Of a DNA stretch of 36,716 nucleotides, positions 1 to 36,716 are shown piece after piece. The notes beneath the pieces were generated by a model, which was not told the origin of the DNA, did no database searches, and saw only the letters and a list, made by a program, of their open reading frames with translations. The DNA comes from Clostridia bacterium (GTDB lineage: Bacteria > Bacillota > Clostridia > Oscillospirales > CAG-272). Made by a program: the position numbers and the translations under genes. The stretch spans positions 1 through 36,716 of the forward strand of contig JAFZPN010000079.1 of assembly GCA_017550315.1 (NCBI GenBank), in the 5' to 3' direction. Every line of letters starts with the position of its first letter. The first letter of the stretch is position 1.

Positions 1-528
1 GGCTATGAATTCGTCTCCGGCACGAACGGTTTCGGCGGTGAAGGCGCTGAGAACCTCTGGGACGGCGACACCGGCACGAAGTTCTGCACCAACGAATTCC
101 CGGTCGAATCCATTGCGAAGCTCGACGGCGTCTATGACATCACCGGCTTCACCATGGCGACGGCGAACGACAACGCGGACTACAACGGCAGATCCCCGAG
201 CGATTGGACGATCTCCGTCTCCGCGGACGGCGAGAACTGGACCGAACTCGCAAAGGGCGATGACTCCTTCTTCGAGGAAAAGAACTTCACCTACTATGTG
301 GGCGAAGGCACCGCGGAAGGCGTCTCCTACGTGAAGTTCAACGCGACGGCTACTCCGGCCAACCTCTTCCAGGTTTCCGAAGTCACCCTCTTCGGCGACA
401 AGGCCGCTGACGTGACCGAAGAACTCACCACCAAGGAAGAAGCACCGAACACCTTCGACTTCGGCATCGTGGCTGCGGTCGCGGCGGTTGTCTCCCTCGC
501 TGGCTTCGCGATCTCCAAGAAGCACTAA
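1..528 (+). CDS. Surface protein with C-terminal F5/8 type C (discoidin)-like domain and membrane anchor, 5'-truncated
   Basis: The frame is open from base 1 to the TAA at 526-528, so only the last 175 residues are present and the start lies upstream. The visible part opens with a discoidin-like block (NGFGGEGAENLWDGDTGTKFC, then ASN/ASP-rich strands and SDWTISVSADGENW), the usual pattern of F5/8 type C carbohydrate-binding modules. After an acidic stretch (TEELTTKEE) comes APNTFDFG, a hydrophobic segment of about 18 residues and a basic tail ISKKH. That order (short motif, hydrophobic helix, positive tail) is how sortase substrates and simple membrane anchors end; APNTFD is not a classical LPXTG. 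Codon choice (AAG, GAA, TTC, AAC favoured, few CGG) looks more biased than in the neighbours and suggests high expression. The role of the missing N-terminal part is unknown. The domain closely resembles the C-terminus of the CotH protein at 31140-33338. Confidence 0.85.
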   Translation, partial: GYEFVSGTNGFGGEGAENLWDGDTGTKFCTNEFPVESIAKLDGVYDITGFTMATANDNADYNGRSPSDWTISVSADGENWTELAKGDDSFFEEKNFTYYVGEGTAEGVSYVKFNATATPANLFQVSEVTLFGDKAADVTEELTTKEEAPNTFDFGIVAAVAAVVSLAGFAISKKH

Positions 529-557
529 GCGCATAAACACCATGTAAACCAATTGAG

Positions 558-589
558 GGGCTGCATTTCCCGTGCAGCCCTTCTTTTTT
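558..589 (+). terminator. Rho-independent terminator after the surface protein
   Basis: GGGCTGCA (558-565) pairs with TGCAGCCC (573-580) around a 7-nt loop and is followed by TTCTTTTTT. An 8-bp perfect stem with a T-rich tail, 29 bases after the stop codon. Confidence 0.9.
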
Positions 590-650
590 GCGCCGATCCG
601 ATCCCGAACGGGAAGCTCGTGAACAAAGTGTAAATTCCGGGTCCCCCCTC

Positions 651-679
651 TTGACTTTTCCCTCCGGAATGCATACAAT
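651..679 (+). promoter_or_regulatory. SigA-type promoter of the CDF transporter
   Basis: TTGACT (651-656), 17-nt spacer, TACAAT (674-679). The gene starts 40 bases downstream with ribosome site GGAGGAGG at 707-714. Confidence 0.85.
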
Positions 680-719
680 TCTTCGGTAAACAACGATCCG
701 TATCCGGAGGAGGAAAGCC

Positions 720-1820
720 ATGGACAGAAGCGCGAAAATCGTCCGCGTCAGCGTGCTCGGCATCGCAGCGAACATCGTCCTCGCCGCGTTCAAAGCGGCG
801 GTCGGCGTGATTGCGGGATCGATCGCCATTGTGCTCGACGCCGTCAACAATCTCAGCGACGCGTTTTCCTCCGTCGTCACCATCGTCGGGACGAAGCTGG
901 CGAACCGTCCGGCGGACCGCAAGCATCCCTACGGACACGGGCGCGTCGAATACATCACCTCCGTCATCATCGCGGTGATCGTTCTCCTCGCGGGCGTGAC
1001 CTCCTTCCGCGAAGCCATCGATGCCGTTCTCCATCCCGAAGCGGCCTCCTATTCCCTCCCGATGCTCGTCATCGTCGCGGCAGCCGTCGCCGTCAAGTTT
1101 ATCCTCGGGCGGTATGTGAAGAAGAAGGGCGAGGAGCTGCATTCCGAATCCCTCGTCGCCTCGGGCACGGACGCCTTTTTCGATGCGGCGGTCTCCTCCA
1201 CGACCCTCGTCGGCGCGGCGGTCAGCCTTCTCTTCCACTGGAACATTGAGGGATGGCTCGGCATCCTGATCTCCGTCTTCATCGTGAAAGCCGGCGCGGA
1301 GATCCTCATGGACGCCCTCTCCAGCATCATCGGCGCGCGCGTGGAAGAGGATCTGACGTCCGCGATCCGCGCGAAGATCAATGCGACCGACGGCGTGCTC
1401 GGCACCTACGACCTGATCCTGCACCGCTACGGCCCGGAAAAGATTATCGGCTCCGCACACATCGAGGTACCCGACGAGCTGACGGCGCGCGAGATCCATG
1501 TCCTGACCCGGACCATCACGGAAGACGTCTTCCGGGAATTCGGCATCCTCCTGACAATCGGCATCTATGCGGCGAACAGCGATGATCCCGCGATCTCCGC
1601 GATCCGGCGTGACGTGGAATCCACCGCCCTGAAGCATCCGGAGATCCTCGGGACGCACGGCTTTTACGTCGACGAGGAGGCAAAGCGCGTGAGCGTCGAT
1701 CTGCTGATGGACTTCGGCGCGGACACGAAGGAGATATACCGCGCGTTCTGCGAGGAGATCTCCGCGATGCATCCGGACTACCGGTTCGACGTCATCCTCG
1801 ACAGCGATTTCAGCGACTGA
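720..1820 (+). CDS. Cation diffusion facilitator (CDF) family metal exporter
   Basis: A 366-residue membrane protein of the CDF family, which exports divalent metal ions from the cytoplasm in exchange for protons. The N-terminal ~200 residues hold the hydrophobic segments. Two metal-site motifs can be seen: NNLSD in TM2 and GTDAFFD in TM5, which gives an Asn/Asp plus Asp/Asp quartet instead of the His/Asp pairs of zinc exporters. Known CDF work links an ND-DD quartet to manganese (MntE type), so Mn(II) or Fe(II) is the inferred substrate. The remaining ~150 residues form the cytoplasmic domain; at that length it is longer than the usual CDF tail and may hold two ferredoxin-like repeats. The start is fixed by GGAGGAGG 6 nt upstream. 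It is a single-gene unit between its own promoter and the terminator at 1843-1875. Confidence 0.92.
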   Translation: MDRSAKIVRVSVLGIAANIVLAAFKAAVGVIAGSIAIVLDAVNNLSDAFSSVVTIVGTKLANRPADRKHPYGHGRVEYITSVIIAVIVLLAGVTSFREAIDAVLHPEAASYSLPMLVIVAAAVAVKFILGRYVKKKGEELHSESLVASGTDAFFDAAVSSTTLVGAAVSLLFHWNIEGWLGILISVFIVKAGAEILMDALSSIIGARVEEDLTSAIRAKINATDGVLGTYDLILHRYGPEKIIGSAHIEVPDELTAREIHVLTRTITEDVFREFGILLTIGIYAANSDDPAISAIRRDVESTALKHPEILGTHGFYVDEEAKRVSVDLLMDFGADTKEIYRAFCEEISAMHPDYRFDVILDSDFSD

Positions 1821-1842
1821 GCGGGGATCCCGCCCGTCCATG

Positions 1843-1875
1843 ACCGCCGTATTCCCATCCATGCGGCGGTTTTTT
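1843..1875 (+). terminator. Rho-independent terminator after the CDF gene
   Basis: ACCGCCG (1843-1849) pairs with CGGCGGT (1864-1870), followed by a run of T to 1875. Confidence 0.8.
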
Positions 1876-1918
1876 CGTATCCGGGGCCGGTATTTCCGTG
1901 AAATTCATAAATTCCCCC

Positions 1919-1947
1919 TTGTTTGTTTTTCCTCTATATTGTATAAT
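1919..1947 (+). promoter_or_regulatory. SigA-type promoter of the mutS-like/lrp/aminotransferase operon
   Basis: TTGTTT (1919-1924), 17-nt spacer, TATAAT (1942-1947). It lies inside a longer open frame that runs back to 1840, which argues that translation begins at 1984 and not upstream. Confidence 0.8.
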
Positions 1948-1983
1948 ACCCGTAAATGGCAATCGACAGGAGTATTTGCTTTC

Positions 1984-3612
1984 ATGGCTGAACACGAAGT
2001 TCTCGACACCTCCGACATCAGTCTGCTCTACCCCGATGCGGACAGTCTCCGCCGTCACATGCTCGGCGAGGAGCCGGGACGCCTTTCCAACAACACGGCG
2101 GAGCAGCTCGAGCTCTATTTCCTCATGGACCTCAAGAGCTGCGATTTCGGATCGTTCTATACCTGTGACCCCGAGGTCATCCTCTACCGGCAGGACACCT
2201 TCGAGGACCTGACCAATCACCCGGAGCTGGCGCGGATCCTGCTCAAGATGATCCCGCTGCTCAACGACATCACCGAACTGCGGCGCATGGGCTCCGATTC
2301 CGCGCAGTCCACCGAAGCATATCTTTACAGCATCACCGAGGTTGAGCTCTACACCACCCTGCTCGATCTCTTGCGCGACGAGCTTCTTCCCCTCGCGCCG
2401 GAGCTCAAGAGCACGGCCTTCCGGCGGTTCGCGGAGCGCATCAACACCCTGACGGGCAGCGATTATTACCGGAATCTCAACGAAGAACTCCGGGAACTGA
2501 CGTCCCGCGTGCGCGAGATCAAATCCGTCACGATCGGCGTCAACTTCGATTCCCAGCTCCGCGCGGACCGGGCAGGCGTCCTCTCCATCAACAACGAATA
2601 TTTCAAGTCCGGCGAGCTGCTCGACAAGATGCTCCGCCTCGACTTCAAGAACGACGACAAGACCTGCATCGCGCCGCTCGTGCCCTTCCGCAAGGGACAG
2701 TCGGACAACCAGCAGATGGCCCTGCAGAACGCGTTCAACGGCGCGATCGGGGACGTCTTCCGCTCGTCCATCAAGTCGTGGAAGCGCGTCATCCAGCACT
2801 ATGTGCTCGAGAACACGGACTTCCTCATCCGCATGATGCCGGAGATCGAGTTCGTCACGAAAGCGACCGAGCTCCTCGTCAAGCTGAAGGCGAAGGGATG
2901 CCCGCTCTGTCATCCCGAGATCCGTCCGATGTCCGAAAAGGCGTTCGATACGAAGGGCCTGTGCAACCCGATCGTCTCGGTCAAGCTCGACACCCCGGTC
3001 GTCCCGAACGATTTCGTATTCGACGATGAAGGCATGATCTTCGTGCTCACGGGTCCGAACCGCGGCGGCAAGTCGGTCATCACCTGCGCCGTCGGCATCG
3101 CGTTCGTCATGGCGCAGCTCGGGCTCCCGGTCTGCGCGGACTCCTGCGTCATCAGCCCCTGCGACGAAATCTTCACGCACTTCCCCACCGGGAGCGAGGA
3201 CACGATCGACAAGGGCCGCCTCGGCGAAGAATGCGCGCGGCTCGCGGCGATCTTCGAGGAGGTCACGGAGGACAGCCTCGTGCTCCTCGACGAATCCCTC
3301 TCCTCGACGGGATCCTTTGAAGGCGCGTACATCGCGGCGGAAGTCCTCGAGGGCTTCTCCATGGTGAAGTGCCGCGGTATCTTCTCCACCCATCTGCACG
3401 ATCTGGCGGCATCGGTGGATTCCATCAACGAAACCTGTCTCCCGAAGGGCGGCGTGCGGATCGACAACCTCGTGGCGGCCATCGAAAAGGGCTCCCGGAG
3501 CTTCAAGATCCTGCGCGAGCGTCCCGACGGCAAATCCTACGCGCGCGACATCGCCGACAAATACGGCCTGTCCATCGACAAGATCATGGAAAAAGTGAGG
3601 AAACATCAATGA
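1984..3612 (+). CDS. MutS-like ATPase lacking the mismatch-recognition domain
   Basis: A 542-residue protein whose last ~200 residues are the MutS domain V ATPase: Walker A TGPNRGGKS at 356-364, Walker B LVLLDES at 432-438 and STHLHD at 468-473. The segment FDTKGLCNP (about 321-329) is the usual lead-in to this domain. Residues 1-350 are helical and correspond to MutS core/lever regions; the N-terminal mismatch-binding domain (Phe-x-Glu motif) and connector are missing. True MutS is ~850-900 residues, so this is a short MutS relative and a role in mismatch repair should not be assumed. A CPLC pair lies at 306-309. ATG 1984 is chosen because CAGGAG (1967-1972) precedes it and the promoter sits just upstream. 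Its stop overlaps the start of the Lrp gene (ATGA), so the two are translationally coupled. Confidence 0.88.
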   Translation: MAEHEVLDTSDISLLYPDADSLRRHMLGEEPGRLSNNTAEQLELYFLMDLKSCDFGSFYTCDPEVILYRQDTFEDLTNHPELARILLKMIPLLNDITELRRMGSDSAQSTEAYLYSITEVELYTTLLDLLRDELLPLAPELKSTAFRRFAERINTLTGSDYYRNLNEELRELTSRVREIKSVTIGVNFDSQLRADRAGVLSINNEYFKSGELLDKMLRLDFKNDDKTCIAPLVPFRKGQSDNQQMALQNAFNGAIGDVFRSSIKSWKRVIQHYVLENTDFLIRMMPEIEFVTKATELLVKLKAKGCPLCHPEIRPMSEKAFDTKGLCNPIVSVKLDTPVVPNDFVFDDEGMIFVLTGPNRGGKSVITCAVGIAFVMAQLGLPVCADSCVISPCDEIFTHFPTGSEDTIDKGRLGEECARLAAIFEEVTEDSLVLLDESLSSTGSFEGAYIAAEVLEGFSMVKCRGIFSTHLHDLAASVDSINETCLPKGGVRIDNLVAAIEKGSRSFKILRERPDGKSYARDIADKYGLSIDKIMEKVRKHQ

Positions 3613-4085
3613 ACGAACTCCTGAAACTGCTGGAAAACGACGCGCGGCTCTCCCCCGAGACGCTTGCGCTGATGCTGGACAAGGAAACCGGCGATATCAA
3701 GAAGATGATCGAGGAATACGAGCGCGAAGGCGTCATCGTCGGCTATCACACCATGATCGACTGGGACAAGACCGACCGCGAATACGTCACCGCGATGATA
3801 GAGATCAAGATCACCCCCCAGCGCGACCGCGGCTACGACTACATCGCGCAGAAGATCTACAACTACCCCGAGGTGGAGACGCTCTACCTCATGTCCGGCG
3901 GCTTTGACCTCGCGGTCTTCATCAAGGGACGGACGATGCGGGAAGTGGCCTTCTTCGTGGCGCAGAAGCTCGCGACCCTCGAGGACGTGGTCTCCACCGC
4001 GACGCACTTTGTCCTCCGCAAATACAAGGACAACAACGTCGTCTACGGCGCGGTCCCGGTCGATGAGAGGGGCAACGAATTCTGA
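3609..4085 (+). CDS. Lrp/AsnC family transcriptional regulator
   Basis: A 158-residue protein of normal Lrp/AsnC length. Residues 1-60 form the winged helix-turn-helix (NELLKLLENDARLSPETLALML, then the second helix and REGVIVGYHTMIDW); residues 65-145 form the RAM/ligand-binding domain with the typical VTAMIEIKI strand and the MSGGFDLAVFIKG hairpin. Such regulators sense amino acids and form dimers or octamers on DNA. Its ATG overlaps the mutS-like stop and its TGA overlaps the aminotransferase ATG, so it is made together with an amino-acid-converting enzyme that it probably regulates or that shares its effector; this is an inference from context. A longer frame upstream (from 3369) is within the mutS-like gene and is not used. 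Confidence 0.93.
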   Translation: MNELLKLLENDARLSPETLALMLDKETGDIKKMIEEYEREGVIVGYHTMIDWDKTDREYVTAMIEIKITPQRDRGYDYIAQKIYNYPEVETLYLMSGGFDLAVFIKGRTMREVAFFVAQKLATLEDVVSTATHFVLRKYKDNNVVYGAVPVDERGNEF

Positions 4086-5248
4086 TGGATTACGAGAGAA
4101 TTCTGTCCCGCACGGCGCAGGAGATCAAGCCCTCCGGTATCCGGAAGTTCTTTGATCTCCTCGGCGACATGAAGGACGTCATCGCCCTGACGGTGGGCCA
4201 GCCGGATTTCGTCACGCCGTGGCACATCCGCGTCTCCGCCATCGAGTCGCTCGAAAAGGGAAAAACCTACTATACCTCGAACAGCGGCACGCTGGAGCTG
4301 CGCACGGAAATCGCGGCGTATACCGCGCGCCGCTTCGGGCTGACCTATGATCCGAAGGACGAGATCATCGTCACAGTCGGCGGCAGCGAGGCCATCGACA
4401 TCGCGATGCGCTCGATCGTGAATCCCAGCGACGAGGTGATCGTCCCGCAGCCCTCGTTCGTCTGCTACGGTCCGATCGCATCCCTCGCGGGCGGCACGCC
4501 GGTCTTCCTCGAAACCAGGGAAAAGGACTGCTTCAAGCTCACCCCCGAGGCATTGCGGGCCGCGATCACGCCGAAAACCAAGCTCCTCGTCCTCCCCTTC
4601 CCGAACAATCCGACCGGCGCGATCATGACGGCGGAAGATCTCGAAGGGATCGCCGAGATTCTCCGCGGAACGGACATCATGGTCCTCTCCGACGAGATCT
4701 ACTGCGAGCTCACCTACGGGCGGGAGCACGTCTCCATCGCCTCCCTCGACGGCATGCGGGAGCGCACCGTCATCGTCAACGGCTTCTCGAAGACCTATGC
4801 GATGACCGGATGGCGCATGGGCTATACGCTCGCGCCGCGGGAGATCTCGAAGCAGATGCTGAAGATCCACCAGTACGCGATCATGTGCGCGCCGACGGCC
4901 TCGCAGTTTGCGGCGCTCGAAGCGCTCCGGAACGGGGACGAAGATGTCGCGATGATGCGCGCGGAATACAACCGGCGCCGGCGTTACCTCGTCGGAGGGC
5001 TGCGCGGGATGGGGATCGACTGCTTCCAGCCGGAAGGCGCGTTCTATGTCTACCCGAACATCTCGCGCTTCGGCCTCTCCTCCGAGGAATTCTGCCAGAA
5101 GCTCCTCTACGAGGGCGGCGTCGCGATCGTCCCCGGCACGGCGTTCGGCGACTGCGGCGAGGGCTTTGCGCGCATCTCCTACGCCTACTCCGTGGAGCAC
5201 ATCGCGAAGGCGCTCGACCGGATCGAGAAGTTTATCGGCACCCTGTGA
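4085..5248 (+). CDS. Class I/II PLP-dependent aminotransferase
   Basis: A 387-residue fold-type I aminotransferase of the aspartate/aromatic group (PatA/AspC-like). The PLP lysine is in NGFSKTYAMTGWRMGY (Lys236); PNNPTG at 173-178 and SDEIY at 202-206 are the standard cofactor contacts, and YYTSNSGTLELR near 62-73 is the substrate-side motif. It transfers an amino group between an amino acid (aspartate, aromatic residues or a precursor) and a 2-oxo acid in the cytoplasm; the exact substrate cannot be read from sequence. The ATG overlaps the Lrp stop codon (TGATG), placing it as the last gene of the operon. A terminator follows at 5276. Pairing of an Lrp-type regulator with such an aminotransferase is a common arrangement in Firmicutes. 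Confidence 0.93.
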   Translation: MDYERILSRTAQEIKPSGIRKFFDLLGDMKDVIALTVGQPDFVTPWHIRVSAIESLEKGKTYYTSNSGTLELRTEIAAYTARRFGLTYDPKDEIIVTVGGSEAIDIAMRSIVNPSDEVIVPQPSFVCYGPIASLAGGTPVFLETREKDCFKLTPEALRAAITPKTKLLVLPFPNNPTGAIMTAEDLEGIAEILRGTDIMVLSDEIYCELTYGREHVSIASLDGMRERTVIVNGFSKTYAMTGWRMGYTLAPREISKQMLKIHQYAIMCAPTASQFAALEALRNGDEDVAMMRAEYNRRRRYLVGGLRGMGIDCFQPEGAFYVYPNISRFGLSSEEFCQKLLYEGGVAIVPGTAFGDCGEGFARISYAYSVEHIAKALDRIEKFIGTL

Positions 5249-5275
5249 ATCCCCTTGCGGGCCCGTCGATTTCGC

Positions 5276-5306
5276 CGGGAAACGCGGCAAAAATTCCCGT
5301 TTTTTG
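5276..5306 (+). terminator. Terminator of the mutS-like/lrp/aminotransferase operon
   Basis: CGGGAA (5276-5281) pairs with TTCCCG (5294-5299), followed by TTTTTT (5300-5305). It separates this operon from the rpmB promoter 24 bases on. Confidence 0.75.
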
Positions 5307-5329
5307 TACGGAAAAATCCCGATCTCCTA

Positions 5330-5358
5330 TTGCAATCCGAAAAGGAATGTGCTATAAT
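5330..5358 (+). promoter_or_regulatory. rpmB: SigA-type promoter of rpmB
   Basis: TTGCAA (5330-5335), 17-nt spacer, TATAAT (5353-5358). The ribosome site GGAGGTG is at 5389-5395. Confidence 0.85.
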
Positions 5359-5403
5359 ACTGCTGTTGACTTGGTAATACCCATGGATGGAGGTGTATCG
5401 AAC

Positions 5404-5589
5404 ATGGCAAAGTGCAGCATTTGCGGCAAGGGTGTGACCTTCGGGCACAACGACTCCCATTCCCACCGCAAGACCAACAGATCCTGGAAGCCGAACATCA
5501 GAAAGGTCAAGGCTGTCGTTGACGGCAAGCATACGACCGTTGCTGTCTGCTCCCGCTGCCTGCGTTCCGGCAAAGTCGAGCGTGCGTAA
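5404..5589 (+). CDS. rpmB: 50S ribosomal protein L28
   Basis: A 61-residue protein beginning MAKCSICGKG, with the second cysteine pair CSRC near residue 50. The four cysteines (4, 7, 49, 52) make this the zinc-ribbon (C+) form of L28, found in many Clostridia; zinc-independent paralogues are induced in zinc starvation in other bacteria. KTNRSWKPNI is the rRNA-contacting core of the family. It is a single-gene unit with its own strong promoter and the terminator at 5608-5645. ATG 5404 is fixed by GGAGGTG 8 nt upstream. Confidence 0.97.
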   Translation: MAKCSICGKGVTFGHNDSHSHRKTNRSWKPNIRKVKAVVDGKHTTVAVCSRCLRSGKVERA

Positions 5590-5607
5590 TTTCATCCGCA
5601 CCTGACG

Positions 5608-5645
5608 AAAACTCTCCCTGACTGCTCACGGAGAGTTTTATCATT
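5608..5645 (+). terminator. Rho-independent terminator after rpmB
   Basis: AAAACTCTCC (5608-5617) pairs with GGAGAGTTTT (5630-5639); a 10-bp perfect stem with a 12-nt loop and a T-rich continuation. Confidence 0.88.
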
Positions 5646-5690
5646 TTATTGGCGGTATGCGGCGATCCCGCAGCCGAACGAGGTCCGATT

Positions 5691-6476
5691 ATGTATGAAT
5701 TCATCCCCTCTGTTATGCGCAAAGCGGCGGAGCTGATGCTCTCCGCACACGACGTCGAAGGAGCCGTAACCGTCAAGCCCGGCGACGCCAATTTCGTCAC
5801 CACTTACGACGTGGCGGTGGAGGAGTTCCTCTTCCGCGCGCTGGGAGAGCGTCTCCCGGAGGCCGTCATCATCGGCGAGGAGGCGGAGGAGAACCACACG
5901 GAACTGCTCCGCACGCGCCTCGCGCTCCTGATCGATCCCATCGACGGGACGACCAATTTCATTCACAACTACCGCTACAGCTCCATCTCCGTCGGCGTCT
6001 GCGACCGCGGGACGATGATCTGGGGCGGGGTGCTCAATCCGTACTCCGGCCTGCTCTATCACGCGGAACGCGGATGCGGTACCTTTGTGCAGTCCCCCGA
6101 CGGACGTGAGACGCCGATCCATGTCTCCGACCGGCCGCTGTCCTCCGCCCTCGCCGGATTCGGGACGTCGCCGTATTACCGGGACGAGCTCGGAGAAAAG
6201 ACATTCCGGGCGGTCTATTCGTTCTTCCGCGCCGCGCGGGACGTGAGACGCTCGGGATCCGCCGCGCTCGATCTCGCAATGATCGCCGCGGGATCGCTCG
6301 ATGTTTTCCTCGAATACCGTCTCTCCCCGTGGGACATCGCGGCGGGCTCCCTCCTTGTGACAGAAGCGGGCGGCATCATCACGCAGACGGACGGCGCGCC
6401 CCTCACCTTCGAGCATCCCTGCTCCGTCCTTGCCGGCAATCCCGTCTGCCACGCGGAAGCGAAGGGGATGGTATGA
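5691..6476 (+). CDS. Inositol monophosphatase family protein
   Basis: A 261-residue member of the IMPase/FBPase/CysQ superfamily of Mg-dependent, lithium-sensitive phosphatases. GEE at 62-64, DPIDGTTNF at 82-90 and WDIAAG at 214-219 are the three metal-binding signatures and are intact. The substrate could be inositol-1-phosphate, a sugar phosphate or 3'-phosphoadenosine 5'-phosphate; the sequence does not settle this. ATG 5691 is preferred to an ATG at 5649 because GAGGT (5680-5684) sits at the right distance and the earlier ATG falls in the rpmB terminator region. No clear promoter is visible between the rpmB terminator and this gene, so it may depend on read-through. Confidence 0.92.
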   Translation: MYEFIPSVMRKAAELMLSAHDVEGAVTVKPGDANFVTTYDVAVEEFLFRALGERLPEAVIIGEEAEENHTELLRTRLALLIDPIDGTTNFIHNYRYSSISVGVCDRGTMIWGGVLNPYSGLLYHAERGCGTFVQSPDGRETPIHVSDRPLSSALAGFGTSPYYRDELGEKTFRAVYSFFRAARDVRRSGSAALDLAMIAAGSLDVFLEYRLSPWDIAAGSLLVTEAGGIITQTDGAPLTFEHPCSVLAGNPVCHAEAKGMV

Positions 6477-6494
6477 TCCCGAACCAAACAAAAA

Positions 6495-6516
6495 ACCACC
6501 GGAATGAACCGGTGGT
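6495..6516. terminator. Shared bidirectional terminator between the IMPase gene and mscL
   Basis: ACCACCGG (6495-6502) pairs with CCGGTGGT (6509-6516). Read on the minus strand the stem is followed by a run of T (complement of 6489-6495), an excellent tail for mscL; on the plus strand CTTTCTGTTTT follows. The two flanking genes converge here. Confidence 0.88.
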
Positions 6517-6533
6517 CTTTCTGTTTTCGGGTA

Positions 6534-6974
6534 TTACTTCTGGAGAGAATCGCGGATTTCGCGGAGAAGGAGGACTTCTTCGCTGGGTTCTGCGGGTTCC
6601 TCTTCCTTCTCCTCCTCGGCTGCCGCCTCTTCCTCTTCCTTCTTCATCTTGTCCTTCAGCTTGTTGATACCGCGGACAACGGCGAAGACGCAGAGCGCGA
6701 CGATGAGGAAATTGATGATGGTCTGGATGAGAGCGCCGTAGCGGATCGCGACTTCCGCCGTCTCTTCGGTTGCTTCGGTCAGAACGACCTTCGCTTCCGA
6801 AAGGTCAACGCCGCCGAACAGTTTGCCGATCAAGGGATTGATGATGTCGCCGACCAGAGAGTTCACGATCGCCGTGAACGCGCCGCCGACCACAACGCCG
6901 ACCGCCATGTCCATGACGTTGCCACGGGCGATGAAGGTCTTGAATTCGGACCAGAACGTGCTTTTTTCTGCCAT
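6534..6974 (-). CDS. mscL: Large-conductance mechanosensitive channel MscL
   Basis: A 146-residue protein with the MscL order: amphipathic N-helix (FWSEFKTFIARGNVMDMAVG), TM1 with the gate-lining GVVVGGAFTAIVNSLV, an extracellular loop, TM2 (ALIQTIINFLIVALCVFAVV) and a charged C-terminal bundle (KEEEEAAAEEEKEEE...LLLREIRDSL). It opens as a pentamer on membrane tension to release solutes in osmotic down-shock. The start at 6974 (MAEKS) is preferred to an in-frame ATG at 6986 because GGAGG lies between the two, 5 nt before 6974; the upstream ATG in fact overlaps that ribosome site. The acidic C-terminal tail is longer than in E. coli MscL. It is the second gene of an operon with a ribbon-helix-helix protein. 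Confidence 0.96.
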   Translation of the reverse strand: MAEKSTFWSEFKTFIARGNVMDMAVGVVVGGAFTAIVNSLVGDIINPLIGKLFGGVDLSEAKVVLTEATEETAEVAIRYGALIQTIINFLIVALCVFAVVRGINKLKDKMKKEEEEAAAEEEKEEEPAEPSEEVLLLREIRDSLQK

Positions 6975-6993
6975 AACAGCCTCCATGTAGTAA

Positions 6994-7209
6994 TTAGTGT
7001 TCGCCGGAGTTCCCGCAGTCCTCGGGGAGCATGACTTTCGAGGTGTCGACCTTTCCGTGGATCCGCTCGTAATACTGGATGTTCGTGCGGATCAGATGCA
7101 GAAGGTGGTTGTTCTCGTCCCGTCCTTCCGCGGCGGCGACGATGAGCATTTTCTTGTAGAGCTCTTCGTCGATGCGCACGGAAAAAGTGATTCTGTTCTT
7201 CTGAGCCAT
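6994..7209 (-). CDS. Ribbon-helix-helix (Arc/MetJ/CopG-like) DNA-binding protein
   Basis: A 71-residue protein whose first 45 residues fit a ribbon-helix-helix dimer: the DNA-contacting strand NRITFSVRID, helix A (EELYKKMLIVAAAEG) and helix B (DENNHLLHLIRTNIQYYE). The tail HGKVDTSKVMLPEDCGNSGEH is polar. Proteins of this size are usually autorepressors or antitoxins. It is the first gene of an operon whose other member is mscL (19 nt between its stop and the mscL start), and it sits directly behind a full-consensus promoter. The start is fixed by GGAGG 6 nt upstream. No toxin-like gene accompanies it. A role in controlling mscL is possible but inferred only from position. Confidence 0.85.
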   Translation of the reverse strand: MAQKNRITFSVRIDEELYKKMLIVAAAEGRDENNHLLHLIRTNIQYYERIHGKVDTSKVMLPEDCGNSGEH

Positions 7210-7235
7210 GGTTTTCCTCCGGTTATGTCGGATTC

Positions 7236-7264
7236 ATTATAACACAGTTTCCGGGCCTTGTCAA
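7236..7264 (-). promoter_or_regulatory. Full-consensus SigA promoter of the ribbon-helix-helix/mscL operon
   Basis: On the minus strand TTGACA (7264-7259), 17-nt spacer, TATAAT (7241-7236). Both hexamers and the spacing match consensus exactly. Confidence 0.9.
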
Positions 7265-7322
7265 TGAGCGGAAACCATACTTTGCGCTGGGAATGGGGAG
7301 AAAGGGGAAAAATGTGAATGCT

Positions 7323-7970
7323 TTACCACCCGAACTCCTCGAAATGCTTGTCGACGTAGCCGTGGTTGTATTCCGGACCGCCCGGGAAGTTCGCGCTCTT
7401 GAAGACGCTCGGCGGGAATCCGTCGGCAATCATCTTTTCGACGCACACGGACGTCACGCTCCACATGAGGAAGTCGGAGGCGATCCCGGATGCGGCGGCG
7501 AAACGGGGCTCAAGCCCTTCGACTTCGAGCATCGCCTCGGCTGCGGGCGCGCAGTTGTCGAGGGTGTAGGTGGCGAATTCATAGAGCTTCTTACCGGAGG
7601 GATGGACGGGCTCGACTGCCTGCGCGTAGCTCATGGAGGTCAGCGCGACGACGATCACGCCCTTTTCCACGGCGTCCCACGCGAGATTGACGACCGGCAG
7701 GGTACGTCCGGACACGGAAGAGACGAAGAGGACGTCGCCGGGCTTCAGCTCGGTCTTCCCTTCCTCATAATGCCGGTAGAACGCGGGACCGCCGCCCCGG
7801 TTCAAAAGATCGTGCTCGATCATGTGGCAGATCGAATTGAGATACACGCGTCCGCCGTGCTCGATCGCGTCCGCCATCCGTTCGCCGATCGCGATCACGG
7901 CTTCCCGCTGGGTGGAGCGCGCCTTATACAGGAGGTCGAACGCCGCTTGCTGATAAGTGTCGAGTAACAT
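7323..7970 (-). CDS. SIS-domain protein (UPF0309-like), second copy
   Basis: A 215-residue SIS (sugar isomerase) domain protein. The sugar-phosphate loop is SSVSGRT (near residues 83-89), and HPSGKKLYEFA is shared with the neighbour at 8019-8759, of which this is a shorter paralogue. SIS proteins bind phosphosugars as isomerases, etherases or regulators; the UPF0309-type group has no firmly assigned reaction. It is the last gene of a three-gene operon with a sugar kinase, 48 nt behind the first SIS gene, with AAAGGA as ribosome site. The glycine-rich N-terminal region (NRGGGPAFYRHYEEGKTE) differs from the paralogue, where the same place carries a Met-rich loop. No terminator is visible after it, so transcription may continue into the mscL operon. 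Confidence 0.85.
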   Translation of the reverse strand: MLLDTYQQAAFDLLYKARSTQREAVIAIGERMADAIEHGGRVYLNSICHMIEHDLLNRGGGPAFYRHYEEGKTELKPGDVLFVSSVSGRTLPVVNLAWDAVEKGVIVVALTSMSYAQAVEPVHPSGKKLYEFATYTLDNCAPAAEAMLEVEGLEPRFAAASGIASDFLMWSVTSVCVEKMIADGFPPSVFKSANFPGGPEYNHGYVDKHFEEFGW

Positions 7971-8018
7971 GATGAAAATCCTTTCTCTTATGCAGAATTC
8001 CGGAAGTTCGGTTTCGGA

Positions 8019-8759
8019 TCACAGATAGAAAATATTGTCCCGGCGCTCGTTCATCACCCGGCGGTTGTGTTCGTCGCCGCCGTCGATGTTTCCGCTCATG
8101 AAGACGGGCGGGGTGATGCCCTCGGCCATGAGGATCTCGCAGACCCGGGCGACCACCGCGTTGAGGATCGCCGCACCAACGACCGTGGATGTGGACGCGA
8201 CCTTCTGCGGGAATCCCTCGATCTCCACCGACGCGTCGCCGAGATCGCCGTGGTTGTCAATGAGGATCGAGGCGAAGTCGTGCAGCTTCTTCCCCGACGG
8301 ATGCCGGGACGTGACCGCCGTCGCCGTATTGAGATTGGTGACGACGATGACCCGCATCCCCGCTTCCCGCGCCGCCTCCGCCATGTCGATCGTCACGGCG
8401 TTCCGCCCGGAAACCGAATGGATGATGATCACATCCCCCGGCTTTGTCTTGAGGTTGCCGAAGATGATCTTGCCATAACCGGGCATGCGCTCCATCTCGC
8501 TCGTCATCGTGGGCGGCGAGAGTTCCAGCATCATGCCGGGCGCGCGGACGGGATTGACGGTCACAAGTCCCCCCGTCCGGTAAAAGAGCTCGAGCGTGAT
8601 GAGCCCGGCGTGGTTGCATCCGAACGCGAAGACGGACTGTCCTGTCCGGTTTGCCTCCGCAATGGCCTGCGCCGCCTCTTCGATCGCGTCCGCTTCCTTG
8701 TGGAACACCTCCCCGAGGATCTCGCTCACCCGGTGATAATACCGCTCCGACGCTTTCAT
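8019..8759 (-). CDS. SIS-domain protein (UPF0309-like), first copy
   Basis: A 246-residue SIS-domain protein with the phosphosugar loop HSVSGRN and the downstream motifs VVTNLNTA and HPSGKKLHDFA that define UPF0309-like proteins. N-terminal helices (residues 1-40) precede FAFGCNHAG, the first half of the Rossmann-like SIS fold. The ATG at 8759 is preferred to an in-frame ATG at 8765: GGAGG (8767-8771) is 7 nt from the first and touches the second. It starts 14 nt after the kinase stop, so the kinase product or a related phosphosugar is the likely ligand (inference). Possible jobs are isomerisation, deamination or ether cleavage of an amino-sugar phosphate. Confidence 0.88.
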   Translation of the reverse strand: MKASERYYHRVSEILGEVFHKEADAIEEAAQAIAEANRTGQSVFAFGCNHAGLITLELFYRTGGLVTVNPVRAPGMMLELSPPTMTSEMERMPGYGKIIFGNLKTKPGDVIIIHSVSGRNAVTIDMAEAAREAGMRVIVVTNLNTATAVTSRHPSGKKLHDFASILIDNHGDLGDASVEIEGFPQKVASTSTVVGAAILNAVVARVCEILMAEGITPPVFMSGNIDGGDEHNRRVMNERRDNIFYL

Positions 8760-8773
8760 TCGCATTCCTCCTT

Positions 8774-9751
8774 TTATTCCTTCAGATCCGCGGGCTTCCG
8801 ATACCGCAGCTCGGCAAACTTCCCACGTAGAATCTCCATGATTGGTTCGCTCCCGCATTCCCCATCCGCAAGGAGCCGGCTGATGACGGAGCCCACGATC
8901 GGCTCGAAGTCCGGAAACCGGATCTCGGCATCCGGATGGACGGCAAGCACTTCGCCGCGGAAGGTCTCGAACATGTGCGCCGATCCCTTCCACGCACCGC
9001 CTGAGGCGATGATCGGGCCGGTCCATGTTCCGCCGCCACCTCGGATGACGGCGAGGACCTGGCGCGCCATTTCATGTCCGGCATCCGCATAGACCGCGAG
9101 GGCCGCTTCGTCCCCCATGGCCGCTGCTTTTTCCGTCAGATAGGTCACGGAAGCGACGAGGGAACGCGCGTCCGGATTGCCGCTGACCTTGCCGATCATG
9201 TCGTACAGCACGCCGAGTCCCCATGCCTCCCGGATCATCTCCGGCAGGACGGATCGGGGACCGCGCCCGTCCTCCGCGTAGATCGCCGCCTTGAGGGTCC
9301 GCAGCCCGATGTCGTAGCCCCCGCCCTCGTCGCCGAGCGTCATGCCCCAGCCGCCGACGGTCTGTACGCAGCCCGGCTGGATGAGGAAGGCGTCAGAGCC
9401 CGTTCCCGCCTGCGCGACGATGCCGTACCGCACGCCGGCGGAGGCCAGCGCGACGTGACCCTCTCCCCAGTGACGGACGGCTTTCACGGGACACCTCTGC
9501 CGCAGCGCGTTCACGAGATAGTCCGCCGGTCCGACGATCGAGGCGTCGAAGGATTCGATTTCCGAAACGTCCGGCGGGATCAGCCGATCCGCGAGCTCCC
9601 GTACCTCCGCCTCCGCCACGTCCTGCGGCCGGAAGAGGAGATTGGTGCCGCCCGATTTCGCGCGCGAGACAATGTTGAACTCCTCGTCGTAAAGGATCGT
9701 GAGGAGCTTCGTGCCTCCGCCGTCCGCCGCGATGTAGTACTTCCCCGCCAT
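8774..9751 (-). CDS. BadF/BadG/BcrA/BcrD-type ATPase, N-acetylhexosamine kinase-like
   Basis: A 325-residue ASKHA-fold kinase of the group that includes N-acetylglucosamine kinase. The phosphate-1 loop DGGGTKLLTILYD is near residue 10, the phosphate-2 loop AGTGSDAFL near 120, GDEGGGYDIG near 145 and an adenosine loop ASGGAWKG in the last third. These are cytoplasmic enzymes that phosphorylate amino sugars taken up by the cell; GlcNAc, GlcN or MurNAc are all possible. The start at 9751 is set by AGGAGG 6 nt upstream. First gene of the kinase/SIS/SIS operon, with a full-consensus promoter at 9779-9807. The BadF name reflects fold only: the Cys-ligated iron-sulfur site of the dehydratase activators is absent. 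Confidence 0.9.
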   Translation of the reverse strand: MAGKYYIAADGGGTKLLTILYDEEFNIVSRAKSGGTNLLFRPQDVAEAEVRELADRLIPPDVSEIESFDASIVGPADYLVNALRQRCPVKAVRHWGEGHVALASAGVRYGIVAQAGTGSDAFLIQPGCVQTVGGWGMTLGDEGGGYDIGLRTLKAAIYAEDGRGPRSVLPEMIREAWGLGVLYDMIGKVSGNPDARSLVASVTYLTEKAAAMGDEAALAVYADAGHEMARQVLAVIRGGGGTWTGPIIASGGAWKGSAHMFETFRGEVLAVHPDAEIRFPDFEPIVGSVISRLLADGECGSEPIMEILRGKFAELRYRKPADLKE

Positions 9752-9778
9752 GCCGCGCCTCCTGTCCCTTTTTTCGTG

Positions 9779-9807
9779 ATTATACCAGAATCGGGTCCCG
9801 ATGTCAA
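9779..9807 (-). promoter_or_regulatory. Full-consensus SigA promoter of the kinase/SIS operon
   Basis: On the minus strand TTGACA (9807-9802), 17-nt spacer, TATAAT (9784-9779). Confidence 0.9.
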
Positions 9808-9966
9808 GCTGTTTTTGGACGACTTCCATAAGATTCTGCACGCTCCTGCAATATCCGGCTCACACCGGCGGATCGCGAGCGGACGAACGGTCCCGTTTTC
9901 GTGATCCCGCACGGATTTTGATCGATTCCGGTTATTATAATCTGCGGTTTAATAAATCGTCGGCGG

Positions 9967-9995
9967 TTGAAGGACGGCGTTTTTTATGTTATAAT
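9967..9995 (+). promoter_or_regulatory. SigA-type promoter of the ABC exporter operon
   Basis: TTGAAG (9967-9972), 17-nt spacer, TATAAT (9990-9995). It overlaps two upstream in-frame start codons, which therefore cannot be used from this promoter. A second isolated TATAAT lies at 9936-9941 without a clear -35. Confidence 0.75.
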
Positions 9996-10032
9996 GGAGA
10001 AAATGCACACGAACGGAAAGGAAACGCGCCGC

Positions 10033-11760
10033 TTGAAACACGTTCTCCGCTACGTCCGCCCCTTTTTCGGGAAGATGATGCTCGGCTTCACCTTCAAGTT
10101 CGGCGGGACGATCATGGACCTCTTTCTCCCGATGCTTCTGTCCACGATCATCGACGACATCGTCCCGACCGGGAACCGCCGGAACATCTATCTCGCCGGA
10201 CTTCTCATGCTCGTCTGCTCCGTTCTCGCCATCGCCGGAAACATCACGGCCAACCGCATGGCGGCCCGGGTCGCGCGGGATACCACCGAAAAGATCCGCA
10301 ACGATCTCTTCGCCCGGATCTCGTACCTCTCCGCACGCCAGCTCGACGCCTTCACCGTCCCGTCCCTTGAATCGCGGCTGACCTCCGACACCTACAACAT
10401 CCACCAGATGGTCGGCATGTTCCAGCGCCTCGGGGTCCGCGCGCCGTGCCTCCTCATCGGCGGGGTCATCATCACCTTCCTGATGGAGCCGGTGCTCACC
10501 CTCGTGTTCATCGCCGTGATGCCCTTCATCGCCGTCTCCGTCTATCTCGTCACGAAGCGCGGCATCCCGCTGTTCAACGACCAGCAGGTCGCGACGGACG
10601 GCATGACCCGCATCGTCCGCGAAAACGCGCAGGGCATCCGGATCATCAAGGCCCTCGGCAAGGAATCCGCGGAGCGGGAGCGCTTCGACGGCGCCAACCG
10701 AGTCCTCAACCGGACGGAGAAACGCGCTGCCCTCAACATGGCCCTCTCCAGCCCGCTGATGAACCTCTTCCTCAACTTCGGCCTCGTCGCCGTCATCTTC
10801 GTCGGGGCGATCCGGGTCAACGCCGGGCTGTCCGAGACCGGGAAGATCATCGCCTTCACCTCGTATTTCACGATCATCCTCAACGCCGTGATGAGCGTCA
10901 CCCGCATCTTCATCATGTCCTCGCGCGGCATCGCGTCCGCCAACCGGATCGGCGAAGTCCTCGACACCCCGATGGATATGGAGCCGGACTCCGCTTTCGA
11001 CGCGCCGGTTCCCGAGGATGCGCCGAAGATCGAATTCGACCATGTCACGTTTTCCTACAACGGCGTCAAGTCCGACGTGGAGGACGTCTCCTTTACGCTC
11101 ATGCCCGGGCAGACCCTCGGGATCATCGGTCCGACGGGCGCAGGCAAGACCACCCTCATCGCCCTGCTCATGCGGCAGTATGACGTCGATTCCGGCGCGG
11201 TCCGCATCGACGGGCGGGATGTGCGCTCGATGCGCCGGGATGAGATCTCGAAGAAATTCGGCGCGGCCTTCCAGAACGACTTCCTCTTCGCCGACACGAT
11301 CCGCACGAACATCGACTTCGGACGCGGGCTTTCCGACGAAGAGCTTCTCCGGGCCGCGGAATACGCCCAGGCATCCCCGGTGCTCGAGGAAAAGCGAAGC
11401 GGGCTCGACTTTGAGCTGGCGATCAAAGGCGCGAACCTCTCGGGCGGGCAGAAGCAGCGCATGATCCTCAGCCGCGCGCTCGCCGGGCATCCCGAGATCC
11501 TCGTCCTCGACGACTCCTCCTCCGCGCTCGACTATGCCACCGACGCCCGCCTACGCCTCGCGATCCGGGATCATTTCGGCGGTGTGACCACGAACGTCAT
11601 CGTCGCGCAGCGGATCTCCTCGATCTTACACAGCGACCTCATCCTCGTCATGGAGGACGGACACATCACCGGACGCGGCACGCACGAAGAGCTGCTCCGG
11701 ACCTGCCCCCTGTACCGGGAGATCAGCGATTCGCAGATGGGAGGTGCGCTTCTTGAATAG
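10033..11760 (+). CDS. Heterodimeric ABC exporter, subunit with degenerate ATPase site
   Basis: A 575-residue half-transporter: six membrane helices (about 15-300) and a nucleotide-binding domain. Walker A is GPTGAGKTT (366-374) and the signature LSGGQ (469-473), but Walker B ends LVLDD, with Asp494 in place of the catalytic Glu, and the switch His is Gln526 (VIVAQRIS). These are the marks of the inactive-site subunit of heterodimeric exporters such as TM287/288, BmrCD and LmrCD. The start is uncertain: an ATG at 10003 lies at the expected transcription start and would give a leaderless message; a TTG at 10033, behind AAAGGAAA, gives the N-terminus usual for the family (MKHVLRYVRPFF) and is chosen here. 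Substrates are probably drugs or lipophilic compounds. Confidence 0.9.
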   Translation: MKHVLRYVRPFFGKMMLGFTFKFGGTIMDLFLPMLLSTIIDDIVPTGNRRNIYLAGLLMLVCSVLAIAGNITANRMAARVARDTTEKIRNDLFARISYLSARQLDAFTVPSLESRLTSDTYNIHQMVGMFQRLGVRAPCLLIGGVIITFLMEPVLTLVFIAVMPFIAVSVYLVTKRGIPLFNDQQVATDGMTRIVRENAQGIRIIKALGKESAERERFDGANRVLNRTEKRAALNMALSSPLMNLFLNFGLVAVIFVGAIRVNAGLSETGKIIAFTSYFTIILNAVMSVTRIFIMSSRGIASANRIGEVLDTPMDMEPDSAFDAPVPEDAPKIEFDHVTFSYNGVKSDVEDVSFTLMPGQTLGIIGPTGAGKTTLIALLMRQYDVDSGAVRIDGRDVRSMRRDEISKKFGAAFQNDFLFADTIRTNIDFGRGLSDEELLRAAEYAQASPVLEEKRSGLDFELAIKGANLSGGQKQRMILSRALAGHPEILVLDDSSSALDYATDARLRLAIRDHFGGVTTNVIVAQRISSILHSDLILVMEDGHITGRGTHEELLRTCPLYREISDSQMGGALLE

Positions 11761-13588
11761 AGGACCCCGTGTGGCCCGTCCCGAAGACATCGTCGTCGGG
11801 AACGTGTCGAAGAAAAAACTCAAGGTGCTCCTGCGTCTCGGACGCTACATGTTCCAGTTCCGCTGGGGCTATCTCGCCGCCCTCGCGCTCTCCGTGCTCT
11901 CGAATCTGCTCTCCCTCATCGGGCCGAAGCTCTCCGGCCGCGCGATCGACGCGATCGGGATCCGGGCCGGCGGCGTGGATTTCGACGCGGTCGTGCGGTA
12001 CTGCCTCCTGATGATGGCGGCCTACGCGGTCTCGTCGGTCATGGCGTATTGCCTCCAGATCGTAATGATCAACCTCTCCCGCGGCATCGTGCGCCGGATG
12101 CGGGAGGATATCTTCGCGAAGCTGATGAAAATGAAGGTCAGCTACTTCGACGTCAACCAGACCGGCGACATCATCTCGCGCATCTCCTACGACATCGACA
12201 CCATCAACGCGACCCTCTCGACGGACCTCGTGCAGATCGCGTCCTCGGTCGTGACGGTCGTCGGCTCGCTCGTCATGATGATCTCGATCTCCCCGCGTCT
12301 CTGCCTCGTCTTTGCCGTCACGGTCCCCCTCTCCATCCTCACGACGACGAAGATGGCAAACCTCTTCCGGCCCCTCTTCCGCGCGCGCTCCGGCAAGCTC
12401 GGCGAGCTCAACGGCTACGCGGAGGAATGCCTCTCCGGACAGAAGACGGTCCGCGCCTATTCCGAAGAGCCCGTCATGATCGAACGCTTCGCCGGGCGGA
12501 ACAAGATCGCCGCCGACGCCTATTTCAAGGCGGATTACTACGGCACGATGGTCGGCCCGACGGTCAACTTCATCAACAATATCTCCCTCGCGCTCGTCTC
12601 CGTCTTCGGTTCCCTGCTCTTCCTCTCGGGCGGCATCTCCATCGGCGACGTCTCCTCGTTCGTGCTCTATTCGCGCAAGTTCAGCGGCCCGATCAACGAG
12701 GCGGCGAACATCATCAATGAGCTCCAGTCGGCGGCGGCTGCGGCGGAACGCGTCTTCCGGCTCCTCGACGAGGCAGAGGAACCCCCCGACGTACCGGATG
12801 CCGCACTCTTCGGATCAGAAGCGGAACATGCAAAGGATCCCGCCGTTATCCCCGTGAGGGGGCAGGTCGACACGGAGAACGTCAATTTCGGCTATACCCC
12901 GGAGCGGCAGATCATCCACGACCTCTGCCTGCACGTGAAACCCGGCATGACCGCGGCGATCGTCGGACCCACGGGCGCGGGAAAAACCACGATCATCAAC
13001 CTGCTCATGCGCTTCTATGACCCGGATTCCGGCGAAGTCCGCCTCGAAGGGCAAAACATCGCCGAGGCAAACCGGTCCTCCGTCCGCCGGAGCTATACGA
13101 TGGTTCTGCAGGACACCTGGCTCTTCAGCGGCACCATTGCCGACAACATCGCCTACGGTTCGCCGCGTCCGGTGAGCCGGGCACAGATCGAAGCGGCGGC
13201 AAAGGCGGCGGGGATCGACTCGTTCATCCGCGGTCTCCCCGACGGGTATGACACGATCCTCACCGACGAGGGCGTCAATATCTCGAAGGGACAGAAGCAG
13301 CTGCTCACCATCGCGCGCGCCATGATCTCGGACGCGCCGGTCCTGATCCTCGACGAAGCGACCTCGAACGTCGACAGCATGACGGAAATGCGCATCCAGA
13401 CCGCGATGACCGATCTGATGGCGAACCGGACATCCTTCGTCATCGCCCACCGCCTCTCGACCGTGCGCTCCGCTGACGTGATCTTCGTTTTGAAGAACGG
13501 CCGCGTGATCGAACACGGGACCCACGATGAGCTGATGGCCGCGGAGGGATTCTATTACAGCCTCCACAGCGCGCAGTTCGTGAATTGA
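11753..13588 (+). CDS. Heterodimeric ABC exporter, catalytic subunit
   Basis: A 611-residue half-transporter with an N-terminal cytoplasmic extension of ~25 residues, six membrane helices (about 35-320) and a nucleotide-binding domain. Walker A GPTGAGKTT (405-413), Walker B LILDEAT with catalytic Glu535, and switch His566 (VIAHRLST) are canonical, but the signature is ISKGQ (510-514), not LSGGQ. In the dimer this altered signature faces the altered Walker B of the partner, so one of the two ATP sites is degenerate as in TM287/288. The TTG at 11753 overlaps the end of the partner gene by 8 bases; GGGAGG (11739-11744) is 8 nt before it, while a GTG at 11744 lies inside that ribosome site. An insertion of ~25 acidic residues precedes the ATPase domain. 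Confidence 0.92.
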   Translation: MNRGPRVARPEDIVVGNVSKKKLKVLLRLGRYMFQFRWGYLAALALSVLSNLLSLIGPKLSGRAIDAIGIRAGGVDFDAVVRYCLLMMAAYAVSSVMAYCLQIVMINLSRGIVRRMREDIFAKLMKMKVSYFDVNQTGDIISRISYDIDTINATLSTDLVQIASSVVTVVGSLVMMISISPRLCLVFAVTVPLSILTTTKMANLFRPLFRARSGKLGELNGYAEECLSGQKTVRAYSEEPVMIERFAGRNKIAADAYFKADYYGTMVGPTVNFINNISLALVSVFGSLLFLSGGISIGDVSSFVLYSRKFSGPINEAANIINELQSAAAAAERVFRLLDEAEEPPDVPDAALFGSEAEHAKDPAVIPVRGQVDTENVNFGYTPERQIIHDLCLHVKPGMTAAIVGPTGAGKTTIINLLMRFYDPDSGEVRLEGQNIAEANRSSVRRSYTMVLQDTWLFSGTIADNIAYGSPRPVSRAQIEAAAKAAGIDSFIRGLPDGYDTILTDEGVNISKGQKQLLTIARAMISDAPVLILDEATSNVDSMTEMRIQTAMTDLMANRTSFVIAHRLSTVRSADVIFVLKNGRVIEHGTHDELMAAEGFYYSLHSAQFVN

Positions 13589-13602
13589 ATACCCGCCATG
13601 CA

Positions 13603-13632
13603 AAAGGCTGCTCCGGTTTCGGAACAGCCTTT
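13603..13632. terminator. Probable bidirectional terminator between the ABC exporter and the small-membrane-protein operon
   Basis: AAAGGCTG (13603-13610) pairs with CAGCCTTT (13625-13632), extended by TCCG/CGGA across one mismatch. T tails are short on both sides. The flanking operons converge here. Confidence 0.7.
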
Positions 13633-13654
13633 GTTATAGCTTGGAACGGCGCGC

Positions 13655-13978
13655 TCAGATCCGCCAAAAATGCGACAGGACCGCACCGGCGCCGAAGGAC
13701 AAGACGTTAGCCGCAAAGGTGAGGAGAAACAGCTTCCCGGACGCGCCGAACGCGAAGGCGTAGATGACGCATTCCGCCGCGACGACGACCGCCTCCGATA
13801 GGAGGATCACCGGGATCCGGTACGGCAGGACGAGCATGAACAGGAGATTGAGGGTCAGATTCGTCACGATGTTCGCGAGAACCGTCACGGCGATCTGTTC
13901 CTTCCTCCGGTACCCGAAGAGCGCGAGAAAAGGAACCTCGATGAGGAGCGTGAGCGCGCAGGCGAGGAAAAGATTCAT
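13655..13978 (-). CDS. Small integral membrane protein, function unknown
   Basis: A 107-residue, very hydrophobic protein with about four membrane segments: LFLACALTLLIEVPFLALF at the N-terminus, then VLANIVTNLTLNLLFMLVL, VILLSEAVVVAAECVIYAF and a C-terminal LFLLTFAANVLSFGAGAVL. Two short conserved-looking polar spots stand out: FGYRRKEQ after the first helix and NIVTNLTLN in the second, plus a glutamate (SEAVVVAAE) within helix three. I recognise no enzymatic or transport signature. Its ATG overlaps the stop of the 68-residue gene upstream (ATGA), so it is the last member of a tightly coupled four-gene operon. A longer frame extending to 14053 overlaps that gene and is not used. Confidence 0.8.
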   Translation of the reverse strand: MNLFLACALTLLIEVPFLALFGYRRKEQIAVTVLANIVTNLTLNLLFMLVLPYRIPVILLSEAVVVAAECVIYAFAFGASGKLFLLTFAANVLSFGAGAVLSHFWRI

Positions 13979-14181
13979 TTCTTCTGATGCCGCTTCACGA
14001 GAAACCACACGAGGAGCGCGACGGCGACCAGGATCACGGCGATCACGATCCACGGCACGATGCTCGTCTCCATCTCATGCGCGAAGACCTCGACCGGATC
14101 CACGACGGCGTCGGCGAGGACGGGAAGCGCGAGGGCCGATACGAGCAGAACGGCGAGCGTGATGGTGAGGATGCGTTTCAC
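13975..14181 (-). CDS. Small exported, membrane-anchored protein (68 aa), function unknown
   Basis: A signal-peptide-like N-terminus (KRILTITLAVLLVSALALPVLA) is followed by a short extracellular part (DAVVDPVEVFAHEMETS) and a single membrane helix (IVPWIVIAVILVAVALLVWFLV) with a basic end KRHQKK. The start is GTG at 14181 with AAGGAG at 14191-14196, located in the last codons of the upstream 104-residue gene. The plan (signal, short acidic ectodomain, helix ending LLVWF) is the same as that of the upstream gene, suggesting a duplicated pair. Only about 20 residues would be exposed outside the membrane. No known family is recognised. Confidence 0.8.
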   Translation of the reverse strand: MKRILTITLAVLLVSALALPVLADAVVDPVEVFAHEMETSIVPWIVIAVILVAVALLVWFLVKRHQKK

Positions 14182-14185
14182 GAGA

Positions 14186-14500
14186 TCATTCTCCTTTCGG
14201 TTTCGGGGTCGAGCGGTATCCGAGAATGAACCAGACGAGCAGACCCGCGGCGATGATGATGACGGTGACGACGAGCGCGACGATCAGCGGTGTATTCTGT
14301 CCCGCGTCGGGGTCGGCGGGAGATTCGCCGTTCTCCGGCGCAACGGGGTCCGGATCGGGCTCGTCCAAGATGAGCGGGAGCGTTTCGTCCGGGACGGGAT
14401 CCGGCTCTTCCGGCGGCTCCCAGATCACATCCGCCGCCGCGGGCAGGATCAGGGACACGGCAAAGAGGGTAGTCAAGAGGATGACCAAGAACTTTTTCAT
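14186..14500 (-). CDS. Exported membrane-anchored protein with acidic proline-rich ectodomain, function unknown
   Basis: A 104-residue protein with a signal peptide (KKFLVILLTTLFAVSLILPAAA, cleavage expected before DVIWEP), an ectodomain of about 50 residues made almost only of Pro, Glu, Asp and Ala, a membrane helix (LIVALVVTVIIIAAGLLVWFIL) and a basic tail. DVIWEP directly after the signal peptide resembles the start of several exported clostridial proteins of unknown function that I know of (family recollection, not checked). Its ATG overlaps the TGA of the MFS-like gene (ATGA); GGAG is in the end of that gene. The basic residues after the helix predict an N-out, C-in orientation, so the acidic rod would face the cell wall. 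Confidence 0.82.
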   Translation of the reverse strand: MKKFLVILLTTLFAVSLILPAAADVIWEPPEEPDPVPDETLPLILDEPDPDPVAPENGESPADPDAGQNTPLIVALVVTVIIIAAGLLVWFILGYRSTPKPKGE

Positions 14501-15534
14501 GCTGCATTCTCCTTTTCCGGGAGAAGATCTCCTTCTCCCCGTTTGATGATTCCGGATGCATAGAGGATCGCGCCGAGGCCGAAGAGGAAGGACGCGAGCG
14601 TCAGGGCGCAGGCCGCGGAACCCGTCAGCGGGATGAGCATCCCGGCGATGGTCCCGGGCCACAAGGCAGAGGCGGCGAGGCCGAACGCGAATCCCGGAGA
14701 ATCGGGCATCGCGCGGTAGAGGAGCCAGAGCGTGACCGGCATCGTGAGGTTGAGGGCAAACTGCCCGGCGAGGGACGGGAGCATCCAGGCGGCGCAGAAG
14801 GCGATGAGGAGCGCGGCGGCCGGGACGGAGAGGATCGCCGATTTTCGCGGTCCTATTCGGTCACAGACGAATCCGCCCGCCGTCTTTCCCGCATAGACCG
14901 CGAAGGTCAGAATCGAAGCTGCCGCCGCGCCGGTCTTCCACGGGAACGACACGACCGATCCGCCCACCGCGCGCACGGCGACGGCAACGGTCAAAAGGAT
15001 CACGGCAAAGATCGGCGTCTTTACGGATCGCTTGGCGGGATGGATTTCATGATCCTCTGCGGATTTCGCCTCCCGTGCGGAGAGGACGGCAAGCAGAACG
15101 GCGACAGGGACGGCGAGAGCGGCAAAGACGACACCGGCATCCGGCCACAGCGTTCCGAGCGTCACGCCGATGGCGCCGGGCGCGACGAACACGCCGAGGG
15201 GACCCGCCCGTCCGCCGCTTTTCTCAAGCGTCCGCGATCCGCCCGCCACGTGAAAGACGCTGTTGCCGCATCCGATGAGGACGATCCGCCAGAGGCGCGG
15301 CAGGGGCAGGATGAATCCCGCCGCGGTGACGAGGATGGACAGCGGAACCGCGAGGCCGTGACGCCGGATCCTGTCCGCCGCGATCCCGACGATGCACTGC
15401 GTCGAGAAAGCAAGCGTGTTGTAGAGCAGCATGAGCGTCCCGAACTCCCCCGCGGCGCGCACCGGTCCGAAAACCGTCGCGGCGCAGAGAGCGTCCACCA
15501 GAAGGTGTGCGATGGCGTCGAAGAGCAGAAACAT
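14497..15534 (-). CDS. Major facilitator superfamily-like membrane protein
   Basis: A 345-residue protein with about ten to eleven predicted membrane helices and two weak MFS features: an Asp-Arg-Ile-Arg-Arg loop (GIAADRIRRHGLA) after helix 2-3 and the repeat of it in the second half (GGFVCDRIGPRKSA), which is the internal duplication expected of MFS transporters. It is shorter than the usual 400 residues. The glycine-rich GNSVFHVAGGSRTLEKSGGRAG lies between helices 4 and 5. Substrate unknown. The ATG at 15534 is chosen because GGAGG is about 5 nt upstream and the promoter lies at 15571-15599; a longer frame to 15705 would start upstream of the promoter. It leads an operon with three small membrane proteins. 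Confidence 0.8.
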   Translation of the reverse strand: MFLLFDAIAHLLVDALCAATVFGPVRAAGEFGTLMLLYNTLAFSTQCIVGIAADRIRRHGLAVPLSILVTAAGFILPLPRLWRIVLIGCGNSVFHVAGGSRTLEKSGGRAGPLGVFVAPGAIGVTLGTLWPDAGVVFAALAVPVAVLLAVLSAREAKSAEDHEIHPAKRSVKTPIFAVILLTVAVAVRAVGGSVVSFPWKTGAAAASILTFAVYAGKTAGGFVCDRIGPRKSAILSVPAAALLIAFCAAWMLPSLAGQFALNLTMPVTLWLLYRAMPDSPGFAFGLAASALWPGTIAGMLIPLTGSAACALTLASFLFGLGAILYASGIIKRGEGDLLPEKENAA

Positions 15535-15570
15535 GAGGACCTCCGGGGACACAGCGGTTGTTCTGTCCCT

Positions 15571-15599
15571 ATGATACCATACTCCGCACGCTTTTGCAA
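15571..15599 (-). promoter_or_regulatory. SigA-type promoter of the MFS/small-membrane-protein operon
   Basis: On the minus strand TTGCAA (15599-15594), 17-nt spacer, TATCAT (15576-15571). It lies 36 bases before the chosen start of the MFS-like gene. Confidence 0.75.
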
Positions 15600-15715
15600 G
15601 CGTCTTTCCGAAGGTTGCGGCGTTCTCTGCGCGGTTTTTCTGCCGGAAGGCTCGACGCCCTCTCCATTTCATTGTTCTGTCATGAAATATCCGGTATTTG
15701 TTCACATCGATATGT

Positions 15716-15762
15716 TATACTGCCCAAGAGAGCCGGACCGATCCGGCAGCGCGATATCGGAT
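15716..15762 (+). promoter_or_regulatory. Probable -10 element and leader hairpins of the MalY/GH43 operon
   Basis: TATACT (15716-15721) is a good -10 but no convincing -35 is found at the proper distance, which suggests activator dependence. Just after the expected transcription start, GCCGGA (15732-15737) pairs with TCCGGC (15742-15747); an alternative pairing ATCCG (15741-15745) with CGGAT (15758-15762) excludes the first. This could be an operator palindrome or an attenuating leader. Confidence 0.4.
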
Positions 15763-15783
15763 CCAGACATCCGGGAGGTTTTC

Positions 15784-16971
15784 ATGCAATTTGATTTTGA
15801 CACCCCCGTCAACCGCCGCGGGACGGATTCCGCCAAATGGAACGTCCATCCGACGGAGCTGCCCATGTGGGTGGCGGACATGGATTTTAAGACCGCCCCC
15901 GCCATTGAGCGCGCGATCATGCAGCGTGCCGCGGAAGGCGTCTTCGGCTACACGACCTTCCCCGATGCGTGGTACGACGCCTATATCCACTGGTGGCGGG
16001 ACCGCCATGACTTCCCGATCGAGCGGGAATGGCTCGGCTTCGCCGTCGGCGTGATCCCGGCGATCTCGACCGCGATCCGCGTGCTTTCGGAGCCGGGGGA
16101 CCGCGTCGTGATGCTCACCCCGATTTACAGCGCCTTCCCCGCGATCGTCGAGGGAAACGGGCGGATCAGTGCCGAAGTACAGATGCTCCGCACGTATGAA
16201 GACGGGCGACCGGTCTATCGGATCGACTGGGAAGCGCTCGACAGGGCCCTCGCCGCCGATCACACACCGCTCATGATCTTCTGCAGTCCCCAGAACCCGA
16301 CCGGGCAGATCTGGGACCGCGGGACCATGGCCCGGATCGGCGCACTGTGTCAGGCGCACGGCGTGACCGTGCTCTCGGACGAGATCCACAGCGACATCGT
16401 GATGCCCGGGAAGCGCTGCCTGCCCTTCGCCGCTGCGAACGAGGTCAACCTCGGCCTGACGGCGACCTTCTTAGCACCTACCAAGTCCTTCAACATCATG
16501 GGACTGAAGAGCGCCGCCGTGTGCGCTGCCGATCCCGGTCTGCGGGGAAAGATCCTCTCCGCCCTCGGCGATCTCGCGGGTGCAAACGCCTTTGCCGCAC
16601 CGGCCACGATCGCCGCGTTCACCGAGGGAGGCGAATGGCTCGACGCGCTCTGCGCCTATATCTTCCGGAACAAAGCCCGCGTCGACGAATTCCTCGCGTC
16701 GGAGCTTCCCGAGATCGTGTCCGTCCCGTCCGAGGCCACCTATCTGATGTGGCTCGACATCGGAAAGATCACCGGGGACAGCGGCGAATTCTACCAATAT
16801 CTCCGCCGGGAAACCGGGCTCTATGTCTGCCCCGGATCGTGGTACCGCGGAGACGGCGCGCGTTTTCTCCGCTTCAACGCCGCCTGCCCGCGCTCCCTCC
16901 TGGAGGACGGCCTCGACCGGCTCAAAACCGGCGTCCGGAAATACGAAGCGGAACACGGGATCACGCCATGA
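15784..16971 (+). CDS. MalY/PatB-family PLP-dependent C-S lyase (cystathionine beta-lyase-like) / aminotransferase
   Basis: A 395-residue fold-type I PLP enzyme. The N-terminus (FDTPVNRRGTDSAKWN, then LPMWVADMDFKTAP) is the signature of the MalY/PatB group, and the PLP lysine is Lys234 in APTKSFNIMGLKSA; CSPQNPTG (167-174) and LSDEIHSDI (197-205) contact the cofactor. These enzymes cleave cystathionine or cysteine conjugates to a thiol, pyruvate and ammonia; E. coli MalY also inhibits the maltose regulator MalT. The start at 15784 follows GGAGG (15774-15778); the frame runs back to 15040 but that part is antisense to the MFS-like gene. Its stop overlaps the GH43 ATG (ATGA), an unusual partner for a C-S lyase. 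Confidence 0.92.
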   Translation: MQFDFDTPVNRRGTDSAKWNVHPTELPMWVADMDFKTAPAIERAIMQRAAEGVFGYTTFPDAWYDAYIHWWRDRHDFPIEREWLGFAVGVIPAISTAIRVLSEPGDRVVMLTPIYSAFPAIVEGNGRISAEVQMLRTYEDGRPVYRIDWEALDRALAADHTPLMIFCSPQNPTGQIWDRGTMARIGALCQAHGVTVLSDEIHSDIVMPGKRCLPFAAANEVNLGLTATFLAPTKSFNIMGLKSAAVCAADPGLRGKILSALGDLAGANAFAAPATIAAFTEGGEWLDALCAYIFRNKARVDEFLASELPEIVSVPSEATYLMWLDIGKITGDSGEFYQYLRRETGLYVCPGSWYRGDGARFLRFNAACPRSLLEDGLDRLKTGVRKYEAEHGITP

Positions 16972-18356
16972 AAACACGAATCTTTTCAGCCCTCCTTGCC
17001 GTCCTGCTCCTCGCGGGATGCGTACAGAAACCTCCGCACGGTCCGATGCCGGAAGCCGATCCCGTCGAAGCGGAAGATCCCCATACCATCACGCTCGCAA
17101 GGGACGGGAAGACGGACTTCGTCCTGATCTGCGATCTCGGCGCTGACGACACGGTCAGAGCGGACTATTTCCGCATCCGGGATGCGTTCCGGGATCGGTA
17201 CGGGGCAGATCTGCCCGTTCTCGATTCCGGCGGCCGGGAGGAGCACGACTGCGAGATCGTCCTCGCGGTGCGGAATCGCCCGGCATGCGCGGATCTCATG
17301 AAAGAGCTGTCCTCCGGGGAATACGCCATCCGGGCCGTGCGCGATCCCGACACCGGAAAAACCAAGATACTCATTGCCTACAAAGGAGGCTTTGCCAGAA
17401 TGTATGCCATTGAAACCTTTCTGAATGTCTGCGGCGGCGGGGGGAATTCCTCCGTTCCCGACACCCTCGATCTAAATGGAAAAGCAGGGGACTGCATCAT
17501 CGAATCCGCCATCGAGCGGCTCCGCGACCCCTGTGTCCTGGTGGAGAACGGAACGTATTACGCCTACGGGACCGGCTGGCACTGCTACAAGAACACGAGC
17601 GGATCCCTCGCCGGGCCGTGGACCGATCTCGGCGTGGTCGTCGACGTCCCGGCACACGCGAAGGATTGCCACTGGGCGCCCGAAGTGCACCGCTACAACG
17701 GGAAGTTCTACATGTTCACCACCTATCTCTCGGATGAGAACAACCACCGCGGATGCACGATCCTCGTCTCCGACACGCCCGAGGGGCCGTTTTCTGAGAT
17801 CACGGGCGGGCATGTGACGCCGAAAACCTGGGACTCGATCGACGGGACCTTCTACGTCGACCCCGCCGGGCAGCCGTGGATGGTCTTCGTGCACGAATGG
17901 ACCTCGACGGACGACGGCGTCGGCCGGATGGCGGCGGCAAAGCTTGCGGATGACCTGACGCACTTCGTCTCCGAGCCCGTCGAGCTCTTCCGCGCGGATG
18001 ACGCACCGTGGGCGAAGAACGGCGTCACCGACGGCTGCTGGATGTACCGGACCGCCGACGGTCAGCTTCTCATGCTCTGGTCGAACTGGGACAGCGCGGG
18101 CTACTGCGTCGGGATCGCGCGGAGTGCGTCCGGCTCCGTGGAGGGACCGTGGACGCAGGATGAGAGGCTGCTCTATTCCAAATCGATGACCGGGACCTGG
18201 GACGGCGGCCACGGGATGCTCTTCACCGACACGGACGGGCAGATGTATCTCTCGATCCACTCGCCGAATTCTCCCGATGGAAACCGGTACGAAAAACCGA
18301 TCTTCATCCCCGTGCGGGAAGAGGACGGAACGCTCGTCTGGGACCTCCGGGGCTGA
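16968..18356 (+). CDS. Glycoside hydrolase family 43-like lipoprotein
   Basis: A 462-residue predicted lipoprotein (lipobox LLAGC, Cys18), so it would act on the cell surface. Residues 40-155 form an alpha/beta region (FVLICDLGADDTVRADYFRIRDAF...) of a type seen before glycosidase domains. From about 175 the five-bladed propeller of GH43 begins: IERLRDPCVLVENGTYYAYGT carries the catalytic base (Asp187) and SIDGTFYVDPAGQPWMVF the pKa-modulating Asp292. At the general-acid position the usual Glu of (T)EGP is Asp355 in GVTDGCWMY, so activity may be altered. GGHGM (413-417) gives the conserved His. GH43 enzymes cleave arabinose, xylose or galactose linkages in plant polysaccharides. The ATG overlaps the C-S lyase stop. 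Confidence 0.9.
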   Translation: MKTRIFSALLAVLLLAGCVQKPPHGPMPEADPVEAEDPHTITLARDGKTDFVLICDLGADDTVRADYFRIRDAFRDRYGADLPVLDSGGREEHDCEIVLAVRNRPACADLMKELSSGEYAIRAVRDPDTGKTKILIAYKGGFARMYAIETFLNVCGGGGNSSVPDTLDLNGKAGDCIIESAIERLRDPCVLVENGTYYAYGTGWHCYKNTSGSLAGPWTDLGVVVDVPAHAKDCHWAPEVHRYNGKFYMFTTYLSDENNHRGCTILVSDTPEGPFSEITGGHVTPKTWDSIDGTFYVDPAGQPWMVFVHEWTSTDDGVGRMAAAKLADDLTHFVSEPVELFRADDAPWAKNGVTDGCWMYRTADGQLLMLWSNWDSAGYCVGIARSASGSVEGPWTQDERLLYSKSMTGTWDGGHGMLFTDTDGQMYLSIHSPNSPDGNRYEKPIFIPVREEDGTLVWDLRG

Positions 18357-18366
18357 GGTGGCGCGG

Positions 18367-18999
18367 ATGAAGATCCTCTTTCAGGGCGATTCCATCACGG
18401 ACGGGAACCGCTACAAGGACAAAGCCTCCCGCTGGGATAAAAACCATCAGATCGGGCATTCGTGGGCGTATATCGTCACCGGCGCGCTCACCTGCCGTCA
18501 TCCCGGGCGCTATGCATGCGTCAACCGCGGCGTCTCCGGCAATACGGTGCGGGATCTGGCGGCGCGCTGGCGGGAGGACACTCTCGACGAAAACCCGGAC
18601 ATCCTGCTCCTCCTCGTCGGCGTCAACGACTGCTCGGCGATCGCCGCCGGGAACATGACGGCGGAGGAATACGGGACGGTCTGCCGCGAACTGCTCCAAA
18701 CGACGCGGGAGGTCTCGCCGGCGATCCGCTTCCTCCTGCTCGAACCGTTTTTGATCGTCGACGATCCGAAACGGATGGAAATCCTCCGTGAACTGCGCCG
18801 CACGGTCCGGACGATCGCGGAAGAGGCGGGCGCGGTGTTCATCCCCCTGCAGGACGATTTCGAGCGGTTCGCCGCGCGGGACGGGACTGCTCTCTGGCTC
18901 TGGGACGGCGTGCACCCGACCGAAGCCGGACATTATTACATCGCCGAAAAGGTGCTGGCCGCCGGTTCGCACCTCTTCGGCACGGAGGAGGAGCTGTGA
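18367..18999 (+). CDS. SGNH/GDSL-family esterase
   Basis: A 210-residue SGNH hydrolase with all four blocks: GDSIT (Ser9 nucleophile), GVSGNT (Gly57), GVNDC (Asn87) and DGVHPTEAGH (Asp180, His183). No signal peptide is visible, so it should be cytoplasmic. In this context (10 nt after a GH43 gene, before a HAD phosphatase) removal of acetyl groups from imported oligosaccharides is the most likely role, as in acetyl-xylan or rhamnogalacturonan acetyl esterases; lysophospholipase activity is the alternative. GAGGTG (18355-18360) overlaps the end of the GH43 gene and fixes the ATG at 18367. Confidence 0.92.
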   Translation: MKILFQGDSITDGNRYKDKASRWDKNHQIGHSWAYIVTGALTCRHPGRYACVNRGVSGNTVRDLAARWREDTLDENPDILLLLVGVNDCSAIAAGNMTAEEYGTVCRELLQTTREVSPAIRFLLLEPFLIVDDPKRMEILRELRRTVRTIAEEAGAVFIPLQDDFERFAARDGTALWLWDGVHPTEAGHYYIAEKVLAAGSHLFGTEEEL

Positions 19000-19595
19000 T
19001 CCGGAACATCGTATTCGACATGGGCGAGGTGCTCTATCACTTCTACCCCGAAGAAGCTCTCGCCGCCCTTCCCCCGGACGACCGCCGGATCATCGAAGGC
19101 GCGATCTTCAAGCATCCCGACTGGATCCGGCAAGACCGCGGCGACATCACCGAAGCGGAGCTCTTCGATCTCGTGCACGCGCGCGTCCCGGAAAGGCTCC
19201 GGGAGACGGCGGATCGGTTCATCCGGTGGTACGAGCTCACGTCTCCGGTCGAGGGGATGGAAGCGCTCGCGGGAGAACTTCACGCGGCGGGGTATCCGCT
19301 CTACCTGCTCTCAAACGTCGGGGAGGCCTTTCACCGCTTCCGCGTCCGCATCCCCGCCCTGCGGTATTTCACGGGCGAATTCCTCTCGGCGGACTATCAT
19401 CTTCTGAAGCCGCACGCCGAGATCTTCGAGAAATTCACCGCGGTCTACGGCCTCGAACCGGCACAATGCCTCTTCATCGACGACTGGCCGCCGAACATCG
19501 AGGGGGCGAAGAAGTGCGGGTGGGACGGCATCGTCTTTGACGGCGACGCCGACGCCCTTCGCCGGGACCTCGTCCTGCGCGGGATCCTCGCGTGA
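18996..19595 (+). CDS. HAD-IA family hydrolase (YihX-like sugar phosphatase)
   Basis: A 199-residue haloacid dehalogenase-type phosphatase with a helical cap (residues ~15-85). Motif I is VFDMGEVLY: Asp8 is the nucleophile but the second Asp of the usual DxD is Gly10, as in the YihX/Epoxide-hydrolase N-terminal branch. SNVG gives motif II, the Lys of LLKPHAEIF motif III and IDDWPPNIEGA motif IV. E. coli YihX hydrolyses glucose-1-phosphate, so a sugar phosphate is a reasonable substrate here. It starts with GTG overlapping the esterase stop (GTGA), with GGAGGAG at 18984-18990, and is the last gene of the C-S lyase/GH43/SGNH/HAD operon. Confidence 0.9.
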   Translation: MIRNIVFDMGEVLYHFYPEEALAALPPDDRRIIEGAIFKHPDWIRQDRGDITEAELFDLVHARVPERLRETADRFIRWYELTSPVEGMEALAGELHAAGYPLYLLSNVGEAFHRFRVRIPALRYFTGEFLSADYHLLKPHAEIFEKFTAVYGLEPAQCLFIDDWPPNIEGAKKCGWDGIVFDGDADALRRDLVLRGILA

Positions 19596-19620
19596 AAGAA
19601 ATGGATAGGAAAAATCCCAA

Positions 19621-19652
19621 AGAGTCCGGTCCGCGCGATCGGGCTCTTTTTT
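19621..19652 (+). terminator. Terminator of the MalY/GH43 operon
   Basis: AGAGTCCG (19621-19628) pairs with CGGGCTCT (19640-19647) with one G-T pair, followed by TTTTTT. Confidence 0.82.
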
Positions 19653-19695
19653 CGCGCCGAAATACAAAAAACTGCGCCCGCATGCCCCGACGGAC

Positions 19696-19724
19696 TTGAC
19701 AGCGGCTCCCGTTTTCGCTACAAT
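19696..19724 (+). promoter_or_regulatory. SigA-type promoter of the C69 dipeptidase/feo region
   Basis: TTGACA (19696-19701), 17-nt spacer, TACAAT (19719-19724). Confidence 0.88.
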
Positions 19725-19732
19725 AAGGGGGG

Positions 19733-19763
19733 ATGCGGAAGGGTCTGTCCGGTCATTCCGCAT
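19733..19763 (+). promoter_or_regulatory. 5'-leader hairpin ahead of the C69 dipeptidase gene
   Basis: ATGCGGAA (19733-19740) and TTCCGCAT (19756-19763) form a perfect 8-bp stem with a 15-nt loop that starts at the expected 5' end of the message (about 19731). No T run follows, so it is not a terminator. It could stabilise the message or be an operator at +1. Confidence 0.5.
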
Positions 19764-19810
19764 GCATGAAACCGTCCATACTCTGTACCATAAAACAAGG
19801 AGACAACACC

Positions 19811-21274
19811 ATGTCCTGCACCACCGTCCTGGTCGGCAAGAACGCCTCGAACGACCGCTCCACCATGATCGCGCGCACGGACGACGGCTTCTTTGATGTC
19901 AAGAAGCTGATCGTCGTCGAGCCGAAGGATCAGCCCCGTACATACAAAACCGTTCTCTCGCACCTCGAGATTGAGCTGCCCGACAACCCCCTGCGATACA
20001 CCGCCTGCCCGAGCGTCGACCCGAAGAACGGGATCTGGGCGGCGACCGGGATCAACGCGGCGAACGTCGGCATGACCGCGACCGAAACGATCACGTCGAA
20101 CCCGCGCGTATTGGCCGCCGATCCGCTCGTGAACTACAAAAAAGCCTCCTCCCGCCGCGAAAAGGACACCCCCGGCGGCATCGGCGAGGAGGACATCGTC
20201 GTGCTCGTCCTTCCCTACATCCGCACGGCGCGGGAGGGCGTGCTCCGGCTGGCGTCCCTGCTCGAGAAGTACGGCACCTACGAATCGAACGGGATTGCGT
20301 TCAACGATGAAAACGAGGTCTGGTGGCTCGAGACGATCGGCGGGCATCACTGGATGGCGCGGCAGGTCCCGGACGACGTCTGCGTGCTCGCGCCGAATCA
20401 GTTCGGCATGGATGCCTTCGACCTCGACGACGCGTTCGGCGAAGGGCGGGCTCACCTCTGCTCCGCCGACCTGCGCGATTTCATCGCGGAGAATCACCTC
20501 GATCTCAATCAGGGCGGGCATTTCAATCCCCGCGACGTCTTCGGCTCGCACACGGACATGGATCACGTCTACAACACGCCGCGCGCCTGGTTCATGGGGC
20601 GTTTCCTCACGCCGCACACCTACCGCTGGGACGGTGAAGGCGCGGACTTCACCCCGGAATCCGACAACATCCCGTGGTGCGTCGTCCCCGAGCGCAAGAT
20701 CGCCGTGGAAGACGTCAAGTACATGCTCTCCTCGCACTATCAGGGCACGCCCTACAATCCCTACACGAGCGTCGACACCGGACGGCGCGGGATCTACCGC
20801 TCGATCGGCATCAACCGCACGGGCGTGACCTCCGTCTGCCAGATCCGTCCGGACGCTCCGGAGGCGATCCGCGGGCTCGAGTGGATCTGCTTCGGCTCGA
20901 CGGTCTTCGACGCGCTCCTGCCCGTCTATCCGAATGCGCCGAAGATGCCGAAATACCTCGCGGACGTATCGACCGACGTCTCGACGGAGAATTTCTACTG
21001 GGCGTCCCGTCTGATCGGCGCGCTTGCGGATCCGCATTACGGCTCGACGATCCAGATGATCGAGCGGTATCAGAACGCTGTCATGACAAAGGGCCGTCGG
21101 CTCGTCCTCGAATACGACCGGAAGATGCGGGAGACGGGCGACTTCTCGCTCACCGCGGAGGCCAACGACAAGCTCGCCGCGATGGCGAAGGAGGAATCAA
21201 CCGCCGCCCTCGGAAAGATCCTGCACGAGGCGAGCGTCCGCATGAAGAACGGCTACAACCGCGCGGACAACTGA
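19811..21274 (+). CDS. Peptidase family C69 dipeptidase (PepD-like)
   Basis: A 487-residue Ntn-fold peptidase. The N-terminus MSCTTVLVGKNAS...STMIARTDD is diagnostic: Cys3 would be the catalytic N-terminal nucleophile, exposed by removal of the first residues, as in Lactobacillus PepD. Other family blocks visible are AATGINAANVGMTATET, IGEEDIVVLVLPYI, ESNGIAFNDENEVWWLETIGGHHW and VCVLAPNQFG. It hydrolyses dipeptides of broad composition in the cytoplasm. AAGGAG (19797-19802) fixes ATG 19811; the frame opens upstream at 19733 but that part holds the leader hairpin. It lies 22 nt before feoAB with no terminator between, so the two are probably co-transcribed. Confidence 0.94.
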   Translation: MSCTTVLVGKNASNDRSTMIARTDDGFFDVKKLIVVEPKDQPRTYKTVLSHLEIELPDNPLRYTACPSVDPKNGIWAATGINAANVGMTATETITSNPRVLAADPLVNYKKASSRREKDTPGGIGEEDIVVLVLPYIRTAREGVLRLASLLEKYGTYESNGIAFNDENEVWWLETIGGHHWMARQVPDDVCVLAPNQFGMDAFDLDDAFGEGRAHLCSADLRDFIAENHLDLNQGGHFNPRDVFGSHTDMDHVYNTPRAWFMGRFLTPHTYRWDGEGADFTPESDNIPWCVVPERKIAVEDVKYMLSSHYQGTPYNPYTSVDTGRRGIYRSIGINRTGVTSVCQIRPDAPEAIRGLEWICFGSTVFDALLPVYPNAPKMPKYLADVSTDVSTENFYWASRLIGALADPHYGSTIQMIERYQNAVMTKGRRLVLEYDRKMRETGDFSLTAEANDKLAAMAKEESTAALGKILHEASVRMKNGYNRADN

Positions 21275-21296
21275 TCCGTTCTTCGGGGGGAACATC

Positions 21297-23660
21297 GTGA
21301 ACAAAGCCATGACGCTGATGCGGCTGGAGCCGGGGAACTCCGCCGTCATCACGGAAGTCGGAGGCGAAGGCGCGCTCCGGCAGCATTTCCTCGATATGGG
21401 CGTCATTCCGGGCGCGCGGGTGACGACGGTCAAATACGCGCCGATGGGCGACCCGATGGAGCTCATGATCCACGGGTACAAGCTGACCCTGCGCCTCGCC
21501 GACGCCGATCAGATCATCGTCGAACCGGTCGTCGACGGGGAAGAAGAGATTCCGGAGCTTTTGTCCGAGGAGAGCCGTCCGCGCAGAGAGGGATTCCACC
21601 CGGGGCTCGGCGAAGGGGGACGCTTTCATCCGAAGGGCTCGGGCGATCCGCTTCCGGAGGGAACCAAGCTGACCTTTGCGCTCGTCGGGAATCAGAACTG
21701 CGGCAAGACGACGCTTTTCAACGCGCTCACCGGGGCGAACCAGCACGTCGGGAACTTCCCGGGCGTCACCGTGGATCGCAAGGACGGCGTGATCCGCGGC
21801 TATCCCGACACGATCGTCACCGATCTGCCCGGGATCTATTCGATGTCGCCGTATTCGAGCGAGGAACTCGTCTCGCGCAATTTCGTGATGCAGGAAAAGC
21901 CGCGCGCGATCATCAACATCGTCGACGCGACGAACATCGAGCGGAATCTGTACCTCTCGATGCAGCTCCTCGAGATGAATATCCCGATGGTCATCGCGCT
22001 CAACATGATGGACGAGGTGACGGCCAACGGCGGGAGCGTAGACATCAACCGCATGGAAGAGCTGCTCGGCGTACCGGTGGTCGCGATCTCCGCGGCGAAG
22101 AATTCGGGCGTGAGCGAGCTGATCGAACACGCGGTCCACATTGCGAAATATCAGGAACGCCCGGCGAGGCAGGATCTCTGCGATGTGAAGCGGCGGGGCG
22201 GCGCGGTTCACCGCTGTCTGCACGCCATCGCGCATCTCATCGACGACCATGCCGACGCCGCGGGTCTCCCGACGAAGTTTGCGGCGTCGAAGCTGGTGGA
22301 GGGCGACCCGCTCATCCGGGATCAATTAAAGCTCGACCGGAACGAGACGGAGACCGTCGAACATATCATTTTGCAGATGGAAAAGGAATCCGGCCTCGAC
22401 CGCAGCGCAGCAGTTGCGGACATGCGCTTCGACTTCATCGGCAAGGTCTGCCGCGAGACCGTCACCAAGCCGAAGGAGAGCCGGGAACGCCGCCGCAGCG
22501 AGAAGATCGATAAGATCCTCACGGGCCGGTACACCGCGATCCCCGCGTTCATCGTGATCATGGGGCTCGTCTTCTGGCTGACCTTCGGCGTGATCGGCGC
22601 GTTCTTCCAGGACCTTCTCGAGAGCGGGATCGAATCCCTCGCCGAAGCGGTTGACCGGACGCTCACCGCGGCGAATGTCAACGAAACCCTGCACAGTCTC
22701 CTCATCGACGGGGTGATCGGCGGCGTCGGGTCCGTGCTCAGCTTCCTGCCGATCATCGTAACCCTGTTCTTCTTCCTCTCGATCCTCGAGGACAGCGGAT
22801 ACATCGCACGGGTGGCATTCGTCATGGACAAGCTCCTGCGCAAGCTCGGGCTCTCCGGACGCAGCATCGTCCCGCTCCTCGTCGGCTTCGGCTGCACGGT
22901 TCCCGCTGTCATGGCGACCCGGACCCTGCCGAGCGACCGCGACCGGAAGATGACGATCCTCCTGACGCCTTTCATGAGCTGCTCGGCAAAGGTTCCGATC
23001 TACGCCTTCTTCGTGAGCGCGTTCTTCCCGGAACACGCGGCCCTCTGGATGATCGGGCTCTACCTCCTCGGGATCGTGCTCGGCATCGGGGCGGCCTGCC
23101 TCTACCGGAATACGCTGTTCCGCGGCGAGGCAGTCCCGTTCGTGATGGAGCTCCCGGACTACCGCATGCCCGGCGCTAAGAACGTCATCCGCCTGCTCTG
23201 GGAAAAGGCAAAGGACTTCTTACAGCGCGCGTTCTCGATCATCCTCATCGCGACGGTCGTGATCTGGTTCCTCGGTCGATTCGACATACGACTCAATCTC
23301 GTCACCGATTCCCACGACAGCATCCTCGCCGCGATCTCCGGCTGGCTCGTGCCGCTCATGCGCCCGGTCGGACTCGGGGACTGGCGGATCTGCACGTCCC
23401 TCATCAGCGGCTTCATCGCGAAGGAGAGCGTCGTCTCGACGATGGAACTCCTCTTCGCGGGCGGGGCGGAGACGGCGATCTCTTCCCTCTCCGCGGCGTG
23501 TCTCCTGATCTTCTCGCTCCTCTACACCCCCTGCGTCGCGGCGGTCGCGTCCGTGCGGCGTGAGATGGGCGGGAAATGGGCTGTCATCGTAGTCGTCTGG
23601 CAGTGCGCGGTCGCGTGGGTCGCCGCCTGTATCGCGCATCTCATCGGCATCCTGCTCTGA
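21297..23660 (+). CDS. feoB: Ferrous iron transporter, FeoA-FeoB fusion
   Basis: A 787-residue protein joining two usually separate parts of the Fe(II) uptake system. Residues 1-77 are a FeoA SH3-like domain (MTLMRLEPGNSAVITEV...MGVIPGARVTTV). After a charged linker (80-122) comes the FeoB G domain: G1 GNQNCGKT (131-138), G2 Thr158 in NFPGVTVD, G3 DLPG (176-179), G4 NMMD (236-239) and a G5-like SAAKNSG. Membrane helices with the Gate motifs (SFLPIIVTLFFFLSILEDSGYIARVAF; VGFGCTVPAVMATRTL; a second PFMSCSAKVPIYAFF) follow. GTG 21297 is preferred (GGGGGG 6 nt upstream) to an ATG at 21309. It sits in the plasma membrane and imports Fe(II), as expected of an anaerobe. Confidence 0.97.
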   Translation: MNKAMTLMRLEPGNSAVITEVGGEGALRQHFLDMGVIPGARVTTVKYAPMGDPMELMIHGYKLTLRLADADQIIVEPVVDGEEEIPELLSEESRPRREGFHPGLGEGGRFHPKGSGDPLPEGTKLTFALVGNQNCGKTTLFNALTGANQHVGNFPGVTVDRKDGVIRGYPDTIVTDLPGIYSMSPYSSEELVSRNFVMQEKPRAIINIVDATNIERNLYLSMQLLEMNIPMVIALNMMDEVTANGGSVDINRMEELLGVPVVAISAAKNSGVSELIEHAVHIAKYQERPARQDLCDVKRRGGAVHRCLHAIAHLIDDHADAAGLPTKFAASKLVEGDPLIRDQLKLDRNETETVEHIILQMEKESGLDRSAAVADMRFDFIGKVCRETVTKPKESRERRRSEKIDKILTGRYTAIPAFIVIMGLVFWLTFGVIGAFFQDLLESGIESLAEAVDRTLTAANVNETLHSLLIDGVIGGVGSVLSFLPIIVTLFFFLSILEDSGYIARVAFVMDKLLRKLGLSGRSIVPLLVGFGCTVPAVMATRTLPSDRDRKMTILLTPFMSCSAKVPIYAFFVSAFFPEHAALWMIGLYLLGIVLGIGAACLYRNTLFRGEAVPFVMELPDYRMPGAKNVIRLLWEKAKDFLQRAFSIILIATVVIWFLGRFDIRLNLVTDSHDSILAAISGWLVPLMRPVGLGDWRICTSLISGFIAKESVVSTMELLFAGGAETAISSLSAACLLIFSLLYTPCVAAVASVRREMGGKWAVIVVVWQCAVAWVAACIAHLIGILL

Positions 23661-23671
23661 GGAGGTTTTGT

Positions 23672-23857
23672 ATGAATCCAGCGGATCTGATCCTCGCGCT
23701 CCTCATCGCCGCCCTCCTTGCGGGTGCCGTGATCCTCACAGTGCGCCGGCGCAGAAAGGGCTCCTCCTGCTGCGGAAACTGCGGCGCATGCGGGCTGTGC
23801 AGAACGGATCGGGAAAAAACGGAACAAAAGAAAAAGTCCCCGGGGGGAGGAACATAA
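23672..23857 (+). CDS. FeoB-associated Cys-rich membrane protein
   Basis: A 61-residue protein: one N-terminal helix (LILALLIAALLAGAVILTV), a basic turn (RRRRKGS) and the cysteine cluster CCGNCGACGLC, ending in a lysine-rich tail. This is the plan of the FeoB-associated Cys-rich family found next to feoB in Clostridia and thought to take part in Fe(II) handling. GGAGGT starts right after the feoB stop and precedes ATG 23672 by 5 nt. Its TAA is directly followed by the next ATG. Confidence 0.93.
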   Translation: MNPADLILALLIAALLAGAVILTVRRRRKGSSCCGNCGACGLCRTDREKTEQKKKSPGGGT

Positions 23858-24403
23858 ATGGAACTGCAAAAAGGAAGACCTCTGTCCGACGCGGGACGCC
23901 TGCCCCGGGAGATGAGAGTTTACGACGCCCTCGACGCGCTGGGGATCCCCTACGAGCGGATCGACCATGAACCGGCGGACACGATGGAGGTCTGCCGGGC
24001 GATCGACGACACGCTCGGGACCCTCATCTGCAAGAATCTCTTCCTGTGCAACCGGCAGAAGACGAAGTTTTATCTTTTGATGATGCCCGGCGACAAGGTC
24101 TTCAAGACGAAGGAACTGACCCCGCAGATCGGCGCGGGACGGCTGTCCTTCGGGGATCCCGACGATCTCGGCCGCCTGCTCGACACCCTGCCGGGCGCGG
24201 TGAGCGTGATGGGGCTATTGAACGATCCCGACGGACACGTGACCCTCCTCGTCGACGAGGACGTGCTCGCCGGGGAGACGCTCGGCTGCCATCCCTGCGT
24301 CAGCACGTCGAGCCTCAAGCTCCGGACGGCGGATGTGTTTGAAAAGTTCGTTCCCGCGACGGGTCACCGGCCGATGACAGTCCGTCTCGACGGCGCAGAA
24401 TGA
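23858..24403 (+). CDS. YbaK/ProX-family aminoacyl-tRNA editing protein
   Basis: A 181-residue stand-alone editing domain related to the INS domain of prolyl-tRNA synthetase. Lys59-Asn60 in ICKNLFLCN, the strand KFYLLMMPGDKVFKTKEL and the segment GAVSVMGLLNDPDGHVTLLVDEDV are characteristic of the PrdX/ProXp-ala branch, which removes alanine mis-attached to tRNA-Pro. Helix 1 (MRVYDALDALGIPYERIDHEPADTM) is the usual lead. ATG 23858 follows GGGGGGAGG and begins the base after the preceding stop, so it is made with the iron genes although its job is translational quality control. No terminator is seen after it. Confidence 0.9.
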   Translation: MELQKGRPLSDAGRLPREMRVYDALDALGIPYERIDHEPADTMEVCRAIDDTLGTLICKNLFLCNRQKTKFYLLMMPGDKVFKTKELTPQIGAGRLSFGDPDDLGRLLDTLPGAVSVMGLLNDPDGHVTLLVDEDVLAGETLGCHPCVSTSSLKLRTADVFEKFVPATGHRPMTVRLDGAE

Positions 24404-24423
24404 CGGTTTCCCAGCGAAAAGGA

Positions 24424-24461
24424 TTGACAAAGACGGCTCCGGATGATAAAATGGATCCGGA
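24424..24461 (+). promoter_or_regulatory. Promoter with palindromic operator around the -10 of the Gfo/Idh/MocA gene
   Basis: TTGACA (24424-24429), 17-nt spacer, TAAAAT (24447-24452). TCCGGAT (24438-24444) and ATCCGGA (24455-24461) form a perfect 7-bp inverted repeat whose two arms flank the -10 hexamer, a typical position for a repressor operator. The repressor is not encoded in sight. Confidence 0.72.
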
Positions 24462-24526
24462 CCATGTCCCACATTCTCCCGGGAGGACGGCGGATCAGCT
24501 GACTCCGGGATATCACGGAGGTACCC

Positions 24527-25618
24527 ATGGCAGATAAACTGAGAATTGGCATCATCGGCACCGGCGGCATCGCGCACGCCCATGCGAACGCCTACCGCCA
24601 GATGGCAGACGTCGAGGTGGTGGCGGGCGCGGACATCATCCCCGGCAAGGCGCGCCGTTTCCTCGACGAATTCGGCTGGACCGATGCCGCCGCCTACGAA
24701 ACCCACGAAGCGCTCTGTAAACGGGACGACATCGACGCGGTCTCCGTCTGCACGTACAACGGCCAGCATGCCGTCTGTGCAATCGCCGCGCTCGAATCCG
24801 GCAAGCACGTTCTGCTCGAGAAGCCGATGTGCGTGACGCTCGCGGAAGGGCTCGACATCATGCGCGCCGAAAAGAAGAGCGGCAAGATCGTCACGATCGG
24901 CTTCCAGCCGCGCTACAACAACAACTGCAAGAAGATCAAGCGCATCGTCGAATCCGGCAAGCTCGGGAAGATCTACTACGTCCAGATCGGCGGATCGCGG
25001 CGGCGCGGCATCCCCGGCGGCACATTCATCGAAAAGGACAAGGCGGTCTTCGGCGCGATCGGCGACCTCGGCTGCTACTCCCTCGATCTCTCGCTCAACT
25101 CCATCGGCTATCCGAAACCGCTCTCCGTCTCCGCCTACACCTCGGACTTCTTCGGCACCAATCCGAAATACTATTCCGAGGCCGACCGCTTCTCGGTAGA
25201 CGACTTCTCCGCCGCGTTCATCCGCCTCGAAGGGGACATCATCCTCGACTACCGGATGGCGTGGGCGATGCACATGGACATCTGCTCCGACTTCATCATC
25301 CTTGGAACGGACGCCGGTCTGAAGGCCACCGCACCGAAGCCGAATCCGCTCTGGGGCTCGATCATCGGCGGCGACATCGCCGGGCTCTACCTGATGCACG
25401 ATGAGTGCGGCGAGCCTGTCACCACGCCCCTCGCCCTCGAGCCGACGCACGGCGACATCTTCTTCATGAAGGTCCGCGACTTCGTCGATCAGGTGGAAAA
25501 GGGCGGCACGGCCCCGATCCCCACATCGCAGATCATCTACAACCAGGCGATCCTCGACGCGATGCTCACTTCTGCACGCGAAAAGTGTGAGGTCAAGATC
25601 GAGATTCCCGCAGTCTGA
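24527..25618 (+). CDS. Gfo/Idh/MocA family NAD(P)-dependent oxidoreductase
   Basis: A 363-residue sugar/inositol dehydrogenase-like protein. The N-terminal Rossmann fold has GTGGIAHAH (11-19), and EKP (98-100) provides the catalytic Lys99 of the family; the second half is the alpha/beta substrate-binding domain. It oxidises or reduces a hydroxyl of a sugar, sugar acid or inositol using NAD(P). The extra tract VQIGGSRRRGIPGG (about 146-159) and the absence of a signal peptide point to a cytoplasmic monosaccharide enzyme; the exact substrate is open. It is a monocistronic unit with a regulated-looking promoter, GGAGGT at 24517-24522 and a strong terminator behind. Confidence 0.93.
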   Translation: MADKLRIGIIGTGGIAHAHANAYRQMADVEVVAGADIIPGKARRFLDEFGWTDAAAYETHEALCKRDDIDAVSVCTYNGQHAVCAIAALESGKHVLLEKPMCVTLAEGLDIMRAEKKSGKIVTIGFQPRYNNNCKKIKRIVESGKLGKIYYVQIGGSRRRGIPGGTFIEKDKAVFGAIGDLGCYSLDLSLNSIGYPKPLSVSAYTSDFFGTNPKYYSEADRFSVDDFSAAFIRLEGDIILDYRMAWAMHMDICSDFIILGTDAGLKATAPKPNPLWGSIIGGDIAGLYLMHDECGEPVTTPLALEPTHGDIFFMKVRDFVDQVEKGGTAPIPTSQIIYNQAILDAMLTSAREKCEVKIEIPAV

Positions 25619-25631
25619 CGCCAAACGAAAG

Positions 25632-25667
25632 CTCCTCCGGTTTTATACGGCCGGAGGAGTTTTTTTC
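25632..25667 (+). terminator. Rho-independent terminator between the oxidoreductase and flavodoxin genes
   Basis: CTCCTCCGG (25632-25640) pairs with CCGGAGGAG (25651-25659), followed by TTTTTTT on the plus strand. Minus-strand tail (CTTTCGTTT) is weaker, so it serves mainly the plus-strand gene. Confidence 0.9.
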
Positions 25668-25677
25668 ATGATTTCGT

Positions 25678-26163
25678 TTACTTCAGCGCGGCGCAGAAGG
25701 CCTCTATCTTCGCGTCCGTTTCGGGAGCGGGCTTGTCCTTCGGGTCGATGAGCACGAGCGTCGCGGCAAAGGCGTCGATGCCGAGGAATTTCGCGAGCTT
25801 TGCGGCGGCTTTCTCGGCGCCCGATCCGCTCATGCAGGCGAAGAAGGCGAGGGATTTGCCCGCAAGCGCGTCCCGATACCGGTCGGCGAATGTGCGGAGC
25901 GGCGGCGCGAAGGTCCCCGCCCAGATCGGCGTGCCGAGGATGATCTGTTCATAATCCTCCGCATGGAAAGCGAAGGGTTCGAGGGCGGGTTTCTCCCCCA
26001 TGACCGCGCTCTTGCCGCCCCAAAAGAACTTCCGGAAACCTTTATCCGGATAGGCCTTCTCCGGGACGAGGCGGATGAGATCCGCGCCGAGGATGCCGGC
26101 GATCCGTTCCGCGGCAAACTCCGTATTGCCGGACATGGAATAGTAAACGACTGCGGTTTTCAT
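25678..26163 (-). CDS. Flavodoxin-like protein
   Basis: A 161-residue flavodoxin-fold protein. YSMSGNTEFAA (residues 8-18) is the FMN phosphate loop and LGTPIWAGTFAPPLRTF the second flavin-contacting loop (Trp stacking). Similar proteins transfer low-potential electrons or act as small NAD(P)H-flavin oxidoreductases. It follows the glycyl radical enzyme by 25 nt on the same strand, with GGAGG 7 nt before the ATG, so the two form an operon. In E. coli flavodoxin supplies electrons to the pyruvate formate-lyase activase, so this protein may feed the activase of its partner (inference). Confidence 0.92.
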   Translation of the reverse strand: MKTAVVYYSMSGNTEFAAERIAGILGADLIRLVPEKAYPDKGFRKFFWGGKSAVMGEKPALEPFAFHAEDYEQIILGTPIWAGTFAPPLRTFADRYRDALAGKSLAFFACMSGSGAEKAAAKLAKFLGIDAFAATLVLIDPKDKPAPETDAKIEAFCAALK

Positions 26164-26188
26164 GCGTGATCCTCCTTTGCATGGTTGT

Positions 26189-28306
26189 TTAAAGCACGCC
26201 GCCGCTCGTGCGCTCGATGATCATGTCCTGCCATTCGCGGTTGAGCGTGACGAAGCGGGCGTTCCAGCCGGAGACGCGGACCGAGAGGGTCTTGTACTCC
26301 TCGGGATGCTCCCGCGCGGCTTCGAGGACGGCGGAGTCGATCACGTCGGTCTGCATGAAGAAGCCGCCGAGCGCGACGAAGGTGCGGTACATGGCACAGA
26401 GCGCCGCGATCCCGTTCTCGCCGGAAACCGACGACGGATGCAGCCGGATATCGAGCGCGGCGCCGGAGACCTGCTTCGAGAGATCCGCCCGGCAATAGGA
26501 TTTGAGCACTGCCGTCGCCCCTTCCGCATCCGTGCCGGGCGTGGGGCTGGCGTTGCCGGAGAGGATGGCGCAGCGGCGCGTCCCCATCGGCGAGGGGATC
26601 CGTCCGGGCGCCCATTCGATCTGTCTCCCGAACGTCGAGACACCCGGAATAAAGAGGATGGGCGTTTCGTGCGCGTGGGCAAGGACCGCGTCGGCGAAAG
26701 TGTTGAGGATGCGGGAGACATACCCGTCGGCCTCCGCGTCGTCGTTGCCATAGTAGACGATCCGCTCCTTCGCGTACTGCCGCAGGGATTCCGCGCCTTC
26801 CCAGTCCCGCACGAGGAGATCTTCGAGCTCGCGGAGCGTGAGCAGCTTTTCCCGGAAGCAGAGGACGTCGATCGCGTGCAGGCTGTTTCCCGCATCCGGC
26901 GCGCCGCCGATGTGGGGGGAGAAGACCGTGTAGCGCGGTCCGCCCTCGTAATACGACCGCCCGTTCTTCGCGCAGTCCTCGGTGAAGAGCGAGATCACGG
27001 CGCACGGCGGTCCGCTGTTCTTCCAATGCCACGTCCCCGCGTCGTCGAAACTCCCCCGTCCGGTCCAGACCGCGCGGAAAACCTCGTCCGCATAGGTGCG
27101 CAGCCGCGCGGCATAGGCGTCCCAAAGCTCCTCGAAGCTTGCGTAGTCCCGCGGATGATCCGGCAGGCCGAGCACGTCGCGCATGAGGAGCGAATAGCCG
27201 TCAAAGGGACCGTAGATGAAATACGTCTCGCCGGGGATCTGCACCTCCCAGCAGCCGTCGTTGGCAAATCGCCGGGCGGCCTCGGGCGGATATCCCACGC
27301 AGGCGAGGGCGTCGAGGATCAATTCTTCGTTGTATACTGCGACGATCCCGCCGCCGTACCGCACGACCTCGGCGATCCGCTTGAGGAGCTTTTCGTCGGA
27401 ATGCCGGTTCAGGCGGACCGTGACGGGAAAGTCCGAGATGCCGAGCTCTTCGAGGATGTCAAGGACGAGATAGGTCACGGGATTCGTGACGTCCCGTCCG
27501 TCCGCGCCGATCCCGGAGAGAACGATGTTCTGGTAGTGCTGGGCGTCGCCGCTCCCCGTCGGGGTGTTCGACACGATCCATTCGCAGCCCTTGATGAAGA
27601 AGTGCGCGAAGATCTCCCGGGCCTCGTCGAGGGTAAGGCGTCCTTCGGCAAGATCGCGCGCGAGGTACGGCCCGAGCATCTCGTCGATCCGCCCGATCCC
27701 CGGCCAGTTCCCCGTGAGGCGCGTGAACGCGAAGGTGATCCACAGGCTCTGTACGGCTTCGTGGAATGTCCGGGCGGGCTGCATCGGAACGCGTTCGAGG
27801 AGAGCATGGCATTCCGGGTTCTTCTCCGCAGACTCTGCGAGGATCCGGCCGTGCCAGAGACGGAAGGCCGCCGCGGCGCGCTTCAGATAGGCGGTATAGG
27901 GCCGGTCGGCGTATTCGTCGAGCTCCGCTTCGATTCCGTCCAGCCCGAGCGTGAGGATCCGCCCGAAGCCGAGCGTCACATGACTGACGGAGGAGAGCAC
28001 CGCGCGTCCGCCACGGTAAGCCGGCACGACATGGCCGATAGCTGCGCCGAGGGTCGCCGATCCGACGATGCGTTCGCCGTCGACAAAACGGAGCGGACAC
28101 TCCGCGGCGATGGTCTCGACGGCGCGGGCGTACTGCTCGTCGGGGGAGAGTGCGTCAAAATCCGCGATTCCGTCGAGGGAGACGGCGGGATGGGCGATCG
28201 CCTCGTCACCGTACTTGCCCTTCATGCTCTCGAGGGCGTAGCGTCGCGTTTCTTCGGACAGACGGATGGGTCGTTCCCTGCCCGTTCCGCATGGGATGAT
28301 GGTCAT
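26189..28306 (-). CDS. Glycyl radical enzyme of the pyruvate formate-lyase superfamily, substrate unknown
   Basis: A 705-residue glycyl radical enzyme, shorter than pyruvate formate-lyase (~760) or glycerol dehydratase (~790). Near the C-terminus SVRVSGWNARFV holds the radical glycine (Gly680); the classical motif has Tyr after the Gly and here it is Trp. The thiyl-radical loop is NDGCWEVQIPG, with Cys352 and Glu354 in the Cys-x-Glu pattern of the eliminase/dehydratase branch, not the Cys-Cys of pyruvate formate-lyase. Cys352-x-Glu354 therefore suggests dehydration or a related elimination. A radical SAM activase is needed but none is encoded here. The start follows GGAGG by 5 nt and a good promoter; the flavodoxin gene is downstream in the same operon. 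Oxygen-sensitive by nature. Confidence 0.92.
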   Translation of the reverse strand: MTIIPCGTGRERPIRLSEETRRYALESMKGKYGDEAIAHPAVSLDGIADFDALSPDEQYARAVETIAAECPLRFVDGERIVGSATLGAAIGHVVPAYRGGRAVLSSVSHVTLGFGRILTLGLDGIEAELDEYADRPYTAYLKRAAAAFRLWHGRILAESAEKNPECHALLERVPMQPARTFHEAVQSLWITFAFTRLTGNWPGIGRIDEMLGPYLARDLAEGRLTLDEAREIFAHFFIKGCEWIVSNTPTGSGDAQHYQNIVLSGIGADGRDVTNPVTYLVLDILEELGISDFPVTVRLNRHSDEKLLKRIAEVVRYGGGIVAVYNEELILDALACVGYPPEAARRFANDGCWEVQIPGETYFIYGPFDGYSLLMRDVLGLPDHPRDYASFEELWDAYAARLRTYADEVFRAVWTGRGSFDDAGTWHWKNSGPPCAVISLFTEDCAKNGRSYYEGGPRYTVFSPHIGGAPDAGNSLHAIDVLCFREKLLTLRELEDLLVRDWEGAESLRQYAKERIVYYGNDDAEADGYVSRILNTFADAVLAHAHETPILFIPGVSTFGRQIEWAPGRIPSPMGTRRCAILSGNASPTPGTDAEGATAVLKSYCRADLSKQVSGAALDIRLHPSSVSGENGIAALCAMYRTFVALGGFFMQTDVIDSAVLEAAREHPEEYKTLSVRVSGWNARFVTLNREWQDMIIERTSGGVL

Positions 28307-28338
28307 AAGCGCCTCCGGTGATGCTGCATTCTGCTTTC

Positions 28339-28367
28339 ATTATAGACCGGGACGGGGAAAATTGCAA
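28339..28367 (-). promoter_or_regulatory. SigA-type promoter of the glycyl radical enzyme/flavodoxin operon
   Basis: On the minus strand TTGCAA (28367-28362), 17-nt spacer, TATAAT (28344-28339). Confidence 0.85.
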
Positions 28368-28411
28368 GAGGATGCGGAGATTTTTGCGGGAAGATCGGCG
28401 TCCGGCACGCC

Positions 28412-28440
28412 TTGACATTCTCCCCGCGATGTGTTATCAT
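28412..28440 (+). promoter_or_regulatory. SigA-type promoter of the tocopherol-cyclase-like/ACT operon
   Basis: TTGACA (28412-28417), 17-nt spacer, TATCAT (28435-28440). It diverges from the glycyl radical enzyme promoter with 44 bases between the two -35 elements. Confidence 0.85.
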
Positions 28441-28473
28441 GGGGCATAACAATGAAAACACCGGGAGGACATC

Positions 28474-29607
28474 ATGTTTCAGCATCACGACATCACCCGC
28501 GACGCCTGCATGCTGCGCGGACCGCTCCGTCACCGCGGCTACGACTGGTGGTGGCATTCGTTCACGGCACAGGACGCAGAAACCGGGGAGGATCGCCCGT
28601 TCTTCATCGAATTCTTCCTCTGTAACCCCGCGCTCGGCGGAGACGAACCGATCCTCGGTCAGCTCCCCGCAAACCGCGAGGCGGGACGGCTGCCATCCTA
28701 CCTGATGGTCAAGGCAGGCGCGTGGGGCAAAGATCCGCGTCAGCTGCACCGTTTTTTCGGATGGAACCGGGTGAAGGTCCGCATGGACGCGCCGTATGCC
28801 GTCGAGGCGGACGACTGCACGGCCTCCGAAACGCGCCTGACGGGACACATTTCGATCACGCCCGAGGAGGCCGCGGCTCATCCGGAATGGATGTGCGACG
28901 CCGGGGAGATGGCGTGGGATCTGATTGTCGACAAGCAGATCGCGTTCAACGTCGGATACGGGGCGAGCAAACCCCTGCGCGACGCCGAAGCCTTCGCGAT
29001 GTACTGGCACGCGGAGGGCATGAAGAGCGCATACGCCGGGACCGTCACCTTCGGCGGCAGGACCTACACCGTCACGCCGGAGAAGAGCTTCGGATATGCC
29101 GACAAGAACTGGGGCCGTGACTTCACGAGTCCGTGGGTCTGGCTCGCCTCCTCCTGCCTGACGAGCCGGATCACGGGAAAGCGGCTCGAAAACAGCGCGT
29201 TCGACATCGGCGGCGGGCGTCCGAAGATCTATTTCGTCCCGCTGGAGAGGCGGCTGCTCGGCGCGTTCTGGTACGAGGGGCGGGAATACGATTTCAATTT
29301 CTCCCACGTCTGGCTCAACGTCAAAACGGAGTTCTCCTTCGAGGAGCGGGAGGACGAGGTTGCCTGGCACGTGCGGCAGGAGAACATCCGCGCCGCGATG
29401 GAGACCGAGATCACGTGCAAAAAGTCCGAGATGCTCCTCGTTAACTACGAAGCGCCGGACGGAACAAAAAAACATAACCGGCTCTTCAACGGCGGAGGCG
29501 GCCGCGGAATCGTCCGGCTGTATGACAAGGTCGGCGGCACGCTCACGCTCGTCGATGAGATCGAAGCGACGCACGTCGGATGCGAATACGGGGAATATGG
29601 AGAATGA
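28474..29607 (+). CDS. Tocopherol cyclase-like (lipocalin-type) protein
   Basis: A 377-residue protein rich in Trp and Tyr with two blocks of the tocopherol cyclase family: GYDWWWHSF near the N-terminus (residues 22-30) and SFGYADKNWGRDFTSPWVWL in the middle (about 207-226). In plants the family closes the chromanol ring of vitamin E; bacterial members of non-photosynthetic species have no proven substrate and may bind or alter a hydrophobic ligand. The remainder is beta-rich (RPKIYFVPLERRLLGAFWYEG; VAWHVRQENIRAAMETE), as expected of a paired lipocalin-like barrel. No signal peptide. GGGAGGA precedes the ATG by 4-5 nt. It shares an operon with an ACT-domain protein, 2 nt further on. Confidence 0.85.
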   Translation: MFQHHDITRDACMLRGPLRHRGYDWWWHSFTAQDAETGEDRPFFIEFFLCNPALGGDEPILGQLPANREAGRLPSYLMVKAGAWGKDPRQLHRFFGWNRVKVRMDAPYAVEADDCTASETRLTGHISITPEEAAAHPEWMCDAGEMAWDLIVDKQIAFNVGYGASKPLRDAEAFAMYWHAEGMKSAYAGTVTFGGRTYTVTPEKSFGYADKNWGRDFTSPWVWLASSCLTSRITGKRLENSAFDIGGGRPKIYFVPLERRLLGAFWYEGREYDFNFSHVWLNVKTEFSFEEREDEVAWHVRQENIRAAMETEITCKKSEMLLVNYEAPDGTKKHNRLFNGGGGRGIVRLYDKVGGTLTLVDEIEATHVGCEYGEYGE

Positions 29608-29609
29608 CG

Positions 29610-29975
29610 ATGGAACTCGAAGCGCTGGATTTTGCCCTCACGGTCTCGAAGCTGAAAATGGACGCGCGGATCAACTGCGCGGCGGACTTCTTCTTTCTCG
29701 GCAAAACGGACGAAGAGCTCTCGCTCGTGTGCCGCACGGAGGACACGCCGGCAGAGACGCTCGCGCGGGAGGACGGCTGGCGAGGTTTCCGGGTGCGGGG
29801 TGTGCTCAACTTCTCCCTCACCGGCATCCTCGCGCGTCTGACCGCCATCCTTGCTGAGGCAGAAATCGGCATTTTCGCCGTCTCGACCTACAACACGGAC
29901 TATATCCTTGTGAAGGAAAAGGATTTTGACCGCGCCGTCCGGGCTCTCACCGAGGCGGGATACCGTTTCGTGTGA
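29610..29975 (+). CDS. ACT-domain amino-acid-sensing protein (CASTOR/ACT_7-like)
   Basis: A 121-residue protein with two ACT-like halves: residues 1-55 (ELEALDFALTVSKLKMDARI...FFFLGKTDEELSLVCRTEDTP) and 60-121, where NFSLTGILARLTAILAEAEIGIFAVSTYNTDYILV is a clear beta-alpha-beta ACT core. Such stand-alone proteins bind small ligands, mostly amino acids, and control partner enzymes. ATG 29610 is chosen over ATG 29604 because GGAGA (29599-29603) is 6 nt from the first and touches the second. Its stop lies one base from the stop of the convergent eutH gene, with no room for a terminator. Confidence 0.88.
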   Translation: MELEALDFALTVSKLKMDARINCAADFFFLGKTDEELSLVCRTEDTPAETLAREDGWRGFRVRGVLNFSLTGILARLTAILAEAEIGIFAVSTYNTDYILVKEKDFDRAVRALTEAGYRFV

Positions 29976-29976
29976 A

Positions 29977-31056
29977 TCATTCGGCGTGCTTTTCCCGCGT
30001 GAGGAGCATGGCCAGAGCGATCGCCGCGATCCCGCCCGCGAGCTTGCCCACGATGAGGGGCACGGCGGTCGACGGATCGACGGAGAGCTGGAACGCGAGG
30101 TGATCGCCGATCATGAAGGACGCCGGCACGAGGAACGCGGCGTTCACCACGAGTCCGCGGTCGTTCATGTTCTTCGTCATCCCGAACATGGGGATCGCGT
30201 TGACCGAGGTCGTGACGATCCCGAGGATCGATGCCCCGTCCATCCCGGTCCGCGCGCCGAGGCGTTCAAAGAAGCGGCCGCAGAGTTTTTCGAGGAAGTA
30301 CAGGATCGTGAACGCACCGGCGAGGAAGATCGCGATGGTGCCGATCACGAGCATGCCCTCGTCGAAGGTCCCGAAGTCCGGAACGTCCCAGTTCATCACC
30401 TTGACGACCATCGCGGCGGCGAGGGCGGCGGTGAGGATCGCCGTCAGCAGATACCCGAAGACCGTGACGATCTTCACGGTCACGCGCTCGGCGAAGAGAA
30501 GCCCGATCACGAAGAGCGCGGAAAAGAGGAAGAGCGGCGTCAGATTACATAAGAGCGTCCGGATTCCCACCCCGAGGCAGAGACCGCCGACAAAACAGGC
30601 GACGGGGACCGTGCAGAGGCCGATCGCCAGACCTTTGGCGAGTAGCGGCTTGCGTTCCTTCGGCGTCAGGGCGAATCCGACGGGAAAGGCGAACATGACG
30701 GCACATCCCATGGTGCTCCCGACGACCGACCCATTCAGCCGTCCGACGGCGGGATCCCTGGCGAGTGCCAGCGCGAGCGGCCATCCGCCCGAATCGTCGG
30801 CGAGGAGAAGCCCCGCGAGCAGGGACGGATCGAGGCCGAGCTTCCCGCAGACCGGGGTGAGGACCGGCGAGAGGAGCTTGGCGATGAGGGGCGCGATCGC
30901 AATGGGGCCGATCATCGCGAGGATGAGGGTGCCCGACGCCTCAAAGCCGCGCTCGAAGGCCTTGCCGGGACCGAACCGGCAGCCGATGGCCCGGTCCGCC
31001 GCGCCGATCAGGGCGAAGAAGAGCATGATGACGGAGATCCAGGTGCCCGCATCCAT
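29977..31056 (-). CDS. eutH: EutH-like ethanolamine/small-solute transporter
   Basis: A 359-residue membrane protein with about ten helices that matches EutH along its length: an N-terminal helix with FALIGAADRAIG, ASGTLILAMIGPIAIAPLIAKLL, SLLAGLLLADDSGGWPLA and the C-terminal block SVNAIPMFGMTKNMNDRGLVVNAAFLVPASFMIGDHLAF. EutH brings ethanolamine into the cell in eut operons. It is about 50 residues shorter than the E. coli protein. No other eut gene (EutB/C lyase, shell proteins) is in view, so this is an orphan copy or it carries another small amine or alcohol. ATG 31056 follows GGAGG by 6 nt; an upstream in-frame ATG at 31086 falls before the ribosome site. It lies 83 nt behind the CotH gene on the same strand. 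Confidence 0.88.
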   Translation of the reverse strand: MDAGTWISVIMLFFALIGAADRAIGCRFGPGKAFERGFEASGTLILAMIGPIAIAPLIAKLLSPVLTPVCGKLGLDPSLLAGLLLADDSGGWPLALALARDPAVGRLNGSVVGSTMGCAVMFAFPVGFALTPKERKPLLAKGLAIGLCTVPVACFVGGLCLGVGIRTLLCNLTPLFLFSALFVIGLLFAERVTVKIVTVFGYLLTAILTAALAAAMVVKVMNWDVPDFGTFDEGMLVIGTIAIFLAGAFTILYFLEKLCGRFFERLGARTGMDGASILGIVTTSVNAIPMFGMTKNMNDRGLVVNAAFLVPASFMIGDHLAFQLSVDPSTAVPLIVGKLAGGIAAIALAMLLTREKHAE

Positions 31057-31088
31057 GAGAAGCCTCCCCTTTCCGAGTTTTCGCACAG

Positions 31089-31128
31089 AACCCCCGCAGA
31101 GGATCCCTCCGCAGGGGTTTTCGTTTTG
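31089..31128 (+). terminator. Hairpin between the CotH and eutH genes, T tail on the plus strand
   Basis: AACCCC (31089-31094) pairs with GGGGTT (31114-31119), continued by GC/GC and GAGG/CCTC across two mismatches around ATC. TTTTCGTTTTGTT follows on the plus strand; on the minus strand, in the direction of the flanking genes, no T run follows. Confidence 0.65.
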
Positions 31129-31129
31129 T

Positions 31130-31143
31130 TGAAAGCGCTTTAT
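31130..31143. promoter_or_regulatory. cre-like (CcpA/LacI-family) palindrome
   Basis: TGAAAGCGCTTTAT contains the perfect palindrome AAAGCGCTTT and differs at two end positions from the optimal Bacillus cre site TGAAAGCGCTTTCA. It covers the stop codon of the CotH gene, 75 bases upstream of eutH. Confidence 0.5.
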
Positions 31144-33338
31144 CCGAGCAGCGCCATCTCGCCGAACTGGACAATGCCGTCGTTGACGATGACGACCTTA
31201 TAGTACTGGTATTCGCCGGGCGTATCGAAGGCGAAGACGGTCCAGCAGAAGTTCGCGGCAGGCAGCGCGCTCCGCCCGTCCTTGACCTCGGCCATCTTCT
31301 CCCAGCTCTTCCCGTCGTTCGAGCCGTCGATGGTCCATTTCTGCGGGTTGCGCGAGGTGTAGTTCCGCGTGTCGTTCGCTGTCATCAGGGCATAATGCGT
31401 CGGAGAGACGGCTTTTTTCAGGCTGAACGTGACCTCGGTATCTCCCCACCAGGGTTCCCAGCAGTATTTGGTAGCCGCTTCGCCGTCGAGGAGGTTTTCC
31501 ACGCCCTCGCCGCCGAAGCCGTCGAAGTTGCTCTCGATCTTCTTCACGCCGGCCGATTCCGTGAGGTCGGTCAGGGACTGGAGAAGCTTCTTGGAATTCT
31601 CGTCCGCGTATCCGCCGTCGTCCGCGTCGCGGCTGCCGCCGAAGCGCATGGTCGTGAAGTCCGCCTGATGGTAGGTCTCGTCGAGCCAGGCGATGCGCTG
31701 TTCGATCCACGAGGCAAGGTATTCGTAGTGCGCCGTATAGGTCTTGAGCCGCCGGATCGCCTCAGTCTCGCGGTTCTGGGTCGTGCCGAAGATCGGCCAG
31801 CGGATGAAGTTGCGTTCATACGAGCGGAGCTTCGTGGAGCCTTCCTCGCGCACCATGCCGGGCAGGGTGTCGATCAGGCTCGCCTTGACCTCGTCCCAGC
31901 GCGCGACCACGAGCTCGCGGAACCACTCATGCGCCATCGGCATGTAGTACCACGGATTGCCGCCGCCGGATCCGGAGCGCGTCGCCGCGAACAGCCCGTC
32001 GATCGTCTCCTCGCCTTCGTTCGCGTTACCGAGCGAAAGGTCGAAGTCCCAGATCGGCCCGAGGAAGAGCTTGCCGCCCTTTTCCTTGTAGAGATAATAG
32101 CTGTCCCAGCCCACGTCGAGGTTCTTGACGACCTCCTCCGCGAGATAGGTGTCGACCATCGAATCGATGTCCATGAGCGCCTCGATCTCTGCCCGGTCGC
32201 CGCCCTTGAGGGCGTTGTAGCACTGGTCGAGATAGTCGCTGATATACGCGATCTGAGACCGCTTGGTACCGCCGTCCTCGGAGAGATCGCTGTGGACTTT
32301 ATACATCTTGCCGTGAGACATGAGGACGTCCCCGTCGGCGTAGCTCGAGAGCTCCAGGAGATACCCGATATCGGTCTCGGTTTCATAACCGTTCGTATCG
32401 ATGTTCACACGGGCTTTGGAATCGCGGATCTCCTCGGCGAGCAGATAGACGCCGCGGTATTCGCCGTTGAGGTAGACCTCCACCGACAGCGAAGCCGGAG
32501 AGAATGCAACGCCGTCAAAGGAGCGGGTGAGCTCGAGGGCGACGTGGTTGCGCTGCAGCGACTGGTCGCAGACGTTTGCAAGCAGGACCCAGACCTTGTC
32601 CTTCCCCGTGCCGAGGTCGAAGAGATTGACCTTCTCGGGGAATTTCATTTTATACGATTTCTTTTCATATCCCCACGAATTGTTGCCGCGCCCGCGGATC
32701 TGGATGGTGTCGTCATACAGCCACTTCGTGTCGGTCCCGAGGATGCGGAACTCGGCGTGTATGTAATCCTTCTTCGAGCGGACGTCGACGCCCGTTTCCG
32801 TGTCGATGGCGATAACCGGCATATCGAGGAGGTCGTAATCGAAGATCGCCGTGAGGATCGTGCTCTCGGACAGATTTTCGATGGAATCCGCGCGGACGGG
32901 ATCGGTCAGGCCGTCGGACCAGCGCACGAAGCGGTAGCCGAAATTCGCCACGGCTTCGACGGTCTGGGCCTGTCCGTTGAGCTTGCGCAGGCCGCCGTTC
33001 TTGACGGTCCCGGCAGGCTTGTAGTTGACGGCATATTCGACGTAGAGAATACCGTCGTCCGGGATCTCTTCGGCGTCGTCGGGCGCGGTCGGGAGCCAGA
33101 GGCCTTCGGCGTCGGGACCGGTCGGGGCGGACGGTTCCGCACTGTCACCGGGCTCTTCGGCGGGTGCATCGGCGGACGGTTCTGCGGGTTCGTCGGACGA
33201 GGGATTTGCCGGGGTCGACGCGTCGGTTTTCGGGTTCTGGTTCGACGGCGCGACTTTCTGGCAGGCGGGAAGGGCGGAGAGAATGAGGAGCGCCGACAGC
33301 AGGCAGAGCAGGCCGCGGCGGAGATGGGTGATGATCAT
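31140..33338 (-). CDS. CotH-kinase-family lipoprotein with InlB-like repeat and C-terminal discoidin-like domain
   Basis: A 732-residue surface protein. Residues 1-26 form a lipoprotein signal (SALPAC, Cys26), followed by an acidic Pro/Ser/Glu/Asp spacer to about 95. Residues 97-168 are a beta repeat of the Listeria/InlB B type (VEAVANFGYRFVRWSDG). The CotH kinase-like domain spans about 175-560: IQIRGRGNNSW (214-223), KKSYKMKF, VWVLLANVCDQSLQRN and the metal-binding GPIWDFDLSLGN (Asp431, Asp433). Bacterial CotH phosphorylates a coat protein in Bacillus; in this context a cell-surface or cellulosome-associated target is more likely (inference). Residues 598-732 form a discoidin-like module closely similar to the protein at 1-528. 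AAAGGAA is about 12 nt before ATG 33338. It lies 33 nt behind the GH109-like gene. Confidence 0.92.
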   Translation of the reverse strand: MIITHLRRGLLCLLSALLILSALPACQKVAPSNQNPKTDASTPANPSSDEPAEPSADAPAEEPGDSAEPSAPTGPDAEGLWLPTAPDDAEEIPDDGILYVEYAVNYKPAGTVKNGGLRKLNGQAQTVEAVANFGYRFVRWSDGLTDPVRADSIENLSESTILTAIFDYDLLDMPVIAIDTETGVDVRSKKDYIHAEFRILGTDTKWLYDDTIQIRGRGNNSWGYEKKSYKMKFPEKVNLFDLGTGKDKVWVLLANVCDQSLQRNHVALELTRSFDGVAFSPASLSVEVYLNGEYRGVYLLAEEIRDSKARVNIDTNGYETETDIGYLLELSSYADGDVLMSHGKMYKVHSDLSEDGGTKRSQIAYISDYLDQCYNALKGGDRAEIEALMDIDSMVDTYLAEEVVKNLDVGWDSYYLYKEKGGKLFLGPIWDFDLSLGNANEGEETIDGLFAATRSGSGGGNPWYYMPMAHEWFRELVVARWDEVKASLIDTLPGMVREEGSTKLRSYERNFIRWPIFGTTQNRETEAIRRLKTYTAHYEYLASWIEQRIAWLDETYHQADFTTMRFGGSRDADDGGYADENSKKLLQSLTDLTESAGVKKIESNFDGFGGEGVENLLDGEAATKYCWEPWWGDTEVTFSLKKAVSPTHYALMTANDTRNYTSRNPQKWTIDGSNDGKSWEKMAEVKDGRSALPAANFCWTVFAFDTPGEYQYYKVVIVNDGIVQFGEMALLG

Positions 33339-33371
33339 GAATGCAGGATTCCTTTATCGTGTGGTTCAAGT

Positions 33372-34616
33372 TCAATATTCGTCGCTCTCGTCGTAGAGGC
33401 TTTCGTCGACCTCGGCGAGCGAGAAGATCGTTTTCGGGCCGGGATCGCGCTTGACCCAGCGGCCGTCCGTAAAGTCCGGGATGGCGACGGGCGCGCTGCC
33501 GGTGGCGATGGATTCCTCGGAGAGCTCGGCGATGGCCATGAGGGTGGCGGAGTCGTAGACGTCGATCGGGGTCTGGATCTTCCGGCGGACGGCGTTCAGA
33601 AATGCCCGCATGACGAGCCAGTCCATGCCGCCGTGACCGCCCGTGAATGCGCCGGCGCGGGATTTCTTCCAAAGCGGATGCTCGAATTCCGCCCAGTAAT
33701 TCTCCATCGGCTCCCAGCTCTCGCCGGGGGAGCGTCCTTCGATGTGGAGCGCGTGAAGATCCTCCATCCAGAGGCCGCAGGTGCCCTGTACCCGTCCGCC
33801 TCTCGAATAGGGGCGCGGGGAGGAGGTGTCGTGCGTCAGGACGATGGTCTCGCCGTTCGCGCAGCGGATCGTCGTCGTGACGATGTCGCCGAGGCGGATG
33901 TCGGCGTCCGCGAGGGGGTGATCCGGGCCGAAGTGGTCGCGCACGTACTTTTGCAGACCGCGGGATTTGGTCGCCATCGAATTGAGGCTCATCATACGGT
34001 TGCCGCGGTTGATGTCGAGGTAGGTCATGATCGGGCCGAGCTCGTGCGTGGGATAGAGCTCCGCGTTCCGGTGCAGGTACTGCCACGTCCGCTCATGGTC
34101 GCGCTCCATGCCGTTGGAGATCGAGCGCAGGTCGTGCTGATAGCCGCCCTGACAGTGCAGGATCTCGCCGAAGAGGCCCTTCTTGATCATGTTGAGGATG
34201 GTCATCTCCTCGCGGTTGTAGCAGCAGTTCTCCATCAGCATGCAGGGGACGCCGGTCTCCTCATAGGTGCGGACCAGATCCCAGCACTGCCGGATCGACT
34301 GCGCGGGACCGACCTCGAACGCGGCGTACCGTCCGGTCTTCATCGCGGCGATGGCGATCGGAACGTGATCGTTCCAGTAGGTCGTGACGAGGACGGCTTC
34401 GCTTCCGTCGTCCCGGGCGAGGACATCGCGGTAATCCGTCGACCCATAGACCTCGTGTCCGTAGCGTTCGGCGCACATCGCGCGCGCGGCTTCCATCCGG
34501 TCCTCGTGCTTGTCGCAGACGGCGGTGATCTCCACGTCCTCCATTTTGAGAAGCTCGCCGAGCCACCACTTGCCCCGTCCGCCGATTCCGATGATGCTCA
34601 TTCTGATCGTCTTCAT
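33372..34616 (-). CDS. GH109-like Gfo/Idh/MocA protein (NAD-dependent glycosidase-type)
   Basis: A 414-residue protein with an N-terminal NAD-binding loop GIGGRG (10-15) and the family motif LYPTHELGPIMTYLDINRGNR (187-207). YPTH followed by LGP and INRG, together with GGHGGMDWLVM near residue 322, are the hallmarks of glycoside hydrolase family 109, whose best-known member removes alpha-linked N-acetylgalactosamine using NAD as a redox cofactor; the usual motif has Gly where Glu192 stands here. No Tat or Sec signal is visible, so it would act on imported sugars. GGGAGG is 7 nt before ATG 34616. It is the first gene of an operon with the CotH-kinase lipoprotein and eutH, behind a full-consensus promoter. 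A plain sugar dehydrogenase is the alternative. Confidence 0.9.
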   Translation of the reverse strand: MKTIRMSIIGIGGRGKWWLGELLKMEDVEITAVCDKHEDRMEAARAMCAERYGHEVYGSTDYRDVLARDDGSEAVLVTTYWNDHVPIAIAAMKTGRYAAFEVGPAQSIRQCWDLVRTYEETGVPCMLMENCCYNREEMTILNMIKKGLFGEILHCQGGYQHDLRSISNGMERDHERTWQYLHRNAELYPTHELGPIMTYLDINRGNRMMSLNSMATKSRGLQKYVRDHFGPDHPLADADIRLGDIVTTTIRCANGETIVLTHDTSSPRPYSRGGRVQGTCGLWMEDLHALHIEGRSPGESWEPMENYWAEFEHPLWKKSRAGAFTGGHGGMDWLVMRAFLNAVRRKIQTPIDVYDSATLMAIAELSEESIATGSAPVAIPDFTDGRWVKRDPGPKTIFSLAEVDESLYDESDEY

Positions 34617-34657
34617 AAAAACGCCTCCCTGATGCCGGGTTAAATTCAGTTTCCTAC

Positions 34658-34686
34658 ATTATAGCAGACCGGGCGGCCCCTGTCAA
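34658..34686 (-). promoter_or_regulatory. Full-consensus SigA promoter of the GH109-like/CotH/eutH operon
   Basis: On the minus strand TTGACA (34686-34681), 17-nt spacer, TATAAT (34663-34658). Confidence 0.9.
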
Positions 34687-34730
34687 TGGATCGGGGCGAA
34701 AACCCGCGGCGCGCGGGAACTTTTGACGAT

Positions 34731-34771
34731 AAAACAGCGGCACACCTTCCTTGGCATGCCGCATGTTTTTA
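34731..34771 (-). terminator. Terminator after the GH3 gene
   Basis: GCGGCA (34737-34742) pairs with TGCCGC (34757-34762), with extra CC/GG pairing inside and GATAAAA/TTTTTATC outside. Read on the minus strand it ends in TGTTTTATC; the plus strand is similar, so it may work both ways. Confidence 0.7.
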
Positions 34772-34775
34772 TCGT

Positions 34776-36716
34776 TTATCGGATCGCCGCGGTCCCGTGC
34801 CAGCGCATCCCTTCCCCCTCATAAAGGAGCAGATCGAGCGCGCCGGATTCGATGCGCCGCCGAGAGTCCGCTCCGAGGACTTCGAGCGCGTCGGGGGGCA
34901 GCCGGAGCGTGACGTCCGCGGATGCGCCGGGGACGAGCGGGATACGTGCGAAGTCCTTCAGCTCGCACTGGCGCGGGATGACGGATCCCCGGTAGCGCCG
35001 CACGAAGAGCATCGGGACCGCGTCGCCCGCCGTCTGCCCGCGGTTCTTCACGCGGAAGGAGAGGGTGATTCCCTCTTCGCGCACGGTTTCCGGGAGGGGT
35101 GCCGGGTTTCGCGGATCGCCGGGCATAACGGGCTCATCCCCGACCGTGACAATGACGTCCTCGAGGGCAAATTCCGTGTAGGTGAGGCCGAAGCCGAAGG
35201 GATAATCCGGTCTGCCGGAGGCGTCCGCATAGCGGATATCATAGGATGCGCGGCGGTTGTAGGCAGCCGGGATCTCGCCCGTCGTGCGCGGGATCGACAC
35301 GGACAGCCGCCCGGAGGGATTCACGTCGCCGAAGAGGATCTCCGCGACCGCGATCCCTGCGGCAGGTCCGGCGTAGAACGCGCAGAGCAGCCCGTCCGCG
35401 AGGGGCGCATAGGAATCCGAGGCATAGGGACGGCCTGCATTGAGGATCACGATGAGGGGCTTCTCCGGAATGGCCTCCCGGACGGCGGAAAGCAGGCTTC
35501 TCTGCCACAGGGGAAGTGCGATATCCGAGACATCGACGCCTTCGCCGCAGTCCGTGAGATTGCGGGTGAGGCCGCTGTCTCCGGTGTGCCGCACGGCGCC
35601 GTTGTCCTCGAAGACCATATCATGGAACCGCGAAGACGATCCGCCGAGCACCACGACCGCCGCATCCGCCCGCGCCGCCTTCTCTGCCGCTTCCCGGATG
35701 TACTCCTCAAGCTCTTCCTCATCCGCCGGGACGGGACCCGCGTGGTCGAGGATTTTGCAGGACGTGCCCGCAAGCGCTTTCCGGATGCCCGCGAGATAGG
35801 ACACGGACGCGCCGGGCTTCTGCGGCGGGGTGTAGTCGCCGAGCTGGGCATAGACGTCGTCGGCAAACGGACCGATGACGGCGAGGGAGGAGATCGATTT
35901 TTCGAGCGGCAGGACGCCGTCTTTGTTCTTTAAGAGCACGACCGATTCCCGCGCGAGCCGGACCGTCTCCGAATGCTCCGCGAAGGAATAAACCTTCGGC
36001 TCGCCCTCCTCCATGAAGGGATGCTCGAAGAGTCCGCGCGCGAATTTCAGACGCAGCACCCGCCGCACGGCCTCGTCGATCCGCTCCATCGGGACGAGTC
36101 CCCGCTCGACCGCCTCTTCGAGCGCCGTGAATCCGCGGTCCCAGAGGCTGACGTCGACGCCGGCATTGATGGCCGTTGCGCCGCGGGAGGCGAGATCGAA
36201 GGAGGAGACCAGATCCAGCCGGTCCACCGCCACGCCGTCCGCCATGACGATCCCGTCAAAGCCGAATTCGCCGCGCAGGACATCCTTCAGGAGCCACGGA
36301 TTGCCGTGACACGGGACGCCGTCGATCTCGTTGTACGCCGCCATGACGCCCGAGACGCCCGCCTCCGCCGCCGCGCGCACGGGGGGGAGATGGATCTCGC
36401 GCAGTTCGCGTTCGCCGATCCGGGCCGCGCTCGCGTTGACGCCGCCCGTGGTCTCGCCCTGCGCCGCGCAATGCTTCGCCACGGCATCCATGCCGCCGCG
36501 TCTGAGGCCTCGCACCGCCGCCCCCGCCAGCCTCGCGGCAAGGGTGGGGTCCTCGGAATAGCATTCCTCGCTCCGGCCCCAGCGCGGATCCCGGCACATA
36601 TCGAGCATGGAGGTGAGCGCGAGATCGGCGTGGAGGGCCTTCATCTGCGCGCCGACGACGGCAAACGCCTCCTCCGCGAGCGCGGGATCGAAGGTGCAGC
36701 CGAGGGCGAGGTTGAC
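34776..36716 (-). CDS. Glycoside hydrolase family 3 protein, start beyond the window
   Basis: The frame is open to the window edge (it begins VNLALGCTFDPALAEE), so 646 residues are present and roughly the first 80-100 of the barrel are missing. The order is GH3: barrel domain with LDMCRDPRWGRSEECYSEDP, KHCAAQGET and GFDGIVMADGVAVDRL, where Asp (codon near 36237-36239) is the nucleophile; then the alpha/beta sandwich with LTDCGEGVDVSDIALPLWQ, whose Glu is at the usual acid/base position; then a fibronectin-like C-terminal domain. No PA14 insert is seen. GH3 enzymes remove terminal beta-glucose, xylose or N-acetylglucosamine; the SDW of many beta-glucosidases is ADG here, so specificity is open. 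The terminator at 34731-34771 follows. Confidence 0.92.
   Translation of the reverse strand, partial: VNLALGCTFDPALAEEAFAVVGAQMKALHADLALTSMLDMCRDPRWGRSEECYSEDPTLAARLAGAAVRGLRRGGMDAVAKHCAAQGETTGGVNASAARIGERELREIHLPPVRAAAEAGVSGVMAAYNEIDGVPCHGNPWLLKDVLRGEFGFDGIVMADGVAVDRLDLVSSFDLASRGATAINAGVDVSLWDRGFTALEEAVERGLVPMERIDEAVRRVLRLKFARGLFEHPFMEEGEPKVYSFAEHSETVRLARESVVLLKNKDGVLPLEKSISSLAVIGPFADDVYAQLGDYTPPQKPGASVSYLAGIRKALAGTSCKILDHAGPVPADEEELEEYIREAAEKAARADAAVVVLGGSSSRFHDMVFEDNGAVRHTGDSGLTRNLTDCGEGVDVSDIALPLWQRSLLSAVREAIPEKPLIVILNAGRPYASDSYAPLADGLLCAFYAGPAAGIAVAEILFGDVNPSGRLSVSIPRTTGEIPAAYNRRASYDIRYADASGRPDYPFGFGLTYTEFALEDVIVTVGDEPVMPGDPRNPAPLPETVREEGITLSFRVKNRGQTAGDAVPMLFVRRYRGSVIPRQCELKDFARIPLVPGASADVTLRLPPDALEVLGADSRRRIESGALDLLLYEGEGMRWHGTAAIR

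Follow-up and report, generated by a model that had tools for sequence, protein, structure and literature searches.

The window, by which we mean the whole stretch of 36,716 nucleotides analysed here, encodes on its minus strand a glycyl radical enzyme (GRE) of 705 amino acids, with a gene for a flavodoxin-like protein directly downstream and one for an EutH-family transporter upstream (Table 1). Genes were called with a codon-model caller in this G+C-rich DNA, where another caller picked antisense shadows. Two opposed genes on the plus strand (28474-29607 and 29604-29975) lie between the EutH gene and the GRE; one is weakly tocopherol cyclase-like, below cut-off, and one has an ACT domain. 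Elsewhere in the window, a long open reading frame (21297-23660) resembles by eye a FeoA-FeoB fusion iron transporter and was grouped with FeoB-like genes.

Table 1. Features of the compact glycyl radical enzyme gene and of its minus-strand neighbours in the window.
Feature	Positions	Strand	Basis
Compact glycyl radical enzyme, 705 aa	26189..28306	-	Open reading frame; PF02901 and PF01228 over cut-off; 77-sequence alignment
Gly680 codon, predicted radical site (RVSGW)	26267..26269	-	G in 77/77; fingerprint RVXG[FWY] as given in PMC11528403
Arg561 codon, invariant in the family	26624..26626	-	Alignments; predicted to face the substrate
Cys352-Trp353-Glu354 codons, thiyl loop, C-x-E eliminase motif	27245..27253	-	GCWE in 81/81
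His109 codon	27980..27982	-	H in 77/77; in register with the glycerol dehydratase His
Residues 87-95, site at which conventional GREs have about 60 further residues (N-terminal helical region) that are apparently absent here	28022..28048	-	Profile and MAFFT alignments
Flavodoxin-like protein, 161 aa, 25 bp downstream of the GRE	25678..26163	-	PF12682/PF12724 over cut-off
EutH-family transporter, upstream of the GRE	29977..31086	-	PF04346, 341.4 bits

The protein has a mid-protein cysteine and both Pfam domains over their cut-offs (PFL-like, 257.5 bits against 24.3; Gly_radical, 72.5 bits against 22.2), which places it in the GRE superfamily, and it matched 36 distinct solved-structure sequences. 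PflD (765 aa), glycerol dehydratase (1r8w, 787) and the HypD model (784) are all longer, in agreement with what had been said of the protein's size in the sequence-only reading. About 60 N-terminal residues of conventional GREs seem to be missing from the window GRE: the profile alignment passes directly from position 86 of the 1r8w chain to position 153, with an N-terminal piece scoring only 2.8 bits, and the same gap appears in the MAFFT alignment. The sequence-only reading had also located the motifs correctly, with Cys352 and Glu354 in a GCWE loop and Gly680 in RVSGW, and GCWE recurred in every one of the 81 sequences compared (the window and 80 fetched loci). The radical loop reads RVSGW in 79 of these sequences and RISGW in one, and falls in a gap in one; the loss of the loop in homologues, for which that reading had proposed to look, was not found. 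Its description of RVSGW as non-classical does not hold, and RVSGW is not novel in itself. The C-terminal GRE fingerprint given in PMC11528403 is RVXG[FWY], which RVSGW satisfies, so the radical loop of the window GRE is ordinary. The same applies to the thiyl loop, which, judged from its sequence, is an ordinary eliminase motif: C-x-E in the cysteine loop marks the GRE eliminases in PMC7077986, where the roles of C-x-E and of the histidine are described, and GCWE conforms to it.

An alignment of 77 sequences, comprising the window and 76 of the 80 loci, shows no variation at eight residues (H109, R196, H257, C352, E354, R561, Q562, and G680); L055, L058, L059, and L105 were left out because they were truncated or lacked an open frame from the start of the match. 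Residues were placed by sequence alignment throughout. In the His109 column, five of the seven conventional GRE rows have His (PflD, YbiW, L030, L032, and L034), and L033 and L039 have Glu. Invariant Arg561 lies in the beta-8-equivalent strand, which reads STFGRQIEW in the family; its column holds Ile, Ala, Cys or Gly in the aligned solved GREs, Ala in YbiW and PflD, and Arg again in another GRE of the same genome (C212-type). Residue 202 is Pro in 63, Ser in 12 and Thr in 2 of the 77 sequences and is followed by an invariant Gly203.

The family is conserved beyond the window's genome. Among 291 sampled genomes of the class, it was found in 15 including the window's own, the other 14 carrying it at 48-64% identity (with a split or partial match in three of them), and the next matches beyond the family dropped to 28-34% identity. 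When 84,980 species genomes were scanned, relatives were encoded in 189 stretches at E≤1e-3. The best 80 of these, at 49-89% identity, were kept, and their titles refer mostly to Clostridia, Oscillospiraceae and other Bacillota, mostly as MAGs and with many from animal guts. In a 71-row GRE tree, the 24 family rows grouped together on a single branch (100%), separate from the 16 rows labelled full-length; this was a quick tree with long rows (L186, L190, and own_L129), of which L186 and L190 may have wrong frames, and we relied on the 100% support for the family and on nothing else in it. None of the NCBIfam GRE classes reached its cut-off with the window protein. The best scores were 254 bits for PFL2-3, a broad subfamily (cut-off 678), and 240.5 for HypD (NF043068; 1100); scores far below the cut-offs were also obtained for the sulfopropanediol dehydratases (210.1 and 176.7; 1000 each), CutC (190.9; 1050), indoleacetate decarboxylase (164.7; 1100), HPAD (139.7; 1150), and PFL (72.3; 994.2). 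That no assigned class fits, as had been supposed at the outset, was thus confirmed for the characterised classes tested, and no clustering with a characterised class emerged. The window GRE represents a conserved, uncharacterised, compact GRE family, on which, as on a glycyl radical ethanolamine lyase, no paper came up in searches of the open PMC library. Since no tested class fits and the family stands on its own branch, the substrate or the reaction may be a new one. As far as its sequences tell, the family is unusual in lacking a class fit, in its differing binding residues and in its missing N-terminal residues, and not in its radical loop.

Gene context was compared across the loci, 14 of which were delimited by identity and context as the window's clade; the 12 clade rows in the family tree form one branch with a support of 99. 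A flavodoxin gene also follows the GRE in two other loci, L044 and L045, at a distance of 19 bp, and its product could plausibly pass electrons to a radical SAM activase. In the same two loci, EutH is the next gene upstream of the GRE, and the two plus-strand genes that intervene in the window are absent there. EutH was clustered with the GRE at none of the other 78 family loci. Furthermore, a GDPD gene is divergently oriented upstream of the GRE at 10 of the 14 clade loci (Pfam checked for 2). Outside the clade, an AraC-type gene is the nearest upstream opposite-strand gene at 29 of 59 loci (Pfam checked for 2), and it occurs at 0 of the 14 clade loci. A downstream gene shared across the family was sought, and none was found beyond the activase and AraC. 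At two family loci, L087 and L063, a second GRE lies one gene further downstream, behind an activase in L087 (12019-14529) and behind a gene of 368 aa in L063.

According to PMC11528403, the partner radical SAM activase is usually encoded near its GRE, although this arrangement is typical and not strict. A TIGR02494 search at E≤0.001 gave no match on the window's contig. At loci with at least 500 bp of downstream sequence, a same-strand activase was present within 600 bp downstream at 49 of 63 loci outside the window's clade and at 0 of 13 inside it, the clade having been delimited ahead of this count. The earlier statement that no activase is nearby is therefore correct for the window's contig and clade, but not for the family at large. 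A linked activase is missing at 14 of the 63 loci outside the clade too, and its presence and absence require at least 8 changes over the family tree, so that unlinking appears recurrent and not special to the window's clade.

The separation of GREs from activases extends to other GREs of these organisms. In the six closest genomes (the window's own, G000, which is 85% complete, and G291-G295), 27 GREs were counted by eye (5, 2, 5, 5, 5, and 5, respectively), together with 11 activases over the TIGR02494 cut-off (2, 1, 2, 2, 2, and 2), and no GRE shares a contig with such an activase. In the window's genome, the GREs on contigs C77, C22, and C94 have flanks of at least 5 kb without an activase, and the one on C212 is located at a contig end. 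The five GREs of this genome (including L126-L129) are mutually 26-33% identical, none having an activase in the stretches read, and the C22-type GRE is followed by a gene resembling by eye a GH95 fucosidase. The further clade genomes G296-G299 have 14, 18, 12, and 14 GREs, and several GREs of other types adjoin activases there.

Two activases over the TIGR02494 cut-off were found in the window's genome in the search for an unpaired activase that the sequence-only reading had advised, one of them a stand-alone gene, ACT1, on contig C151. ACT1 carries the CX3CX2C motif and occurs in the same gene block at all nine loci read (G000, G291-G296, G298, and G299); a GNAT-like gene adjoins it in eight of these, and other genes of the block adjoin it in G293. 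In the activase tree, 30 of the 32 family-linked activases form one branch (100/97), and ACT1 groups with L133 and L136 as the sister of this branch (96/92). Descent of ACT1 from within the family-linked activases was considered and is not supported, given this sister position. The two remaining family-linked activases (L117 and L121) and ACT2 are placed further off, and three loci of G298 and G299 link an ACT2-type activase with a C94-type GRE. Given these placements and linkages, ACT1 is the likelier partner of the window GRE, and, as a linked activase is missing in the clade, activation in trans by ACT1 is most likely. ACT1 may serve other GREs of the genome as well. Elsewhere, one ACT1-like activase is linked to a C212-type GRE (in G301) and two are linked to GREs of no assigned type. 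Each of the six closest genomes also has a weaker radical SAM match of 75-87 bits, below the TIGR02494 cut-off; in the window's genome, a short radical SAM-like protein with 87 bits (L130 2666-3337, contig C193) is possibly another activator.

Other GRE types were seen alongside the family. The GRE on contig C212 of the window's genome (L128 4486-6747) and nine relatives (L043, L172, L173, L178-L182, and L191) make up a second compact type, in which a GCNQ thiyl loop (Cys-Asn-Gln) replaces Cys-x-Glu in all ten rows looked at. IslA and HypD lose their activity when the Glu is replaced by Gln, according to PMC8473560 and PMC7077986, so the chemistry of the GCNQ type may differ. Several Clostridia genomes have 12-18 Gly_radical matches: G296-G299 (18 in G297) and also four genomes of the class sample, G043, G053, G084, and G102, with at least 14-15 each. 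Many of these matches have open frames limited to 660-760 aa; the assemblies are mostly fragmented, and some contain contamination.

Taking these results together, we lean towards a functional GRE of an uncharacterised compact family, with eliminase chemistry and activation in trans, most likely by ACT1. In such an enzyme, a radical SAM activase would install the radical on Gly680, from which it would pass to Cys352, and hydrogen abstraction, elimination, and hydrogen return would follow as in known GRE eliminases. Glu354, tuned by His109, would handle a hydroxyl of the substrate while the neighbouring group leaves. Invariant Arg196, His257, Arg561, and Gln562 suggest a substrate that is small, highly oxygenated, and possibly anionic. 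In the sequence alignment, the acid and binding-residue positions of known eliminases are not kept in the window GRE, so that step is left unaccounted for by the eliminase reading. Further points weigh against this overall explanation: the window's genome is 85% complete, a weaker radical SAM match occurs in each of the six closest genomes, unlinking recurs outside the clade, GREs of other types adjoin activases in G296-G299, ACT1-like genes elsewhere are linked to other GRE types, and none of the neighbouring genes identifies a substrate. One might instead take the absence of a linked activase, consistent at all 13 clade loci whose downstream sequence was long enough, as decay of a GRE that is radical-inactive in the window's clade; we regard this as very improbable, as the 12 clade rows of the alignment retain Gly680, Cys352, Glu354, and His109 and the open frame is 705 aa long in the window and in L044-L048. 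A place for the window GRE within a known class, for example as a divergent HypD, CutC, HPAD or glycerol dehydratase, is also improbable. The last of these is the closest solved chain by profile (345 bits), but the window GRE falls hundreds of bits short of the NCBIfam equivalog cut-offs, the class-specific binding residues are not conserved in the sequence alignment, and the branch of the family is separate.

The remaining explanations concern the substrate. A narrower form of the eliminase explanation would make the window GRE a ring-opening or dehydrating eliminase of a sugar- or polyol-derived compound, like YbiW and PflD, feeding its product into central metabolism and, in roughly half of the family outside the clade, being controlled by AraC. 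The AraC-type gene outside the clade, scattered sugar-related neighbours recognised by eye and the many invariant polar residues are consistent with it, as is the activity of YbiW and PflD on anhydrohexitol phosphates reported in the review PMC12441222; but AraC is absent from the clade, inspection of the neighbourhood by eye showed no PTS gene, only the activase and AraC are widely shared, and the beta-1 and beta-8 motifs are unlike those of YbiW and PflD. We consider this a real possibility, though one we would not expect to hold. Somewhat more doubtful is the proposal that the enzyme carries out a new reaction on a substrate unassigned to any GRE and that ACT1 acts as a hub for several GREs of only about 26-33% identity. 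In this clade only, the neighbouring EutH and GDPD genes are a hint of ethanolamine or glycerophosphodiester metabolism, and they would suit a B12-independent ethanolamine or amino alcohol lyase, with EutH importing the substrate, GDPD releasing it, and the GRE eliminating ammonia. EutH was found in all eight genomes searched, with one copy in each of the six closest, in all six of which EutB was sought and absent, and in G296 it adjoins a gene resembling GDPD by eye (L213). However, EutH lies about 3 kb from a C77-type GRE in G293 and elsewhere in G294 and G295, and this explanation stays weak because the position of EutH varies. Arg561 would be ill-suited to a cationic substrate, and none of the genes next to the GRE was recognised as aldehyde-handling. 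An ethanolamine lyase is accordingly among the least probable of the explanations considered here.

Several of the most demanding anaerobic reactions of gut metabolism are catalysed by GREs, and the assignment of new classes has brought substrates and pathways to light. The interest of the present family lies in an unlinked and perhaps shared activase and in a substrate yet to be assigned. If one activase serves several GREs, the pairing of GREs with activators by genome position fails in these bacteria, and a shared ACT1 would be a natural test case for what activases recognise.

Compared with known systems, the window GRE shares with glycerol dehydratase (1r8w) and propanediol dehydratase (5i2a) the C-x-E loop, a His at the position of His109 and a canonical Gly loop, and 1r8w also has a Tyr aligned with Y258 of the family. 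Unlike 1r8w, it is 82 residues shorter, and none of three residues that we take to bind the diol in glycerol and propanediol dehydratases (His281, Ser282, and Asp447) is kept in its profile alignment to 1r8w: His281 and Ser282 correspond to Pro, Ser or Thr at residue 202 and to Gly203, and Asp447 corresponds to Tyr365, where MAFFT places a gap in the loop. HypD (6vxc; NF043068) likewise has C-x-E, and the HypD-like row L030 has its His in register with His109, but the NCBIfam score is far below the HypD cut-off and Asp278, essential in HypD according to PMC7077986, aligns with residue 202 of the family. For isethionate sulfite-lyase, PMC8473560 gives Arg189, Gln193, and Arg678 as marker residues; the family profile as a whole scored 271 bits against 7kq3. 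In YbiW and PflD of E. coli, the His, the C-x-E (CIE and CVE, respectively) and the Gly loop align with those of the window GRE. They differ from it in their beta-1 and beta-8 motifs, in an N-terminal region that is absent from the window GRE (YbiW has 810 aa), and in having an adjacent activase gene. The aminoacyl radical enzymes, as described in PMC11528403, are similarly GRE-like, of unknown function, mostly from gut MAGs and nearest to eliminases; in them Ala, Ser or Thr replaces the radical Gly, whereas the compact family retains Gly680 throughout its 77 aligned sequences.
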